NCBI RefSeq assembly: GCF_032393985.1
Contig: NZ_CP135918.1
Span: 1 to 64,000, forward strand
Length of the DNA stretch: 64,000 nucleotides
Source of the DNA: Fischerella sp. JS2
Lineage (GTDB): Bacteria; Cyanobacteriota; Cyanobacteriia; Cyanobacteriales; Nostocaceae
Direction of reading: 5' to 3'
Of the stretch, positions 1 to 64,000 are shown in pieces. A model generated the notes under the pieces. The model was not told where the DNA came from and ran no database searches. It worked only from the letters and a program-made list of their open reading frames with translations. The position numbers and the translations under genes are program-made. The number at the start of each line of letters is the position of its first letter. Position 1 is the first letter of the stretch.

Positions 1-1374
1 ATGGCAATTCCCATAGATAATCTGTGGAGTCAGGTTCTGGAACGCTTGCAGCTAGAGCTATCTCGTCCCACCTTTGAAACTTGGATCAAAACTGCTAGCG
101 CTGAACGACTGGAAAATAACTATTTAGTCATTCGTACTCCAAATCCCTTTGCCCGTAATTGGCTGCAAAAATATTACATTAAGACAATTACTAATGTTGT
201 TCAGGATATTCTGGGTCATCCTGTAGAAATTTATATTACTGTTGCTCAGGGTGATGATGTGTCTCAGTTAACAGACAAAGAAGGAACTTTATCATTACCA
301 TCTCCGAGCATCATTCCAGATAATGCTGCTAAAAATCCGCCCAAAACCACTGAATTAAATCCAAAATACGTATTTTCACGCTTTGTAGTGGGAGCCAACA
401 ATCGCATGGCTCATGCTGCGGCTTTGGCAGTTGCTGAATCACCTGGTAGAGAATTCAACCCCTTGTTTTTATGTGGTGGTGTAGGTTTAGGTAAAACTCA
501 CCTGATGCAGGCGATCGGGCATTATCGTTTAGAAATTTGCCCGAATTCAAAAATATTTTATGTTTCGACTGAACAGTTTACGAATGATTTAATTACTGCT
601 ATTCGCAAAGACAGTATGCAAAGTTTTCGCGAACACTACCGAGCAGCAGATTTGATTTTAGTTGATGATATTCAGTTTATTGAGGGTAAAGAATATACCC
701 AAGAAGAGTTTTTTCATACATTTAATACTTTACATGAAGCTGGCAAACAAGTTGTGATTGCTTCTGATCGCCCTCCTAACCAAATTCCTCGTCTGCAAGA
801 ACGCCTAAGTTCTCGGTTTGCAATGGGTTTGATTGCTGATATCCAACCACCAGATTTAGAAACTAGAATGGCTATTCTCCAAAAAAAAGCCGAATATGAG
901 AATATCCGTCTCCCAGAGAATGTAATTGAATATATTGCCTCTAATTACACTTCAAATATTAGAGAACTGGAAGGAGCATTTATTCGGGCGCTGGCATATG
1001 TTTCTATTTGGGGTTTATCCATGACGGTAGAAAATATTGCACCTGTACTGGAACCTCCTACTCAAAAGGTAGAAGCAACCCCAGAAACAATTTTAACCAT
1101 CATCTCCGATGAGTTTAATGTGACGATTGATGACCTTAAAGGCAACTCACGACGGCGAGAAATTAGTTGGGCTCGTCAGATAGGAATGTATCTAATGCGG
1201 CAGCATACGGATTTAAGTTTGCCTAGAATAGGAGAGGAATTTGGTGGTAAAGACCACACAACGGTTATGTATAGTTGTGAAAAAATTACTCAATTAAAAC
1301 AAACAGATCAAAACTTAGCACAAACACTACGTCAACTGAGCGATCGCATTAATATGACAAGCCGCCCTAAGTAG
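1..1374 (+). CDS. dnaA: Chromosomal replication initiator DnaA
   Basis: DnaA binds the DnaA boxes of the origin, melts it with ATP and loads the replicative helicase. The 457-residue protein has the usual family order: an N-terminal helicase-interaction domain (about 1-90), a short variable linker, an AAA+ domain with Walker A GGVGLGKT (K165) and Walker B LVDDIQF (D222, D223), and a C-terminal DNA-binding domain containing the DnaA signature around [11 protein letters not shown] (about 414-424). The ATG start is the first base of the window, so the sequence was probably rotated to begin here and any promoter lies outside it. Length and motifs are normal. The neighbouring box cluster and dnaN support the call. 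Confidence 0.98.
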
Positions 1375-1460
1375 GAGGTGGGGTGATGGGGTGATGGGGA
1401 GTGTGTAGACACGCAAGTGGCTTCCCGTAGGGTGGAGTGTAAGGAGTGTGGGGAGTGTGA
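1375..1460. repeat. GTAGAC/TTCCCGTAGGGTGG dispersed repeat
   Basis: Directly after dnaA lies a G-rich repeat with the modules GTGTGTAGACACGC and GGCTTCCCGTAGGGTGGAG, then AGTGTGAGGAGT. The same modules recur near 40.2 kb, 62.1 kb and inside menC at 47.1 kb. Minus-strand open frames across it have no recognisable protein and are treated as chance. Confidence 0.8.
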
Positions 1461-1546
1461 GGAGTAAATAACTACTATTTACTAACAACCAACTATCAAC
1501 TAAATTATTAAGTAAACTATAAAAAATTATTAAGAATAAATTAGAT

Positions 1547-1672
1547 TGTGGAAAATTCCTAATTAATTGTGGAAAACTCCTCTGAAAATCCTGTGGAAAA
1601 CTTGATAAGTAAGTATAATTACTCTGTGGAAAAACTAGATAGATTTTCCACAGATTTTCCACAATTTCCACA
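1547..1672. other. oriC: Putative chromosomal origin oriC (DnaA-box cluster)
   Basis: Six exact nonamers of the TTTTCCACA type lie within 126 bp. Four are in the TGTGGAAAA orientation at 1547-1555, 1568-1576, 1592-1600 and 1625-1633. Two are in the TTTTCCACA orientation at 1644-1652 and 1655-1663, followed by a one-mismatch copy at 1664-1672. The two groups face each other. The DNA just upstream (1480-1546) is very AT-rich and could serve as the unwinding element. The position between dnaA and dnaN matches many bacterial origins. Function is inferred from box density and context. Confidence 0.85.
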
Positions 1673-1684
1673 TCTTGTAGTTAG

Positions 1685-1920
1685 TGGTCAGGAATCAGTG
1701 TAGACGCGTAGCGGTGAGGAAGTTGCAGTCTTGGACGCCAGGTGCATTATGCCGGGAGAAGAGTCCACCGCACTGGCTGGCTTCCCGTCACGTAGACGCG
1801 CTTTGCGCGGCTTAAGGTAAGAGTATGCGAACCCCCGTATGCTGAAGAAAGACGTTCCCGTAGAGTACCCGTAGGCAGGTAGCGGCTTCTCGTAGAGTAG
1901 GGCTTGTCGCAGGCTACAGT
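1685..1920. repeat. Mosaic dispersed repeat between oriC and dnaN
   Basis: A GC-richer block between the DnaA boxes and dnaN contains the modules GTAGACGCG, CTTTGCGCGGCTT, GGCTTCCCGT and TTCTCGTAGAGTA, typical of multicopy Nostocales intergenic repeats. Bases 1747-1775 are identical, in reverse orientation, to 40182-40210. A 107-codon minus-strand frame crosses the block but reads only repeat DNA, so it is not called a gene. Confidence 0.8.
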
Positions 1921-1972
1921 ACCAGCCGCAGCAAGTAATAGAATTAGATAACTGACAACTGATAACTGATAT

Positions 1973-3139
1973 ATGAAACTTGTTTGTACTCAAAGCGATC
2001 TCAGTACTCACCTCTCATTAACCAGCCGTGCTGTGCCTTCTCGTCCCACTCATCCAGTTTTGGCGAATGTCCTGTTGCAGGCTGATGCTGAAACTAGCCA
2101 AGTTAGCCTGACAGCATTTGATTTGAGTTTGGGTATCCGCACCAGTTTTAGCGCTGAGGTAGTACAATCAGGAGCGATCGCTGTGCCTGCGAAACTGCTC
2201 AATGATATAGTCTCTCGTTTACCAGAGGGAGAAATTACCCTGGACGATGAATCATCAGCTACTGATAATTTACCAGACTATAACGGCTTAATTGTTACAC
2301 TCACACCTAAGAGCGGACGTTATCAGGTACGAGCAATGGGAGGCGAAGAGTTTCCAGAACTACCCGTAATTGAAAATGCTCAACCGATGCAGTTCAGTGC
2401 TACTACATTGATTGAGGGTTTACGGGGTTCATTATTTGCTACTAGTGCTGATGAAACCAAGCAAGTATTGACTGGGGTGCATTTAACAATTAAGCAAGAC
2501 ACTCTAGAATTTGCCGCTACTGACGGACATCGCCTCGCGGTGGTAGAAACAACCAATGAAAGTCCAGATGCTAATAACGAAGATAATTTAGAGGTAACAG
2601 TACCAGCAAGAGCCTTGCGTGAATTAGAGCGAATGTTGACTCATAGTTCTGAATCTGAAGAACCTGTAGCGTTGTATTTCGATCAAGGTCAAGTAGTATT
2701 TGAATTTGGTAATCAACGCTTGACTAGCCGTACTCTAGAAGGGCAGTATCCGGCTTACCATCTCCTCATTCCCAAACAATTTCAAAGAGAATTGACATTA
2801 GAAAGAAAGCAATTGTTGAGTTCTTTAGAACGAATTGCTGTACTCACAGACCAAAAAAATAATCTGGTGAAAGTCAGCCTCAATGGGGATGCTCAAGAAA
2901 TTACCTTATCTGTGGAATCTCAGGATGTGGGTAGTGCTACGGAAACCATACCAGCCCAGATATCAGGAGAAGATATAGATATAGCTTTTAATATTAAATA
3001 TTTAATGGAAGGCTTAAAAGCCTTGCCAGCTTCGGAAATTCTCATGCAGATGAATACAAACCTTACTCCGGTAATTTTTAGTCCTTTGGGCGGTTTGAAA
3101 ATGACTTATTTAGCTATGCCAGTCCAGCTGCGTAATTGA
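1973..3139 (+). CDS. dnaN: DNA polymerase III sliding clamp, beta subunit
   Basis: DnaN forms the ring-shaped dimer that tethers polymerase III to DNA and recruits other repair and replication proteins. The 388-residue product starts MKLVCTQSDLSTHLSLTSRA and ends near MTYLAMPVQLRN, matching the usual three-domain clamp in length and termini. Typical segments are PVLANVLLQAD near residue 25 and ATDGHRLAVVET near the end of domain 1/2. The ATG is preceded not by a clear ribosome-binding site but by heptamer-like ACTGACAACTGATAACTGAT DNA. It lies just downstream of the putative origin, the usual dnaA-oriC-dnaN order. No anomaly is seen in the coding sequence. Confidence 0.97.
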   Translation: MKLVCTQSDLSTHLSLTSRAVPSRPTHPVLANVLLQADAETSQVSLTAFDLSLGIRTSFSAEVVQSGAIAVPAKLLNDIVSRLPEGEITLDDESSATDNLPDYNGLIVTLTPKSGRYQVRAMGGEEFPELPVIENAQPMQFSATTLIEGLRGSLFATSADETKQVLTGVHLTIKQDTLEFAATDGHRLAVVETTNESPDANNEDNLEVTVPARALRELERMLTHSSESEEPVALYFDQGQVVFEFGNQRLTSRTLEGQYPAYHLLIPKQFQRELTLERKQLLSSLERIAVLTDQKNNLVKVSLNGDAQEITLSVESQDVGSATETIPAQISGEDIDIAFNIKYLMEGLKALPASEILMQMNTNLTPVIFSPLGGLKMTYLAMPVQLRN

Positions 3140-3213
3140 AATCAAAAGTTGATAAAGTAGTCTTTTCGTTCATTTGCAATGATTCTTGCCAACCGAATCA
3201 AAACAGAGTAATT

Positions 3214-3657
3214 GTGACAACATTTGCAATTAGGAAAAATTTATTGATCAATGCATCGCCGAGTGTACTATTTGATGCATTGACGAAATCAGATAAGATT
3301 ATTCAATATTTTCCTCTGAAAGAAGTCGTATCTACTTGGGAAGTCGGTAGTGAGATTCTTTTCAAGGGAAGTCATGAAGGGAGAGATTTTATTGATTACG
3401 GAAAAATTGAAATTTTATCGCCTAATCAGAAATTTCAGTATACTTATTGGAGCGATAACCACAATACAGATAGAGTACCAGAAAACTATTTAACTATTTG
3501 TTATACACTTCATGAAGTTGATAATAGAACGAATCTGGAACTAGAACACAAAAACTTTAAATCTGAAAAAATGTATTTTGAAATGCTTAATGTTTGGGAT
3601 TTTCTATTATCGAACCTAAAAAATTTTGTTGAAATTACAATCCTCCCGTATCCTTAA
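3214..3657 (+). CDS. SRPBCC (START-like/AHSA1) family protein
   Basis: A small protein of about 147 residues whose start reads TTFAIRKNLLINASPSVLFD, the usual first strand of SRPBCC/AHSA1 proteins. The pattern 'induce strand, P-x-x-V-F-x-A-L-T, then G-S-E-I-L-F-K-G' supports a helix-grip fold that binds a hydrophobic ligand or protein client. The open frame reaches back to a TTG at 3136 that overlaps the dnaN stop, but those extra 26 residues look unlike the family, so the GTG at 3214 is preferred. It follows dnaN closely and may be cotranscribed. The substrate cannot be predicted, and an Hsp90-activator role is only one possibility in this family. Confidence 0.7.
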   Translation: MTTFAIRKNLLINASPSVLFDALTKSDKIIQYFPLKEVVSTWEVGSEILFKGSHEGRDFIDYGKIEILSPNQKFQYTYWSDNHNTDRVPENYLTICYTLHEVDNRTNLELEHKNFKSEKMYFEMLNVWDFLLSNLKNFVEITILPYP

Positions 3658-3699
3658 TGTGCCACAATCCAAGGCGGTATTATCAGAAGGTAGCTTTCG

Positions 3700-4239
3700 A
3701 TGGAATCGTTACGGGAATTTCTCATAGAAAATAACAAAAGAGATATTTTTACGATCGCTCAATACGTTGAGGAGCATATTACAGAAAACTGGCAAATCTT
3801 AATCCAGAAAAATATTGATAAGTTGGTAAATGTATTTAATAGAGCCGGTGATATGGCTTATGGAATGTATTTAGGTTGGCTGTTTTTACCTATTCACAAG
3901 CAGCTTAAACAAGTTGGATTACGCGCTCAACCTAGATTTCCTGGTGACTTTAGCATATCGAGAGAATGGGGAAATCAGGAAGAAACAGACCAACAGCGTT
4001 GGATGTGGAGTACCATCAAGTCAACCAAAGGAGAGTCACTAGGAACTATTGTCACCATTACTTTTCATGACCACACTCAGTTTCGTGTCCCTCAAAAGCC
4101 TCAAATTATTGCCTTAACAGAAACAAGCAAAGAGGCTGTTGTAGAGGCACTGTCGCATCGTTGTGCAAACTTTAGAAACGCACTCGAATTTAAGATTGAA
4201 TACGAAGAGTACCTACGAACCTCAAAGAGCCAAGATTGA
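3700..4239 (+). CDS. Hypothetical protein, 179 aa
   Basis: I do not recognise a family. The 179-residue product starts MESLREFLIENNKRDIFTIA, is soluble and mixed alpha/beta, and has one hydrophobic stretch (MYLGWLFLPIHKQL, about residues 58-71) too short and amphipathic to be a confident membrane segment. The C-terminal third is rich in charged residues. No signal peptide or known catalytic motif is visible. It sits 42 bp downstream of the SRPBCC gene on the same strand and ends 12 bp from the convergent sensor kinase gene. Codon use looks like its neighbours, so it is probably a real gene. An ATG start with GGTAGC upstream gives only a weak ribosome-binding site. Confidence 0.6.
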   Translation: MESLREFLIENNKRDIFTIAQYVEEHITENWQILIQKNIDKLVNVFNRAGDMAYGMYLGWLFLPIHKQLKQVGLRAQPRFPGDFSISREWGNQEETDQQRWMWSTIKSTKGESLGTIVTITFHDHTQFRVPQKPQIIALTETSKEAVVEALSHRCANFRNALEFKIEYEEYLRTSKSQD

Positions 4240-4251
4240 AGCTTTGTCTAA

Positions 4252-7200
4252 CTACTTATCTGTGTACTCCTGCTGGCGCATGGGAATTTCAATCCAGAAC
4301 TCTGTACCTAACCCTGGGCGGGAGTCACATTTAAAAACACCACCGTGTTTATCCACAATTATTTGGTAACTAATCGATAGTCCTAAGCCAGTACCTTTAC
4401 CCACTGGCTTGGTGGTGAAAAAAGGATCGAAGATACGATTAATATTTTCTTGTAATATACCAGGGCCATTATCAGCAATTCTAATGACAACACTGGATAT
4501 ATTGCCAGAAATTTTACCAACAGCTGTTGTGATTGTAATTGTTGGGATATGAGTTTCTGAGATAGACTGCCTTTGCTGCTCTAGGGCATCGATCGCATTA
4601 CTTAAAACATTCATAAAAACTTGATTCATTTGCCCGGCATAGCACTCAACCAAGGGTAAATCACTGTATTGTTTAATTACCTGAATAGCACAGCCCTCTG
4701 GTTTAGCCTTGAGGCGATATTGTAAAATCAGCAGTGTATTGTCAATACCCTCGTGAATATCAACAAGCTTCATATCCGCTTGGTCAAGCCTGGAAAAATT
4801 ACGTAAAGACAGGACAATTTGACGGATGCGTTCAGTGCCTATCTGCATAGAAGTTAGCATTTTCGGCAAATCGTCAATTATAAAATCTAAGTCAATTTCT
4901 TGTGCTCGTTCCCGAATTTCTGGATTGAGATGATGGTAGTGCTGCTGGTAAAGAGCCAGCATATCTAGTAAATCTCTGGCGTAATCATTAACATAGTTGA
5001 GATTGCCGTGTATGAAATTAACAGGGTTGTTGATTTCGTGGGCCACACCCGCCACTAGTTGACCAAGCGAAGACATTTTTTCACTCTGAATCAACTGAGT
5101 TTGCATTTGTTGTAAGTCATGTAGTGCTTCAGCTAGTTGTTCTGCTTGTAACCTGGTTTGAGTAAGTAAATCAGCTTGCTCAATTGCTACACTCAGTTGG
5201 GCTGCAACTTGAGTAGTAAACTGAATTTCTGATGGGTGCCATTGCCGAGGTTGAGTACACTGATGAATGCAGAGTAAGCCCCAAAGTTGATCGCCTTTGG
5301 ATAGTGGTACAACTAAGTTAGCTCTAATCTGAAATTGTGCCAGAACTTGAAGGTGACACTCTTGTAATCCAGCATTGTAGATGTCAGCTACAGCTTGAAT
5401 TCGTCCTTGGGCGTAATCAATGGCATACTGTTCGCCGAAGCAGTGATCGTGAATTTTGACACCCAAAGCAGAAGGAAAATGTGGCAAAACGTCTTCTGAA
5501 ACGAACTCGCCATCATTAAAATTGGAATCAAAAGCAAAGCGAAATATCCCTACTCGATCAGCATTCAAAGAACGCCGTACTTCCCGCACACTGGCAGCAA
5601 AAATATTATCTAAATCCAGCGATTCCCGCATTTTTGCAACAACTTCAAACAAAATTCGTTGTTGTTCTGCGGACTGTTGCAAGTCTAAAGCTTGCTGCCG
5701 TGTTTGTGCAAGTAATTCTGCTTGCTGGAGTGCTACCCCTAATTGGACAGCAATTTGGCTAAGAAAGTTAATTTCATAGGTTTGCCAATGGCGGGGTTTG
5801 GTATGCTGATAAGCTGCGAGTAAACCCCAAAGTTTGTCCCCAACAAAAATGGGAGCAAGTATAAAAGCTCTAATCTGGTAATGCTCTAAATTTTCCAAAT
5901 GACACTGATCAAAACCCATTTGATATATGTCATCGACAGCAAATGTTTCATTGTAGCGGTAGCGTCCACCTTGGGTATCTTGTAGATAGGTGTCGTTCCA
6001 AACTTGGTTCACGCCTAGTTTAGAGACATTTAACCAGTTGGGATTAATTGCCTCGAAATCACCAACAAATTCACCACCCCATTCAGAATCGAAGCGATAA
6101 ACTGAAACACGTTCAGCTTGCAACAGTTCACAAGCTTCTTTAGTAGTAGTTTGAAAAATAGTGTTGGCTTCGAGGGACTCACGAATCTTAGTAATGACAC
6201 CAAAAACAGCTTGTTGTTGTTCAGTTGCTTGTTCCAGCTGCTGCGTGCGCTGCTGGACTTGCTTTTCTAGGTTGGTATTGAAACTTTGTATCTGTTGGTA
6301 TAACCTGTACTGTTGAATCGCTGAAGCAAATTGTTTACCAATTTCCCTAGCTAATTCAATCTCTGCCAATGTCCACTTGCGAGCTTGTGCCTTTTTAGAC
6401 TCGCGCCAAACTTCAAACGAGAGGCGAGGATACAGTTGCCGACGATCAGGATCAAACTGTCCTGCCCAAAGTTTTTCTATGTCTATTTCATTGCGGAAAA
6501 TACTTAAATAACCTAGTAACTGCTGACGATATGGAAGCGGTATCATCAACATGCTACGAATTTTAGTTGCTGCAAAAGCTGGTTGCAAGGTACGTAAGCC
6601 TGGAGTTTCATAAATGTCTGAAATTGCCCATACATCATATTCAGCAGACTTGTAATATTCTTGCCAGACACTATACTGTTCTAGGAATGGGTATACCGTT
6701 TGTTCTGGAATCGCAGGCTGTTGTCCATAGATATAAAGCTTGACACAATCATTTCCAGGTATTAAACACTCGCTTAAGCTTCTGGTGTTGCTATTGTAAA
6801 AAATTGAGGGATCATCTCTGACACAAAGCCTACCACCAGCACCACCAAAGGCAGTAACTGCTGTTTCTAAGGCTGGCTGTAATGCGATCGCAGGTAGTGA
6901 ATGCAATAAGGTAGCAATACGGTTGACAACTGTTTCCCTTTCGGCTAAAGCACGAGCTTGAGTCAGCAGATCACTGTGAGCGATCGCTACTGACAGTTGT
7001 TCAACCACCATTTGCAACACTTCAATTTCATATTCACTTACCGACCTTGATAAGGAATGATGAGAAACTAATAAACCCCAAAGTTTATCTTGATGGATAA
7101 TTGGCACTACAATAGTCGATTTCACCCCCATTGCTCTTAAATATTCGATATGACAGGGATCTAAAGGACGGTAATGGATATCTTCGGATACAATCTCACC

Positions 7201-7566
7201 AGTATCCAAGTCACGCACTATACTTTGACCAATCTGCTGATTATCCAGATCAACAACTGAACGTACCCGTGACTTGATAAACAACTCACGAGCATGGGGC
7301 GGAATATCATCCGCAGGAAAGTTTAATCCCAGCAGTGATGGCAACTTATGATCATTTATTGACTCAGCAATCACCTGACCACTATCATCATCATCAAACT
7401 TGTAAATCATCACTCGCTCTGTACCAATAAATGAGCGTACCTCCGCCACTGTTGTTGTCAGAATTTCTTGTAATTCTAATGATCGACGAATGCGGTTAGT
7501 AAGGCGACGCAACAAGTCTTTTTGCTGAAGATTTGTTGGCAGGTTTTGTTCCTGAGATAAAGTCAT
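4252..7566 (-). CDS. Multi-GAF phytochrome/cyanobacteriochrome-type sensor histidine kinase
   Basis: A 1104-residue cytoplasmic sensor kinase with four GAF domains. GAF1 (about 25-205) has the phytochrome-like FPADDIPP motif and Cys138-His139. GAF2 (about 215-430) lacks a comparable Cys-His. GAF3 (about 455-630) has Cys555-His556 and GAF4 (about 640-810) has Cys737-His738, each in the DIYQ/DIYN...CHL context used by cyanobacteriochromes to bind a bilin. A HisKA domain follows with the H box AHEINNP (H843), then an HATPase_c domain with N box [16 protein letters not shown] and GTGLGLSI. It probably signals light to an unlinked response regulator, since none is adjacent. Bilin binding is inferred from the cysteines. 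A related GAF-only gene lies upstream on the same strand. Confidence 0.93.
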
Positions 7567-8089
7567 TTTTTTATCAAAAAATATCAGCAGAATAATTTAC
7601 GCCATTACCTAAAAGGGTGGCGATCGGTATGCAAAAATTAAAAGTGCTTTTGTTTAAAGCTTTTTATTTCAACTCACATGCAGTACTGCTGTACGGCGAA
7701 AATAAGTAGAGAGTAAAAAAGCAGCCAAAATGCTTGTTTGATAAGCATGATTTTCTGCTTTTTGCATGTTTGTTCTCATGCATAAGCAGTAAATATAAAC
7801 TATTTTTCGATTTATTTAATAATTTTGTCTTCAGTAAAAGTACTAGTAAGTTGATTAAATAATCTATATAGTTTAATTTATCTAATTTAACAACTGTAAA
7901 GAAACTCAATTTAAGTATGTGGTAAATAACACTATAAGAAATAAATTTTTATGGTAGATGCTAGTTGTGACATTTATATTCATGTACCTTGCTGAAATTT
8001 GGTACTATCTAATCTCAAAAACTGTCAAAGTAGTAAATTTTTCAGTTTTCCAGAGTCAAGCATGGTTACAGTTCAAATTTCTACTTGGG
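7567..8089. other. AT-rich spacer between two sensor genes
   Basis: This spacer separates the intact multi-GAF kinase from the decayed GAF copy. It is AT-rich, with a small GCATG/CATGC inverted repeat near 7766-7783, and presumably contains the kinase promoter. An 81-codon minus-strand frame (7664-7909) is low-complexity Leu/Lys/Asn and is not called. Confidence 0.5.
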
Positions 8090-8758
8090 TTATGGTCTTT
8101 CTTCGAGATCGTGATCGTATCCGGTGAATGTCAATGACTTCCGCATCTTTTCAACAACTTTGATCAAGAATTGCTTCTGTTGTCCTGTAGCTTGCAAATC
8201 ATCCAGTGCCTTTCGCAAATCAGCTGCTTGCTGTTGCGTTTTTGCTAGCAATTCAACTTGCTGAAGTGCTACCCCAAGTTGGGCTGCGATCTGACTAAGA
8301 AATTTAATATCAGATGCATCCCAATGGCGGGGCGCTGAGTGTTGATAAGCAGCTAGCAAACCCCAGAGTTTTTGACCAACAAAAATAGGAGCGATCGCAA
8401 AAGCTTTGATGTGAAATTGCTCTAAGATGTCGATATGACAGGGAGCAAATTCCATTTGATAAATGTCATCGACGGTGAAGGTTTGATTGTGGCGGTAACG
8501 TCCCCTTGTGTTTCTTGTAGATAAGTGTCGTGCCAAAAGGTATTGACGCCGAGTTTGGATAAATGTGACCACTCTGGATTAGCTACCTCAAAATCACCGA
8601 CAAATTCACCACCCCAATCACTGTTGAAACGATAAACACTGACGCGATCCGTTTGCAGTAATTGACAAACTTCTTTAGTAGTTGTTTGAAAGATCGTCTG
8701 TAGTTCGAGAGAGGCGCGGATTTTGTAACCACATCAAACAATAACTGCTGTTGTTCTG
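8090..8758 (-). pseudogene. Decayed duplicate cyanobacteriochrome GAF domain (kinase part lost)
   Basis: On the minus strand this stretch encodes a fourth GAF domain nearly identical to the last GAF of the 8759-10624 gene. Matching DNA is offset by 552 bp on one side and 553 bp on the other. Its coding frame is broken by at least three one-base changes: after the TAG at 8759-8761, near 8727 in the acaaaatccgcgc segment, and near 8508 where GGGGGAC of the intact copy is GGGGAC. The CHI motif survives in the 8090-8572 frame. The protein ends without a histidine kinase domain, so this looks like the eroded 3' part of a once larger sensor. Sequencing indels are an alternative explanation, though three in 250 bp beside intact genes makes real decay likelier. 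Confidence 0.85.
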
Positions 8759-10624
8759 CTACTTTTGTAATTTAACAGCTTGGTGTTTTGTTTTTGCCAG
8801 TAATTCAGCTTGTTGAAGTGCTACCCCAAGTTGTGCTGCTGTCTGAGTTAGGAATTCCATGTCAGATGCATCCCAATGGCGGGGTTCTGAATGTTGATAA
8901 GCAGCTAGCAAACCCCAGAGTTTTTCGCCGACAAAAATAGGAGCGATCGCAAAAGCTTTGATGTGAAATTGCTCTAAGATGTCGATATGACAGGGAGCAA
9001 ATTCCATTTGATAAATGTCATCGACGGCGAAGGTTTGATTGTGGCGATAGTGTCCCCCTTGTGTTTCTTGTAAATAAGTGTCGTGCCAAAAGGTATTGAC
9101 ACCGAGTTTGGATAAATGTGACCACTCTGGATTAGCTACCTCAAAATCACCGACAAATTCACCACCCCAATCACTGTTGAAACGATAAACACTGACGCGA
9201 TCCGCTTGCAGTAATTGACAAACTTCTTGACTAGTGGTTTGAAAAATTGTCTCTATATCGAGAGAATCTCGGATTTTGGCAATCACCTCCGAAAGCGCCT
9301 GTTGTTTTTTTGTTGACTGTTCTAACTTGGTAGTGTCTTGTTGGACTTGAGTTCTGGCATTGTTAACGAGCATCCGTATCTGCTGAGATTGCTCGTTTTC
9401 GTGAATTGCAAAGGCAAATTGTTGACCTAATTCTCGTGCTAATTCTATTTCGTCGACATTCCACTCCCAAGCTTGTGCTGCTTTTGATTCTTGCCAGACT
9501 TCAAACGATAGACGAGGATAAAGTTGTCGCCCATCAGGGTCAAATTCACCAGCCCAGAGAATTTTTGTTTCAACTTCATCCCGAAAAATACTTAAATACC
9601 CCAGCAATTCTTGACGATAATGGAGTGGAATCATTAACATGCTGCGAATTTTAGTTGGTCGAAAAGCAACTTGTAGATTTCGCAAACCAGGAATTTTATA
9701 CACATCTGAAATTGCCCAAATATTGTATTTACCAGATTTGTACCGCTCCTGCCAAACACTATATTGCTCGATCAGTTTGTACTTTGCCTGATCTGGGATC
9801 ACAGGTTGTTTGCCGTAGGCATAAACCTTGATATGCTCGCTATCAAGTTGCAAGCAATCTGTAAAACTTTCCATTACGGGTTGATTTTTAATGCAAAGCC
9901 TACCACCAGAACCACCAAAGGCAGCGATGGTTTCTGCTAAAGCTGACTGATACTCAATTGTGGGCAATGAATGCAGCAGGGTAGCGATACGTTTAATAGT
10001 GGCTTCCTGTTTAGCTTTTTCATTAGCTTGAGTGAGGAGAGTACTTTGGGCGATCGCTAAGGAAAGCTGATCGGACACCATCTGCACCACTTCTAGTTCT
10101 GATTCTGGAATTGAATGAGATTCCGAGTGGTGAGATACCAACAGTCCCCAAAGTTGATCGTGATGCATAATCGGTACTACAAGAGAGGACTTAACCCCCA
10201 TTGCAGTCAAATATTCCACGTGACAGGGATCTACTGGACGATAGTAGTTCTCTGGCGAAGATGTTTCTTCGTCTTCTAAATCCTCAGATAGAGGAATGCG
10301 GCCGATCTGTTGAGTGTCAACATTCACGATCGAACGTACCCGTGACTTGATGAAAAGTTCTCGGGCTTCAGGCGGAATGTCATCTGCGGGAAAATTGAGT
10401 CCAAGTAGCGAAGGTAACTTGTTACTATCCACAGATTCAGCTACGACTTGTCCGCTTTGATCCGGATGAAATTTATAAATCTTGACGCGATCGCTCCCAA
10501 GAAACGAACGTAATTCTGCCACCGTTGTTGTGAAAACGTCTTGTAGTGTTGACGATAAACGAATACGGTTGGCGATGCGAAGTCGCAGAGTTTCTGGCTT
10601 GATAGTTACCTGCATATATTCCAA
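8759..10624 (-). CDS. Three-GAF bilin-type photosensor protein lacking an output domain
   Basis: The 621-residue product parallels the N-terminal half of the multi-GAF kinase at 4252-7566. GAF1 (about 15-200) has FPADDIPP and Cys134-His135. A second GAF-like region follows (about 205-400). GAF3 (about 440-610) has DDIYQMEFAPCHI with Cys545. The protein stops right after GAF3 at LLAKTKHQAVKLQK, with no kinase, cyclase or other output domain. The stop falls where a further GAF and a kinase would be expected, and those remain only as the broken copy downstream. It is therefore probably a truncated sensor: either a free light-sensing GAF protein or an early pseudogene product. The start could be either Met1 or Met4. 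Confidence 0.85.
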   Translation of the reverse strand: MEYMQVTIKPETLRLRIANRIRLSSTLQDVFTTTVAELRSFLGSDRVKIYKFHPDQSGQVVAESVDSNKLPSLLGLNFPADDIPPEARELFIKSRVRSIVNVDTQQIGRIPLSEDLEDEETSSPENYYRPVDPCHVEYLTAMGVKSSLVVPIMHHDQLWGLLVSHHSESHSIPESELEVVQMVSDQLSLAIAQSTLLTQANEKAKQEATIKRIATLLHSLPTIEYQSALAETIAAFGGSGGRLCIKNQPVMESFTDCLQLDSEHIKVYAYGKQPVIPDQAKYKLIEQYSVWQERYKSGKYNIWAISDVYKIPGLRNLQVAFRPTKIRSMLMIPLHYRQELLGYLSIFRDEVETKILWAGEFDPDGRQLYPRLSFEVWQESKAAQAWEWNVDEIELARELGQQFAFAIHENEQSQQIRMLVNNARTQVQQDTTKLEQSTKKQQALSEVIAKIRDSLDIETIFQTTSQEVCQLLQADRVSVYRFNSDWGGEFVGDFEVANPEWSHLSKLGVNTFWHDTYLQETQGGHYRHNQTFAVDDIYQMEFAPCHIDILEQFHIKAFAIAPIFVGEKLWGLLAAYQHSEPRHWDASDMEFLTQTAAQLGVALQQAELLAKTKHQAVKLQK

Positions 10625-11108
10625 AAAAGGTGAGATTACTTATAGTTAAGATAAGATTATGTATCACATTTCGGAATATAATTACATTAATTAATTTAAG
10701 TTTTTATTTATGCGATTTGTGGGGAATATAACTTGGTAATTTCTTCACTATGTTATTTAATTGCTCAGCAAAAATAGTAAACAGGAAAACGTATGAAATA
10801 ATACTTAACCTTTTTGCTGCTTGTCACGCCATCTACCACAAAAAGGCGACATGCACTAGTGATTAGTGCTGTGTGATTTGCAAATATTAACTACCAACTA
10901 TATACCAGCTAATAGCTACTAACTAAGCAACCTATAAATAGTATGTTATTTGCTTGCTACTTGGAAATTATCGATAAGTCGTCAGACAAAATTAAATTCA
11001 TTGCTGGAGGTAAGCAATAGGCACTCTTGCAATAAAGAAACAATGGGGTCAATCCAAAATCTAAAATCCAAATTAGGGTATAAGGTGGGCAGTACCCACC
11101 TCCAAAAA
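10625..11108. other. Intergenic region, no gene seen
   Basis: AT-rich DNA with short heptamer-like runs (ACTACCAACTATATACC, CTAATAGCTACTAACTAAG around 10890-10925) and a CAAAATCTAAAATCCAAA string near 11049. It should hold the promoter of the GAF gene at its left end. The 64-codon frame at 10950-11144 reads this repeat DNA and is not called. Confidence 0.5.
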
Positions 11109-12296
11109 TTAAGTATTACCAGCCTCAGCAAAGCGAATTTTTAAATAATCTTCTTCCATTTTTGCTCCGGCTGGTTGTAGTGCTGCTAATGCTTGCGGTA
11201 AGACCAAATTACGGCGATGATTACCGATAGTAATATTTAACTCATCGCCCGTTTTACTGAGTTGAATTTGGTTTTTAGGAATACCAGGTAAATACAATTC
11301 CAAACTGTATTGATTTTTATCTTGCACGACTTTGATTGTGTTCTCCTTATAGTAAACCTGAGTTGGATCTTCATCTTGGTAAAGTGTTTCTTTGAGACGT
11401 TCTAGTGCTGCTAGACCGCACATTTCTTCCGAGAAAAGAGGTACTTCTTTCACAGGTAAGGGATGGAAGTTTTCGTGAATTTCCTGACGATATTGCTGTT
11501 GATTCTCTTTCCATCGCTGGAAAAATGAGTCCTGGACTTCGTTAGGAATAATGCGATTAGCAACAACTAAATCTGTGGCGACATTATATAAACTAAGATA
11601 GGCATGGGCACGGAGAGATTCTTTAATTACCATTTTTTCTGGGTTGGTGACCAGACGCACTGAGGTTTGATTATTGTCAGTTAAGACTTTTTCTAATGCT
11701 TCAATTTGTTGGTAGAACTCATAAGGTGCATCCATTACCTCTTTATCTGGTAAAGAAAAACCCGCGATCGGTTTAAACAGAGGTTCAACCAAAGGTCTAA
11801 GGGCCACAGAAATATTTTGAAACGGTTTGTAAAAGCGGCGCATATACCAACCACTGACCTCTGGTAAACTCAGCAGCCGTAATGCTGTACCAGTCGGGGC
11901 GGAATCGATAATCAAAACATCAAAATCGCCTTCGTCGTAATGGCGTTTCATTCGTACCAAGCCAAAAATCTCATCCATGCCTGGTAAAACTGCCAATTCT
12001 TCCGCTTGTACCCCATCCAAACCTCGCGCCTGCAAAACTTGGGTAATATAGCGCTTGACAGCACCCCAATTTCCTTCTAATTCTTGTAGTGCATCCAGTT
12101 CCGCACCCCACAAGTTCGGACGAATTAGGCGAGGGGCGTGTTCTAGTTCCAGATCAAAACTATCTGCCAAAGAGTGGGCGGGGTCTGTACTCAAAACCAG
12201 AGTACGATAACCAAGTTCTGCACAACGCAGTCCAGTGGCGGCGGCCACGGAAGTTTTACCTACACCGCCTTTTCCGGTCATCAAAATTACGCGCAT
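11109..12296 (-). CDS. ArsA/Get3-family ATPase with C-terminal HSP20-like domain
   Basis: A P-loop ATPase of about 395 residues in the ArsA/TRC40 family. It begins [16 protein letters not shown] with the deviant Walker A of this family, followed by [15 protein letters not shown] (switch I/A' region) and [19 protein letters not shown] (switch II region). The last about 75 residues, from [13 protein letters not shown] to EEDYLKIRF, form the small beta-sandwich HSP20-like domain seen fused to cyanobacterial ArsA proteins. The open frame extends 34 residues further upstream, but the P-loop belongs near the N terminus, so the ATG at 12296 is chosen. No arsenical-binding Cys triad or adjacent ars genes are seen, so arsenite export is unlikely. 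A chaperone or membrane-protein-targeting role is more plausible. Confidence 0.9.
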
Positions 12297-12334
12297 GAAT
12301 GGTTCTGTCTTGTATGAGAAGTATTTATATTTAT

Positions 12335-12727
12335 TTACATTATCGATTGTTTGGCAGAGAAATGCTGTTTGATTACATCTAGACGCGAACAATTCCAATA
12401 ATCTATGTGAGAAATGATCAAACCGTCACAGTTGAGGCGCAATTCACTCCAACCAGGGATAGAAATACGTGGTTTCCAGGGCAGGGGACTATTCCAACTG
12501 AGTGTCCACTTAGTTTTAATAGTGTCTCCTTCTTTTTGGAGATCGTGCAAATCCATCTTGGGATTTAAAAAAAAAGTCTCAATAAATTTGATCATCAGCT
12601 TGTATAGCTGAATACCCCTAAATCTAAATACTTGGTCTTGAAAATAAACGTCTTCAGCGTAGATGCTGTAAGTTTGATTTGCTGGAAATCTTTGATAGTC
12701 CTCTTTAAGGATTTGCATAATATCCAT
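12335..12727 (-). CDS. DUF2358 (NTF2/SnoaL-like) family protein
   Basis: The 130-residue protein starts [20 protein letters not shown] and continues [20 protein letters not shown], the conserved beginning of the cyanobacterial/plant DUF2358 family, which has an NTF2-like cone fold. The C-terminal half contains [20 protein letters not shown], typical of the closing strands (tryptophan- and aspartate-containing). No catalytic residues are assigned in this family. It lies 38 bp upstream of the ArsA-like gene on the same strand, so the two may form an operon. Function is unknown. Confidence 0.8.
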
Positions 12728-12825
12728 AGAAAATCCACCCCTGAAGTGACAATCTCTTTATTTTGAGATTACCTCAAATTGTCAAATACTTCATGCTCAT
12801 CAAACAAAATAAATATCCAACATAT

Positions 12826-12915
12826 AGTATTCCTAAATCATTCGTAAACAACAAGATCCCCAACTTCTTGTAGACATCCTCCGGATGGCTTTCTAAAGGG
12901 TAGAAGTTGGGAATC
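12826..12915. repeat. Dispersed hairpin repeat (ATCCCC...GACTT type)
   Basis: Contains CTAAATCATTCGTAAACAAC, AAGATCCCCAACTTCTTG, then the inverse arm AGAAGTTGGGAATCT, forming a long hairpin with a GTAGACATCC insert in the loop. Related copies are at about 23205-23285, 31245-31325 (opposite orientation) and 49850-49930. Confidence 0.75.
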
Positions 12916-12942
12916 TATCTGTCTCCAGTATTTACAACTTAA

Positions 12943-14136
12943 TTAATTTCCATCTATTTTGATGGCGTCTTTGACTTTCCGTTTTTTTAAGAAGCCAGAC
13001 ATAAATGGACGCTCAAATATTAAATAGAAAATATAGGCAATCAACAATGATAGTGACAAACCAGTTGTATAGAAGATAATCTCTCTGTTGAGAGGAGAAA
13101 ATTGTAAGGTATGTAGATATTGATTGAGTACAGTTAAGACTATAGAGTGCAGTAGATATAAGCTATAAGAAAATGTACCTAGTGCGATCGCCCAAGGAGA
13201 TTGCAGTATTTTTAATACTAAAGGCGGTGTTTGATCATCAACTATACAGTTAGTACAGTAGACTAACAAACATGCAGTCGCTAAACCAACAAATAATTCA
13301 TTTACCCATATTTCTAAACCAAACTTTTGCAACATATCAGTTAATAAAGCCATGCCAAAAAATATTGGGGCTAGCAAACCCCAGGGTAGTAATTTTCTAA
13401 TTTTTTGCAAATAGTGTTTTTGAGAAAATCCGATATCTGCCGCCATCATCCCTAAAGCAAACAAACCCAAATACCATGTATGCGCTCTACCGATGAGTCC
13501 ATGCGATAAATAATAAGGTAATAATCCTAACAAGAAAGAAACAATAATTACTACCAACCAGCCTAAATGTCGCCATATTGGTAGTAAAATTATGGGAAAT
13601 AAAAAGTATATTTGCCATTCAGTAGCTACACTCCACATTGGTCCATTAATTGTATAAATTTCATTGTTGGGAATGAGGTTGTGGATTAAAAATAGATGAC
13701 AGACAATATCAAAAAATGAAAAGTTGTGATCAAAATGTCCCCATAGATTATTATTCCAATATATAAAATGAAGATTAATTAAAATTGTGATTAAGATACC
13801 TACTGTCAATGACAATATCAAAGCCGAATAATATGGTGGCAATATTCGACGCGATCGCCGCTTCAAATAATTAAACAATCCTCCGGAGATATAGCCTGTT
13901 TGAGAACGAGATACTGGTAGCATTAAACAGTATCCTGAAAGAACAATAAATATAGCTACACTAAAAAGTCCATATCTAAAAATTTTGCTAAAGTTCAGCC
14001 ATATATTTGGTAAATCATGTCCTTGTAATTCCCAGAGATGGGAAAAAACAACGTACAAAGCTGCTAAACCACGTAAACCGTCTAGATAATAGAGATGTAC
14101 TCTCTTGTCGTTGTTACTATCTAGAATTTTATTCAT
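12943..14136 (-). CDS. Acyltransferase family 3 (OafA/YrhL-like) membrane protein
   Basis: A 397-residue integral membrane acyltransferase. The N terminus HLYYLDGLRGLAALYVVFSH carries the D-G-L-R-G-x-A-A motif and conserved His of the Acyltransferase_3 family, followed by about ten hydrophobic segments and a short basic C-terminal tail. Family members O-acetylate or otherwise acylate sugars in surface polysaccharides, lipids or antibiotics. The segment MWSVATEWQIYFLFPIILL is the usual second conserved region (W-S-x-x-x-E). It stands alone between a repeat and the divergent RDD gene, so its substrate cannot be inferred. Start Met and length are normal. Confidence 0.88.
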   Translation of the reverse strand: MNKILDSNNDKRVHLYYLDGLRGLAALYVVFSHLWELQGHDLPNIWLNFSKIFRYGLFSVAIFIVLSGYCLMLPVSRSQTGYISGGLFNYLKRRSRRILPPYYSALILSLTVGILITILINLHFIYWNNNLWGHFDHNFSFFDIVCHLFLIHNLIPNNEIYTINGPMWSVATEWQIYFLFPIILLPIWRHLGWLVVIIVSFLLGLLPYYLSHGLIGRAHTWYLGLFALGMMAADIGFSQKHYLQKIRKLLPWGLLAPIFFGMALLTDMLQKFGLEIWVNELFVGLATACLLVYCTNCIVDDQTPPLVLKILQSPWAIALGTFSYSLYLLHSIVLTVLNQYLHTLQFSPLNREIIFYTTGLSLSLLIAYIFYLIFERPFMSGFLKKRKVKDAIKIDGN

Positions 14137-14326
14137 TTAATCCACTTTACTTTTAGTGATTTCGAGGTTGACTCAATCCTACTTACTTTTGTTCTATTTA
14201 ACTAATAATAAATACTTATATTCAACTAAGAATTGGTTAAATAGCGATCGCTATATCCACCGCGAGAAATGAAGTATATAAAAATCAAGAGAATAAGTAA
14301 TAAATAACACAAGCAAATTAATAATT

Positions 14327-14872
14327 ATGACCATTGAACGCATACCCCCACCAAACTACCCCAGAGTTGAATTTGGACGACGAATTATGGCATTTGGGAT
14401 TGATTTTTTGATTGTTTGGTTAGTTAGTTCTCTATTGGGAACTAATGCGCTTGGTATTCAATTTCTCCAGATATTAGTTTTTGCGATCGCTTGGTTGATA
14501 TTACGAGTAGTGGTAGTCTATAACAACCAAGGACAAAGTTTGGGGCGTTATGCTCTAGACATGAGAGTACTGGCAGTCGACAGGGGAAGAGTGCCAGATT
14601 TACAGGCTCTTTTACAACGAGAGTCGCTCATTGGTTTGGGTGCGCTTTTACTTGCGATCGCCTTGAGCAATATTATTCGCAATCCCACTGCTATACTGCT
14701 GATACTTCCTCTAGCCATTGATTGTGGTACAGCTGTATCTGATACCCAACTACGGCAAGCTTTGCATGATCGCTATGCTAAGACTATAATCGTCTCGGCA
14801 AGACGTGGCTATTCGCTAGATATAAAAGTCAAGCGAATGCTTGAAACTTTGCAGCGAAATGTGCGAAGATAG
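14327..14872 (+). CDS. RDD family membrane protein
   Basis: The 181-residue protein has the RDD pattern: an early Arg and Asp pair in YPRVEFGRRIMAFGIDFLIV, a first hydrophobic helix, then QSLGRYALDMRVLAVDRGR, the conserved post-helix segment, and a second and third hydrophobic stretch (LIGLGALLLAIALSN and NPTAILLILPLAIDCG). Members are small inner-membrane proteins of mostly unknown role, some linked to ion or solute transport. It lies 43 bp upstream of rpmG and may be read through into the ribosomal genes. The C-terminal tail is basic and cytoplasmic by charge. Confidence 0.85.
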   Translation: MTIERIPPPNYPRVEFGRRIMAFGIDFLIVWLVSSLLGTNALGIQFLQILVFAIAWLILRVVVVYNNQGQSLGRYALDMRVLAVDRGRVPDLQALLQRESLIGLGALLLAIALSNIIRNPTAILLILPLAIDCGTAVSDTQLRQALHDRYAKTIIVSARRGYSLDIKVKRMLETLQRNVRR

Positions 14873-14915
14873 ATATTTGTGTTAATTATTCTCAGGCTTA
14901 ATTGTTTGTAAAGTT

Positions 14916-15110
14916 ATGGCTAAGGCTAAAGGTGTCCGAATTATAGTGACACTGGAATGTACGGAATGTCGTACAAATCCAGATAAGCGCTCTCCAGGTG
15001 TTTCACGTTATACCTCGACGAAGAATCGTCGTAACACCACCAATCGTCTAGAACTCAAAAAGTTCTGCACTCACTGCAATAAACATACTGTCCACAAGGA
15101 AATTAAATAG
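14916..15110 (+). CDS. rpmG: 50S ribosomal protein L33
   Basis: The 64-residue product starts [20 protein letters not shown] and has two CxxC pairs (CTEC and CTHC), the zinc-binding form of L33, with [20 protein letters not shown] between. L33 is a small component of the large subunit near the E site. It is followed six bases later by rpsR, the usual cyanobacterial rpmG-rpsR pair. Length and motifs are typical, and the four cysteines mean this is the zinc-dependent type. Confidence 0.97.
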
Positions 15111-15116
15111 ACAACC

Positions 15117-15332
15117 ATGAGTTATTACCGCCGTCGTTTGTCTCCGATTAAGCCGGGAGAACCAATTGACTATAAAGATGTAGACTTGCTGCGTAAATTT
15201 ATCACTGAGCGCGGTAAAATATTGCCCCGTCGGATTACCGGGCTGACTTCTCAGCAACAGCGAGCGTTAACATTAGCGATTAAACGCGCTAGAATTTTGG
15301 CTTTGTTGCCATTTATCAACGCAGAAGGCTAA
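15117..15332 (+). CDS. rpsR: 30S ribosomal protein S18
   Basis: The 71-residue protein contains [20 protein letters not shown] followed by [20 protein letters not shown], the signature of S18, which binds S6 and the central domain of 16S rRNA. It is basic and ends [11 protein letters not shown] as in other cyanobacterial S18 proteins. It starts six bases after the rpmG stop, so the two genes are cotranscribed. No anomaly is seen. Confidence 0.97.
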
Positions 15333-15344
15333 CTAGATTTTGGA

Positions 15345-15430
15345 TGTTGCGAAAAGTTTGAGCGCCGGCTTCCGGCGTTCGCGCAGCTTCCCGGAGGGAA
15401 CCTCAAAGCTTTTTAAGACGGATTTTAGAT
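15345..15430. repeat. Dispersed repeat related to 43.47-43.60 kb
   Basis: Contains TTGCGAAAAGTTTG, a GC-rich hairpin (GCGCCGGCTTCCGGCG), CAGCTTCCCGGAGGGAACC and AAGACGGATTTTAGAT. The outer modules TTGCGAAAAGTTTG and AAGACGGATTTTAGAT recur in the same order near 43480 and 43588. Strings of AAAATCTAAAATC follow up to the next gene. Confidence 0.75.
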
Positions 15431-15616
15431 GAATAAGCTAAGTTTATGTAGCATTGCACTTGGCGTTTGTGAATCCAAAATCTAAAATCTAAGAAAGTTA
15501 GGTTTAAAATAGGCTGATTCGAGCTTAGAATCATTTAGATTTAGGATTTAATAACAAGTTATTTCATCCAAAATCTAGAAACTAAAATCTAAAATTTTAA
15601 TAAAGATGCGAGGCTT

Positions 15617-17662
15617 GTGGAGAAGGGGACGCTAGTTGAATTTAGACTTCAAGGCGATCGCCGCTTGGGTGTGATAGATCGCCCAGACGGCAAAACCCGT
15701 TGGTTCATAGTCGATGAACGGGGTCAATCTCACAGTCTCGCGCCTAGACAAATCACATATATAGTTACTGGACAAACTTATAAATCTTCACAAATTTCTA
15801 GTTTTTTAGAAGAAGTAAACCCTTACTTAGATCCATCAAGCTTAGAAGTAGCTTGGGAATTACTAGTAGAGGATGGGGAAGCAGTGACACCACAAGTAAT
15901 GGCAAGCTTACTGTTTTCGGAATCACAACCACCTCAGTGTTATGCTGCTTACTGGTTGCTATCAGAAGATAAAATTTATTTCAAGCAAAAGGGAGACTCT
16001 TACGAACCCCGCACAGCCGCCCAAGTAGCAGAACGCAAACACCAAATAGAAATAGAGGCACTTAAAGCAAAAGGACAACAAGAATTTTTGGCTCGTGTAG
16101 AGCAAGCACTCAAAGGTGAAGCAGTCGAGTGGCAAAGACATGACCGCCACCGTTTAGAAGCTTTAGAAAAATATGCAACACTGCTTGCCGACATTGTGCG
16201 TGTAGGGCTAAATTATGACTCTCTGGCTCGTGCCTATCCGCCGCCAGCGCCAGTCCTGGAAACGATGAACATGCTAGGACGTTCTGCAACCCCCCAAGGA
16301 ACCTTTCAATTATTGGTAGACTTGGGTTGGTGGAGTCCTCACGAAAACTTATTTCTGCGTCGTTCCTCAATTCCAGTTCAATTTCCTACAAAGGTACTAG
16401 AAGTGTCGCAACAGCGATTACAATCACCACTGCCTGATCCAGATGTTAACCGCCTGGATTTGACCTACCTCAAAGTGTACACGATTGATGATGAAAGTAC
16501 TACCGAGATAGACGATGGTTTGAGTTGGGAACAGCTTGCAGATGGGCGAGAAAGATTATGGGTGCATATCGCTGATCCAACACGATTTTTGCTCCCAGAA
16601 GATGAGTTAGACCTAGAAGCCAGAAAACGGGGTAGTACAGTTTATTTGCCAACAGGAATGGTTCCCATGTTTCCAGAAATATTGGCAACTGGACCCATGA
16701 GTTTGGTGCAAGGACAGGTTTGTTGCGCCCTCAGCTTTGGAATTATATTAGATGCGTCTGGTGCAGTAGAAGATTACAGCATTCATGCCAGTTTTATTAA
16801 ACCTACCTATCGCCTTACCTACGAAGACGTAGACGAAATGCTGGACTTGGACGTGCAAGCGGAACCAGAAATTGCCGCTATAGCCAGATGGGCAAACAAG
16901 CGCAAAGCTTGGCGATACGCCCAAGGAGCCATCAGCATCAATATGCCAGAGGCAATGATTAAAGTCAAAGAAGATGACATCAACATCTATGTTTTAGACG
17001 ACTCCCCCTCCAGGCAACTAGTAGCGGAGATGATGATACTTGCTGGTGAAGTTGCTGCCCGTTATGGTCAAACTCATCAAATTCCTCTGCCTTTTCGTGG
17101 TCAGCCCCAGCCAGAATTACCCCCCGAACAAGAATTACTCCAGCTACCAGCAGGTTTCGTTCGTGCCTGTGCCATGCGTCGCTGTATGCCTAAGAGTGAA
17201 ATGAGCATTACACCAGTACGCCATGCTGGTTTAGGTTTGGATACCTACACTCAGGCTACTTCTCCTATCCGCCGCTACAGTGACTTGCTTACCCACTTTC
17301 AGCTCAAAGCACATCTGCGGGGCGATGTTCCACCCTTTTCCGCCGAACAACTCAAAGAAGTGATGATGACCGTTAGTACCATCACCCAAGAAGTGACAAT
17401 GGTAGAACGGCAGACAAACCGATATTGGGCATTAGAGTACTTGCGCCGCTGCACGGATAAAGTTTGGCAGGCAACAGTATTAATGTGGTTGAGAGAAGAT
17501 AGTGGTTTAGCATTAATTCTTTTGGAAGATTTGGGTTTGCAGTTACCAATGTCTTTCCGGCGTGCTTTGAAGTTAGGTGAACAGGTTTTAGTGAAAGTCT
17601 TCCACGTCGATCCACAAAAAGACGTGATTCAATTTCAGGAAGTAATTTATCAAGAAGCGTGA
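15617..17662 (+). CDS. RNase II/RNase R family 3'-5' exoribonuclease
   Basis: A 681-residue exonuclease that degrades RNA hydrolytically from the 3' end. An N-terminal small beta-barrel region (EKGTLVEFRLQGDRRLGVID) is followed by the large RNB catalytic domain. The core TIDDESTTEIDDGLSW and LWVHIADPTRFLLPEDELD carry the metal-binding aspartates, and RCMPKSEMSITPVRHAGLGL with TQATSPIRRYSDLLTHFQLK is the conserved 3' part. A short S1-like end (GEQVLVKVFHVDPQKDVIQF) closes the protein. It is shorter than E. coli RNase R and fits the cyanobacterial VacB/Rnb-like type. The start is a GTG, and no ATG in frame fits better. It may help process structured RNA or rRNA, and being downstream of ribosomal genes is compatible. 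Confidence 0.92.
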   Translation: MEKGTLVEFRLQGDRRLGVIDRPDGKTRWFIVDERGQSHSLAPRQITYIVTGQTYKSSQISSFLEEVNPYLDPSSLEVAWELLVEDGEAVTPQVMASLLFSESQPPQCYAAYWLLSEDKIYFKQKGDSYEPRTAAQVAERKHQIEIEALKAKGQQEFLARVEQALKGEAVEWQRHDRHRLEALEKYATLLADIVRVGLNYDSLARAYPPPAPVLETMNMLGRSATPQGTFQLLVDLGWWSPHENLFLRRSSIPVQFPTKVLEVSQQRLQSPLPDPDVNRLDLTYLKVYTIDDESTTEIDDGLSWEQLADGRERLWVHIADPTRFLLPEDELDLEARKRGSTVYLPTGMVPMFPEILATGPMSLVQGQVCCALSFGIILDASGAVEDYSIHASFIKPTYRLTYEDVDEMLDLDVQAEPEIAAIARWANKRKAWRYAQGAISINMPEAMIKVKEDDINIYVLDDSPSRQLVAEMMILAGEVAARYGQTHQIPLPFRGQPQPELPPEQELLQLPAGFVRACAMRRCMPKSEMSITPVRHAGLGLDTYTQATSPIRRYSDLLTHFQLKAHLRGDVPPFSAEQLKEVMMTVSTITQEVTMVERQTNRYWALEYLRRCTDKVWQATVLMWLREDSGLALILLEDLGLQLPMSFRRALKLGEQVLVKVFHVDPQKDVIQFQEVIYQEA

Positions 17663-17681
17663 AGTCACACACACTTGAGTA

Positions 17682-17861
17682 TCAATTAGATTCTAAAGTG
17701 AATTTTGTAGCTAAAAATCCAACTACCTCTTCATGGTCGCCTGTAGGTGGGGACATCTCAATAATTACTCCGTCATGCAGTTCATATCGGCTTTGGGAGT
17801 TTTCGGGATACCAAGCAACGAATTCATTGAATGTAAGTAGTTTGCGTGAGGCTTGAGTCAT
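17682..17861 (-). pseudogene. Truncated Uma2/DUF820 family endonuclease remnant
   Basis: The minus strand encodes about 59 residues reading LLTFNEFVAWYPENSQSRYE, LHDGVIIEMSPPTGDHEEVV and GFLATKFTLESN, the N-terminal part of a Uma2-type (DUF820) PD-(D/E)XK protein, normally about 180-200 residues. The frame then stops, and the catalytic C-terminal two-thirds are missing; the exonuclease gene ends 19 bp away. It is therefore a remnant. The start is taken at the ATG at 17861 rather than 12 bases upstream. Uma2 proteins are highly multicopy in filamentous cyanobacteria, so a fragment is unsurprising. Confidence 0.8.
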
Positions 17862-17873
17862 AGCTTTCCTCAA

Positions 17874-18190
17874 AGCAACAATCAGTAGATATCTTGTTTG
17901 GAAAAACTTCTAAATAATTGCATATTACTGCATGAGTAATACAAATGAACTTAAAAAAAGACAATCAAAATCAGGACTCACGCAAACAATAGCCGAAACT
18001 CTAATTTTCAGGTAAGGGTAACTCATGAATTGCCCCTAAAGCGTTTAGTTTTGCGTAATTCCTAAAAATAATAAAATAAATGAGTTTACAATTAACGAAT
18101 AAAAAAGTTGATGGAGAGTACAAACAAACAATAAAGTTTTAATACATCTGAGCAATTTTTGCAAAGATGCGTTATCATTTGTTTTTCTAC
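17874..18190. other. AT-rich spacer before the NsiR1 array
   Basis: No gene is seen between the Uma2 remnant and the first NsiR1 terminator. It is AT-rich DNA. The last part (CATTTGTTTTTCTAC) resembles the spacer between array units. Confidence 0.5.
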
Positions 18191-18250
18191 GAAAAAATCC
18201 CCTAGCAACCGACAGTCAACTAGGGGAGTTTGTTATCAGGGTGCATCTAC
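18191..18250 (-). ncRNA. nsiR1: NsiR1 copy A
   Basis: The predicted RNA starts near 18250, about 35 bases from the centre of the TCCGGA box at 18282-18287, and ends at a rho-independent terminator. The terminator stem is CCCCTAG (18199-18205) paired with CTAGGGG (18220-18226), followed on the minus strand by a T run. Length is about 60 nt. Both ends are inferred, not mapped. Confidence 0.85.
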
Positions 18251-18281
18251 CATTACTATGTTCTGAGATAAACCAGTATGC

Positions 18282-18287
18282 TCCGGA
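18282..18287 (-). promoter_or_regulatory. DIF+ -35 box of copy A
   Basis: TCCGGA, the -35 motif of heterocyst-specific DIF+ promoters such as that of NsiR1 (established knowledge). It is palindromic; direction is set by the terminator below. Confidence 0.8.
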
Positions 18288-18330
18288 TAATTTTGTGCAA
18301 ATTCTTGGCTACATGTTTGTTTTTGCACAT

Positions 18331-18390
18331 AAAAAAATCCCCTAGCAACCGACAGTCAACTAGGGGAGTTTGTTATCAGGGTGCATCTAC
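18331..18390 (-). ncRNA. nsiR1: NsiR1 copy B
   Basis: Identical to copy A in the leader and terminator, with stem CCCCTAG/CTAGGGG and an A7 run on the plus strand (T7 on the transcript strand). The TCCGGA box is at 18422-18427, 32 bases above the inferred start. It is exactly 140 bp from copy A. Confidence 0.87.
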
Positions 18391-18421
18391 CATTACTATG
18401 TTCTGAGATAAACCAGTATGC

Positions 18422-18427
18422 TCCGGA
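18422..18427 (-). promoter_or_regulatory. DIF+ -35 box of copy B
   Basis: TCCGGA at the same offset from the predicted RNA start as in copy A, with the flank CAGTATGC-TCCGGA-TAATTTTG conserved. Confidence 0.8.
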
Positions 18428-18470
18428 TAATTTTGTGCAAATTCTTGGCTACATGTTTGTTTTTGCACAT

Positions 18471-18530
18471 AAAAAAATCCCCTAGCAACCGACAGTCAAC
18501 TAGGGGAGTTTGTTATCAGGGTGCATCTAC
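18471..18530 (-). ncRNA. nsiR1: NsiR1 copy C
   Basis: Same leader and CCCCTAG/CTAGGGG terminator as copies A and B, 140 bp further on. The promoter flank differs by one base (CAGTATAC instead of CAGTATGC), a variant shared with copy D. Confidence 0.87.
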
Positions 18531-18561
18531 CATTACTATGTTCTGAGATAAACCAGTATAC

Positions 18562-18567
18562 TCCGGA
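18562..18567 (-). promoter_or_regulatory. DIF+ -35 box of copy C
   Basis: TCCGGA preceded on the plus strand by CAGTATAC, in the same position as in the other units. Confidence 0.8.
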
Positions 18568-18610
18568 TAATTTTGTGCAAATTCTTGGCTACATGTTTGT
18601 TTTTGCACAT

Positions 18611-18670
18611 AAAAAAATCCCCCGATAGCCGACAGCTAGCAAGGGGAGTTTGTTATCAGGGTGCATCTAC
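18611..18670 (-). ncRNA. nsiR1: NsiR1 copy D, second terminator class
   Basis: The leader is identical to copies A-C, but the terminator arm reads CCCCCGATAGC...GCTAGCAAGGGG. The outer CCCC/GGGG pairs are kept, and a new inner TAGC/GCTA stem replaces the CCCCTAG/CTAGGGG stem. The loop core CCGACA and the T7 run remain. The TCCGGA box is at 18702-18707. Confidence 0.87.
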
Positions 18671-18701
18671 CATTACTATGTTCTGAGATAAACCAGTATA
18701 C

Positions 18702-18707
18702 TCCGGA
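18702..18707 (-). promoter_or_regulatory. DIF+ -35 box of copy D
   Basis: TCCGGA with the CAGTATAC flank, 32 bases above the inferred RNA start of copy D. Confidence 0.8.
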
Positions 18708-18750
18708 TAATTTTGTGCAAATTCTTGGCTACATGTTTGTTTTTGCACAT

Positions 18751-18810
18751 AAAAAAATCCCCCGATAGCCGACAGCTAGCAAGGGGAGTTTGTTATCAGG
18801 GTGCATCTAC
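18751..18810 (-). ncRNA. nsiR1: NsiR1 copy E, second terminator class
   Basis: Identical to copy D over the RNA, including the CCCCCGATAGC/GCTAGCAAGGGG terminator, but with the CAGTATGC promoter flank of copies A and B. This is the last of the homogeneous 140-bp units; the flank then diverges after TCCGGATAATTTTGCG. Confidence 0.87.
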
Positions 18811-18841
18811 CATTACTATGTTCTGAGATAAACCAGTATGC

Positions 18842-18847
18842 TCCGGA
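18842..18847 (-). promoter_or_regulatory. DIF+ -35 box of copy E
   Basis: TCCGGA at the conserved offset from copy E; sequence upstream of it (on the transcript strand) no longer matches the other units. Confidence 0.8.
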
Positions 18848-18890
18848 TAATTTTGCGAAAATGGGATTAAAAGGTTATGAAAAACAACAA

Positions 18891-18948
18891 AAAATCCCTC
18901 AGTAGCCAATTACCAACAAGGGGAGTGAGTTATCAGATTCCATCTACC
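18891..18948 (-). ncRNA. Degenerate NsiR1 copy F, no DIF+ box
   Basis: Keeps AAAATCCC, a C-rich/GGGGAG hairpin pair, GTTATCAG and CATCTACC in the same order as the full copies, but the terminator loop differs and no TCCGGA is found 32 bases above the expected start. It may be silent. Confidence 0.6.
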
Positions 18949-19253
18949 AGCATCTCAATATATCTCGGGCAAGGGGTAAGGGGAATTTATGCGTTTCTCT
19001 ATGTCCTTTGACCCAATCCCAGTAAATTTTTCCTGATCAGCACTCTTAGGCAAGAGTATGCTCATCCGAACTGTATTGCCAGGCATCTACCAGTCTTTGT
19101 GTTTTAGAGCAAAACAGTTAGTATAGTTTGGATGCATTTATCAATGATTCTAGGGGGTATAAAGATATGGGACTAAGGCTAAGATCTTCCACTTTTTTAG
19201 TTAAACCCATACTCACCTACCCTGATTTTGTAGGAAACTGGGTGATCAAAATC

Positions 19254-19310
19254 AAAAACCCTAGTGCTTGATAGCCAACTAGGGAAGCCGAGTTACCAGG
19301 GTATATCTAC
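19254..19310 (-). ncRNA. Degenerate NsiR1 copy H, mutated DIF+ box
   Basis: Retains the terminator stem CCCTAG (19259-19264) / CTAGGG (19279-19284), then GTTACCAGGGTATATCTACC. At the position of the DIF+ box (19342-19347) the plus strand reads TCAGGA, one base off the consensus. Expression may be reduced. A leader-only remnant (GGCATCTACC, no hairpin, no box) lies between this and copy F near 19081. Confidence 0.65.
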
Positions 19311-19651
19311 CAATTCAAAATTCTGGTTGTCAATCTTGTCATCAGGAGAATTTATTTGACTTTTCACGCTGTGTAAAAACCTTATGAATGTCAAATAGTT
19401 AAAGAGAAACTTGTGATCTCTACTCTGATTGAGGCTGGAGATCATAAGCAGGGGTAAAAATAGCTGTAATCGTACTTACCCATAAAGACAAAAAATCAAG
19501 TCTTTAAGCAAGGAGTGCTGTTCAGTTGGGGGTATAAAGGTATAAGTGTTCAAATCCCTTACACCCTTACATCCCTGCCCCCTTCAAGATATTCCGTGAA
19601 AAGTAAGGATAAATTTTTGGTGCATTGGGGACGTTTTTCTGGTAAGCATAG

Positions 19652-19709
19652 AAAAACCCCCCAGCGTGTATTAGCCAAGCAGGGGAGTTAAAGATCAAGG
19701 TGCATCTAC
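19652..19709 (-). ncRNA. Divergent NsiR1 copy I with intact DIF+ box, nearest hetF
   Basis: Has AAAAACCCCCC...AGGGGAGTT terminator arms and the leader GGTGCATCTACC, with an exact TCCGGA at 19742-19747. It is the copy closest to hetF and would be transcribed away from it, antisense to a long hetF leader. Its loop and spacer are unlike copies A-E. Confidence 0.75.
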
Positions 19710-19741
19710 CAATAAAAATGTTCTAGGCACAGCCGATAAAA

Positions 19742-19747
19742 TCCGGA
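19742..19747 (-). promoter_or_regulatory. DIF+ -35 box of copy I
   Basis: Exact TCCGGA, about 150 bp upstream of the chosen hetF start. Because it is palindromic it might also act toward hetF, but no matching plus-strand start is evident. Confidence 0.7.
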
Positions 19748-19886
19748 TTAAAGTTGTAGAAGTTGCAAGAGCAGCAAAACAACTGCAATCAGAAACATCT
19801 CGGTGACAAGATGCATCTAAATGTATCAGAAACGAAACATCACTTGAAAATGAATTGCGTTTCAAATCGGCTCGTAGGAGGCAAAC

Positions 19887-19891
19887 AGGAG
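19887..19891 (+). promoter_or_regulatory. Ribosome-binding site of hetF
   Basis: AGGAG five bases before the GTG at 19897. It supports that start over the TTG 42 bases upstream, which would place AGGAGG inside the coding region. Confidence 0.7.
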
Positions 19892-19896
19892 AAGTT

Positions 19897-22407
19897 GTGA
19901 CCCAGGAATTTCAAATTTCCGTAACCCCTGTAGGGCAAAACGACTACTTGGTGCGAACGGAAAGAGTCGCGCAGGGAGTTCCGTTGGCAGAAGAACTGGT
20001 GACTTGGCCTGTAGCTGATTGGTTGACAGCTGCTGGACATTTGATGAATGACCCATTGAAGTTAGTGTTACAGGGAGATGCGATCGCCAGAAACTCTGTC
20101 AACTTAGCAGCATTGGGTCGGGAGTTTTACGATAAATTGTTTAAAGGCACTCTCAGAGATAGTTGGATGGCTGCCCAAGGTATCGCCCAAAATCGCCAAG
20201 GTGTATTGCGCCTACGTTTGGGGTTAAAAGATCATCGGTTAGCGCGTTTGCCTTGGGAAGTGATGCACGCAGGTGATCGTCCCATAGCCACAGGCCCATA
20301 TATTGCTTTTTCTCGCTTCCACTCAGGAATAAATGGGGCATCTCGCCTACCATCAATGCCTACACCGCCGGAAGAAGGTGGTATCAGAGTATTGATGGTA
20401 ATTGCTTCTCCCAATGATCGAACCCGTTTGAATTTACTTAAACAAGAAGCTGAAGAACTACAAGCAGAACTACATCGCCAATCACCACGCTTCTCGGAAA
20501 CAGGGGCTTATCTGCCAGGTATCGAACTAACTTTGTTAGAACAGCCAGGTAGAGAAGAATTAACACAAGCCCTGGAACAAAGACGTTATCACATCCTGCA
20601 CTACTCCGGTCACAGTAACTTAGGCCCTAACGGCGGCGAAATTTATCTTGTCAGTGGTAGAACAGGCCTCACCGAGACACTAAGTGGAGACGACTTAGCA
20701 GGCTTACTCGTCAATAACAATATTCAAATGGCTGTGTTTAACTCCTGCTTGGGCGCATACGCAGCTACTTCTGACCCCACACAAGAAACAGGCGAACGTA
20801 ATCTTACCGAAAGCTTAGTTAAACGGGGTATTAGGAGTGTTTTAGCAATGTCAGAACGCATTCCTGATGAAGTCGCGTTGACATTGACACAGTTATTTTA
20901 CCGTAACCTTGCTCAAGGATATCCTGTAGATTTGTGTGTGAGCCGAGTACGACAGGGGTTAATCTCTGCCTATGGATCGCATCAGATGTACTGGGCTTTG
21001 CCTATTTTGTATCTTGATAAAGATTTTAATGGTTATCTCGGACCGGAAATTGATGTACCCCAAACGCCAAAATTGCTCAACGAGTATGATCCGGCCTTAG
21101 GGGGAACACCAACACTCTACCCAGCTACAGCAGATAATACCGATCTGTCTTTGCCGATGGATAATATGGTTGCTTCTGGTCTGACACAAGAGTCTTCTGA
21201 GTTAGACTGGCTAGGCGAAGAAACCTGGGGTGATTTGGTAGATGAAATCGAGTATGACGATCCAACCTATGCCCAGGATTCATCTGTAGTCGCAGGTATA
21301 TTTGGTGAACTAGGCAATTCCACAGATGCTAACGAGCAAACTTCCATGAAAGCCGAACTTATAGGGCAGGATAGAGAAGATAGTATTGATGACGCTGACG
21401 ATAGTGAAAATCTCGCTGCATTGTGGGGAGAATTTGCACCACAAATAGCGCCAAATAGACAAATAGCACCAGCAAGTGATGAAGTAGCTGTTGATGATAG
21501 CTTAGGTGGAGATTGGCAAAGTACTTTTGCTTCTTCTTACATTACCCCATCTGAGAAAGCTGCCTATAGACGACGCGCTCGAGGTCAGTTGTTGTCTATA
21601 GTTGGATTTGTGGGAATTAGTGCGATCGCAGTATTTTTTGGCATAAATTGGTGGCAGCAACGAAACTCAACCCTATCTGACATACCAGCAATTTCTACCG
21701 ATTCTAAATCTAGCCAAAATCTGTCACCGACTAGTATAAAAACAGAAGCAACCGGAATTGTCACCGCCTATGCTACCGAGAAACTGAGCAATGGTGACTT
21801 ACAAAATGGACTATTAGCTGTAGAGGCACTTCTGGATCGTAATGCTCTTGATAATGCCAAAACAGCCCTTGATCTTGTTCCTACCAATCAGTTAGATAAT
21901 CCATTTGTCAACTTTTTAAAAGGACGCTTAGCATGGCAGTTTGTCCAAATCAAAGACACTAGATATAGCGTTGATGATGCCCGCCGTTTTTGGGAAAATG
22001 CTGTAAAAACAGAACCCAATTCGCTTTTATATTCTAATGCTTTAGGTTTTGCTTACTACGCAGAAGGCAATCTCAATCGTGCCAACGACTCTTGGTTTAA
22101 AGCATTGGACACTGCTGTCAAACACAATACATCAGCCAGTAACATTGTAGCCAAACCAAAACAAGAATCTCAGGATACTTTAACAGCCTATGCAGGCTTA
22201 GCCATTGGATTATACAAATCTGCACGTAATCAGCCAGATTCTAAACGAGAGCAATATCTTAATGAAGCAGTAAAACTGCGGCAAATGGTAGTCAAAGATG
22301 ATCCTATCAGTTTTCAAAAAAATCAATTAGCTAACAATTGGATGTGGTCAGAAGAAGCAATTAAAGATTGGGAATCTCTCTTACAAATCAAGATTGGATC
22401 TCAATAA
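19897..22407 (+). CDS. hetF: HetF, CHAT-domain heterocyst differentiation protease
   Basis: HetF is a caspase-like (CHAT) protein needed for heterocyst differentiation and normal cell division in Nostoc. From the GTG at 19897 the product is about 836 residues, beginning TQEFQISVTPVGQNDYLVRT. The CHAT domain (about 95-380) includes RRYHILHYSGHSN with catalytic His239 and MAVFNSCLGAYAA with catalytic Cys284. An acidic, low-complexity linker (about 390-560) follows, then one membrane helix (LLSIVGFVGISAIAVFFGIN, about 570-590) and a helical, TPR-like C-terminal region. The open frame reaches back to a TTG at 19855, but the AGGAG site favours the GTG. The adjoining NsiR1 array is the strongest support for hetF rather than a generic CHAT protein; in Nostoc NsiR1 is reported to act on hetF through its 5' leader. 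Confidence 0.92.
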   Translation: MTQEFQISVTPVGQNDYLVRTERVAQGVPLAEELVTWPVADWLTAAGHLMNDPLKLVLQGDAIARNSVNLAALGREFYDKLFKGTLRDSWMAAQGIAQNRQGVLRLRLGLKDHRLARLPWEVMHAGDRPIATGPYIAFSRFHSGINGASRLPSMPTPPEEGGIRVLMVIASPNDRTRLNLLKQEAEELQAELHRQSPRFSETGAYLPGIELTLLEQPGREELTQALEQRRYHILHYSGHSNLGPNGGEIYLVSGRTGLTETLSGDDLAGLLVNNNIQMAVFNSCLGAYAATSDPTQETGERNLTESLVKRGIRSVLAMSERIPDEVALTLTQLFYRNLAQGYPVDLCVSRVRQGLISAYGSHQMYWALPILYLDKDFNGYLGPEIDVPQTPKLLNEYDPALGGTPTLYPATADNTDLSLPMDNMVASGLTQESSELDWLGEETWGDLVDEIEYDDPTYAQDSSVVAGIFGELGNSTDANEQTSMKAELIGQDREDSIDDADDSENLAALWGEFAPQIAPNRQIAPASDEVAVDDSLGGDWQSTFASSYITPSEKAAYRRRARGQLLSIVGFVGISAIAVFFGINWWQQRNSTLSDIPAISTDSKSSQNLSPTSIKTEATGIVTAYATEKLSNGDLQNGLLAVEALLDRNALDNAKTALDLVPTNQLDNPFVNFLKGRLAWQFVQIKDTRYSVDDARRFWENAVKTEPNSLLYSNALGFAYYAEGNLNRANDSWFKALDTAVKHNTSASNIVAKPKQESQDTLTAYAGLAIGLYKSARNQPDSKREQYLNEAVKLRQMVVKDDPISFQKNQLANNWMWSEEAIKDWESLLQIKIGSQ

Positions 22408-22821
22408 TCTACTTACACAGCACTGCTACTTGCAGCGATCGCATGAGTTTATAGTTAAATAAATTCGCTAATTTATTTTTCTTGCTATTTTGACTGAGAT
22501 AGCTAGCGGTATAAGCATAAACATTGCCAGACTTAGCTTTGTGAGCAGCAAATACATTGATAATGCATATTGGCATAGAAAGCGAAATTATACTGCGGTA
22601 CGGAAAGCCTTCAAAGTAGGTGCGAAAGTATTGAAATGTCCCACTATAAGCTTTTTTTAATTGACTATCTATTTCAAATCAGGCGTATATCAAAAGTAAT
22701 GGCAGCAATTTAACTATTACTTCCGGCTAATTTGTAATTCGTTCTGTTGGTAGATTGGATGTCAATGTTGTGACTGTTATTCTGTAATTGTTAGTGAAAA
22801 AAGTTTACCACGTATAAAACA
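22408..22821. other. Intergenic region, nothing clear
   Basis: Contains one HIP1-like GCGATCGCATG soon after hetF, then AT-rich DNA without a tRNA, convincing terminator or conserved repeat. It should contain the promoter of the following small membrane protein. Confidence 0.5.
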
Positions 22822-23094
22822 ATGAACATTCTTGCTTGGATTGTTTTAGGTTTAATTGCTGGTGCTATTGCCAAAGCTATCTACCCTGGTCATCAAGGCG
22901 GTGGTATTTTAGGAACAATTCTTTTAGGAATTATTGGTGCATTTGTTGGTGGTAGTTTGGGCGTATTCTTCACTACTGGACGCTTTGCACTAGCAGCTTC
23001 TAGTCTGAGTATTCCTGGTATTTTAGTAGCGGTTATCGGTGCAATTGTTGCTGTTTTTGTGTGGAACTTATTAACTCGCCGTAGTGCTGTGTAA
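22822..23094 (+). CDS. GlsB/YeaQ/YmgE-type small membrane protein
   Basis: The 90-residue protein consists of three hydrophobic segments. It begins MNILAWIVLGLIAGAIAKAI and contains the glycine-rich HQGGGILGTILLGIIGAFVG, the signature of the transglycosylase-associated/GlsB-YeaQ-YmgE family. These small inner-membrane proteins are often stress-induced; their biochemical role is not established. It is monocistronic here, flanked by AT-rich spacers. An overlapping minus-strand frame of 69 codons is a shadow. Confidence 0.9.
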   Translation: MNILAWIVLGLIAGAIAKAIYPGHQGGGILGTILLGIIGAFVGGSLGVFFTTGRFALAASSLSIPGILVAVIGAIVAVFVWNLLTRRSAV

Positions 23095-23565
23095 TAAATC
23101 AATTACACTCAATTTATAGTAAAACTCAGGGAACTCATCACACTATATTTTCTCCCTGAATTTATCTAAACACAGTAGCGCCTGCTTATAATTGGGTTGG
23201 CGCTATAGCATTTCTAAATCATTCGTGAACAACAAGATCCCCGAAATCGGTGAGGATGTCGTTAGGCGGTGGGGTTATCTGTCCTGAAATATTTTTTGAA
23301 TTAAGATAATTTTTTGACAATAAAATTATAAAAAAATAGGTCTAAGCCCAAAACTATATGTTGAAATAACTTCAGGCTTAACCTGTATTTTATAATTTAA
23401 AACGCGTGCATGAAAAAGATTATTTTTATTGTGATCGATCAGAATGACACAAAAATGTCAAACATTTGATGCAACACGTAACTACATACCCGTTGATAGA
23501 GGTTGATAGCTATTTACCTACTCTATAAGTGACACATAGCACAACCTAAACAAAGTAAAAACCTC
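23095..23565. repeat. Spacer holding a dispersed hairpin repeat
   Basis: Bases about 23205-23285 carry GCTATAGCATTTCTAAATCA then TTCGTGAACAACAAGATCCC CGA, a copy of the hairpin repeat also at 12826, 31245 and 49850, but with a disrupted second arm. The remainder is AT-rich and holds the promoter of the fasciclin gene. Confidence 0.65.
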
Positions 23566-23985
23566 ATGACTGATATTGTAGAAACTGCTGTTAATACAGG
23601 TAATTTCAATACCCTAATCAAAGCTGTTGAAGCCAGCGGACTATTAGAAACTATTAAAAGTGAAGGCCCTTATACACTGTTTGCACCCACTGATGATGCT
23701 TTTGCTAAGCTACCAGAGGGGACATTAGATGATTTACTAGCAAATACCCCAAAGTTAAAGAGAATTGTTGCCTATCATGTTGCTTTTGGGGATGTTAGAT
23801 CAGATGATTTGGCGCAAATTGATGAGGCGCAGACAGTTGAAGGATCGGTGATCGCGATCGCATCCGTTGATGGTAAAGTTCAGGTAAATGATGCCAATGT
23901 TCTCAAAACTGATATTTTGGCTGACAACGGCGTTATCCACGTTATTGATCAAGTTTTGATGCCTGCGCTAGTTGTTGCGGAGTAG
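23566..23985 (+). CDS. Fasciclin (FAS1) domain protein
   Basis: A single FAS1 domain of 139 residues. The H1 motif region is GPYTLFAPTDDAFAKLPEGT and the closing motif is NGVIHVIDQVLMPALV. FAS1 domains mediate adhesion or protein-protein contacts. There is no signal peptide or lipobox, so unlike secreted bacterial fasciclins this one appears cytoplasmic, or its export is not evident. It stands alone, with a heptamer-repeat tract after the stop (24000-24060). ATG start with CCTCATG context and no strong Shine-Dalgarno. Confidence 0.92.
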   Translation: MTDIVETAVNTGNFNTLIKAVEASGLLETIKSEGPYTLFAPTDDAFAKLPEGTLDDLLANTPKLKRIVAYHVAFGDVRSDDLAQIDEAQTVEGSVIAIASVDGKVQVNDANVLKTDILADNGVIHVIDQVLMPALVVAE

Positions 23986-23994
23986 GAAGTGTTG

Positions 23995-24060
23995 GTGGTT
24001 AGTAGTTAGTAGTTAATTGTTAATTGTTAGTTATTTACTACTAACCACTATCCACTAACT
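23995..24060. repeat. Heptanucleotide tandem repeat tract
   Basis: Runs of TTAGTAG and TTAATTG-like heptamers followed by the inverse ACTAACC units lie between the fasciclin gene and the convergent glycoside hydrolase gene. The arms could form a hairpin terminating both genes. Confidence 0.6.
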
Positions 24061-24061
24061 T

Positions 24062-25522
24062 CTAACCCATACCCAAAATACAACCACTGCGGGGAGGAAG
24101 ATTTAAACTTAATTTTTTAGTTTCACCTTCACCGTACCACTCGATCTCAGCATTGCCATATAAAAGCTTGTTGAGTTGGCTATGGCAGTTAATATTTATA
24201 TTTGCTTTTGCCGATGCAGTACCAGCATTGACTGCAATGATTAATTTTTCGTTAGCTAAAGTGCGGGTAAAAACAAAAAGTTCTGCTTGGGCATATAAAA
24301 CTTGATAATTTCCTGTACGCAAGCAAGGATAAGCATGACGGAGGGCAATTAATTGGCGGTGGGTGTTGAGAATTTCTTGATTCCAGCTTGCTTCTAGAGG
24401 AAAACCACGCCGAGAATCTGGATCAAGACGACCAGGTAAACCCACTTCATCACCGTAATAGATACTAGGCGCGCCAGGAAAAGTTAGTAGCAGCAGAGTT
24501 GCTAGTTCCACACTAGGAGTATCGCCCCCAGCAATCGAAATCAACCTAGCGGTGTCGTGACTCGCCAGCAAATTTAACTGTGTGAGTTGAATTTCCCAGG
24601 GATAAAGTTGCAGTAGTTCCTGCATTTTGGTGGCGTACTCCGCCGCAAATAACGGTGGGTAAGGATGATAGGAACGATCTTGTACTTGTTCAATATCAAC
24701 GCGATCGCCTGCGGTAAATGCAATTGTTGGTGCAGCAAATAAATAATTCATCACGCCATCAAACTGCGTACCATCCAACCATTCGCGAGAATCTCCCCAC
24801 ACTTCACCCACAATATAAGCTTCCGGATTGATCGCTTTGACGCGATCGCGAAACTCTTGCCAAAAACCAGGAGTTTTAATTTCAAATGGTACATCCAACC
24901 GCCAACCATCGATGCCAAATTTAATCCAGTATTCGGCGATTTCCATAATGTACTCTCGTACTTCTGGGTTATCGTGGTTGAATACTGGTAGGGCGCGATT
25001 GTCAGCCCAACCTACATAGTTCGCCGGAAACTCACCATTGTAAGGGGAAAGAGGCCAATCTTCGATTTTGAACCAATTTACCCAAGGCGAATGGGGGCCA
25101 TTCTCTAAAACATCGTGGAAAAAGAAAAAGCCCCGACTGGAATGATTAAACACTCCATCTAAAACAACTTTAATATTACGGGCGTGGGCTGCGTCTAGCA
25201 ATTCTTTGAAAGCCGGATTGCCCCCCAACATCGGATCAACCTGATAATAATCATGGGTATGGTAGCGGTGATTACTTGCAGATTGGAAAATGGGCGTAAA
25301 GTAAATAGCATTAAATCCCAAATCCTGAATGTAATCTAACTGTTCCAGTACACCCCATAGATCCCCTCCCTTGTAACCTTGGAGTGTAGGCATAGCATCC
25401 CAATCTTCCCAACTAGCGTTACGCAACAATCGTTTACGTGGTTGCTTGCTTCTAGCAAAGCGATCAGGAAAAATTTGATAGAAAACAGCATGTTTAACCC
25501 AGTCTGGCGTGCGAATTTCCAT
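24062..25522 (-). CDS. Glycoside hydrolase family 13 enzyme (neopullulanase/cyclomaltodextrinase-like)
   Basis: The 486-residue protein starts MEIRTPDWVKHAVFYQIFPD, the beginning of a GH13 catalytic barrel without the N-terminal extra domain of classical neopullulanases. The four conserved GH13 regions are visible: DGVFNHSS, GWRLDVPFE (nucleophile D210), IVGEVWGDS (acid/base E240) and LASHDTAR (D323). YFTPIFQSASNHRYHTHDYY is the YxPxF region common to cyclodextrin/pullulan hydrolases. It likely acts on alpha-1,4-linked glucans or cyclodextrins in the cytoplasm, since no signal peptide is seen. Substrate specificity cannot be read from sequence. It ends in a small C-terminal beta domain. Confidence 0.9.
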   Translation of the reverse strand: MEIRTPDWVKHAVFYQIFPDRFARSKQPRKRLLRNASWEDWDAMPTLQGYKGGDLWGVLEQLDYIQDLGFNAIYFTPIFQSASNHRYHTHDYYQVDPMLGGNPAFKELLDAAHARNIKVVLDGVFNHSSRGFFFFHDVLENGPHSPWVNWFKIEDWPLSPYNGEFPANYVGWADNRALPVFNHDNPEVREYIMEIAEYWIKFGIDGWRLDVPFEIKTPGFWQEFRDRVKAINPEAYIVGEVWGDSREWLDGTQFDGVMNYLFAAPTIAFTAGDRVDIEQVQDRSYHPYPPLFAAEYATKMQELLQLYPWEIQLTQLNLLASHDTARLISIAGGDTPSVELATLLLLTFPGAPSIYYGDEVGLPGRLDPDSRRGFPLEASWNQEILNTHRQLIALRHAYPCLRTGNYQVLYAQAELFVFTRTLANEKLIIAVNAGTASAKANININCHSQLNKLLYGNAEIEWYGEGETKKLSLNLPPRSGCILGMG

Positions 25523-25747
25523 GTATTCCTCTATTTCTCCATCGCGATCGTTGCAGAAACTAGGTTAATTGTGTCTCACACCTGTGGTAGAAAAATTAGG
25601 TTATTGGCTGCGATCGCGCTTTCTTACGCCTTCTGCCCTCTTCAACAGACCTACTTAATTGCTAATTGACGAGTTTAAAACTTGATTATTTACGTAGGAA
25701 AGTAGTGAAACGGTATTAGTTCTGCCTGGAGTAAAACAAGAACCTCA

Positions 25748-26605
25748 CTAACCTTGGTAATGTTGTGAAGAAAGGGGTGGTATATAGCGTTTACGCCGAC
25801 TTTGAACACTTTTCCAAAGTAATACGCAGCCGAAAATTAAGGTTGACAGCAGGACAACACTAGCTCCAGAAGCTATATCTAAGTAGTAGCTTAGATAAAT
25901 ACCTATAAATGCGATCCCAGCTCCTAAAATTCCTGAAATTACTATTACATAACCGAAGCGATCGCTCAATAATCGAGCAATGGAAGCGGGAATCACCACC
26001 GCAGAGATAATTAATGTCACTCCCAGAACGTTAAGTGTTGCCACCAGTAATGTCGCTAGCATTAAAGCAAATAATGTATCCATTGCGACTACAGGTACTC
26101 CATGAACTTGAGCCACTTCTCTGTCAAAACACCAAAATAGCAAAGGGCGATAAAACAAAAAAACTAAGCTTAAAATTACAACTGTCACACCTGTAACAAA
26201 CCACAAATCACTAGGAGAAACGCCCAGGACATTACCAAATAAAGCCGCCTCAAAGTTTTGACTGAATTTCCGATAAGTGCTGATTACGGCTACGCCCAAA
26301 GCAAAGCTAGCAGTTGTCACTATTCCAATAGCTGCATCTGAGTAAACTTTGCGCCCTGTTAAATATTGGATGAGCAAGGCAGCTGCAAATCCCCAAATTC
26401 CAGAACCAATATAAAAATTCAGTCCCAAAACGTAGCTTAGTACTGCTCCTCCTAAAATTGCATGGGAAAGACCGTGAGCAATGTAACTCATGCGGCGAGT
26501 AATAATGTACACTCCCATGACGCCGCACAATAGCCCCGCCATCACCCCAACAGCAATAGCACGGCTGAAAAATTCATACTGAAAAGGTTTGAGCAGAAAT
26601 TCCAT
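25748..26605 (-). CDS. Zn/Mn-type ABC transporter permease (ZnuB/MntB family)
   Basis: An inner-membrane permease of about 285 residues with eight or nine hydrophobic segments. It begins MEFLLKPFQYEFFSRAIAVG and contains GLSHAILGGAVLSYVLGLN and MDTLFALMLATLLVATLNVL, typical of the ABC-3 family. The open frame extends 40 residues further, but that part overlaps the ATPase gene upstream and is unlike the family, so the ATG at 26605 is chosen. It follows the ATPase gene after 25 bp and completes a three-gene importer with the substrate-binding lipoprotein. Confidence 0.92.
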   Translation of the reverse strand: MEFLLKPFQYEFFSRAIAVGVMAGLLCGVMGVYIITRRMSYIAHGLSHAILGGAVLSYVLGLNFYIGSGIWGFAAALLIQYLTGRKVYSDAAIGIVTTASFALGVAVISTYRKFSQNFEAALFGNVLGVSPSDLWFVTGVTVVILSLVFLFYRPLLFWCFDREVAQVHGVPVVAMDTLFALMLATLLVATLNVLGVTLIISAVVIPASIARLLSDRFGYVIVISGILGAGIAFIGIYLSYYLDIASGASVVLLSTLIFGCVLLWKSVQSRRKRYIPPLSSQHYQG

Positions 26606-26630
26606 TACTTTGATTAGAGATTGAGGATTT

Positions 26631-27473
26631 TCAATTGTGCGTGTTGTGGTTGGAGTGAGATTGTCGCAAAATGGGCGGCAAATTGTCTTGCATCTGATGG
26701 CGCAAAGAAGTACCTTCATTAGCAATCAAAATGCGATCGCTTTGGTGAAAGACTACCATTTCTGCACCAAAGGTCTTTTTCAAGGTAGCAGGAGTAAAAA
26801 TATCACTAGGCTGACCTTGAGCAATGATGCCATGATTGAAACACACTACCCAAGGTAGATGAGTTGCCACAGAGTTGAGGTCATGGGTAGAAAGCAGAAT
26901 CGTCAAACCCTGCTGATTTAGTTCAGCTAACAGGTGTAACAGTTCGTGCTGAACGCGCAAGTCTGAACTACTGGTGGGTTCGTCTAAAAGGACAATTTCT
27001 GGTTCTCCTACTAATGCGCGGGCAATGAATACTCGTTGTTGTTGTCCGCCAGATAACTCACCGATCGGGCGATGGGCGACATGAGCTACTCCTACTCGCT
27101 CCAGAAGTGCCTTTGCTGCTATGCGATCGCGTCGTGAAGACCAAGGCAGAAATTGTTTTTTGCGGTAACGTCCCATCATTACTACTTCTATTGCTGTGAC
27201 TGGAAAATTCCAATCTACTGTTTCTACCTGTGGCACATACCCGACTTTTGGCGGTGCTGTTCCTGACTTTAAGCGCTTTCCCTGAAACCAAATTTCACCA
27301 GCCCAAGGATGAACCAACCCTAATATTGCTTTCATCAGAGTGGTTTTGCCACTGCCTGAAGGCCCGACTAAGCCAGACAATTGCCCAGGATATAGGAGTA
27401 AATCAACGTTTGTCAAAACTGGTTGAGTTTGGAAACCACAAGTGAGATTTCTAATTTCTAGTATTGGTTCCAT
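26631..27473 (-). CDS. Zn/Mn-type ABC transporter ATP-binding protein
   Basis: A 280-residue ABC ATPase that powers the metal importer. It has Walker A GLVGPSGSGKTTL, the signature LSGGQQQRVFIARAL, Walker B EIVLLDEPTSSS and the H-loop LLSTHDLN. The C-terminal tail (HQMQDNLPPILRQSHSNHNT) is His- and Asn-rich and may contact metal, although that is only a guess. It is placed between the lipoprotein gene (18 bp gap) and the permease gene in the same direction, a standard binding protein-ATPase-permease operon. Confidence 0.93.
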   Translation of the reverse strand: MEPILEIRNLTCGFQTQPVLTNVDLLLYPGQLSGLVGPSGSGKTTLMKAILGLVHPWAGEIWFQGKRLKSGTAPPKVGYVPQVETVDWNFPVTAIEVVMMGRYRKKQFLPWSSRRDRIAAKALLERVGVAHVAHRPIGELSGGQQQRVFIARALVGEPEIVLLDEPTSSSDLRVQHELLHLLAELNQQGLTILLSTHDLNSVATHLPWVVCFNHGIIAQGQPSDIFTPATLKKTFGAEMVVFHQSDRILIANEGTSLRHQMQDNLPPILRQSHSNHNTHN

Positions 27474-27491
27474 GCCCTAGTTTGGTGAGTA

Positions 27492-28559
27492 CTACTGAGT
27501 CGTTTGAGTAGCAGTTGCGGTTGGGCCAACGACGTTGGTAGTGTTCAGCTTGTCAACCAGCTTGGGATTGCCCCCCAGATTTTCGGCAATGATTCGTAGA
27601 TTATTTGCCATCATGCCAATGTAGGTGTGTTGGGGATTGGTATTTTCAATGGCATTAGCCAAACCCGTGCCTGGTAATTCGTCATCAGCTGTGTTAGCTG
27701 TTTTTACTTTCGCTTCACGGGCAATTTGCTCTTCTACTTTGCTGGGGTATACCTCAGAACCAAAAATAGCAGGTACGCCCAGCTTACGAATCTGTTCGAT
27801 GAGTTTGGCAACGTCTTGAGCAGAAGGTTCTTTAAAATCTGAGGGTTGGATAGCACCAATCACTTCAAAGCCGTACTCTCTTGCCCAGTAAGCCCAAGAG
27901 TCGTGATATGTCAGAAGTTTACGATTTTTTGCTGGGATACTAGCCACGACTTCTCGTGTTACTTTGTCCAGCGCGTCGAGGCGTTGCAAGTAGTTATTTA
28001 AATTTTTGGCGTAGTATTCTTTACTCTGTGGATCTAATTGGGTTAATTGTTGAGCAGCTAGTTTGGCGTAAGCTTCAGCGTACTTAGGGTTTACCCATAA
28101 ATGCGGATTCGGATCTCCCTTTTCTTTAGGAAAGCTAAAGTCATAAATCCACTGACTTTCGGTGATTGTGTTGCTACCTAGCTCATAAATGTTTGTTTGT
28201 TTAGGTTTAGAAGCTTTTGCTAGTTTTTCGGTTGGACTTTCCAAGTGAAGTCCATTGACAATAATTAAATTAGCTTTGGATAGCAAATCAGCATCGCTAG
28301 GACGTGGTTCAAAAGTGTGGGAGTCAGTACCTTCGGGAATGATGCCTTTGACTTCAACGCGATCGCCTGCAATATTACTGACAATATTTGTTAACGGAGC
28401 TACCGTTGTTACAACCAAAGTTTTACTTTTATTTTGGTTTTGTACAGGCTGTACAGTCGTAGCAGTTTCGGAGGGACTAGGTGATACTGCTGTTTTTTGA
28501 GATGCATTACAAGCGCTCAGTGCTAGACCAAGTGCTAATAGCAAAGCAGGGATTTTCAT
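27492..28559 (-). CDS. Zn/Mn ABC transporter substrate-binding lipoprotein (ZnuA/TroA-like)
   Basis: The 355-residue cluster A-I binding protein has a lipoprotein signal ALLLALGLALSAC with lipidated Cys17, a Ser/Thr/Pro/Asn-rich linker, and the metal-binding fold. Candidate ligands are His81 (GTDSHTFEP), His153 (NPHLWVNP), His219 (LLTYHDSWAYW) and an acidic residue near 292-294. A His in the third position, where manganese-specific PsaA/MntC proteins have Glu, favours zinc or a TroA-like dual specificity. The His-rich loop of many ZnuA proteins is absent. It is the first gene of the operon; no unambiguous Zur or MntR site was recognised upstream. Confidence 0.92.
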   Translation of the reverse strand: MKIPALLLALGLALSACNASQKTAVSPSPSETATTVQPVQNQNKSKTLVVTTVAPLTNIVSNIAGDRVEVKGIIPEGTDSHTFEPRPSDADLLSKANLIIVNGLHLESPTEKLAKASKPKQTNIYELGSNTITESQWIYDFSFPKEKGDPNPHLWVNPKYAEAYAKLAAQQLTQLDPQSKEYYAKNLNNYLQRLDALDKVTREVVASIPAKNRKLLTYHDSWAYWAREYGFEVIGAIQPSDFKEPSAQDVAKLIEQIRKLGVPAIFGSEVYPSKVEEQIAREAKVKTANTADDELPGTGLANAIENTNPQHTYIGMMANNLRIIAENLGGNPKLVDKLNTTNVVGPTATATQTTQ

Positions 28560-28930
28560 TACTTAATAGTAATAAATTCATAATTGTTAATTTCTTTCTC
28601 AGTACACCTTTTTTCTAATAATTAATGCAATGCCCTACTAGGGGATATTAAAGTACTTTTTAGATTTTTTTAAGATAAATCCCCTTTGAGAATTAACTCT
28701 CTTTTTCTGACTATTAATTAAGTTATTTCTCAAGATAGATGTAATTTAATGAAATCAAAGCCGTTCCTTATGTTACTGTACATTGCTTATGAGAAACTTG
28801 TTGTTAACAATTATCCTTATTTCTATCCTTCAGTCAATGTCCAAAATTGCCCTAATCACTTTACTAATAATTAAATGCACACAGATAAAACTTACCTGTA
28901 TGCATTAATAAATCTCTTAAAATTTAATAT
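28560..28930. other. Promoter region of the metal ABC operon
   Basis: AT-rich DNA between moeB and the metal-transport operon. It contains a short CCCTACTAGGGG palindrome (about 28631-28642) and TTAATTAATG-like runs. A Zur-type box could not be identified confidently by eye. Confidence 0.45.
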
Positions 28931-30103
28931 CTAATATGTAGGCACAGATGGATCAACTTCCTTACTCCAAGCCAGAATTCCACCCTTGACGTTTGTACCA
29001 TCAATTCCTGCTTGCTTGAGGATTCCCAAAGCTTTTGCAGAACGCATACCCGACTTACAATGAACAATCAAGCGATGACCGTTCACTAGTTCCTGGACTT
29101 TGTTAACACCATCACCATTTTCAATATCAGGTAAAGGTACTAATACAGAACCAGGAATCTTGGCAATTTCATATTCATTTGGGTTGCGAACATCCAGTAG
29201 TACAAAATTGTCAGCACCGCTATCCAACAACTGCTTCAATTCTTGCACAGTCATTTCGGAAAGTTCCATTTGCTGTTTAGCCTCCTCTGCTTGCGCTTGT
29301 GGAATACCGCAGAATTGTTCGTAATCTATCAACTTTTCAATTACTGGACGTACCGGGTTGGGACGCAACTTCAATTCGCGGAATTTCATTTCTAAGGCAT
29401 TGTACAGCAGTAAGCGTCCACTTAAAGTATTACCCTGACCCATGATAATTTTGACAGTTTCTGTTGCCTGGATAACACCAATAATTCCTGGTAAAATCCC
29501 CAAGACACCGCCTTCTGCACAGGAAGGAACCATCCCTGGTGGTGGGGGTTCTGGGTACAAATCACGATAATTTGGCCCACCCTCGTAGTTAAATACCGTT
29601 GCTTGTCCTTCAAAGCGGAAAATAGAACCGTAAACGTTGGGTTTATCCAACAACACGCAAGCATCATTAACCAGATAGCGTGTCGGGAAATTATCAGTTC
29701 CATCAACTACAACATCATAAGGTCTAATAATGTCGAGGGCATTTTCGGAACTAAGACGAGTTTCGTAAAGATCAACCTGACAATAGGGATTAATTTCGAG
29801 AATGCGATTCTTAGCTGATTCAATCTTGGGTTTACCCACCCAAGAAGTACCATGAATCACCTGGCGCTGTAGGTTAGAAGTATCGACAACATCGAAATCA
29901 ACAATACCGATGCGTCCAATACCCGCCGCCGCCAGATATAAAAGTAACGGTGAACCCAGTCCACCTGTACCGATACATAGTACGCTAGCAGCCTTAAGGC
30001 GCTTTTGCCCTTCTACACCTACTTCCGGCAAAATTAGGTGTCGGGAGTAGCGTTCGTAATCGTCTTTTGTTAGCTGGATTTCATCCAAATTCGGATTTAG
30101 CAT
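28931..30103 (-). CDS. moeB: MoeB/Uba4-type E1-like adenylyltransferase with rhodanese domain
   Basis: A 390-residue fusion that activates a ubiquitin-like sulfur carrier (MoaD or ThiS type) by adenylation, then supplies sulfur. The E1-like domain (about 10-260) has the nucleotide loop GTGGLGSPLLLYLAAAGIG with DFDVVDTSNLQRQ and the region GMVPSCAEGGVLGILPGIIG, resembling eukaryotic MOCS3/Uba4. The C-terminal rhodanese domain (about 275-390) has the active loop VHCKSGMRSAK with its catalytic Cys. It belongs to molybdopterin, thiamine or tRNA thiolation chemistry; the partner carrier is not encoded nearby. The JAMM-protease gene lies upstream on the same strand, a pairing seen in sulfur-carrier pathways. 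Confidence 0.93.
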   Translation of the reverse strand: MLNPNLDEIQLTKDDYERYSRHLILPEVGVEGQKRLKAASVLCIGTGGLGSPLLLYLAAAGIGRIGIVDFDVVDTSNLQRQVIHGTSWVGKPKIESAKNRILEINPYCQVDLYETRLSSENALDIIRPYDVVVDGTDNFPTRYLVNDACVLLDKPNVYGSIFRFEGQATVFNYEGGPNYRDLYPEPPPPGMVPSCAEGGVLGILPGIIGVIQATETVKIIMGQGNTLSGRLLLYNALEMKFRELKLRPNPVRPVIEKLIDYEQFCGIPQAQAEEAKQQMELSEMTVQELKQLLDSGADNFVLLDVRNPNEYEIAKIPGSVLVPLPDIENGDGVNKVQELVNGHRLIVHCKSGMRSAKALGILKQAGIDGTNVKGGILAWSKEVDPSVPTY

Positions 30104-30181
30104 AGCAGTTAGATGAGGAAGCGCGGACTTTATATCCTACCCAAAAACGATACCCTTTGTATCTTGGTGTCTTAGTGGTTT

Positions 30182-30640
30182 TTAAAGTAACTTTTCAATT
30201 GTCTCTGGTTGAAACTGGTGGTGATCATCAAGACACCAGCTATTAATTTCACCAGCTTTGCCATTTTGCACAGAAATTATTATGTAAGAGTATGCTTGCC
30301 AAGCACAGAGTCGGTCAAATTCTGAGGGAATTGCTGGATAGTCAGGATGAGAGTGATAAATACCTATTATATCGATAGAGCTTACCCGTGCTGCTTTTTG
30401 TGCTTTTAACATTACTTGGGGCGCGATCGCATACCTGCGCTGCTTCTCGTGTATGATTTCATCACCAGGAAAATCTGCCGCAGCTGCTGCACTCCAAGCA
30501 TTTTCCGTGGGCATAATTTCAATTACAGTTTTGCCATCATCACCTAAATCACCAAAGATAATACCGCAGCACTCCTCCGGATAAGTTGCTTCGGCGTGAC
30601 TACAGATAATTTGCAAATGTTGGGGAGTGAGTTTAATCAT
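30182..30640 (-). CDS. JAMM/MPN (Mov34, M67) metallopeptidase
   Basis: The 152-residue protein has the JAMM zinc motif: a Glu in YPEECCGIIFG (about 19-29) and IIGIYHSHPDYPAIPSEFD, giving H-x-H-P...S-x-x-D. Bacterial members remove amino acids or peptides from the C terminus of ubiquitin-like sulfur carriers (for example Mec acting on CysO). It is 78 bp upstream of moeB on the same strand and probably shares its transcript, which suggests a joint role in sulfur-carrier processing. Length and residues look intact. Confidence 0.9.
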   Translation of the reverse strand: MIKLTPQHLQIICSHAEATYPEECCGIIFGDLGDDGKTVIEIMPTENAWSAAAAADFPGDEIIHEKQRRYAIAPQVMLKAQKAARVSSIDIIGIYHSHPDYPAIPSEFDRLCAWQAYSYIIISVQNGKAGEINSWCLDDHHQFQPETIEKLL

Positions 30641-30649
30641 AGAACGACT

Positions 30650-30778
30650 GTTAGTGGTTAGGAGATAGTAGTTAATAGTTGGTTTTTAACCACTGTACGG
30701 GCGAAGCATTCGTAAGAAAACATTTCGTTTTTAATTCAAGATACCCATACAAATGCTTCGCCCCTACTAACCACTAAC
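30650..30778. repeat. Nested inverted repeat, MITE-like
   Basis: Outer arms GTTAGTGGTTAG (30650-30661) and CTAACCACTAAC (30767-30778) and inner arms GGGCGAAGCATT (30699-30710) and AATGCTTCGCCC (30752-30763) are exact inverted pairs. The unit is about 130 bp, non-coding, and sits between two minus-strand genes. Confidence 0.7.
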
Positions 30779-30784
30779 TACTAA

Positions 30785-31141
30785 CTATCTATGGCTCAGC
30801 TTATCAATGAACAATTCCAATAATTCTTTTGCTTCCACTGTCTTGCTGACTAGGCGATCGTAATCAGTAGAATCAAGCATATCCAATTCATAACACAGCA
30901 AGAGATAATACTCTACCTCAATCGCTGCATCCATTGCCATTTCCAGAAAATTAACTTGATCTTCTCTGTCTTCGCGATTGCATCCCTGGGCTATTTTCAC
31001 GGGGATTGCAGAACAGGCTAAACGTATTTGTTGTGTTAACCCCAGTAATTCCTCTTCTGGGAAAGACTGTGTAGCTTCATAGACTGCAACTGTTAACTCA
31101 TGGGCTTTTTCCCATTCTCTGAGTTCTCGGAAGTCTGTCAT
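30785..31141 (-). CDS. Four-helix bundle protein (23S rRNA intervening-sequence type)
   Basis: The product of about 118 residues starts MTDFRELREWEKAHELTVAV and continues YEATQSFPEEELLGLTQQIR, matching the short 'four helix bundle protein' family first noted in 23S rRNA intervening sequences. RLACSAIPVKIAQGCNREDR and MAMDAAIEVEYYLLLCYELD are the second and third helices. The function is unknown, and the family is common and multicopy in cyanobacteria. The open frame reaches 15 residues further upstream, but family alignment by eye favours the ATG at 31141. Confidence 0.87.
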   Translation of the reverse strand: MTDFRELREWEKAHELTVAVYEATQSFPEEELLGLTQQIRLACSAIPVKIAQGCNREDREDQVNFLEMAMDAAIEVEYYLLLCYELDMLDSTDYDRLVSKTVEAKELLELFIDKLSHR

Positions 31142-31244
31142 TTTGATTGTATACCCCTGAAAAATAGTAGGGTGGGTACTACCCACCTTACTACTATGCC
31201 ACTCGATGAGTGTTTAGTGTTTATTATTTCTAATTTGAGAAAAT

Positions 31245-31325
31245 TCCAAAGCCCACATCCCCGACTTCATTGGAGAAGTCGGGAATCTTAGCTCTCACAA
31301 ATGATTTAAGAATGCTATAGCTACG
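31245..31325. repeat. Dispersed hairpin repeat, inverted copy
   Basis: CCCACATCCCCGACTTC, a short loop and GAAGTCGGGAATCTTAG form the hairpin, ending ACAAATGATTTAAGAATGCT ATAG, the reverse of the CTAAATCATTCGT end seen at 12826 and 23205. Confidence 0.75.
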
Positions 31326-31417
31326 CTAAGGTGTTGATAGGAGCCTGATCCCATTTATAAAATCAGGAAAATAAACCTTGTTTTCCAACAATTATTTATT
31401 TCTAATATCGAAATCAC

Positions 31418-32464
31418 ATGCCACCTTTACCTACATACACTCAACAACCTTGGACAGAAACCTACAGTGAAATTATTGACGTTCGCTCTCCTCAAGAATT
31501 TACTGAAGATCACATTCCTGGCGCAATTAATTTACCTGTATTATATGATTCTGAACGCGTAGAAGTAGGAAGAACATACAAACAAATTAACCCGTTTCAA
31601 GCGAGGAAATTAGGTGCAGCTTTGGTAGCAAAAAATCTCTCTGAGCATATTACTCAACATTTTGCCAATAAAGAAAAGAAATATCATCCTTTAATATATT
31701 GCTGGCGCGGTGGACAGCGTTCTTTAAGTATGGCTTTGGTACTTAGCCAAATCGGTTGGCGGGTAACACTACTTGAAGGCGGCTACAAAACTTATCGTGC
31801 TTATGTGCGTCAGCAAATAGAAGAATTGCCCAAAAAATTTACCTACAAAATACTGTGTGGTTTTACTGGTAGTGGTAAAACCCATATTTTACAGCAAATG
31901 CGTGAACGGGGCGCTCAAGTATTAGATTTAGAAAATTTAGCTCAACATCGTGGTTCTCTATTAGGTGAGGAATGGCAAGATAAACTTTCACCTCAGCCTT
32001 CACAAAAGTACTTTGAATCATTACTTTTACAACAACTACAAAGCTTTAATCCTAATCAACCCATTTGGATAGAGTCAGAAAGTATAAAAATCGGTAAAAT
32101 TTATTTACCCAAGTCTTTGTGGGAGAAAATGAAACAAGCCTGTTGTATAGAAATTCAACTACCAATTACTGTCAGAATTAAATTTCTATTACAAAAATAT
32201 TCCCATTTCATAGAATATCCTGATATTTTAAAATTAAAATTGGAAACACTTAAATACCGTTATGGGTGGGAAAAAATACAACAATGGTATCAATTGATTG
32301 ATGCTGAAAAGTGGGAAGTATTTATCAAAGATATTTTACATATTCACTACGATCCAACCTACCGCAAATCTATTCAACGCAATTTTAGTAATATTAAACA
32401 GGTGAGATATCTATACGATTTATCTAATGAAAGTATAAATGCTTTATTAGATTTAAGTTTGTAA
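31418..32464 (+). CDS. mnmH: tRNA 2-selenouridine/geranyl-2-thiouridine synthase MnmH
   Basis: A 348-residue rhodanese-P-loop fusion acting on the wobble uridine of selected tRNAs, replacing sulfur of 2-thiouridine through a geranylated intermediate. The rhodanese domain has RSPQEFTEDHIPGAINLPVL and the active loop LIYCWRGGQRS with catalytic Cys95. The second domain begins GFTGSGKTHILQQM with P-loop K154. Length and architecture are typical. No selD is present in the window, so selenium use cannot be judged. The start ATG is preceded by AT-rich DNA with no clear Shine-Dalgarno sequence. Confidence 0.93.
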   Translation: MPPLPTYTQQPWTETYSEIIDVRSPQEFTEDHIPGAINLPVLYDSERVEVGRTYKQINPFQARKLGAALVAKNLSEHITQHFANKEKKYHPLIYCWRGGQRSLSMALVLSQIGWRVTLLEGGYKTYRAYVRQQIEELPKKFTYKILCGFTGSGKTHILQQMRERGAQVLDLENLAQHRGSLLGEEWQDKLSPQPSQKYFESLLLQQLQSFNPNQPIWIESESIKIGKIYLPKSLWEKMKQACCIEIQLPITVRIKFLLQKYSHFIEYPDILKLKLETLKYRYGWEKIQQWYQLIDAEKWEVFIKDILHIHYDPTYRKSIQRNFSNIKQVRYLYDLSNESINALLDLSL

Positions 32465-32800
32465 ATGAATACAATCAATCTCTTCTTCTATTTCTGTGTT
32501 GTCTCTTGCTTCATGCAGTTTATTAATGCATCATTTTAACTTTACTACGCTAGTAGGTCGGGTCAAGTTTACAACACTCAACATCATCAGGATAAGTTGG
32601 GTTGCTTTGTGTCAAGCTAACCTAGTTTAATGCAAAAATTTAGCTGTGTCGCGCCACTACAATTTAATGTTTACTTACCTAACAGCTACTTACCATGTTT
32701 TTTCTGTCTGCTTGAGTACAAAAATTGTACTCGACTTTAAAAATTTAATAAAACCACCACTAAACTGTAAACTTTTAATTTGTTCAGTAACTGGTTTACC
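32465..32800. repeat. Spacer with a dispersed-repeat arm
   Basis: Holds no gene. GTCGCGCCACTACAATTTAATGTTTACTT near 32648-32676 (shown in part: GCGCCACTACAATTTAATG) resembles the right end of the MITE-like element at 42858-42969. Confidence 0.5.
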
Positions 32801-33112
32801 TTATTGCTGATTAAACTTACTACCCAAAGTCCTAATATCAATGTAACTTCCAGGAGATTTAATAGTTAAATTGATGATAATCTGTTTAAGTGCCTCTTCT
32901 AAATCAGCCTGAGATTTAATATTAGACACTAAACATGAAGAAACACTATTTTCTTGTACTGTCTCAATACTATCTAATTCTGGGCTGTCACCAATTTCAA
33001 ATAGCGCTACATATAACTCAGATTTTTCATCAATTTGATGAATGACAAATTCATTAGGATAGTTGATAAAAATTTCTCTTGCTCTTTTACTAGGGAAATG
33101 CTTAGATACCAA
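32801..33112 (-). CDS. Hypothetical protein, 103 aa
   Basis: No family was recognised. The frame encodes about 103 residues with a hydrophobic-polar pattern (FVIHQIDEKSELYVALFEIG, EEALKQIIINLTIKSPGSYI) suggestive of a small alpha/beta protein. It begins with a TTG and has no good ribosome-binding site; an in-frame stop lies about ten codons upstream, so the N terminus may be missing. Possible remnant of a larger gene. A plus-strand frame over the same DNA (33035-33247) looks less protein-like. Confidence 0.4.
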   Translation of the reverse strand: MVSKHFPSKRAREIFINYPNEFVIHQIDEKSELYVALFEIGDSPELDSIETVQENSVSSCLVSNIKSQADLEEALKQIIINLTIKSPGSYIDIRTLGSKFNQQ

Positions 33113-33348
33113 TTCGCTAATACTTATTTGATATTGATTTTAAAAAATTTGGGTGTGACAGACAGTAATTCTTCTATGCTATATCTAAATCATAAACTAT
33201 CTGAAATACGCAAAAGTACTGAGGAGAAATCATTTTTCATAGGTTAAGCTACTTTGGCTTTTAAATTGTGATTCTTTGCCAAAAAGAAATAATCTAGTTA
33301 ACATAACCCCTGAAAAAATTTTATTTCCTCCTGCCCTCTGCCTCCTAT

Positions 33349-35043
33349 TTAGACCAATCCCAACTGCTGCTTTAAAGCTTCTGGCATATTTACTGTTTTA
33401 TCTAAACCACGTACATCTTCCCACTCTAAATTTTCATTCCAAGTCATTTTTTCTAGGTTGGCGTCGCTAAGATCTGCGCCGCCTAAAATCGCATAACTCA
33501 GGTTTGTATAACTGAGGTCTGCGCCACTGAGAATTGCACCACTCAAATTACTACCACTCAGGTTAGCGCTGCTGAGGTTGGCGTAACTAAGGTCAGTACC
33601 AAAGAGAATAGCATCGCTGATGTCTGCACCACTGAGATCAGCTTCGTTGAGAAGCACGCCACTAAGATCAGCTTCGTTGAGAATTACATCAGTGAGGTCT
33701 ACACCACCTAGATCTGCACCCAAAAGAATTGCACTTCTGAGGTTAGCACCATTGAGTTTAGCACCGTTTAGTTTGGCGTAGCTGAGATCGGCGGCGATGA
33801 GAATAGCATTTCTCAAGTTTGTGCTAAAGAGAATAGTGTCGCTGAGGTTACTGCCTTTAAGATCAGCATGATTGAGGTCTGTACCGCTGAGGTCGGCGCG
33901 GCAAAGGTCGGCATAGCTGAGGTTAGCACCGTTGAGGTTCGCATCACTAAGATTAGCACCGAAGAGAATCGCGTGACTAAGATAGCTACTGCTGAGTTTT
34001 GCATCCCTAAGATTGCCACTAGTCAAGTTAGCATGGCTAAGATCAGCACCACTGAGATTAGCACTGCTGAGGTCGGCGTGACTGAGGTCGGCACGGTAAA
34101 GATCCGCACCAGCCAGGTTAGCACCACTGAGGTTGGTACTGCTAAGATCAGTACACCTGAGATTAGCACCAGCTAAGTTAGCACCACTGAGGTTAGCATC
34201 ACCAAGGTTAGCAGTGCTAAGATTAGCACCACTGAAGTTAACACCAGTCAGGTTTGCATCCCCAAGATAAGCACTAGTGAGGTTAGCAGCGCTGAAGTTA
34301 ACACCAGTTAGGTTTGCGTCCCCAAGATAAGCGCCACTAAAGTTATTGCTTTGGAGGAATTCCCCAACAACACTACAAAAATTACCAATTTCGATCGCAT
34401 CGCTATAATTTATGACACGTAGGAGTTGGGATGTAAAAAAATTATCTTGATGTCGTTCACCAGAAGGATAGAAAATTATTTGGGCTTTAAGGTCATCTCG
34501 CTGTTGGGCATAGCGATGCAACTCCAATAGTAAAATCAACACATTTAGTCCTGTATTGATGTCTACCTGTCGTAGTCCGATCGCAATATTTTGCGCCTGC
34601 AACTGCAACATCTTTTTTTGGGGTAAATTTTCACTGGGTGCTGCATCTATAAATACCCCCTCACACCAACGCCGATAAAAATCTTCTAAACGCTGAAATA
34701 ACAGCACAGGTCGAAAATCATTACTAGCAACCAACCTCTGCATTACTGCTTGCACAACTTCAATTGTTAATGCAGTATTTCCTAATAAATCATAAATGTT
34801 CTCATCTAATTGGCGATCGCTGATTTTAATATTCAATAAATCGTTGTTTTTTGTCCATTCTTCCAAGCTTTGCTGCAATTGTTCAGGTGATAGCAATTCT
34901 CTTAAATTATTTTGATGATTATTAATTTTTACTAAAGGGAAAACCCCTTGTAGTTCAAGACCCGTTAGATTTGATATCTCTTGTTCTTCTGTTCTTCTAA
35001 TATAAGTTATCAAACGCTTCCAGACTTTATATAATAGTGCCAT
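33349..35043 (-). CDS. Pentapeptide repeat protein with N-terminal helical domain
   Basis: The 564-residue protein has an N-terminal non-repeat domain of about 235 residues (beginning MALLYKVWKRLITYIRRTEE) followed by about 60 pentapeptides of the A(D/N)LxX type, for example ANLSGANLAGADL. These should fold into a right-handed quadrilateral beta helix. The role of such proteins is usually unknown; some mimic DNA or scaffold complexes. The C-terminal cap reads LEKMTWNENLEWEDVRGLDK. The gene has a strong 15-bp DNA periodicity, which also creates long frames on the opposite strand that are not genes. A 30-bp palindrome lies 87 bp upstream. Confidence 0.9.
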   Translation of the reverse strand: MALLYKVWKRLITYIRRTEEQEISNLTGLELQGVFPLVKINNHQNNLRELLSPEQLQQSLEEWTKNNDLLNIKISDRQLDENIYDLLGNTALTIEVVQAVMQRLVASNDFRPVLLFQRLEDFYRRWCEGVFIDAAPSENLPQKKMLQLQAQNIAIGLRQVDINTGLNVLILLLELHRYAQQRDDLKAQIIFYPSGERHQDNFFTSQLLRVINYSDAIEIGNFCSVVGEFLQSNNFSGAYLGDANLTGVNFSAANLTSAYLGDANLTGVNFSGANLSTANLGDANLSGANLAGANLRCTDLSSTNLSGANLAGADLYRADLSHADLSSANLSGADLSHANLTSGNLRDAKLSSSYLSHAILFGANLSDANLNGANLSYADLCRADLSGTDLNHADLKGSNLSDTILFSTNLRNAILIAADLSYAKLNGAKLNGANLRSAILLGADLGGVDLTDVILNEADLSGVLLNEADLSGADISDAILFGTDLSYANLSSANLSGSNLSGAILSGADLSYTNLSYAILGGADLSDANLEKMTWNENLEWEDVRGLDKTVNMPEALKQQLGLV

Positions 35044-35659
35044 ATATGTATCTGTTAATACTACTCACCAACTGATGATTTAGTTTGATTTACAGGAGTT
35101 TTTCCAGCTAAACAGTTGTCGATTCTCCAACAAATGTATTAATTAATACATTTGTTGATTTAAGTCTGACACCAATTTGACAAATAATTGCGACAATAGA
35201 TTTACAAAATCTATAACCAGATAGAGTGTCCCAATCCAAAATGGTATGACTCAACTTTCTCCTCCAATTTCCCCAAAAATGTCTGCTTAAAAAGTTTTTT
35301 GTTTTTCACTAACCTCCAGCTATCTGATTGAGCTGTGACACTATTCTCGCAGCATTTTTAATTTGGTCAAATCTAAAAATAATAAGTACAGTTTGCTACA
35401 GACATAGTTGTTAGCAAAAATACTACAGTAAAACATTGCAATAAAGCGAAAAAATGTCAATGACAGCTAACATAAAAGTTTTTTGCTTGATATCAGGCGG
35501 TTAAATATGTTTCATCTGCCAATAGTCTAAGTTTGTACGGGAGAAGATCTTTGACATGCCTTGACACTCAGCCAATAGTAAGAACAACAGTTAAATCACA
35601 GCAGCTTTGCCTTGCAAGTATTAAAAATTAGATAATGAACGCAGCCAGGGACATTTCTG
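35044..35659. other. Divergent promoter region with a 30-bp perfect palindrome
   Basis: This spacer separates the minus-strand pentapeptide gene from the plus-strand metalloprotease gene. Bases 35130-35159 form an uninterrupted 30-bp palindrome (half-site CAACAAATGTATTAA). No gene is seen in the rest. Confidence 0.7.
35130..35159. promoter_or_regulatory. 30-bp perfect palindrome, possible operator
   Basis: The half-site CAACAAATGTATTAA is followed immediately by its exact reverse complement with no loop. Lack of a loop or T run argues against a terminator and for a dimeric protein-binding site. The regulator is unknown. Confidence 0.5.
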
Positions 35660-38584
35660 ATGAAGAGACTAACTTTTTATGTTGTTGCTTTACATACTTT
35701 GTTTTTAGGAATAGTAATCGCTAACGCCAAGACACTGGCTGTAGAAGCAGGGAAGCAGAAGAGGGAAACAGCCTCCGTATTCCCTAATGTTTCCGTCCCC
35801 CTGTCTTCTGGTCTACCCTTGTCCAAAGTTTGGGTGATCAACAATCAAAAATCCCAACGCCAGTCTTTTATTTGGGTACAAGATACTAAAAAAACTGGAC
35901 AGCAGCCTTTTTTACTGCTAGCGAAAGACTCACAAAAGCCCCATAAGGATAAGCCAGAAAAGCCAGACGAAAAACCTGATTCTACTTCCAAACCATCAAA
36001 AAAAGATGATTTGGAAGACTTTAACGAAGTCATCAAAGATACTCAAAAGCAGCAAGGTTTATTTACTCTGTACCGCAACAAAGACGAAAATAAGATATAT
36101 CTAGAGATCAAACCAGAACAACTAAATAAAAACTTTCTCGCCACAGCAACCTTAGAATCAGGGATTGGTGAAGCTGGCATCTACAGTGGTATGCCTTTGC
36201 AGGATTTCTTGTTTTATTTCCAGCAGGTAGATAAAAAATTAAATTTTGTTGTTCGCAATGTCAATTTTCGTACCCGTGAAGGAGATCCACAGGCGCGATC
36301 GCTTGCCCGATCCTTTAGTGATTCAGTTCTCTACTCCATAGAAATTAAAAGCATTCATCCCCAACGCAAATCTATTTTGATCGACCTCAGTGATTTGCTA
36401 CTAACAGATATAGCAGGATTAACCTCCAGTTTGGGATTACCGGGAAGCGCCGATGAGTCTTATTTTGGCAATGCCAAAGTTTTCCCGCAAAATGTCGAAA
36501 TTGAGTCGGTGATGAATTTCTCTGGCAGTAGTAGCGACGAAGAAGACAGTGAGGAAACGCAAAATTTCATCACCGTACCTGATAGCCGTGGCTTTACCTT
36601 GCGAGTCCACTACAGTCTTTCTCAACTCCCAAATAATAATTACCAACCCCGGCTAGCAGATGATCGCATCGGCTATTTTATCACCGCCTACCAAGACCTA
36701 TCCAACGACGAGCGTAAAGAACCCTTTGTCCGCTACATCAACCGTTGGCATCTGGAAAAACAAGACCCTAACGCCCCCATCTCTCCTCCCAAAAAACCGA
36801 TAGTATTTTGGATAGATAACGCCGTTCCCCTAGAATACCGCTCTGCCATTACTGAAGGTGTCTTGATGTGGAACAAAGCCTTTGAGGCGGCTGGTTTTAA
36901 AGATGCCATCCAAGTCAAACAAATGCCAGATAACGCCAAATGGGACCCTGCGGACATTCGTTACAACACAATTCGCTGGATCAACACCATCGATGGATAT
37001 TTTGCAATGGGGCCTTCCCGCGTTAATCCCCTGACCGGAGAAATTTTGAACGCCAGCATTTTAGTAGATGCTAGTTTTATCCGCGCCCTCAAAAGTGAAT
37101 ATCGCCAAATTATCCAACCCAACGAAAACGAACGACAAACCAGGACTTCCCTCACAGCCTTTATGCAAAATCGCTTGCTTTGTGCCAACGGTTTAGAAGC
37201 GAACAAAAACCAAACCAAGCGAAAGCTATTCGCCAAACATTTATCGAAACTAGCTGGAGAGTATGACCTTTGTTATGGAATGGAAGCTGCTAACCAATTT
37301 GCTTTTGGTTCGCTAGCAATGAGACTCCTGCAACCAGCACCTCCTAGCAGTGAACAGATAAAAAATTATATCCATCAATATTTAAGGTTAATTATTGCTC
37401 ACGAAGTCGGACATACTCTGGGGTTACGCCACAACTTCCGTGGTAGTACCATGCTGACACCAGAACAACTCAACAATACAGATATCACCCGTAATAGAGG
37501 CCTAGTTTCCTCTGTAATGGACTACATTCCACCCAACATTGCGCCCCAAGATCAAAAACAAGGAGATTATTTTCCTCAGATGGTGGGGCCTTATGATGAT
37601 TGGGCAATTCAATACGGCTACACCCAATTTCCAGCAACAACTCCCGTAGCTGAGAAACCCTTTTTGAATAAAATTGCCGAAAAATCTGACCAGCCAGAAT
37701 TGACTTATGCCACAGATGAAGATATGTATGACCTAGATCCCACTGCCGACGCTTGGGATAACAGCAATAATGTCTTGCTTTATTCTCGGTGGCAATTGGA
37801 AAATGCCCGGATCATGTGGGATCGCCTCAACAAACGCCCTCCTATGGATGGCGATAGTTATAGCGATATGAGAGAACAGTTTGGTACAGTACTGGGAAAT
37901 TATTTCCAAAACATTTACTACGCGACAAAATACATTGGTGGACAGTCTTTTTACAGAGTTCATCCTAGTGAGAAACAACAAAAATTACCGTTTAAAGCAG
38001 TGCCAGTAGAAAAACAACGGCAAGCATTAGCGCTTTTGCAAAAGTATATTTTCGCTGAAGACGCTTTTAACTTCTCACCAGATTTACTGAACAAATTAGC
38101 GCCATCGCGTTGGCGACATTGGGGTAGTAGCCCCCGCATCGGTCGCTTAGACTATCCGATTCATGACTTGGTACTGTTCATGCAGAGTTTGGTGTTGTGG
38201 GATTTGCTTTCAGGCGATCGCCTCTCCCGTCTCAAAGACATGGAATTCAAAAACAAAGCCGAAAATTCCCTGACATTGCCTGAATTATTTGATACTCTAC
38301 AAAATGGTATTTGGACAGAAGTATTAAAACCCCAAGGCAAAACCATCGAGATTTCTAGCTTACGTCGAGGCTTACAGCGCCGATACGTGGAAACTCTCAA
38401 TGAAATGGTCTTGCGAAAACAAGAAGTTCCAGAAGATGCTCGGACTCTAGCTTGGTATAAACTGAAACAGCTATCTGAAAAACTAGATAACGTTCGTGGT
38501 GGTGATGAATATACCAAAGCACATTTACTAGAGACACGCGATCGCATCAAGAAAGTTTTGGATGCACCTTTGCAGGGGAATTAG
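35660..38584 (+). CDS. Large zinc-dependent metalloprotease (DUF5117/DUF5118 type)
   Basis: The 974-residue protein starts MKRLTFYVVALHTLFLGIVI ANA, a probable signal peptide, followed by a Lys/Asp/Pro-rich linker (KPHKDKPEKPDEKPD). DUF5118/5117-like regions precede a metzincin-type motif IIAHEVGHTLGLRHNFRGS (His581, Glu582, His585, His591), which defines a secreted or periplasmic zinc protease. MDYIPPNIAP after it is compatible with a Met-turn. The C-terminal about 300 residues are conserved in this family without an assigned role. It is monocistronic, followed by the decayed IS. Substrates are unknown. Confidence 0.92.
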   Translation: MKRLTFYVVALHTLFLGIVIANAKTLAVEAGKQKRETASVFPNVSVPLSSGLPLSKVWVINNQKSQRQSFIWVQDTKKTGQQPFLLLAKDSQKPHKDKPEKPDEKPDSTSKPSKKDDLEDFNEVIKDTQKQQGLFTLYRNKDENKIYLEIKPEQLNKNFLATATLESGIGEAGIYSGMPLQDFLFYFQQVDKKLNFVVRNVNFRTREGDPQARSLARSFSDSVLYSIEIKSIHPQRKSILIDLSDLLLTDIAGLTSSLGLPGSADESYFGNAKVFPQNVEIESVMNFSGSSSDEEDSEETQNFITVPDSRGFTLRVHYSLSQLPNNNYQPRLADDRIGYFITAYQDLSNDERKEPFVRYINRWHLEKQDPNAPISPPKKPIVFWIDNAVPLEYRSAITEGVLMWNKAFEAAGFKDAIQVKQMPDNAKWDPADIRYNTIRWINTIDGYFAMGPSRVNPLTGEILNASILVDASFIRALKSEYRQIIQPNENERQTRTSLTAFMQNRLLCANGLEANKNQTKRKLFAKHLSKLAGEYDLCYGMEAANQFAFGSLAMRLLQPAPPSSEQIKNYIHQYLRLIIAHEVGHTLGLRHNFRGSTMLTPEQLNNTDITRNRGLVSSVMDYIPPNIAPQDQKQGDYFPQMVGPYDDWAIQYGYTQFPATTPVAEKPFLNKIAEKSDQPELTYATDEDMYDLDPTADAWDNSNNVLLYSRWQLENARIMWDRLNKRPPMDGDSYSDMREQFGTVLGNYFQNIYYATKYIGGQSFYRVHPSEKQQKLPFKAVPVEKQRQALALLQKYIFAEDAFNFSPDLLNKLAPSRWRHWGSSPRIGRLDYPIHDLVLFMQSLVLWDLLSGDRLSRLKDMEFKNKAENSLTLPELFDTLQNGIWTEVLKPQGKTIEISSLRRGLQRRYVETLNEMVLRKQEVPEDARTLAWYKLKQLSEKLDNVRGGDEYTKAHLLETRDRIKKVLDAPLQGN

Positions 38585-38589
38585 AAAAA

Positions 38590-38619
38590 TTCAGTTATCA
38601 GTTATCAGTTATCAGTTAT
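38590..38619. repeat. TCAGTTA heptamer tandem repeat
   Basis: Four tandem copies of the heptamer TTATCAG/TCAGTTA lie between the metalloprotease stop and the left end of the IS remnant. Confidence 0.8.
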
Positions 38620-39264
38620 GCCTAATGTGAATTAGAAAAAAAGGTGGGAGAAGTAAGAAGATGAAAGTTACCAGCTTTTCACTTCAGACTCCCCCCATGA
38701 CTAGCATAGACTTTGGAACACTATTAACGACAATCTTTGTAGTAGATGATTGCTATGAAAAGCAAGTAAAAAATACAACTCTCCTAAAGCCAGGAGTGAA
38801 AGCAAGTATGAGCGAAAGTGAAATCATGACACTGGCACTAGTCATGGATTATCTACCATTTCCAGGAGAAACACAGTTTCTGGGTTTTATCCGAGGTAAT
38901 TACAAAGAATGGTTTCCAAATTTACTTGACCAAACTCAATTTCATCGTCGGTTACGCAAATGAGATGGAATGTTAGAAAAATTACGTCGCAGTTGGGTAG
39001 AGCAATTGCTTGGGGAAAGTGAAAAATATTTCATTGTTGACACTAAACCATTACCAGTATTAGGACTCAAGCGTGACAAGCGATATAGTGACTTTGCCGG
39101 AAACGCTGCCCGTAATCCCGACCGCCTACTCAACAAAACCGTTGATGGTTTTTGTGTACATATTGCTGCCAAGATTGCATCTGACACACTACGTTTTTTG
39201 CTTCGCCGACGTTTGCATTAATGTTCTCACTTTCCAATCTCAACCTCTTTAATTCACATTAGGC
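38620..39264 (+). mobile_element. Decayed IS982-like insertion sequence, about 645 bp
   Basis: Perfect 15-bp terminal inverted repeats GCCTAATGTGAATTA (38620-38634) and TAATTCACATTAGGC (39250-39264) enclose a broken transposase. The element is shorter than a typical IS982 (about 1 kb), so it looks like an internal-deletion derivative that may still be mobilised in trans. No clear target-site duplication is seen. It sits between heptamer tracts. Confidence 0.85.
38661..39221 (+). pseudogene. IS982-family-like transposase, interrupted and truncated
   Basis: Residues 1-100 (containing KASMSESEIMTLALVMDYLP and QTQFHRRLRK) and a further 84 residues (MLEKLRRSWVEQLLGE ... VDTKPLPVLGLKRD) lie in the same frame, separated by an in-frame TGA at 38961-38963. 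The product then ends at LRFLLRRRLH, about 100 residues short of a full IS982 transposase, and the later catalytic residues are missing. Family assignment rests on the general pattern and should be confirmed. Confidence 0.8.
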
Positions 39265-39292
39265 GTCAATTACCAATTACCGATTACCTATT

Positions 39293-40138
39293 ATGTCTAA
39301 TCTTCAAAAAAAGAATCAAACACAATCTGATGCTGATACTTTGGCAGCGTTACAAGAATTAATAGATGTGGTGGCAAAGTTGCGATCGCCTGATGGTGGT
39401 TGTCCCTGGGATTTAGCGCAAACTCCCGAAACATTGACACCGTATGTCATTGAAGAAGCTTATGAGGTGATAGATGCGATTAACAGTGGGGATAAAGAAG
39501 CGATCGCTGAAGAATTAGGGGATTTGTTGTTACAAGTTGTCCTGCAAGCACAAATCGCCAAGGAATATGGGCAATTTTCTTTACAAGAAGTAGCACAAGG
39601 TATTTCCCAAAAGCTAATTCGGCGTCATCCTCATGTTTTTGGGGATGTGTTGGTGCAAAGCGTAGATGAAGTGCGGCAAAATTGGGAACAAATCAAAGCA
39701 ACAGAAAAGGGAGAACCATCTCCAGAAAATCAAAAACTGAGTACAAAACTCAGTAGTTATGCCCGTAAGCTTCCACCCTTAATGGCGACGATGAAAATTT
39801 CTCAAAAAGCTGCTGCTATTGGGTTTGAGTGGGAAAATATTGATGGAGTATGGGACAAATTCCACGAAGAATTGCAAGAGTTTCAGGAAGCTTTAGCTCA
39901 CGAAACACCAGAACGACAACAAGCTGAATTAGGGGATTTATTATTTTCTATTCTCCAGCTTGCCCGTTGGTATAATCTCAATCCCAGTGAAGCTTTACAA
40001 GGAACAAATCAACGTTTTATTCAGCGCTTCCAAAAAATAGAAGGATTTGCTGATCGCCCCCTGTCTGATTACACTCTCGAAGAATTAGAAGCACTTTGGC
40101 AGGAGGCGAAGGCACAAATAAAAAGGGATAGGGGATAG
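39293..40138 (+). CDS. mazG: Nucleoside triphosphate pyrophosphohydrolase MazG
   Basis: A 281-residue MazG that hydrolyses non-canonical NTPs to NMP and pyrophosphate. It contains two MazG cores: LRSPDGGCPWDLAQTPETLT followed by EEAYEVIDAINSGDKEAIAE ELGDLLLQVVLQ, and in the second half LPPLMATMKISQKAAAIGFE with EELQEFQEALA and QAELGDLLFSILQLARW. The EExxE-ExxD metal-binding pattern is intact in both halves. The ATG is directly preceded by a CAATTACC heptamer tract (39266-39290) rather than a Shine-Dalgarno sequence. It starts 28 bp after the IS remnant. Confidence 0.96.
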   Translation: MSNLQKKNQTQSDADTLAALQELIDVVAKLRSPDGGCPWDLAQTPETLTPYVIEEAYEVIDAINSGDKEAIAEELGDLLLQVVLQAQIAKEYGQFSLQEVAQGISQKLIRRHPHVFGDVLVQSVDEVRQNWEQIKATEKGEPSPENQKLSTKLSSYARKLPPLMATMKISQKAAAIGFEWENIDGVWDKFHEELQEFQEALAHETPERQQAELGDLLFSILQLARWYNLNPSEALQGTNQRFIQRFQKIEGFADRPLSDYTLEELEALWQEAKAQIKRDRG

Positions 40139-40144
40139 GAGACA

Positions 40145-40280
40145 AGGAGAACCAGGGAGGTCGGGGAGTGTGTAGACGAGGCAGTGCGGTGGACTCTTCT
40201 CCCGGCATAAAGCACGTGGCGTCATCTGCCGTGCGCTCATAGGCTTCCCGTAGGGTGGAGTATGGGGGGTGTGGGGAGAC
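40145..40280. repeat. Mosaic dispersed repeat downstream of mazG
   Basis: Contains GGGGAGTGTGTAGACGAGG, GCTTCCCGTAGGGTGGAGT and GGTGTGGGGAG. Bases 40182-40210 are identical to the reverse complement of 1747-1775. Minus-strand frames of 65-93 codons across it are chance. Confidence 0.8.
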
Positions 40281-40330
40281 AAGGAAATTAATTAACAACT
40301 ATTGACTATGGACTATGGACAATTGACCAC

Positions 40331-40533
40331 TTACAACTTAATTGTGATTGTCTTGACTTCAGTGTAATGTTCTAGACAATACTCACTGAGGCCGCCGCAG
40401 GGTGCAGCAGTGCCAAAGACGTGGTAGCAATTGACCCACACAATACTAGCACGGACGTTGTTGGCTATAGCATAGGCTTTGGTAATATCTTTAGACGCTA
40501 AGTAATCTATTAATACGCTGCTCTGTATACAGG
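40331..40533 (-). pseudogene. Aldehyde dehydrogenase C-terminal remnant
   Basis: Translation of the minus strand gives DYLASKDITKAYAIANNVRA, then SIVWVNCYHVFGTAAPCGGL and EYCLEHYTEVKTITIKL before a TAA. This is the end of an aldehyde dehydrogenase (ANxxxAGxVWVNCYNVF...YTEVKTVTVKI). The stretch that normally separates PxGG from ELGEYGLEAY is deleted. Upstream of about 40533 the similarity stops, so roughly 85 percent of the gene is gone. It is too short for automatic gene calling but unambiguous by eye. Confidence 0.85.
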
Positions 40534-40652
40534 AAATGGTGTGATGTTATTTATATAAGTTCTGATTTTTTTACATGCTATTAACATAAAAAGCTACAGC
40601 AATTAACCATAAACTGGATTTAGCTCAATTTTCCGAATTGTAGAAACAGCTT
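40534..40652. other. Promoter region of the Rieske protein gene
   Basis: AT-rich DNA between the dehydrogenase remnant and the Rieske gene; no conserved site recognised beyond AT-rich promoter-like runs. Confidence 0.4.
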
Positions 40653-41090
40653 ATGAATCGTCGTGAATTTATCGCTTGGGTAGGTGTGGGGAGTTTGGCT
40701 AGTTCTCTACCTGTAGTCATTGCAGCTTGTTCTTCTCAAACCAAATCCCAATCGACTAACACTCCTGTGCGTGCTGATGGTTTTCAAGTAGTTGGCACAG
40801 TAGCAGATTTAGACAAAAACGGTCAACTCTTCAGGGAGGAAACTGCTGTTGGTAAGGTGTTGGTCATTAAAGATCCCAGTAACACTAGCAAGATAATTGC
40901 CGTTAACCCTACTTGCACCCATAAAGGTTGTGTTGTGGGATGGAATCAAGACCAAAGTTCCTTTGTATGTCCCTGTCATGGTTCTAAATATGCCAGTGAT
41001 GGCAAAGTGACAAATGGCCCAGCAGAAAAACCTCTTTCTACCTACACAGCTAAGGTGGAAGGCAATGAAGTTTTGGTCAAAGGAAGCTAA
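40653..41090 (+). CDS. Rieske-type 2Fe-2S protein, probably exported
   Basis: A 145-residue electron-transfer protein. The N terminus MNRREFIAWVGVGSLASSLP has a twin-arginine-like RRxF pattern followed by a hydrophobic stretch and IAACSS, which may be a lipobox. The Rieske cluster motifs are CTHKGC (Cys88, His90) and CPCHGSKY (Cys106, His109), then GPAEKPLSTY. Small soluble Rieske proteins of this type occur besides the cytochrome b6f subunit in cyanobacteria; the partner is unknown. It lacks the long transmembrane helix and length of PetC. It is monocistronic. Confidence 0.93.
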   Translation: MNRREFIAWVGVGSLASSLPVVIAACSSQTKSQSTNTPVRADGFQVVGTVADLDKNGQLFREETAVGKVLVIKDPSNTSKIIAVNPTCTHKGCVVGWNQDQSSFVCPCHGSKYASDGKVTNGPAEKPLSTYTAKVEGNEVLVKGS

Positions 41091-41485
41091 TCACACTGCA
41101 TCTGCTTTGAGATAAAAAGTGAATACACCCTAATGATCAACAAATAACGCTTTTTGATCCAGCCAATGGTTTGGTATAAGCTCTTTGTTACTCATCCAAG
41201 TTCAGCTAAGAGAGATTCTTGGACTGCCTGAGATAGAAGATGCTGTGCAACCTTTTTTAGGCTTTTGTTCTTTGAGACTATATACATTAATTATCAAGCA
41301 AGTAAGTGATTTATACTGATCCAAAAACTCACATAATGTTAGTGATCTAACTCATTGATTTTTACTCAGTAGATGGTGTTTCCATTTTTAATAATTTGAT
41401 AGCTAGCGGATTTCAGTTTGTGCTTTTCCCCTCCCATGAGTTGATACGATTGGAAAACGGCATAAGATTTAGGTTGTTGTGTGGC
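41091..41485. other. Spacer upstream of proA
   Basis: AT-rich, with no tRNA, repeat family or terminator that I can support. It is also crossed by a 30-codon in-frame extension of proA (41396-41485) that does not look like protein. Confidence 0.4.
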
Positions 41486-42796
41486 ATGAATATTTCTGGT
41501 GATAACTCATCAAACCTAGTTGCAATAGCGAAAAAAACACGCTTGGCAGCACTCAAGCTTTCAGTTTTATCAACGGAGGCAAAAAATCAAGCGCTCGAAG
41601 CGATCGCTCAAGCTTTAGAATCAGCAAAAGATGAAGTTTTGCAAGCGAATGTTGCTGATTGTCAAACTGCTGCTGCTGAAGGTATAGCAAAACCACTTTA
41701 TAAACGCTTGCAGTTAGATGAGTATAAGTTAAAAGATGCGATCGCAGGAGTAACAGATGTCGGCAAACTAGCTGATCCTGTGGGTGCAGTGCAAATTCAC
41801 CGCGAACTTGATACAGGTTTAATTCTCAAACGCATCACTTGTCCTTTAGGTGTTTTGGGTGTGATTTTTGAAGCGCGTCCAGAAGCGGCAATTCAAATTG
41901 TAGCTTTGGCAATCAAGTCCGGGAATGGTGTGATTCTCAAAGGTGGTAAAGAAGCCATTCGTTCTTGTGAAGCCATTGTCAAAGCAGTTAAACAGGGATT
42001 ATCTACAACTGCTGTTCACCCAGATGTGGTACAGTTACTGACAACAAGAGAAGAAACTTTGGAACTTTTAAAATTAGATAAGTATGTAGATTTAATTATT
42101 CCTCGAGGTTCTAATGCTTTTGTGCAGTTTGTGCAGGAAAATACCCGTATTCCCGTACTAGGACATGCTGATGGCATCTGTCATCTCTATATAGATAAAG
42201 CAGCTGATTTCAACAAAGCAATCACTATCACTGTTGATGCCAAAACCCACTATCCGGCTGCATGTAATGCCATCGAAACTTTACTAATTCATGCTGAAAT
42301 TGCCCCAGATTTTCTACCAAAAATTGCTGAGGCTTTGCAAACCCAAAATGTAGAATTAAGAGGCGATGAACGCAGTCGCGAGATTCTACCAAGTCTCACA
42401 TTAGCCACAAAAATAGACTGGGAAACTGAATACAGCGATTTGATTTTGGCAATTAAAATTGTAGATTCTTTAGAAGCAGCGATCGCTCACATTAATGATT
42501 ATGGTTCTAAGCATACCGATGCGATCGTCACTGAAGATGCAAAGGCGGCTGAAACTTTCCTCGCACTAGTAAATGCCGCAGGAGTTTACCACAACTGTTC
42601 TACTCGCTTCGCAGATGGTTTCCGTTATGGTTTCGGTGCTGAAGTCGGAATTAGCACCCAACAAATGCCACCTCGTGGGCCTGTTGGTTTAGAAGGATTA
42701 GTTACATACAAGTACCAGTTAACAGGTGATGGTCATATTGCTGCCAATTACACTGGTGCTAATGCCAAATCTTTTACTCACAAGGATTTGGCATAA
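41486..42796 (+). CDS. proA: Gamma-glutamyl phosphate reductase
   Basis: ProA reduces gamma-glutamyl phosphate with NADPH to glutamate-5-semialdehyde in proline synthesis. From the ATG at 41486 the product has about 436 residues. It has [20 protein letters not shown] (cofactor region), [17 protein letters not shown] and [15 protein letters not shown] with catalytic Cys260, and ends with [28 protein letters not shown]. The open frame reaches 30 residues further upstream, but those residues are not family-like. proB is not adjacent. Length and motifs are normal. Confidence 0.96.
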
Positions 42797-42857
42797 TATC
42801 ATGTTCGCTTGAATATTTATACTGTCGCGTGGGCTGGTAATAGGTAATTGGTAATTG

Positions 42858-42969
42858 GTAGTGGCGCGACTGCCTTAAAATAGTGCATTAATAAACCGCA
42901 CCAGGTACAGAGAACACAGAGGTAGAAGAAGAGATTTATTGCACTATTTTAGTCTGGTCACGCTACTAC
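42858..42969. repeat. MITE-like element with about 36-bp imperfect inverted ends
   Basis: The left arm GTAGTGGCGCGACTG...TTAAAATAGTGCATTAATAAA (42858-42894) matches the reverse complement of the right arm TTTATTGCACTATTTTAGT...GTCACGCTACTAC (42934-42969) with a few mismatches. The 40-bp centre is non-coding. Confidence 0.75.
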
Positions 42970-43477
42970 AATTCAAGGTTTACTTTATAAATCATCTTTT
43001 AATGCCTTAGTGGTTCAATAAAATTTCTTTTTTCACCACAAAAACACAAAGACACGAAGAAAAGTGTTGTTCAAATATGTGTGAGTTGCACGAGAAAATA
43101 AGGAAAGCACAATTAATTTTGAAACAGCATAGATTGGTTACTTAATATGATTGTGCTTCCTAAGTTGTTACGTAACTTTAAATTTAGCTCGGTAAATGGT
43201 AGGTAGTGGTTATTGCACCGCTGGTTAAGCTTATTCAATATATTACCTGAGATAATAAATAAAAAAAAGTAGTCTTAGTTGCCAGTTTGGCAATTTTAGT
43301 TGTGGAGAAGAAGATAAATACTTATGATATATTTTACTAATATATAGATATGTTAGATTGCAAATTTGTGTTGTATACTCACACCTAAAAAACACAGGAT
43401 AAAAAATAAGTACGGTGCGATCGCTTCAAATTTTCAAAGTAGGGGTATAGGGGCTTATACCAATTTTGGATTTTGGA

Positions 43478-43605
43478 TTTTGCGAAAAGTTTGTAGACAC
43501 GGAGTAGCTTAAGGCTAGGGTGCGGAGGTTTCCTCCGTTAGCGTAAGTTCCGAAAGCGATAGCGAGGCTCAAAACTTTTCAAGACGGATTTTAGATTGAA
43601 AGTCT
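43478..43605. repeat. Dispersed repeat related to 15.35-15.43 kb
   Basis: TTGCGAAAAGTTTG, then GTAGACACGGAGTAGC, a TGCGGAGGTTTCCTCCGTTAG hairpin in the centre (in part GGAGGTTTCCTCC) and AAGACGGATTTTAGAT. The outer modules match 15345-15430 while the centre differs. Confidence 0.7.
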
Positions 43606-43997
43606 TTATTGCAAAGCTGTTTCTTTCAGAAGGCAGAGGGCAGGAGGCAGAAGGCAGAAGGCACCCACGCTTAAAAACGTGGGATTGAAACAAGGACGCT
43701 TTATACCTCGCTGCAAGCAGTCTCAGTATAATTCTTTCTTTTAAGTGGGCAGCCTACCCACAACTGAAGTTTTTATTAATACTTCTTTCCTTCTGCCCTC
43801 TGCCTTCGTACTTCTGCCTTGCTTGGTAATTTCAAACAATACTACCTATCCCAATTTGGTATTAGGGGTGTAAGAGTGTAGGGAAAAGTAAACACCTATT
43901 GACTTACTTATATTTTGAGTTCCAACCAAGTTCTTTCCCTTACACCCCTACCCTTTTATACCCATTCTTAAGGGATAAACTTGGTGTGTGAGTCCTA

Positions 43998-45413
43998 TTA
44001 AACTAATGCTTTTAGTAAAGCTTGCAGCTTGAGTTGAATTTCTGTGAGTTCTTTTTCAGGGTCAGAACCTGCAACGATACCAGCACCAGCGTAAAGCCTA
44101 GCGCGATCGCCATTTATGAGTGCGGAACGAATCCCAACAATAAACTCACAGTTACCATCTGCGTCTATCCATCCCAAGGGTGCAGCATATAAACCCCTTT
44201 CAAAACTTTCGTAACGACGAATTTCTACACAAGCTGCATCTGGTGCAGTACCTGCAACTGCTGGTGTAGGATGCAGTTGGGAAACTATCTTTAAAGGATG
44301 CACTTCATTAGGAACTATGGCACTAATTGGTGTCCATAAATGCTGAATATTAGATAATTGTCGCAACCGGGGCGGTAATATTTGCGGTAATAAACCGAGT
44401 TGTGAGAGGCGTTGAGTAATAAAATCAATTACTAGGGAATGTTCGTGTCTTTCTTTTTCACTGTTGAGTAGGCGATCAGCATTGGTAGCATCTTCCGCAG
44501 GTGTTTTACCCCGTGCTGCGCTACCCGCTAAAGCATCGGTGATGAGTTGTTGGTTGTGAATACAGATTAAACGTTCTGGACTTGCACCAATAAAGTTTTG
44601 TCCTTTGCCGTTACTTGTTGAGAAAATATAACAATTCGGATGTAGCTGTCGCAAGTTATGCAAGGAATTAAACAAATTAAATGGGGTATTGGATCTAACG
44701 TCTAGTGCATCTGCTAGCACAATTTTACTGATATGGGTAGAGCGAATCGTTTCTAATGCTGACAATACCGAACGTTTAAATTTTTCTGGATTAGCAACGG
44801 ATTTTTTACTAAACTTTGGCTCTTGAAAATCTTGGTGAAGAGAATAAAATTCCCAAGAGTGAATAATTTCAATTTTTCTCCAGAGACTCTGTAAGATTTT
44901 TTCAATATTAACGTCAGCATGGATGATAAAATTAGCAACTAATATACAGCATTCTTCTTTCACAGATATTTGCCAACGAGGAAGAAAAACTGTAGCTGCT
45001 GGAAATGGATAATTTTCTTGGTTATTTATATCAAAAAAACTAAAACCACAGAAAAATAGTGGTTTGGAAAAACTTCTTTCTGTGTTGCCAAAATTAATTA
45101 TATTTTTTAAACAATACTTGATAAATCCTTCAGATTTGCTAAACCTTTCCTTTCCTTCTATTTGTAATTTTGCTACAGCACCAATTGCAGCGATCGCTTC
45201 TTTTTTGCCCTGGTTTTCCCAATAAAAATTTAATTGATGTGGTTGTGCCAGTTTATTAAGTACTACTAAGGGGTCAACCAAGTTAATTTCTAGCGAAATA
45301 CTGGCAATTTGAGTGGAATTATTTTTGATACTCTTCCGCTGAGCAGCAACAAGAAATTGGTATAGTTCCCTATTATATACACAAAAGTCAGCGGCACATG
45401 GTGAAACTGTCAT
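43998..45413 (-). CDS. menF: Isochorismate synthase
   Basis: MenF converts chorismate to isochorismate, the first step to phylloquinone. The 471-residue protein has the chorismate-binding fold. The C-terminal half carries IRSTHISKIVLADALDVRSN, NGKGQNFIGASPERLICIHN, DALAGSAARGKTPAEDATNA, SEKERHEHSLVIDFI and LHPTPAVAGTAPDAACVEIR, the conserved active-site segments, and YAAPLGWIDADGNCEFIVGI RSA near the end. The N-terminal about 190 residues are variable, as in other cyanobacterial MenF. It is divergent from menA by 298 bp, placing five phylloquinone genes together. Confidence 0.94.
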   Translation of the reverse strand: MTVSPCAADFCVYNRELYQFLVAAQRKSIKNNSTQIASISLEINLVDPLVVLNKLAQPHQLNFYWENQGKKEAIAAIGAVAKLQIEGKERFSKSEGFIKYCLKNIINFGNTERSFSKPLFFCGFSFFDINNQENYPFPAATVFLPRWQISVKEECCILVANFIIHADVNIEKILQSLWRKIEIIHSWEFYSLHQDFQEPKFSKKSVANPEKFKRSVLSALETIRSTHISKIVLADALDVRSNTPFNLFNSLHNLRQLHPNCYIFSTSNGKGQNFIGASPERLICIHNQQLITDALAGSAARGKTPAEDATNADRLLNSEKERHEHSLVIDFITQRLSQLGLLPQILPPRLRQLSNIQHLWTPISAIVPNEVHPLKIVSQLHPTPAVAGTAPDAACVEIRRYESFERGLYAAPLGWIDADGNCEFIVGIRSALINGDRARLYAGAGIVAGSDPEKELTEIQLKLQALLKALV

Positions 45414-45711
45414 GGATCTAAAAATAGTAAATTTTTTTGAAGTAATCTTCCTAAACAGTGATAAATCATGGTCGTATTTCTACAGGTAACACAAACAGTC
45501 GCTGTTTCACCAGCGTGTTGGCTCTGCCAAATTATGGTTTTGCAATACCATGTGTGGCATAGTCTAGCTTTGTGGTGCAGATTGTGGCCATTAGCAAGAA
45601 TTAATCGCAAACGTAGAAAAATCTTTCTTGAGGTGTTACCTGTAGATAGCCTGGATAAAACCAGAAATATTGGACAGAAGAAAGTGCTAACAATATAATT
45701 AACTGCGACTG
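45414..45711. promoter_or_regulatory. Divergent menF-menA promoter region
   Basis: The 298-bp spacer between divergent menF and menA must contain both promoters. Two overlapping frames (plus 45468-45698, minus 45410-45610) read through it, but their peptides show no family features and are treated as chance. Confidence 0.5.
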
Positions 45712-46620
45712 ATGACTACAAATCTGATTTCATATCCCAAAAATAATGCCAAAAATAAATTATGGATGGCAGCAATAAAACCGCCGATGTACAGTGTTGC
45801 AATTATGCCTATCTGGGTAGGAACGGCTGTTGCATTTGCGGAAACTAAAATTTGGAATTGGACTGTTTTTTCTGTTTTCTTAGCTGCGGCAATTTTAATT
45901 TTGGCATGGGAAAACCTCAGCAATGATGTCTTTGATTCTGAGACAGGAATTGATCAAAATAAACATCATTCTTTAGTGAACTTAACAGGTAACAAACTAT
46001 TAATATTTTGGTTAGGAAATATATTTTTATGTTTAGGCTTGCTGGGAATACTAGCGATCGCTTGGTGGCAACATGACTGGACTGTAATTGGGTTAATTCT
46101 GGTCTGTTGTGCTTTGGGCTACGTTTACCAAGGGCCTCCCTTTCGTTTAGGATACCAGGGTTTGGGGGAAATCCTATGCTTTTTTGCCTTTGGGCCAATC
46201 GGCATGGCGGCAGTATACTACAGCCAAACTCAAAGTTGGTCAATACAGAATTTAGCAGCTTCAGCAATTGTTGGTATCGCCACAACTTTAATTTTGTACT
46301 GTTCGCACTTTCACCAGGTGAAAGACGATTTAGCCGCAGGGAAGCGATCGCCTATTGTTCGTCTGGGAACTCAAAGAGGCGCACAACTCCTTAGCTGGTT
46401 TACTGCTAGCATTTACATCTTCACCTTGGTATTTGTACTTGCAGCAGTTTTTCCCGCATGGACATTACTGAGTTGGGTGAGTTTACCCTTCGCGATCAAG
46501 TTATGTCGCCACGTTCAACAAAATCATCACAACCCAGAACAAGTTAGTAACTGTAAATTTATCGCCGTCGCCGTGCATTTTTGGTGTTGCTTGCTGTTTG
46601 GTGTGGGATTTGTGCTTTGA
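45712..46620 (+). CDS. menA: 1,4-dihydroxy-2-naphthoate phytyltransferase (MenA)
   Basis: MenA attaches the phytyl chain to dihydroxynaphthoate in the membrane, the step before phylloquinone methylation. The 302-residue UbiA-type prenyltransferase has about eight hydrophobic helices. The first Asp motif is ILAWENLSNDVFDSETGID (N-D-x-x-D) and the second is HFHQVKDDLAAGKRSPIVRL G. Length and start (MTTNLISYPKNNAKNKLWMA) are normal. It is followed 148 bp later by menC in the same direction, so menA-menC-menE are probably a transcription unit interrupted by repeats. Confidence 0.94.
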   Translation: MTTNLISYPKNNAKNKLWMAAIKPPMYSVAIMPIWVGTAVAFAETKIWNWTVFSVFLAAAILILAWENLSNDVFDSETGIDQNKHHSLVNLTGNKLLIFWLGNIFLCLGLLGILAIAWWQHDWTVIGLILVCCALGYVYQGPPFRLGYQGLGEILCFFAFGPIGMAAVYYSQTQSWSIQNLAASAIVGIATTLILYCSHFHQVKDDLAAGKRSPIVRLGTQRGAQLLSWFTASIYIFTLVFVLAAVFPAWTLLSWVSLPFAIKLCRHVQQNHHNPEQVSNCKFIAVAVHFWCCLLFGVGFVL

Positions 46621-46729
46621 CAACGCGATTTGAGTTTGAAACGGACTCGTGGTGATTGTCCTTAGTCATCCTCTAACAGGATTTTGGATTTTGGATTGAT
46701 ACCACAGATGAATCTGGGGGTTTAAATCA

Positions 46730-46768
46730 CGGTCATTTGCAATGACAAATGACCATGACAAATGACAA
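46730..46768. repeat. AATGACA heptamer tract at the menC start
   Basis: Repeated AATGACA units run into the menC start codon; the chosen ATG is the last of several in the tract. No Shine-Dalgarno sequence is visible. Confidence 0.7.
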
Positions 46769-47824
46769 ATGACAAATTATCAATTTGACTTTCGTCCTTA
46801 CCAACGAAAATTTGTACGCCCAGTTGCTACCAGTCACGGTATCTGGGAGATCCGTGAAGGTATTATTCTTCGCCTCATAAATGAAACCAACAAAGTAGGT
46901 TGGGGAGAAATAGCGCCGATTAGCTGGTTTGGTTCCGAATCCTTAGCACAGGCTTGGGATTTTTGTTGTCACCTACCAAAAGAAATTACACAGGAAACAA
47001 TTTTTTCCATCCCCGATCAACTACCAGCTTGTCAATTTGGATTTGAATCAGCACTTTGGGAAATGAAAGAGTGGAAAAGTAGGATAGTGGGAGATAAAAG
47101 AATTCTTCTTTCTCCCCATCACCCCTACCCTACGGGAAGCCGAAGAAGGCGCGTCTACACCCCATCCCCCCATCCCCCCACTCCCCTCACCTACAGCGCC
47201 TTACTACCCGCAGGAGAAGCAGCACTACAAGCGTGGGAAAATTTGTGGCAGCAAGGGTACTCTACTTTTAAGTGGAAAATCGGGGTTTATCCTACGCCTG
47301 TTGAACTCAAAATTTTAGATTTACTCACGCAAAATTTACCAGCCTCTGTGAAACTGCGATTAGATGCTAATGGTGGATTGAACCAAGAGGAAGCAAAGTT
47401 GTGGTTGGAGAGTTGTGATCGCCGCAAAGTCAATATTGAATTTCTCGAACAACCCTTATCTGTAGATCAATTTCCGCTAATGCTGGAGTTGAGTCAACGC
47501 TATCAAACAGCGATCGCTTTAGATGAGTCTGTTGCTACACTCCTACAGCTAAAGTACTGCTTTCAACAAGGTTGGCGAGGGATTTTCGTCATTAAGCCAG
47601 GAATTGTCGGTTCTCCATTTCGCCTACGTCAATTTTGCCAGCAGCATGAAATTGATATGGTATTTTCTTCTGTATTTGAAACTGCAATTGGCAGAAAAGC
47701 AGCCCTGCAAATAGCAGTAGAATTATCCAGACACAACCGGGCGATGGGTTTTGGTATTGATCATTATTTTGTTGAGGAAGAGGGGATTGGGGAGGTGGGG
47801 AGGTGGGGGGAGTGTAAGGAGTAG
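46769..47824 (+). CDS. menC: o-Succinylbenzoate synthase with repeat-derived insertion
   Basis: MenC dehydrates SHCHC to o-succinylbenzoate in phylloquinone synthesis. The 351-residue enolase-superfamily enzyme keeps the catalytic Lys pair TFKWK (K168, K170), the metal ligands LRLDANGG (D199), EFLEQPL (E227) and ALDES (D252), and the second Lys IKPG (K276). Between the capping domain (ALWEMKEWKS) and SALLPAGEAALQAWENLWQQ lie about 36 residues (about 108-143) reading HHPYPTGSRRRRVYTPSPHP PTP, encoded by DNA matching the CTACGGGAAGCC/GTCTAC dispersed repeat. The last residues GIGEVGRWGECKE also come from a GGGGAGGTGGGGAG tract. All catalytic residues remain, so the protein may still be active. 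Confidence 0.92.
   Translation: MTNYQFDFRPYQRKFVRPVATSHGIWEIREGIILRLINETNKVGWGEIAPISWFGSESLAQAWDFCCHLPKEITQETIFSIPDQLPACQFGFESALWEMKEWKSRIVGDKRILLSPHHPYPTGSRRRRVYTPSPHPPTPLTYSALLPAGEAALQAWENLWQQGYSTFKWKIGVYPTPVELKILDLLTQNLPASVKLRLDANGGLNQEEAKLWLESCDRRKVNIEFLEQPLSVDQFPLMLELSQRYQTAIALDESVATLLQLKYCFQQGWRGIFVIKPGIVGSPFRLRQFCQQHEIDMVFSSVFETAIGRKAALQIAVELSRHNRAMGFGIDHYFVEEEGIGEVGRWGECKE
47095..47200. repeat. Dispersed repeat inside menC
   Basis: CCCTACGGGAAGCC, GGCGCGTCTACACCC and CCCCATCCCC runs, the reverse complement of the GTGTAGACGCG...GGCTTCCCGTAGGG repeat seen outside genes at 1.4, 40.2 and 62.1 kb. It is in frame and adds no stop codon. Confidence 0.85.
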
Positions 47825-47918
47825 GGGGAGTGTGAGGAGTATTAACGAATAACCAACTACTAACCACTAACTACTAACAACCAGCCATCAACAACCAACC
47901 ATCAACAACCAACCACAA

Positions 47919-49313
47919 ATGGAGTTTTTAGGAAATTTTACTTTGGTGTGCGATCGCTGTGATGAACTTGCACAGTTAACTGAACAATGTTATATAGAAT
48001 TAACGCAATTTTCCCAATGCCAAACACAGCCAAAAATCATTTTAGCTGAACGCGAACCCGTACGATTTTTAGCCGGTTTGATCGCTGCTGTTACTGCTAG
48101 GTGTCCTGTTTTTCTTTGTAATCCTAATTGGGTAAAACAGGAATGGCAACAAGTATTTGATTTAGTCCAGTCAGATATTATTTGGGGAATAAGTAATAGG
48201 GAAGTGGTAACAGATAATAATAAAAGCAATTACCAATTACCAATTACCAATTACCCAACTATCATGGTTCCCACCGGAGGTTCATCAGGTAAGATTAAAT
48301 TTGCAGTTCATACCTGGGAAACTCTAACAGCTTCTGTACGCGGATTTACAGAATATTTTCAGCTACCAAAAGTCAATTCCTTTTGTGTATTACCTTTATA
48401 TCATGTCAGTGGTTTAATGCAATTTATGCGTTGTTTTACCACTGGTGGTAAATTGGTAATTTCGCCTTTTAAAGAATTAGCAGAGTATCAATTCAATCAA
48501 TTTGAAGCAGCAGAATTTTTTATATCTTTAGTACCAACTCAGCTACAAAGCTTGCTGCAAAACTCAGATTTAACAACATGGCTGTCTCAATTTCAAACTG
48601 TCCTTTTAGGGGGTGCGCCAGCTTGGGATGAAATTTTAGAAAAAGCGAGATATTATCAAATCCGCTTAGCTCTTACCTATGGTATGACAGAAACTGCTTC
48701 TCAAATTGCCACACTCAAACCAGATGATTTTCTCAATGGTAAAGTTAATAGTGGCCAAATTCTTCCTCATGCTAAAGTTATAATTTGCAATGACAAAGGT
48801 GATATTTTAAATACTAACCAAACAGGAAATATCACTATTAAAGCAGAATCTTTAGCCCTTGGTTATTATCCCCTAACTGCTAACCACCAGCCTCTAGCCA
48901 ATAGTTTTACTACAGATGATATCGGTTTTATAGATAACAAAGGTTATTTAAATATAGTAGGACGTAACAGCGACAAAATCATTACAGGTGGAGAAAATGT
49001 CTACCCCACAGAAATAGAATCAGCAATCAAAGCAACTGCAATGGTAAGTGATGTTTGCGTCGTGGGTATTCCAGATCAATATTGGGGACAAGCTGTAACA
49101 GCTATTTATGTTCCTAAAAATTTAAATTACTCTGTAACAGAAATTCAAAATTTCCTCAAAGATAAACTTAGCAAATATAAACTTCCTAAACACTGGATTT
49201 CTGTGGAAAATTTACCTCGCAACTCTCAGGGTAAAATCAACCGCCAGCAGTTACAGGAAATAGCTTTAGATAGGATTTTTAAACGCAGAGGGACGCAGAG
49301 TTTTTCTACGTGA
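47919..49313 (+). CDS. menE: o-Succinylbenzoate-CoA ligase, with heptamer insertion
   Basis: MenE joins o-succinylbenzoate to CoA with ATP. The 464-residue ANL-superfamily enzyme has the P-loop-like IMVPTGGSSGKIK, the A5 motif LTYGMTETASQ, the hinge GRNSDKIITGGENVYPTEIE and a C-terminal GKINRQQ with the adenylation Lys. About residues 95-112 read VTDNNKSNYQLPITNYPTIM, where DNA 48228-48256 is a run of CAATTAC heptamers translated in frame. The N-terminal domain is otherwise typical. The start codon follows directly on an AACCAACCATC repeat tract, without a Shine-Dalgarno site. Confidence 0.92.
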   Translation: MEFLGNFTLVCDRCDELAQLTEQCYIELTQFSQCQTQPKIILAEREPVRFLAGLIAAVTARCPVFLCNPNWVKQEWQQVFDLVQSDIIWGISNREVVTDNNKSNYQLPITNYPTIMVPTGGSSGKIKFAVHTWETLTASVRGFTEYFQLPKVNSFCVLPLYHVSGLMQFMRCFTTGGKLVISPFKELAEYQFNQFEAAEFFISLVPTQLQSLLQNSDLTTWLSQFQTVLLGGAPAWDEILEKARYYQIRLALTYGMTETASQIATLKPDDFLNGKVNSGQILPHAKVIICNDKGDILNTNQTGNITIKAESLALGYYPLTANHQPLANSFTTDDIGFIDNKGYLNIVGRNSDKIITGGENVYPTEIESAIKATAMVSDVCVVGIPDQYWGQAVTAIYVPKNLNYSVTEIQNFLKDKLSKYKLPKHWISVENLPRNSQGKINRQQLQEIALDRIFKRRGTQSFST

Positions 49314-49326
49314 GGATTTTAATTTT

Positions 49327-49773
49327 TCAAATCGCTTCTCTGGATTTTCTTCTCTCTGCCTTCTGTGCGTCTGGCGCATTTACTTCCAACCATTCAATCA
49401 TCTGCTGAGGTAAATCTGTTTTTTGTCTGCTGCTGACATCAATGCAAACATGCCTAGTAAACGCCTTCGCTACCATTACATCTGCTACTGCAATTTCGTA
49501 ATTGATTTCAAATTTTTCAACACTCAGTTTTTGTGGCATTAAACTAACGATTAATTTATCACCACAAAACATTGGACGAAAAAAGTCAACATTAGCATGA
49601 ACAATCGGAAAAGCTACTGGTGGATTACTAAAAAACTCCTTAAGATTAATACCAGATGCTTCTAAAGATTCTTCATAAGCTTCGTGACAAATACTTAAAA
49701 CGTTGGCAAAATAAACTACTCCAGCAGCATCAGTATCTTGAAAGCGAACAGTGCGATGATAAGTAAAAGTCAT
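49327..49773 (-). CDS. Hotdog-fold acyl-CoA thioesterase, probable DHNA-CoA thioesterase
   Basis: A 4-hydroxybenzoyl-CoA-thioesterase-type hotdog protein of about 148 residues. It begins [21 protein letters not shown], with the D-T-D-A-A-G-x-x-Y-F motif whose Asp is catalytic in the family, and continues [16 protein letters not shown]. In cyanobacteria such an enzyme hydrolyses 1,4-dihydroxy-2-naphthoyl-CoA in phylloquinone synthesis. Convergent linkage to menE (13 bp between stops) supports that role. The open frame extends ten residues further, but the ATG at 49773 fits the family. The specific function is inferred from context. Confidence 0.87.
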
Positions 49774-49849
49774 TTGTAGCAACCAAAATAACGGTAGACA
49801 CAAATCAAGTAAATTTTTGTTATATATTTTGCTGGCGCGAGTGACGCTA

Positions 49850-49930
49850 GTGGTCTATTGCATGAATTATGATGACCCACGAGATCCCCGACTTTTTTTA
49901 AAAAGTCAGGGATCTGGCCCCTCGCAATCC
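49850..49930. repeat. Dispersed hairpin repeat
   Basis: GAGATCCCCGACTTTTTT and its inverse AAAAAGTCAGGGATCT form a long hairpin, preceded by GGTCTATTGCATGAATTATG. It is another member of the family at 12826, 23205 and 31245. Confidence 0.75.
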
Positions 49931-49983
49931 CTAAGAACTAATGACGTAGATTACTAGTTAGAGGCTGAAATCGAAATCCTAAA

Positions 49984-50445
49984 TTATTTGACTGGTTGCA
50001 ATCGCGTTACTTTGAGTTTAAAAGCCCCTACTCCAGTTTCGCCAAAAGACCGGACGCGAACAATGTACGTTCCAGGTTCTGTAATGCGAGTAAATAACAA
50101 GGAATTACTGCTACCATCAGGCCCGTCATCATTTTCTGCTACTGTCGTGCCGTCTGGAGCCAGTAAAGTGACAATACTGTCAAAGCTTTCAGAACTAAGA
50201 TCAACCGCTAGATTATCACCCTTTTTCAGAGTCACCATATAATCACGGGCAAATCCACCTTGACCTGTGGGAATATCTTTTTCTGACAGCGTATCGGAAA
50301 CTTCATAACTGCCAGGTAGAGGAATTGGGTTATACAACTTATTAAGTTGAGCAAAAGCTGCTGTTGAACTTACACCAATTACCAGCAAAGAGGCAGGAAT
50401 GAAAGCGATCTGTTTTAAACTTACTACAAAAGCCTGACTTCTCAT
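49984..50445 (-). CDS. Secreted protein with PPC (pre-peptidase C-terminal) domain
   Basis: A small exported protein of about 153 residues. From MRSQAFVVSLKQIAFIPASL there is a hydrophobic signal region ending AAFAQ, then a single PPC-type beta-sandwich: DYMVTLKKGDNLAVDLSSES, LLAPDGTTVAENDDGPDGSS and GTYIVRVRSFGETGVGAFKL, where D-x-D-x-D/N-type residues could bind calcium. Stand-alone PPC proteins are common in Nostocales; their role is unknown. A start six codons further upstream (50463) is possible. It is followed by no partner gene. Confidence 0.85.
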   Translation of the reverse strand: MRSQAFVVSLKQIAFIPASLLVIGVSSTAAFAQLNKLYNPIPLPGSYEVSDTLSEKDIPTGQGGFARDYMVTLKKGDNLAVDLSSESFDSIVTLLAPDGTTVAENDDGPDGSSNSLLFTRITEPGTYIVRVRSFGETGVGAFKLKVTRLQPVK

Positions 50446-50523
50446 CCCTAAAAGTTTTCCCACAAACTAAGCGTGATTGGCTCAATTATAGTTGTCTCTG
50501 GCACAGCTTGCCCACGTATGATT

Positions 50524-50557
50524 CAATTATCAGTTATCAGTTATCAGTTATCAGGGT
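50524..50557. repeat. TTATCAG heptamer tandem repeat
   Basis: Four consecutive TTATCAG units lie between the PPC gene and the 3' end of comF. The same heptamer recurs at 38590 and 51915. Confidence 0.8.
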
Positions 50558-51216
50558 GATAAATGTTTGTTGTTTACTGATTTCACAGTGATTGCAACTG
50601 CTAATAAACCATAAACAGCTATCCCACTTTCATGAAGTGTTTGCATAGCAGACCTGGCAGTTGCACCTGTAGTGTAAATATCATCTATTAGTAGCACTGG
50701 AGTTTTTGGACGCAGACAAAGGTCTTTCCCTAATCCAAAGGCTTCATTTAAATTGTCTTCTCGTTCTGATGCAGATAAGTCAAACTGTGCTTGAGTTAGT
50801 TTAATTCTTTCTAAGCCATGTTTTTTTAATTGTAATCCGGTTACTTCGCAAAAGCTTTGAGCTATAAGTGCAGCTTGATTATAGCCGCGTTGCTTGAGCT
50901 TGTGGGCGTGAAGTGGGATTGGGACAACTACTAAAGTATGATCGCACTCGTGATGTGATAGCCATGCTTGTGCTAATAATTGACCCAACACACGAGCTAT
51001 TTCCGGGTGATTCTCGTATTTCATTGTAGCGATCGCTCGTTTGAGGATACCGCTATATGTACCCCAAGCAAATATCGGCAGAGAGTGGGTGTTGGGATTA
51101 TGACATTTTTCCAGTTGACGAATACAGTTAGGACATAGTTCTTGGGAGGTGGAACGTTGGCACAAAGGACAATTAGATTGGAGAAAGAGGTCGAGTAGGT
51201 TTTTCCAATTGATCAT
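50551..51216 (-). CDS. comF: ComF family phosphoribosyltransferase-like protein
   Basis: A 221-residue ComF protein. The N-terminal zinc ribbon has the Cys pairs CPLC and CPNC (LQSNCPLCQRSTSQELCPNC). The C-terminal type I phosphoribosyltransferase-like domain has VLLIDDIYTTGATARSAMQT with the PRPP-binding DD...TTG loop. ComF is needed for DNA uptake in several naturally transformable bacteria, though the mechanism is unclear. The start ATG follows a run of AATGACC heptamers (51217-51247) instead of a Shine-Dalgarno site. Length and motifs are normal. Confidence 0.93.
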   Translation of the reverse strand: MINWKNLLDLFLQSNCPLCQRSTSQELCPNCIRQLEKCHNPNTHSLPIFAWGTYSGILKRAIATMKYENHPEIARVLGQLLAQAWLSHHECDHTLVVVPIPLHAHKLKQRGYNQAALIAQSFCEVTGLQLKKHGLERIKLTQAQFDLSASEREDNLNEAFGLGKDLCLRPKTPVLLIDDIYTTGATARSAMQTLHESGIAVYGLLAVAITVKSVNNKHLSP

Positions 51217-51304
51217 GGGTCAATTGTCATTGGTCATTGGTCATTTGTAACAAATATTTCTCTAATATTATGTAGGGTGGGCAATGCCCACCCTGGATAA
51301 AGAT

Positions 51305-51514
51305 TTAAATTCGTTTTGTGACTTTTCTTAGTGTTTGGGCGATCGCTTGAGCATGTTTGTCAATAAAGATTTCTTTTTCGCCGTTACTCCAAGTGATAAA
51401 GCAGGTATACTGAGAGCGATTTTGACTAGATAAATTGCGAAAATCAACTTGACGAATGTAAGCTAGATTTATTAATCCTTTGGTAAATGTTTGACAGAGA
51501 ATAAGTTGTGGCAT
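51305..51514 (-). CDS. Small hypothetical protein, 69 aa
   Basis: No known family. The product starts MPQLILCQTFTKGLINLAYI and ends AIAQTLRKVTKRI. The pattern CFITWSNGEKEIFIDKHAQA with alternating hydrophobics suggests a small beta-rich domain followed by a helix. It has an ATG start and codon use like its neighbours and stands between comF and a divergently placed HTH gene, so it is plausibly real. A DNA- or RNA-binding role cannot be supported by sequence alone. Confidence 0.55.
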   Translation of the reverse strand: MPQLILCQTFTKGLINLAYIRQVDFRNLSSQNRSQYTCFITWSNGEKEIFIDKHAQAIAQTLRKVTKRI

Positions 51515-51692
51515 TATGGAAGTGTCCTAAATGTATGTTGATGGAAATGTCCTGAGTGTATGTTTAGGAACAGAGGGGGGCGAGGGTACTTGGTCGTGCG
51601 ATCGCCCTTCTCTATTACTATTTAATCCCATTTAATAACACGTATCATTAGCTTCTATTAAAAAAATATTGTATTTGGAGTAGTCTTTTGAA

Positions 51693-51917
51693 ATGGGACT
51701 AATCAACAGAATTCAAGAATTTGGCAAAGAAAAAGGCATTCCTAGCGCCAACAAGTTTTGGCAAATCACTGGACTGCCAAGAGCAACTGCATTTAGGCTT
51801 TGGAGGGATAGAAGTATTTATCCAGATAGAGGAAGCGTTGAAGTTATTTGTAAAAAATTAAACGCCCAACCAGGTGATTTTTTGAATTACGTAGAGGAGG
51901 CTGATGAAATCAGTTAA
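51693..51917 (+). CDS. Small HTH (XRE/Cro-like) regulator
   Basis: The 74-residue protein consists almost entirely of one helix-turn-helix domain. GIPSANKFWQITGLPRATAF is the helix-turn-helix core, and GSVEVICKKLNAQPGDFLNY is the conserved helix 5 region of Cro/C1-type regulators (K-x-L-x-x-x-P-x-D-L-L). It probably binds operator DNA as a dimer. It could control neighbouring genes, including the kinase-FGE gene, whose 3' end lies 61 bp downstream and convergent, but nothing in sequence proves this. A heptamer tract follows its stop. Confidence 0.8.
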   Translation: MGLINRIQEFGKEKGIPSANKFWQITGLPRATAFRLWRDRSIYPDRGSVEVICKKLNAQPGDFLNYVEEADEIS

Positions 51918-51977
51918 CAGTTAACAGTTATCAGTTAGCAGATGGTGATTACTGCTAGTGGTGCGCTTTTAAGGAAT

Positions 51978-53837
51978 CTATCCAAAAGAAGTTGCTACAA
52001 CCCGAAAACCACATATCCGTAATCCCCCATCTGCTTCGTTCCAGCTGCGACTGGCGCTACGGCAAAGTTCTGGACTAAAACTCCAAGAACCACCCCGCAA
52101 CACTCGACGGTGCATATCTCCACCGACTTCCCATACTGTTCCATCTGTAGGAGCGCCATCATAATTTTTATGCCAAGGATCAGCACACCATTCCCAGACT
52201 AGCCCATGCATATCGTATAGGCCAAAGGCATTTGCCACACCAAAACTACCCACTGGTGTTGTTTCTTTGCGATATTTACTTTTGATTTCTGAAGATTCGC
52301 CGCTACTGCAATTAGCTAACTCAGAGGTAATTGTTTCACCAAAATGGAAAGGTGTTGTTGTACCTGCACGACAAGCATATTCCCATTCGGCTTCGCTGGG
52401 TAAGCGATAATGTCGCCTTGTTTTTTTCCACAAGCGCGCACAAAATTCTACTGCTTCGTGCCATGATACATTTTCTACTGGTCGATTAGCACCCTTGAAT
52501 TTTGATGGGTAAGGATTTAAAGATTGTTTGACTTTAGGTAAAGCTGCAACTGCTTTCCACTGTGCTTGTGTGACAGGATATTTCCCTATAAAAAAGGGTT
52601 CGACGGTAACTTGATGTTGCGGACGTTCATCAGCATCTCCTTCTTCTTCAGTTGCACCCATTAAGAAATAACCGCCTGGGATAGCTACCATTTCCATTGT
52701 TACCCCATTACCCAAATCTTCTGTATAGTAGTTGGCGGTGCGATAATCACGCTTAATTTCCCTGCCTGTAGAGTCTACCGTTACTGTATCAAATTCAAAA
52801 ACTTCTAAAGTAGGAAATCCTGGTGTTACTGATTGTGGTATTGTTGTCAATAATTGGGTTTGGTGTGGCGTGAAAGTTGGTGATGTTGTAGATACAACAG
52901 GTAATGAGAAAGATGATTTTTGGGGATTTAAATCTTTGAGAACTTCTGCTGCTGATTGATATCTTTCTGAGGCTAAATGTTTCAGTAATTTATCTAAAAT
53001 ATTTCCTAAATCTTCGCTGACAGTAATCCCTTTTTCTTCGAGAATTTGCCGCCATAACCATTTACAACTCATAGGATCAAAGAGGCGGTCATGAATTTGA
53101 CCATAAGCATCTCGTATAGGTAAACATCCAGTGATTAGGCGCGCACAAGTCACTCCTAAAGCATACAAATCACTGGCATGACAAGCAAAGCCTGCCATTT
53201 GTTCACTAGGTGCATAACCCAGTGTATAAAGAACTGTAGCTTGTCTAGCTAAGCTTGTTTGTGTAACTTGTTTAGCGCCACCAAAATCAATTAATACTAG
53301 TTTGCCATCGCTTTGACGGCGAATAATATTTTCTGGCTTGATATCACGATGAATGACGTTACGTGAATGGATAAATTCTAAAACTGGTAATAAGTCAGCT
53401 AAAAGTTCTCGGATTTTTTCTTCGGTAAAAGATTGTTGAATAACTTCTGTAAAAAGAGTCTGTCCTTGAATAAATTCTTGTACTAAATACAAGCTTGTAC
53501 CTTGTTCAAAGTAAGCCAATAATCTTGGAATTTGTAGATGATTTTCTCCTAGTTCATATAGTCGGAAAGCTTCTTCTTTGAATAATTCTGCTGCTTTAGT
53601 GCGTTCAGATGTACCATGAACTTGTGGAAAAAATTGCTTGATAACGCAGGGAGCATTGAGTCTATCAATGTCTTCTGCTGCATAAGTTCTGCTAAACCCG
53701 CCTTCGCCTAATAATCTCGATACGTGGTAGCGGTTACGTAATAATTCACCAAAGTTGCTTTGTCCGCAACTAATGCAAAACCTATTTTCATCAGCATTGA
53801 AGGGATTTGAGCAATTGGGATTTTGGCAGATTTGCAT
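51978..53837 (-). CDS. Serine/threonine protein kinase fused to formylglycine-generating-enzyme-like domain
   Basis: A 619-residue cytoplasmic fusion. The N-terminal zinc-ribbon Cys set (CQNPNC, CISCGQ) is followed by a Hanks-type kinase: GEGGFSRTYAAED (Gly loop), VIHRDIKPENIIR (catalytic Asp) and LIDFGGAKQ (DFG). A linker of about 100 residues leads to a SUMF1/FGE-type domain (about 365-617): IPGGYFLMGATEEEGDADER P, PVTQAQWKAV, RLPSEAEWEYACRAGTT and VLRGGSWSFSPELCRSASRS. Such kinase-FGE fusions are frequent in filamentous cyanobacteria; the FGE part more often acts as a binding module than a sulfatase activator. Substrates are unknown. Confidence 0.94.
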   Translation of the reverse strand: MQICQNPNCSNPFNADENRFCISCGQSNFGELLRNRYHVSRLLGEGGFSRTYAAEDIDRLNAPCVIKQFFPQVHGTSERTKAAELFKEEAFRLYELGENHLQIPRLLAYFEQGTSLYLVQEFIQGQTLFTEVIQQSFTEEKIRELLADLLPVLEFIHSRNVIHRDIKPENIIRRQSDGKLVLIDFGGAKQVTQTSLARQATVLYTLGYAPSEQMAGFACHASDLYALGVTCARLITGCLPIRDAYGQIHDRLFDPMSCKWLWRQILEEKGITVSEDLGNILDKLLKHLASERYQSAAEVLKDLNPQKSSFSLPVVSTTSPTFTPHQTQLLTTIPQSVTPGFPTLEVFEFDTVTVDSTGREIKRDYRTANYYTEDLGNGVTMEMVAIPGGYFLMGATEEEGDADERPQHQVTVEPFFIGKYPVTQAQWKAVAALPKVKQSLNPYPSKFKGANRPVENVSWHEAVEFCARLWKKTRRHYRLPSEAEWEYACRAGTTTPFHFGETITSELANCSSGESSEIKSKYRKETTPVGSFGVANAFGLYDMHGLVWEWCADPWHKNYDGAPTDGTVWEVGGDMHRRVLRGGSWSFSPELCRSASRSWNEADGGLRICGFRVVATSFG

Positions 53838-54099
53838 AGCCGAGCCAGGGATTACATCTTTTCGAGAGCAGGCCCAATACTATCTATATCGAAAACAGAT
53901 ATGTGGACAAATAAGCATGAGTATTAGTTCATCTGTAATATTGCTCGTACAGAAGATGATACAGATGAAGAAATCCTTTATTTATTTGTTTACCTGTACT
54001 TTAGAACTTTTTAAATATAAATAAATATGAGCGCACAGTTTTCCATTCTGAAGAGGATAATAGCGGAAGCGATCGCTCTTGTCAAGCGCCAGTGTTGGG

Positions 54100-54145
54100 G
54101 AGGTGGGGAGTGGGGGATGGGGAGGTGAGGAGTGTGAGGAGAATA
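54100..54145. repeat. GGGGAGGTGAGGAGTGTGAGGAG repeat
   Basis: A G-rich tract with GGTGGGGAGTGGGGGATGG and GGTGAGGAGTGTGAGGAG, matching the repeat DNA found at the ends of dnaA, menC and the pentapeptide-TPR gene. It lies just after the potC-like stop. Confidence 0.7.
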
Positions 54146-54174
54146 AATAGTGACTAATGACAATTGACCATTGA

Positions 54175-54999
54175 CTATTGGCTCTTTCTTTGTGAAGAAG
54201 CACGGATTAATTCGGCGATTAAAGCGACTGTTGCAGAGATTACAATTAGAATGACGCTGAGAGCGTTAATATCGGGTTTTACTCCTGTTCTAATACGACT
54301 GAAAATTTCCATTGGTAGAGTGTTGGAACCACTACCAGCAGTAAATGTGGCGATGAGAAAGTCATCCAAACTCAAGACAAATGCTAACAAACAACCTGCG
54401 ATAATACCAGGCATTAATTGAGGTAATAACACTTTGATAAAAGCCTGCGCTGGTGTTGCTCCTAAATCTAAGGCGGCTTCTTCTAAATGGGGATCTAAGT
54501 TAGTCAATCTCGCTGAAACAACTAGACTAATGTAAGCCAGACAAAATACTACGTGAGCTGCGACAATAGTCCATATACTCAAAGAAATGCCAAGTAGGGG
54601 AATCGCAACTGCTGCGAGAAACACCAAAGTCGCAACTGCGATCGCAATATCGGGAATAATCAATGGTAGGTAAGAAATACCGCGATACAAGGCTTTCCCT
54701 GGAAATTGATAGCGTGCTAACCCCACCGCCATTAAAGTTCCCAGTACTGCTGATATACCTACAGCACTGAAGGCAACTATTAAACTATTTTTTAAAGCCA
54801 ATATAATTCGCTGATCATTAAATAGTTGGCGATACCAATCTAGGGTGAAGCCTTGCCAGGTGGCACTGTAAGGTGATTTATTGAAGCTATAAAAAGCCAA
54901 TACTAAGATTGGTAGGTACATGAACACAAACATTAATAGCGAGAAAACCGCTTGCCAAGATAAGACACGCGGTTTTTTTTGTAAATGAGATATGTTCAC
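54175..54999 (-). CDS. potC: PotC-type polyamine ABC transporter permease (no linked partners)
   Basis: A 274-residue inner-membrane permease with six predicted helices, starting MNISHLQKKPRVLSWQAVFS. YLPILVLAFYSFNKSPYS and the EAA loop EEAALDLGATPAQAFIKVLL P are typical of the PotC/YdcV group. It would import polyamines with PotA, PotB and PotD, but none of these is adjacent; its neighbours are a kinase-FGE gene and a hybrid kinase. The other subunits may be elsewhere or may have separated. Family-level identification is firm; substrate is inferred. Confidence 0.88.
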   Translation of the reverse strand: MNISHLQKKPRVLSWQAVFSLLMFVFMYLPILVLAFYSFNKSPYSATWQGFTLDWYRQLFNDQRIILALKNSLIVAFSAVGISAVLGTLMAVGLARYQFPGKALYRGISYLPLIIPDIAIAVATLVFLAAVAIPLLGISLSIWTIVAAHVVFCLAYISLVVSARLTNLDPHLEEAALDLGATPAQAFIKVLLPQLMPGIIAGCLLAFVLSLDDFLIATFTAGSGSNTLPMEIFSRIRTGVKPDINALSVILIVISATVALIAELIRASSQRKSQ

Positions 55000-55149
55000 G
55001 CTTATGACTTTGATATTTTATTTATCTGATCAGCGTAAAGCTAGCACAGTTAAGCATAAAAGTCAAGAATAAACGCAGGGAGCAGAAGGCAGAAACAATT
55101 TTCATCCTTTGTTGTGATATTTTCTCATGAATAGCTGACTTGAAAGTAA

Positions 55150-55214
55150 CCTCATCCTATCCAGAAAGACTACCCCTCTCCTTTGCAAGGAGAGGAGCTA
55201 GGGGTGAGGTTTTT
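55150..55214 (+). terminator. CCTCACCCC-type hairpin, possible terminator
   Basis: Arms CCTCATCC (55150-55157) and GGGGTGAGG (55201-55209) with an inner CTCTCCTTTGCAAGGAGAG hairpin (55177-55195), followed by a T5 run. A related copy terminates the oxidoreductase gene at 61162-61225. It lies between potC and the hybrid kinase. Confidence 0.65.
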
Positions 55215-55249
55215 CGTTCATTTTGGTTTATGCAGTTCATGAGTGTTAC

Positions 55250-58200
55250 TTAATTATTTCTTTTGCCACATAAATCTGCGATCGCTAACAATAATTGATC
55301 TGTATCGACTGGTTTGGCAATGTGGGTTTGGAAACCTGCTGCTAATAGTCGGGAGCGATCGCTATCTCCAGCATAGGCAGTTAAAGCGATCGCTGGGATA
55401 TTTCCGCCCTGTTCAGAAGCCACAGTTCTAATTTGCTCTATCAAAGTGTAGCCGTCTACCTCAGGCATCCCGATATCACTAATTAATAAGTCATGCTGCG
55501 ATTGTGCTAAGGCTGTGAGAGCTTGGTTTGCTGAACTGACAACAGTTACTGTTGCTCCATACTCTTTTAAACAATAGTCAAGAAAATTGCGTGTATCTAG
55601 ATCATCATCAACTACTAGTATCCGTAGTCCCGCCAGGTAGGAGGAGGTAAATTTATCTGATTGTTGTTCTGTGTCTTTCTCCCCACCTTCCCCTTGTTGT
55701 TCTATGAGGGGCAATCTTACAGTAAATGTGGCTCCTTGTCCTTCTCCTGGGCTATCAGCAGTGACGACACCGCCATGCAATTCCACTAAATGGCGGACTA
55801 TTGCTAGTCCTAATCCTAATCCACCAAATTTTCTGGTGGTACTGCTATCTGCTTGGCGAAAGTATTCAAATACGTGGGGTAGAAATTCTGAAGAAATACC
55901 CATACCTGTGTCTGTGACTGTGATTTGGGCGTAGCGGTTTTTGTGATGGGGTGGTGGGGTGGTGGGGTGGTGGGGAGAGTTTGATTCTACTTTCTCCCCA
56001 TTGCCCCTAATCCCCAACGCCTCTTTCTTTATGCCAGGGGACCCTTTCGGCAATCGCTCATGGGGGCCCCGAGTTCCCAATCTCCCCATTGCCCCTAATC
56101 CCCACTCCCTGTCGGTCGTGGGGGCCCCGAGTTCCCCATCTTTGACTACTTCTAGGCGCACTTCTACCCTACCGCCACTAGGTGTAAATTTAATCGCATT
56201 GGAAAGTAAATTGCCAACGACTTGCTGCAAGCGATTTGAGTCACCTTGAACGAGTATGGAAGAGGCGGAGAAATTTTTACCTACATTCCCCTTTGTCTCC
56301 CTTATCTCCCTTGTCCCCTGTGTCCCCGTCTCCTCTCCTTCTGGAGGTATATACTCAAGTTGAATTTTTTTGGTTTGTGCAGCTAGTTGCACAGTTTCTA
56401 ATGCCGCATCAATTACTGTTGTCAAATTGACTATGGCTAAATTGAGGCTGAGTTTCCCTCGGAGAATGCGAGAAACATCTAGTAAGTCATCAATTAGTTG
56501 AATTTGTAACTTGGCATTGCGTTCAATCGTATCTAAGGCACGATCTGTGGCTGTTGGATCTAACTTGCGATTTCTGAGTAATTTTGTCCAACCAAGAATA
56601 GGGTTGAGGGGCGATCGCAATTCGTGAGAAAGAATGGCTAGAAACTGATCTTTGACACGGTTAGCAGCTTCTGCTTCTGCACGGGCTGCTTGTTCCAACT
56701 CTAACAGGTAAGCGCGTTGTTGTTCTATTTGTTTTTGGTCGTGAATATCGGTACAAGTGCCAAACCATTTAATAATGTTTCCTTGATTGTCTGTGAGGGG
56801 ATAAGCTCTAACTAAATGCCAACGATAGGTACCGTCACTAGCTCTTTTGAAGCGCTGTTCGTTCTCAAAGGGAATTCCTGTTTGCAAAGATTCCTGCCAG
56901 CGTTGGTTAGTAGATTCTAAGTCATCTGGATGTAGTACTTGCTGCCAACCAGTTCCCACAGTTTCTTCTAGAGTTAACCCTGAATATTCACACCAGCGCT
57001 GATTTGTATAATCATTCAAACCTTGAGCATTAGTTGTCCAAACCATTTCGGGAATGCCTTCACTCAGCATTCTGTAGCGTTCTTCGCTTTGACGCAAGGC
57101 TTCTTCTGTGTGTTTGCGCTCGGTAATATCTTGGGTAGTACCCATCATCTGCACTGCTTTACCTGTGTAATCGTACAAGCAGCGACCTTTGGCTGCAATC
57201 CAATGTATACTATTGTTAGGCCAAATTACACGGAACTCGACATCATAATCAACCTTACCTTGAAGAGTTTGTCTAATTGCTTCATGGGTAGGTTGGCGAT
57301 CATCTGGATGCAGACAATTCAAAAACACTTCATAGCTCATTTCTGTATTGGCAGGTAGTCCAAACAGTTGCTTACATTTGGCAGTCCAAATTACTTCGTC
57401 GGTGGTGAGATCCCAAAACCACATTCCTAACTCTGCTGCTGCGGTGGCTAGGCGAATGCGTTCTTCACCTTCACGTAAGTCTGCTTCTGTTTGTTTGCGA
57501 TCGCTGATATCAGTAGTGATGCCAACTACTCTAATAATCTGATGATTATGGTCTCGTACTCCTAATCCTCGATCTTCTACCCACAGATAATGACCATCCT
57601 GATGACGGACTCGATACTGAGTGCAAAAACGGTCTCCTTGGGCTAGACTTTCTGTAAGCTCCTGTTCCACTTGTTGGAGATCATCAGGATGAATATGCGA
57701 TCGCCACCATGCTGAGGTTGGTTCAACTTCGTCTAACGTGTAACCTAAAAGCTCAGTTAAACCTTGAGTTCTGTTTACAGAATCACTTTTTCTATCCCAA
57801 TCGTAAATTAGGCAATTCGCAGCAGCAGCAGCGAGTTCAAACCGTTCATTACTTTGCCGTAAGGCAGTCTCTGTACGCCGTCGCTCTGTAAAATCTTCAC
57901 AGAAACCCAATATGCGCTGCGATAAACCTGCGGCTGTTCTCCGTAATACCGTATCATGACAACGTAACCAACGCCATTCACCGTTTGCATGTCGATATTG
58001 AAATTCAAAGCTAACTACTTCACCATCAGGAACAGAGTTGAGGCGATGATAATGAGCAGGAAGTCGAGCAATATCTTCAGGGTACATTCGTTGCAAAAGT
58101 GATTGCAGCCCTGTTGATTGAATTTCTTGTTGGGTGTAACCAAGAATTTGAGTAACTTGATGATTAATATAGATGACACGCTGCTCAACTAAATCATAAA

Positions 58201-58753
58201 GATACAGCGCACCTGAGCTACTACTAACAATTCTTTGAATTAAATTTGGACTGTCTCTTAAGGCTGTTGCTAAAGCAACTTCATTCACATCAAAAACCGA
58301 TTCTAGATTTGATATGACTGTAATCTCACTAAAAGTTGTGACAATACTATAAGGTTTAGTTGCTCCTGGTAAGAACAAAGGTTGTGAGTTCACAAGTAGC
58401 CAGACAAGCTTACCATGCGGCTGATACAATCCCATCACAATATCCAAACAGGCTTTACCTGTGGTTAGGGCAACCATAAATGGATGATTTTCCTTAGAAA
58501 AAGGAGAACCATCTACACTAATGGCTTGCCAAGGTGCATCCAGCCAATTACGCCCAATGAACTGCTCTGCCGTTAGTCCCAAAATCCGCTCCGACTCCGG
58601 ATTACAAGCCTGGATGCGACCATCCGCAAGCTGAAGCACCATTGCTTGTTCTTGATCTGTGGTCATCGCAGGCGTGAATTGTTGCGAAACTTGCTGCTGC
58701 CAAGACAGCTTGCCATCAGCCAATGGTTGTAGAGACTGCTCAAAATCTGGCAT
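55250..58753 (-). CDS. Five-PAS hybrid sensor histidine kinase with receiver domain
   Basis: A soluble 1167-residue kinase. Five PAS domains follow one another (about 35-150, 175-295, 305-420, 430-550 and 560-685; PAS-type segments such as ADGRIQACNPESERILGLT). The HisKA domain has FLAILSHELRSPLNPILGW with H710; the HATPase_c domain has QVVGNLLSNAIKFTPSGGRV, DTGMGIS and GLGLGLAIVRHL; and a C-terminal receiver has LLISDIGMPEVDG with D1093. About residues 870-938 (GELGAPTTDREWGLGAMGRL onward) and about 805-830 (GEETGTQGTREIRETKGNVG) are low-complexity stretches encoded by repeat DNA inside or just before the ATPase domain. Phosphotransfer within the protein is expected; the signal is unknown. 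Confidence 0.94.
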   Translation of the reverse strand: MPDFEQSLQPLADGKLSWQQQVSQQFTPAMTTDQEQAMVLQLADGRIQACNPESERILGLTAEQFIGRNWLDAPWQAISVDGSPFSKENHPFMVALTTGKACLDIVMGLYQPHGKLVWLLVNSQPLFLPGATKPYSIVTTFSEITVISNLESVFDVNEVALATALRDSPNLIQRIVSSSSGALYLYDLVEQRVIYINHQVTQILGYTQQEIQSTGLQSLLQRMYPEDIARLPAHYHRLNSVPDGEVVSFEFQYRHANGEWRWLRCHDTVLRRTAAGLSQRILGFCEDFTERRRTETALRQSNERFELAAAAANCLIYDWDRKSDSVNRTQGLTELLGYTLDEVEPTSAWWRSHIHPDDLQQVEQELTESLAQGDRFCTQYRVRHQDGHYLWVEDRGLGVRDHNHQIIRVVGITTDISDRKQTEADLREGEERIRLATAAAELGMWFWDLTTDEVIWTAKCKQLFGLPANTEMSYEVFLNCLHPDDRQPTHEAIRQTLQGKVDYDVEFRVIWPNNSIHWIAAKGRCLYDYTGKAVQMMGTTQDITERKHTEEALRQSEERYRMLSEGIPEMVWTTNAQGLNDYTNQRWCEYSGLTLEETVGTGWQQVLHPDDLESTNQRWQESLQTGIPFENEQRFKRASDGTYRWHLVRAYPLTDNQGNIIKWFGTCTDIHDQKQIEQQRAYLLELEQAARAEAEAANRVKDQFLAILSHELRSPLNPILGWTKLLRNRKLDPTATDRALDTIERNAKLQIQLIDDLLDVSRILRGKLSLNLAIVNLTTVIDAALETVQLAAQTKKIQLEYIPPEGEETGTQGTREIRETKGNVGKNFSASSILVQGDSNRLQQVVGNLLSNAIKFTPSGGRVEVRLEVVKDGELGAPTTDREWGLGAMGRLGTRGPHERLPKGSPGIKKEALGIRGNGEKVESNSPHHPTTPPPHHKNRYAQITVTDTGMGISSEFLPHVFEYFRQADSSTTRKFGGLGLGLAIVRHLVELHGGVVTADSPGEGQGATFTVRLPLIEQQGEGGEKDTEQQSDKFTSSYLAGLRILVVDDDLDTRNFLDYCLKEYGATVTVVSSANQALTALAQSQHDLLISDIGMPEVDGYTLIEQIRTVASEQGGNIPAIALTAYAGDSDRSRLLAAGFQTHIAKPVDTDQLLLAIADLCGKRNN
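55940..56145. repeat. G/C-rich repeat tract inside the hybrid kinase gene
   Basis: Tandem GGTGGTGGGGT, CTCCCCATTGCCCCTAATCC CC and two copies of GGGGGCCCCGAGTTCCC (about 56060 and 56121). The composition differs sharply from the surrounding gene, yet the reading frame is kept. Confidence 0.85.
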
Positions 58754-59171
58754 TTTTTATCCAATTGGAAAAATATACAAAATTTTAACTAAATTTATCT
58801 CTTAATGAATTAGATTTTATGACAAAATCTTCTATCCTAAGAAGGATGATAGATATTCTTTATTATTGATGTGTATTCAAAACTAGATTAGTAATTACTG
58901 GTTAGTAGGGACTGGTTTTGCTAAATATTTCATGATCCCAGTCTCTAACTATCATAAGCTAAATTAGTCTGTGTAGTAGTGAGTAGTTTATACTTGTTGA
59001 AAAAAATCCAGCAATAAAGAGCAACAAGTCATTATCTATTAACTACAGACTCCAATATTTATATCAATGTACATAAACTGAGATTACTCCTGGCGAAGGA
59101 GCAAATCAAGATTTTGATTGACTAGAGTGGTCATAGTAACGAAATCAATAAAAAACACAAAAAATTTTACT
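58754..59171. other. Divergent promoter region, no gene seen
   Basis: AT-rich DNA between the hybrid kinase and the small acidic protein gene, which should contain both promoters. A frame extending the downstream gene back to 59118 has no family support. Confidence 0.5.
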
Positions 59172-59501
59172 ATGAAAGACCAACAAGAAAATCAAATCAA
59201 TCAACCAGTAAGTGAAGATTGGCATTCCCAGGAAGAGCCAAACGTCAAGGAAAGAAATTTAACAGCAAATCCAGGCGATCGCATTGCCGATGAACCTCAA
59301 ACAATCGAAGAAAAAAGTCAACAGGTGGCTGTAGATTCTCCTGACATCACAGGAGACCACATTACAGTACCTACCTACTTTGTAGTCGAAGAACCAGATG
59401 GTGAAAAAAAGGCACTTCACCATGTTAAGGATGCAGAAGAAATTTCTGATGTGATTCGGCAAGCAAGAGTAGACGAAGAAGGTAATAGAGTTTGGTGGTA
59501 G
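59172..59501 (+). CDS. Hypothetical acidic protein, 109 aa
   Basis: An unrecognised, strongly acidic and hydrophilic protein starting MKDQQENQINQPVSEDWHSQ and ending VRIRQARVDEEGNRVWW-like (the last residues are NRVWW). No membrane segment or signal peptide. It looks partly disordered in the first half; the second half (PTYFVVEEPDGEKKALHHVK) could form a small domain. The ATG at 59172 is chosen over one 54 bases upstream, whose extra residues are unlike protein. It stands alone between a hybrid kinase and an oxidoreductase gene. Function unknown. Confidence 0.6.
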   Translation: MKDQQENQINQPVSEDWHSQEEPNVKERNLTANPGDRIADEPQTIEEKSQQVAVDSPDITGDHITVPTYFVVEEPDGEKKALHHVKDAEEISDVIRQARVDEEGNRVWW

Positions 59502-60029
59502 TTTGTTTAGCATCAACGATAAATTCATTGTTGATGGTTGGGTATAAACAAATATTAACTAAACATAAAAACAGCTTTAGATATTATCAATGTCTCTCTT
59601 CCTCACTGTTTCCAAAGGAGAGGAAGAGTAAGATTATTTTGAGTCTTTATCTAAAGCTGTTCTCATTCAATTCAGTTAAAGGCTATTTATAAATAAAGTA
59701 TTAATGGGGAGGTAAAAAGAGTAATGGATGTTCCTCCCGTTTTACTACCGTTGTGTAGCGGCACTATATTGGTATTGAAAGGAAAAAAATAAATGAAAAT
59801 GCACTTGCATTATATATTTTTAATGCATGATGCCCTGGTTTAACGCACCCTACAAATTTAAGAATTACTATGTCTTTGTGAATATGTAAAACTCTACAAA
59901 ATAAGTATCCTGTTAAATCAGAATACATTTGCGTAGAATAGTAGCGTTTTTAAACGCAGAGGCATGCTGAGTGTTTTTATAGAAATTTCACTACCTATTA
60001 ATAAAGCTATTCAAGCGGAGGAAAGGATA
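59502..60029. other. Intergenic region with one hairpin
   Basis: CTCTTCCTC (59596-59604) pairs with GAGGAAGAG (59620-59628), a possible terminator for the acidic-protein gene although its T run is weak. The rest is AT-rich. The 66-codon frame at 59492-59692 is not called. Confidence 0.55.
60017..60021 (+). promoter_or_regulatory. Strong ribosome-binding site of the oxidoreductase gene
   Basis: GGAGG eight bases before the ATG at 60030, which decides that start over the ATG 66 bases upstream. Confidence 0.75.
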
Positions 60030-61157
60030 ATGACATCTGTTCAAAACCAGAAAAACAGTAAAGTACGTTATGCAGTAATTGGACTAGGTTGGATTGCTCA
60101 AGAAACAGTCTTACCTGCTTTTGCAAATGCAGATAATTCGGAATTAATAGCATTATTTTCCGACGACTTAGTCAAGCGTCACGAACTAGGTGAAAAGTAT
60201 AATGTTCCCGTTTTTACCTACGAAGAATACGAAGCATTTCTCAGAAGTGGTGCAGCAGATGCAGTTTACATTGCTCTACCTAATCATCTGCATTGTGAAT
60301 ATACTGTCAAAGCAGCCAATGCCGGAGTACATGTACTTTGCGAAAAGCCGATGGCAGTAACAGAACTAGAATGTGAAGAAATGATTCGTGCTTGTCGTCA
60401 TAATAATGTCAAGCTAATGATTGCCTATCGCTTGCACTTTGATAAAGCCAATATGCAGGCAGTAGAAATTGTTAATTCTGGGAAAATAGGTGAACCGCGC
60501 ATTTTTAACTCTGTTTTTTCTCAGCAAGTAGCTGAAGGTAATGTACGCTTAGAGCCAATTTCTAATGGTGGCGGTACAGTCTATGACATGGGTGTTTATT
60601 GCATAAATGCTGCTCGTTATTTGTTCCAGGATGAACCTACAGAAGTAGTTGCCTTTTGTGCGAATAACGGTGAGAAGCGCTTTGAGGAAGTTGACGAAAT
60701 GACTAGCGCTATTATGCGTTTTCCTAACAATAAATTGGCATCTTTTACTTCTAGTTTTGGTGTTGCACCAGTCTCTACTTTTCAGATATTAGGAACAAAA
60801 GGCGATTTACGGATGGATTCTGCATACTCCTATCAAGGAGAACTAAATCAACAAATTACTATAGATAACCAGACTCAAGAGCAATCTTATCCTGCTGGTG
60901 ATCAGTTTGCTGCTGAAATTGTTTACTTCTCAGACTGCATACTGAATAACAAAGATCCAGAACCATCAGGAGAGGAAGGTTTAGCAGATGTTCGCATCAT
61001 TCGTGCTATTATCGCATCGGCACAAACAGCTAAACCTGTGGAACTGCGCGAGTTTAGAGAACAAACAAGACCAACAAGCGAACAGGTAATTCAAATTCCA
61101 GCCAGTGAAGAACAGCCAGATTTAGTTCATGCTGCTGATCCATCGGGTAATGCATGA
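60030..61157 (+). CDS. Gfo/Idh/MocA family NAD(P)-dependent oxidoreductase
   Basis: A 375-residue dehydrogenase. The Rossmann domain begins VRYAVIGLGWIAQETVLPAF with a GxGxxA-like nucleotide loop, and HVLCEKPMAVTELECEEMIR holds the E-K-P motif of the Gfo/Idh/MocA family. The C-terminal domain includes GGGTVYDMGVYCINAARYLF, the usual GGGxxxDxGxH-type substrate region (with Tyr for the final His here). It probably oxidises a sugar or polyol; the substrate is unknown. The ATG at 60030 has a strong GGAGG site. It is monocistronic and followed at once by a terminator. Confidence 0.93.
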   Translation: MTSVQNQKNSKVRYAVIGLGWIAQETVLPAFANADNSELIALFSDDLVKRHELGEKYNVPVFTYEEYEAFLRSGAADAVYIALPNHLHCEYTVKAANAGVHVLCEKPMAVTELECEEMIRACRHNNVKLMIAYRLHFDKANMQAVEIVNSGKIGEPRIFNSVFSQQVAEGNVRLEPISNGGGTVYDMGVYCINAARYLFQDEPTEVVAFCANNGEKRFEEVDEMTSAIMRFPNNKLASFTSSFGVAPVSTFQILGTKGDLRMDSAYSYQGELNQQITIDNQTQEQSYPAGDQFAAEIVYFSDCILNNKDPEPSGEEGLADVRIIRAIIASAQTAKPVELREFREQTRPTSEQVIQIPASEEQPDLVHAADPSGNA

Positions 61158-61161
61158 AAAA

Positions 61162-61225
61162 CCTCACCCCTAACCCCTCTCCTTGGCAAAGAGAGGGGTG
61201 TCTGATAAGACGGGGTGAGGTTTTA
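61162..61225 (+). terminator. CCTCACCCC/GGGGTGAGG terminator
   Basis: CCTCACCCC (61162-61170) pairs with GGGGTGAGG (61212-61220) followed by TTTTA, starting four bases after the oxidoreductase stop. It contains an inner CCCCTCTC/GAGAGGGG hairpin. It is a member of a dispersed repeat also seen at 55150. Confidence 0.85.
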
Positions 61226-61324
61226 TTCCAAAACTAGGGTTGGCCGGAAAAACTCACCTGAAGTATAAATGTATCTACGGTAAGGTTGAGTATTGATTAT
61301 AAGTAACAAATATTGCACACCAGT

Positions 61325-62095
61325 ATGAAAAGCCAAATCCTAGCTATAGCCACATTGACAGCTTCAATCACCTTTCATCAAACTGTATTAGCTGCAAATT
61401 CAGAACACATCAGACAGTTGTTAGCCACTAAGCAGTGTCAAAACTGTGACCTTAGCGGTGCAGGGTTGATAATGGCTGATTTGAGCAAGGCAAATCTTCA
61501 AGGAGCTAATCTTAGTGGTGCTAATCTCAGCCGTGCTAACTTAAGTGGTGCGGATTTAGCTGGTGCAGACTTAAGCGGTGCTAGTTTATTTGGTGTGAAT
61601 CTAAGTGGCACTAAGCTGACAGGGGCAATTCTCATAGGTGCAGACTTAAGAAATACTTATCTAGTCAATGCAGATTTGACTGGCGTGAATTTCAACGGCG
61701 CTAACTTGCAAGGCGCTTATGGTATTCCATTACAAATTGCCAAACCAGAGGAATTTTATGCTTGGGGTGTTGCAGAAGCGCAAAAAGGTAATCAACAACG
61801 AGCGTTAGAATATTTTAATCAAGCGATCGCACTGCAATCAGATTATGCTGCTGCTTATTTGGCTCGTGCTGTTGCTCGTTATCAACTTTTTGATAGACAA
61901 GGTGCTTTTCAAGACGCCCAAGCGGCAGAAAAATTGTTTACTAATCAAAACAATGGTGATGGAATACAAACAGCACAAGCTTTTATTAAACAACTGCAAA
62001 CACCCCAAACAGCAAAGTTAGATCCTGGTAAACCCAGTTTTATGGACTTTTTTGGAAGTGTGACTTCACTGTTGCTTCAGTTTCTGCCTTTTTAA
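61325..62095 (+). CDS. Exported pentapeptide-repeat and TPR protein
   Basis: A 256-residue protein with a signal peptide (MKSQILAIATLTASITFHQT V, cleavage near LAANS). Then come about 14 pentapeptides of the ANLSGANLS type (about 45-125) and a TPR-like region (about 130-215) with AEAQKGNQQRALEYFNQAIA and SDYAAAYLARAVARYQLFD. A hydrophobic C-terminal segment (FFGSVTSLLLQFLPF) ends the protein. Pentapeptide-TPR combinations are scaffold-like; the partner is unknown. A TTG 12 bases upstream is the alternative start; the ATG at 61325 begins a better signal peptide. Confidence 0.88.
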   Translation: MKSQILAIATLTASITFHQTVLAANSEHIRQLLATKQCQNCDLSGAGLIMADLSKANLQGANLSGANLSRANLSGADLAGADLSGASLFGVNLSGTKLTGAILIGADLRNTYLVNADLTGVNFNGANLQGAYGIPLQIAKPEEFYAWGVAEAQKGNQQRALEYFNQAIALQSDYAAAYLARAVARYQLFDRQGAFQDAQAAEKLFTNQNNGDGIQTAQAFIKQLQTPQTAKLDPGKPSFMDFFGSVTSLLLQFLPF

Positions 62096-62099
62096 GTAG

Positions 62100-62240
62100 A
62101 TAGGGAGGTGGGGATATGGGGAGTGTGAGGGGTGTGTAGACGCGCTTTGCGCGGCTTCCCGTAGGGTGGGGTGTGAGGAGTAGTAAACAACTAACCACTA
62201 ACTACTAATGTACAGACGCGATGTTCCTCGCGTCTCTACC
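62100..62240. repeat. GTAGACGCG/CTTCCCGTAGGGTGG dispersed repeat
   Basis: GGGGTGTGTAGACGCGCTTT, GCGCGGCTTCCCGTAGGGTG and AGTGTGAGG modules, then AACCACTAACTAC heptamers, fill the spacer between two genes. It matches the 1.4-kb and 40.2-kb repeats. Confidence 0.85.
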
Positions 62241-62270
62241 TACTAACCACTAACTACCAACTACCAACAA

Positions 62271-62897
62271 ATGACTATTTCCAACCAATTGTGGGAAGCA
62301 AATCAAGATATAGCACAAGCTTGTTTACTACATCCTTTTGTCGAAGGGATTGGTTATGGTACGCTGCCATCAATGAAATTTGCCTACTATATCGGGCAAG
62401 ATGCTTTTTTCTTAGAAGCTTTTGCCCGTGCTTACAGTATCGCTGCAGCGAAAGCACCTGATTGGGAAGCATTTATGACATTTCATGATTTAGCTGGTGG
62501 TATACTGCAAGAATTACGGCTGCATGAAGGCTATGCTGCTGAGTGGGGAGTTGATTTGCGTTCTGTACAACCAGGCGCAGCAACACGTCACTATACAGAC
62601 TTTTTGCTAGCCACTGCTTGGGGTGGAGATGTAGGTTTAACTGCGGCTGCTATGTCTCCCTGTATGCGTCTATATGCTTTTTTGGGAGAAAAATTAGCTG
62701 AAGATGGCATTGGCGAAAATCAATACGCAGACTGGATTCGTACTTATAGTAGCTCAGATTTTCAGCCATTAGTGCAACAGTTAGAAAGTCTAGTAGATCG
62801 TTTCGCAACTACTTCTACTCGAGTCCACTCGACTTATCGCTATGCTATGTTGTGTGAGCAAGAGTTTTTTCAAGCAGCATGGCAATTTGGAGAATAA
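62271..62897 (+). CDS. tenA: TenA family aminopyrimidine hydrolase (thiaminase II-like)
   Basis: A 208-residue all-helical TenA-type protein, which hydrolyses aminopyrimidines in thiamine salvage. It starts MTISNQLWEANQDIAQACLL and has SMKFAYYIGQDAFFLEAFAR (the Y-x-x-Q-D motif) and TAAAMSPCMRLYAFLGEKLA with the Cys expected of TenA_C types. The C-terminal AMLCEQEFFQAAWQF contains the usual E-x-x-F catalytic Glu. The start codon directly follows an ACTACCA heptamer tract with no Shine-Dalgarno sequence. No TPP riboswitch is visible in the short upstream spacer. It converges on the aminotransferase gene with a 2-bp gap. Confidence 0.9.
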   Translation: MTISNQLWEANQDIAQACLLHPFVEGIGYGTLPSMKFAYYIGQDAFFLEAFARAYSIAAAKAPDWEAFMTFHDLAGGILQELRLHEGYAAEWGVDLRSVQPGAATRHYTDFLLATAWGGDVGLTAAAMSPCMRLYAFLGEKLAEDGIGENQYADWIRTYSSSDFQPLVQQLESLVDRFATTSTRVHSTYRYAMLCEQEFFQAAWQFGE

Positions 62898-62899
62898 AA

Positions 62900-64000
62900 T
62901 TAGCTAGAGAATTCAATAATTCTACTTACAGCAGTTTCTAATATAGGTGGTTCATGTACTAAGGCAAACCGGACATAGCCTTCTCCAAATTTGCCGAAAC
63001 CTGCACCAGGAGAAACTGCCACTCCCGTTTTTTCAACTAGTTGAGTACAAAATTCCATAGAATTTTGACTCCACACTTTTGGTAACTTTGCCCAAACGTA
63101 CATTGTGGCTTTGGGTATAGGAACCTGCCAATCAATGCGATGTAAAGCATTAACAAAAGTATCCCGACGCTGACGAAATTTATCAACAGAAGTTTTAACT
63201 ATATCTTGTGGTCCAACTAAAGCAGCGATCGCACCGTTTAAAATACCACGATATTGGTTAAAATCAACTGCTGCTTTCACTTGACGCAAAGCATTAATCA
63301 ACTCAGAATTGCCAATTGCATAGCCAATCCGAAAGCCACCCATGTTGTAGGACTTGGAAAGAGTAAAAAATTCTATTGAGACGGTTTTTTGTGGATCTGC
63401 TTGGAGAATAGAGGGGGCGAGGGAAGAAGTGGGGGAGTGGGGAGAGTAGGGGGAGTGTGAAGAATAATTATTTTGTTGCTTTTCTTTATCTGTCTCATTG
63501 AAAACTAAATCTACGTAGGGGAAATCGTGAACTAGGATGAGGTTGTGCTGCTGACAAAAGGCGACAGCTTCTTCAAAGAAAGAGAATGGGGCGATCGCGC
63601 TGGTAGGATTGTGTGGATAGCTTAACACCATCATCCGTGCTTGTGCCAACACAGGCGCGGGAATGTCAGTAAATACTGGTAAAAAATCATTTTCTGCTCG
63701 TAGCGGCATTGGGTAAATTTGACCACTAGCTAAGTAAACTCCGCCAGCATGGGAAGGATAACCCGGATCGAGTAACAGAGCAAAATCTCCTGGGTTTAGG
63801 ACTGCCAAAGGTAAATGGGCAGTGCCTTCCTGAGAACCGATCAGTGGTAGCACTTCTGTTTCTGGATCTACAGCAATGCCAAATTTTTGCTCATACCATT
63901 GGGCAGCAGCTTGACGAAAGGCTTGTGTGCCATGAAATAACAAGTAGCCGTGGGTACTGTGATCATATAAAGACTGGGCGATCGCATCTACTACATGTGA
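62900..64000 (-). CDS. Class I/II pyridoxal-phosphate aminotransferase, partial at window edge
   Basis: The frame is open to base 64000, so the N-terminal part is missing. The visible 366 codons include GYLLFHGTQAFRQAAAQWYE, LLDPGYPSHAGG, LSYPHNPTSA, HDFPYVDLVF and FFTLSKSYNMGGFRIGYAIG N with the PLP-binding Lys (SK), followed by FALVHEPPIL near the end. It resembles the LL-diaminopimelate/alanine aminotransferase group. Between VFNETDKE and SILQADPQKT lie about 28 residues (NNYSSHSPYSPHSPTSSLAP) encoded by repeat-like DNA at about 63410-63490. An internal TTG at 63943 could be mistaken for the start, but upstream codons read as family sequence. Confidence 0.9.
   Translation of the reverse strand, partial: SHVVDAIAQSLYDHSTHGYLLFHGTQAFRQAAAQWYEQKFGIAVDPETEVLPLIGSQEGTAHLPLAVLNPGDFALLLDPGYPSHAGGVYLASGQIYPMPLRAENDFLPVFTDIPAPVLAQARMMVLSYPHNPTSAIAPFSFFEEAVAFCQQHNLILVHDFPYVDLVFNETDKEKQQNNYSSHSPYSPHSPTSSLAPSILQADPQKTVSIEFFTLSKSYNMGGFRIGYAIGNSELINALRQVKAAVDFNQYRGILNGAIAALVGPQDIVKTSVDKFRQRRDTFVNALHRIDWQVPIPKATMYVWAKLPKVWSQNSMEFCTQLVEKTGVAVSPGAGFGKFGEGYVRFALVHEPPILETAVSRIIEFSS

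Follow-up and report, generated by a model that had tools for sequence, protein, structure and literature searches.

The closest described relative of the locus analysed here is the NsiR1 array of Nostoc sp. PCC 7120 (RF02399; Brenes-Alvarez et al. 2022, PMC9045159; Xing et al. 2021, PMC8406250). According to these reports it consists of tandem genes for RNAs of ~60 nt, which lie upstream of hetF on the opposite strand, each with its own DIF1 promoter; the central copies are nearly identical, and those at the edges, including a hetF-proximal one, diverge. The core NsiR1 copies are reported to bind in trans the mRNA of alr3234, which belongs to the four-gene HetP family of PCC 7120, while the hetF-proximal copy, NsiR1.1, is described as antisense to the hetF leader (PMC9045159). 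In Nodularia spumigena CCY9414, too, short repeats are reported to form an array ahead of hetF (PMC3610870). In Limnospira indica PCC 8005, which has hetR and forms no heterocysts, a 57-nt NsiR1-like RNA with measured expression (RNA162) has been reported (PMC8400943), which fits the wider range found here.

We analysed a 64-kb stretch of the Fischerella sp. JS2 genome (the window), in which an initial annotation had placed an NsiR1 array upstream of hetF and had called it not new as a system. The latter judgement holds, since the array shares with PCC 7120 the layout reported above (PMC9045159, PMC8406250), with a predicted RNA length of ~60 nt. Six promoter-bearing copies, five of them in tandem, were found here, compared with 12 reported for PCC 7120 (PMC9045159, PMC8406250) and 12 repeats reported for Nodularia (PMC3610870). 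Unlike the PCC 7120 array, the locus has two hairpin versions and three decayed copies, and its Fischerella host has a single HetP-family match and carries further NsiR1 copies between lgt and cobM and near aroB.

Results

Layout of the array upstream of hetF

A single tandem array was detected (97% matches, score 1188; Table 1), in agreement with the 140-bp near-identical units noted earlier. Units 1 to 3 are identical to one another at 138-139 of 140 positions and to unit 4 at 129-131 of 140, while unit 5 matches the other four at 107-116 of 140, with mismatches mainly in its final third. Within the window, six matches to RF02399 (NsiR1) reached the Rfam gathering score of 39 (51.8-64.6 bits), all on the minus strand, and these correspond to the five 140-bp units from 18191 and one hetF-proximal copy, so that 6 of 6 intact copies passed. 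The proposed NsiR1 identity, strand and linkage to hetF were thereby borne out. The copies (minus strand, 18191-19711) lie upstream of hetF and opposite to it, and each unit is predicted to form a hairpin followed by a T-run. The hetF-proximal copy precedes the GTG at 19897 by 186-247 nt and is, by position, the counterpart of NsiR1.1.

The motif TCCGGA occurs 12 times in the window, with six of these in the array region. In 6 of 6 intact copies it stands at a constant distance ahead of GGTAGATG (GGTAG), namely 30 nt, or 31 nt for the hetF-proximal copy, which agrees with the "about 35 bp" given earlier if measured from the box centre and with the count of six intact promoters as regards boxes. 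Nine TGGTAGAT starts were observed in the region upstream of hetF, six with their own DIF1 box and three without (starts at 18949, 19092 and 19312), the box-less copies all being decayed. The total is nine, compared with about eight in the previous estimate. One of the decayed copies was scored with our own model R1, which works mainly by sequence because an initial MAFFT/RNAalifold consensus had the hairpin misaligned (6 pairs only).

Table 1. Positions of the NsiR1 copies, their promoter boxes and adjacent genes in the window.
Feature	Position	Strand	Evidence
RNase II-type gene, upstream of array	15617..17662	+	Pfam RNB and RNase II domains
Tandem array, period 140 bp, 4.8 copies	18192..18862		Tandem Repeats Finder
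NsiR1 copy, hairpin type A, farthest from hetF	18191..18252	-	Rfam RF02399, 61.5 bits
DIF1 box TCCGGA, copy 18191-18252	18282..18287	-	sequence
NsiR1 copy, hairpin type A	18331..18392	-	Rfam RF02399, 64.6 bits
DIF1 box TCCGGA, copy 18331-18392	18422..18427	-	sequence
NsiR1 copy, hairpin type A	18471..18532	-	Rfam RF02399, 64.6 bits
DIF1 box TCCGGA, copy 18471-18532	18562..18567	-	sequence
NsiR1 copy, hairpin type B	18611..18672	-	Rfam RF02399, 51.8 bits
DIF1 box TCCGGA, copy 18611-18672	18702..18707	-	sequence
NsiR1 copy, hairpin type B	18751..18812	-	Rfam RF02399, 51.8 bits
DIF1 box TCCGGA, copy 18751-18812	18842..18847	-	sequence
Decayed copy, terminator-like hairpin retained, 5' segment mutated, without TCCGGA	18881..18949	-	own model R1, 22.6 bits, E 0.03
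Decayed copy, recognisable only by start TGGTAGATGC, without TCCGGA; lower end approximate	19043..19092	-	sequence
Decayed copy, without TCCGGA	19250..19312	-	Rfam, 34.4 bits (below 39)
NsiR1 copy, hetF-proximal, within presumed hetF leader	19650..19711	-	Rfam RF02399, 52.6 bits
DIF1 box TCCGGA, hetF-proximal copy	19742..19747	-	sequence
hetF, 836 aa from GTG; start codon inferred	19897..22407	+	NCBIfam NF045509 CellDiv_HetF, 1421 bits (cut-off 1200); Pfam CHAT

NsiR1 copies at other loci

The pattern GCATCTACCN{24,34}TCCGG matched nine times in the 7.02-Mb genome, compared with 0 matches for a reversed-pattern control, and three promoter-bearing copies were found beyond the hetF array. The copy between lgt and cobM scored 51.5 bits, above the Rfam NsiR1 cut-off, while the two near aroB scored 34.2 and 28.3 bits, under the cut-off of 39. 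The aroB pair adjoins no gene start, yet shares the 5' segment and hairpin with the other copies. A megablast search of the plasmid collection gave no match. The array is real, but a picture limited to it is incomplete: NsiR1 is restricted neither to the neighbourhood of hetF nor to heterocyst formers, and this is the new result.

Matches to the same promoter pattern were observed in 217 of 217 genomes of the family (the reversed control gave one match in each of 6; read by eye), and a strict pattern for the lgt-cobM copy matched once per genome in 135 of the 217. When a 25-mer of the lgt-cobM RNA was used instead, each of the 71 family genomes sampled gave a single match, and the 25-mer was matched exactly at 58 of 59 family places among the matches listed. 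Of 30 heterocystous loci, 27 had both lgt and cobM on the retrieved stretch, 3 had a single one of them and 0 had neither; the corresponding counts were 11, 8 and 1 for 20 loci from other families, and 26, 9 and 3 for 38 named loci. In the 27 heterocystous loci the two genes lie on opposite sides of the copy, and the remaining three show cobM only, on short stretches. Copies beside lgt and/or cobM were also observed in Trichodesmium, Planktothrix, Symploca and Lyngbya, and outside the family the copy retains both its box and its neighbour genes.

Using 72 copies collected with box-free search patterns, we found an exact TCCGGA 29-31 nt ahead of GGTAG in 66, with one mismatch in the remaining six (background, 38 of 11,600). 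Among 117 unique lgt-cobM-type RNAs, 111 have a stem of at least five pairs ahead of the T-run while their stem sequences differ, as counted from folds made one by one and not from a covariation test. The extrapolated distance from RNA start to cobM start was 90-104 nt in 27 of the 30 heterocystous loci; for the remaining sets it was 13-907 nt. Multiplied copies beside lgt and/or cobM were observed as well, with five at one locus (L057) and four at each of two others (L062 and L110). An array downstream of gatB retains the NsiR1 5' segment and has no TCCGG nearby, and the stretch L182, with weak R1 matches in genome G236, contains no copy with a TCCGGA-like box.

Association with HetR

Across 388 genomes of the order, the lgt-cobM copy was found in 148 of 236 with HetR and in 10 of 152 without. 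By family, the copy was observed in 17 of 18 with HetR compared with 2 of 15 without (p 2e-6; read by hand), where the Fisher values ignore phylogeny and treat relatives as independent, and where family f31 is represented by the strict pattern only, in one 61%-complete genome. Six carriers without HetR are at least 90% complete, and none of them has TCCGGA in exact form. Two genomes of lower completeness and without a HetR match, G454 (89%) and G527 (81%), retain TCCGGA, and the HetR-less genomes scored as box-altered include G428 (88%), G442 (74%) and G446 (65%), which are no more complete than this pair. Counter-cases with HetR were also found: G245 has no R1 match, and G448, G430, G493, G227, G271 and G238 carry, in the copy observed, a box with one mismatch. 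Counting a genome by at least one exact box is biased toward genomes with many copies. Genome G224 has a hetF homologue, two HetP-family matches and further copies.

Candidate targets

One HetP-family match was found in this genome and in each of five close relatives, compared with four in each of three other genomes of the family. The sole match in this genome immediately follows another gene. A separate HetP paralogue of the alr3234 type is thus probably absent from this clade, and the known trans target would therefore be missing. The earlier statement that this is the same system as in PCC 7120 is correct for the array layout but may not hold completely, with one HetP-family match here versus four genes there.

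A 14-nt complement of the 5' segment matched 52 sites with up to two mismatches, compared with 19 for the reversed control. With up to one mismatch it matched the NsiR1-like loci and two other sites, one within a long open frame; two such sites are close to the estimated chance level, so we offer no trans target. RNAduplex pairings with the hetF start region were long and unspecific (-31 to -34 kcal/mol, all six variants alike) and were discarded.

Discussion

Our analysis confirmed the observation in the initial annotation and supported its interpretation in part. We consider it very probable that the array comprises six separately promoted NsiR1 sRNA genes, five in tandem and one hetF-proximal, which would be transcribed away from hetF under HetR/HetZ control and which represent a local expansion of an older lgt-cobM family. 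Sequence, boxes, predicted hairpins and conservation were observed directly. From these we infer transcription, control by HetR/HetZ in this strain, pairing and targets. From its DIF1 box (TCCGGA), each unit would produce an RNA of ~60 nt whose 5' segment is conserved (UGGUAGAUGCACCCUG in core copies) and which ends in a terminator hairpin. If the mechanism published for PCC 7120 applies, HetR would activate these units via HetZ in differentiating cells, and more copies would give a higher dose of a trans-acting RNA pairing with mRNA start regions. The hetF-proximal copy may additionally act as antisense to the hetF leader, and the single-copy orthologue at lgt-cobM, found also in HetR-bearing non-heterocystous relatives, would be the ancestral form that was amplified beside hetF.

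The antisense part of this account bears on a mainly cis-acting alternative, in which the hetF-proximal and lgt-cobM copies, by being transcribed or through their RNA, silence the leader of the downstream gene (hetF or cobM) and the remaining array is dispensable. In its favour, the two conserved copies are each found a short way upstream of a gene, oriented away from it, the distance to cobM is narrow in most heterocystous loci, and antisense orientation to the leader is reported for PCC 7120 (PMC9045159). The cis-antisense part is weakened because removal of nsiR1.1 or replacement of its -10 box in PCC 7120 is reported to change a hetF-gfp reporter little (PMC8406250). Outside the heterocystous set of loci, moreover, the distance to cobM varies widely, and the aroB pair shares the 5' segment and hairpin while adjoining no gene start. 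We regard a mainly cis role as unlikely.

It is distinctly improbable that the array is only a strain-specific copy-number variant of the PCC 7120 hetF array and that the other genomic matches are functionless stray duplicates. The array itself agrees with the published layout, and two of the three dispersed copies, the aroB pair, fall under the Rfam cut-off. Stray duplicates, however, would not retain single copy, box and neighbours, as the lgt-cobM copy does: it is single in all sampled family genomes, nearly invariant in its 25-mer among the matches listed, and accompanied by its box and neighbours in other families. The repeated TCCGGA boxes could instead serve as a DNA decoy that titrates the DIF1 activator, with the RNAs as by-products, and the arrays do multiply boxes whose presence and spacing are conserved together with the RNA. 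This reading is hard to reconcile with stems maintained ahead of the T-run despite differing stem sequences, or with the gatB-downstream array, which kept the 5' segment without a box, and we consider it extremely unlikely.

As further sRNA genes at hetF, the array in the window is by itself another example of a known system, and its relatives matter more. NsiR1 probably predates heterocysts, because relatives occur at a second conserved locus in non-heterocystous cyanobacteria. The gene patX, with DIF1 promoters, is likewise a HetR companion older than heterocysts, with a predicted DIF1 promoter also reported in non-heterocystous Leptolyngbya; patX is described as a protein gene regulating HetR, whereas NsiR1 is a non-coding output (PMC7761841, PMC11298460). 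We lean toward the view that NsiR1 arose as an output RNA of an ancestral HetR/HetZ circuit and is located at lgt-cobM in HetR-bearing cyanobacteria, whether or not these form heterocysts. Its TCCGGA box would tend to disappear along with HetR, and the copying to hetF and the amplification would have come later.

According to a 2024 paper on non-heterocystous Leptolyngbya, what hetR and patX do in heterocyst-less species is among the functions that "remain a mystery" (PMC11298460). An sRNA that shares the DIF1 promoter box, occupies one conserved locus and tracks HetR from family to family offers a concrete candidate for an output of the HetR circuit. Its distribution is also informative on the recruitment of a developmental RNA, which may have started from a single conserved copy, with local amplification in tandem beside hetF and copies multiplied separately at lgt and/or cobM in other lineages. 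If NsiR1 is such an ancestral output, the role of HetR in heterocyst-less cyanobacteria would include switching on NsiR1.

The hetF array

Nine minus-strand starts (TGGTAGAT) were observed in the 2.2 kb gap between an RNase II-type gene and hetF of this host, which we take to be a Fischerella-like heterocyst former. The gap contains a tandem array and additional copies nearer hetF. Six minus-strand matches to the Rfam NsiR1 model reached at least the gathering score, and these were the sole Rfam matches anywhere in the window. TCCGGA was present in six of the nine copies, 30 nt before GGTAG (31 nt in the hetF-proximal copy), while the three without it (starts 18949, 19092, 19312) were decayed. 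One hairpin version was common to array units 1-3 (unit 1 being furthest from hetF) and another to units 4-5. A site two bases from the box, occupied by either G or A, grouped units 1, 2 and 5 apart from units 3 and 4. These groupings disagree, and from this mosaic we infer that array units exchanged sequence following duplication.

The hetF-proximal copy, 186-247 nt ahead of the GTG of hetF, has a 5' segment of its own (UGGUAGAUGCACCUUGAUCUUU) and corresponds in position to NsiR1.1 of Nostoc sp. PCC 7120. PMC8406250 places the hetF start site of PCC 7120 at -256. If the start site is similar here, this copy would fall entirely within the leader of hetF, in antisense orientation. The array itself is a further example of the known NsiR1 system and is not new in kind.

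Also on the minus strand of the window were a pentapeptide-repeat protein (33352-35043), whose gene has 15-, 30- and 60-bp tandem repeats, and an FGE-sulfatase (formylglycine-generating-enzyme) domain fused to a protein kinase domain (51981-53837).

NsiR1 copies and neighbouring genes in the Fischerella sp. JS2 genome
Feature	Position	Remarks
RNase II-type gene	15617-17662	array-side flank of the gap
Tandem array	18192-18862	period 140
hetF	19897-22407	NCBIfam NF045509, 1421 bits (cut-off 1200)
lgt-cobM copy	670,336-670,386	lgt and cobM on either side (NCBIfam TIGR00544, TIGR01465)
Tandem pair	1580358-1580575 (stretch L010, 4359-4576)	diverged NsiR1-like units with CCGG boxes; pattern places near 1,580,360-1,580,610
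Three-unit array	G000:C1 4174531-4174986 (stretch L204; ~4,174,500-4,175,000)	units ~220 bp apart; downstream of a presumed gatB-like gene

Copies elsewhere in the genome

A search of the whole genome, a single 7.02 Mb contig, with the Rfam NsiR1 model gave nine matches at E <= 0.001, two of them outside the window. The pattern GCATCTACCN{24,34}TCCGG occurred nine times in the genome, with six occurrences in the array and three outside it, against 0 for the control. From their protein sequences, we take the genes flanking the tandem pair to be an ExoD-like gene and aroB. Promoters resembling those of the aroB pair were also seen in another genome, G001 (L076, L077). In the array downstream of the gatB-like gene, the units share the 5' segment of NsiR1 together with a hairpin resembling a terminator, and upstream of them are TATAYT-like stretches; two units scored 30.4 and 27.0 bits with the Rfam model, and no TCCGG was observed within 300 nt. 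It is a possible HetR-independent relative of NsiR1.

Conservation of the lgt-cobM copy

Within the family, a promoter-aware pattern for the lgt-cobM copy matched 135 of 217 genomes, representing 35 of 56 genera, with one match each. A 25-mer from the RNA only (at most three mismatches) matched all 71 sampled family genomes, again once each, and its control gave 0 matches across all 388 genomes of the order sample. Among the 59 family places listed, 58 were exact and one had one mismatch. In 30 fetched family loci, lgt and cobM were on either side in 27, and cobM only was observed in three (short stretches); the distance to cobM was 90-104 nt in 27 and 182-212 nt in three. Judged by sequence and position, this copy is an orthologue across the family and not a stray duplicate.

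The 25-mer was also matched in 87 of 317 genomes from other families of the order. Twenty non-family stretches chosen for variety (L050-L069) contained both lgt and cobM in 11 cases, one of them in eight and neither in one. Scanning named genomes, we found 38 loci, including Trichodesmium (4), Symploca (3), Planktothrix (2), Lyngbya aestuarii, Argonema, strain ESFC-1 and one Spirulinaceae genome, most of which form no heterocysts. Both genes were present in 26 of these loci, one in nine and neither in three (ESFC-1, L098 and the Spirulinaceae locus). In some stretches the copy was multiplied, with five (L057) and four (L062) copies between lgt and cobM, four downstream of lgt (L110), or one near cobM and two ~11 kb off at the contig end (L058). 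Ten stretches selected outside the family gave 38 matches above the Rfam cut-off, so these copies fall under Rfam's own definition of NsiR1.

Four genomes from families f9 and f21 (L184, L186, L188, L189) also had NsiR1-like copies upstream of, and divergent from, a HetF-type gene; its main NCBIfam match was HetF, with 752-942 bits where the equivalog cut-off is 1200. GTDB places heterocyst formers in the window's family. With the f9 and f21 genomes taken as non-heterocystous solely because they lie outside that family, the NsiR1-hetF neighbourhood may be older than heterocysts too.

Arrays of 10, 9, 7 and 4 NsiR1-like units, mostly spaced 130-140 bp, were seen in genus g57 of family f2 (L179, L180, L181 and L187, respectively), with no hetF, lgt or cobM within the fetched stretch. 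Many of these units begin TAGTAGATG and carry TCCTGA or TCCCGA in the place of TCCGGA.

Promoter box and HetR

In 66 of 72 copies collected with box-free patterns (31 in L050-L069, 41 in L090-L127), an exact TCCGGA preceded GGTAG by 29-31 nt. The remaining six differed by one mismatch; the background was 38 of 11,600 random positions. HetR (Pfam PF03574) was present in 236 of the 388 genomes. By hand-reading, the 25-mer matched 148 of these 236, compared with 10 of the 152 without HetR. R1, our own model, which works mostly by sequence, was run on hand-picked genomes; it matched 25 of the 26 HetR-positive ones, all without a hit in the 25-mer search, and 1 of the 20 HetR-negative ones.

We inspected copies in eleven HetR-negative carriers, six at least 90% complete and five less complete. 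No exact TCCGGA was observed in the copies seen in the six: three of genus g95 had TGCGGA, two of family f32 had ACCGGA, CCCGGT or TCCCGA, and G224 had four copies with TCCCGA or TCCTGA. The less complete carriers included three more of g95 with TGCGGA, while G454 and G527 kept TCCGGA. At least one exact-box copy was counted in 2 of 11 HetR-negative genomes (0 of 6 among the more complete) versus 37 of 43 HetR-positive genomes inspected (hand count), with Fisher p-values of 4e-5 and 7e-5, respectively, treating relatives as independent. TGCGGA was conserved instead of TCCGGA in all six g95 genomes (L129-L133, L054), in which HetR was not found; possibly this box was re-tuned to a different regulator after HetR loss.

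Discussion

The genome's single HetP-family match immediately follows a 413-aa gene, an order that we presume could fit hetC-hetP. Five close relatives (G069, G070, G171, G172, G174) likewise have one match, and the commitment network may be simpler in this clade. Elsewhere, one match each was found in G001, G034 and G155 and four each in G072, G195 and G211; several heterocyst formers outside this clade reach three or four. According to PMC9045159, NsiR1.1 of PCC 7120 represses hetF translation, and core NsiR1 binds the alr3234 mRNA start region. PMC8406250 describes little change in a hetF-gfp reporter after nsiR1.1 inactivation, which counts against the cis part of this mechanism. Given the one HetP-family match in our genome and its close relatives, trans action in Fischerella sp. 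JS2 may differ from that in PCC 7120. Conservation of the 5' segment argues for pairing with mRNA targets; our target search gave no long complements to it beyond the estimated chance level.

A full-text search returned no literature joining NsiR1 with cobM, and key papers beyond its reach may report dispersed or non-heterocystous copies. PMC8400943 describes RNA162 of Limnospira indica, an NsiR1-like RNA of 57 nt in a non-heterocystous host, and no other from such an organism was met in the literature searched, as far as its accessible text extends. What is new relative to that literature is the orthologue at lgt-cobM, together with how widely it occurs and how it is coupled to HetR and the box; these sequence comparisons support the view that NsiR1 is ancestral.
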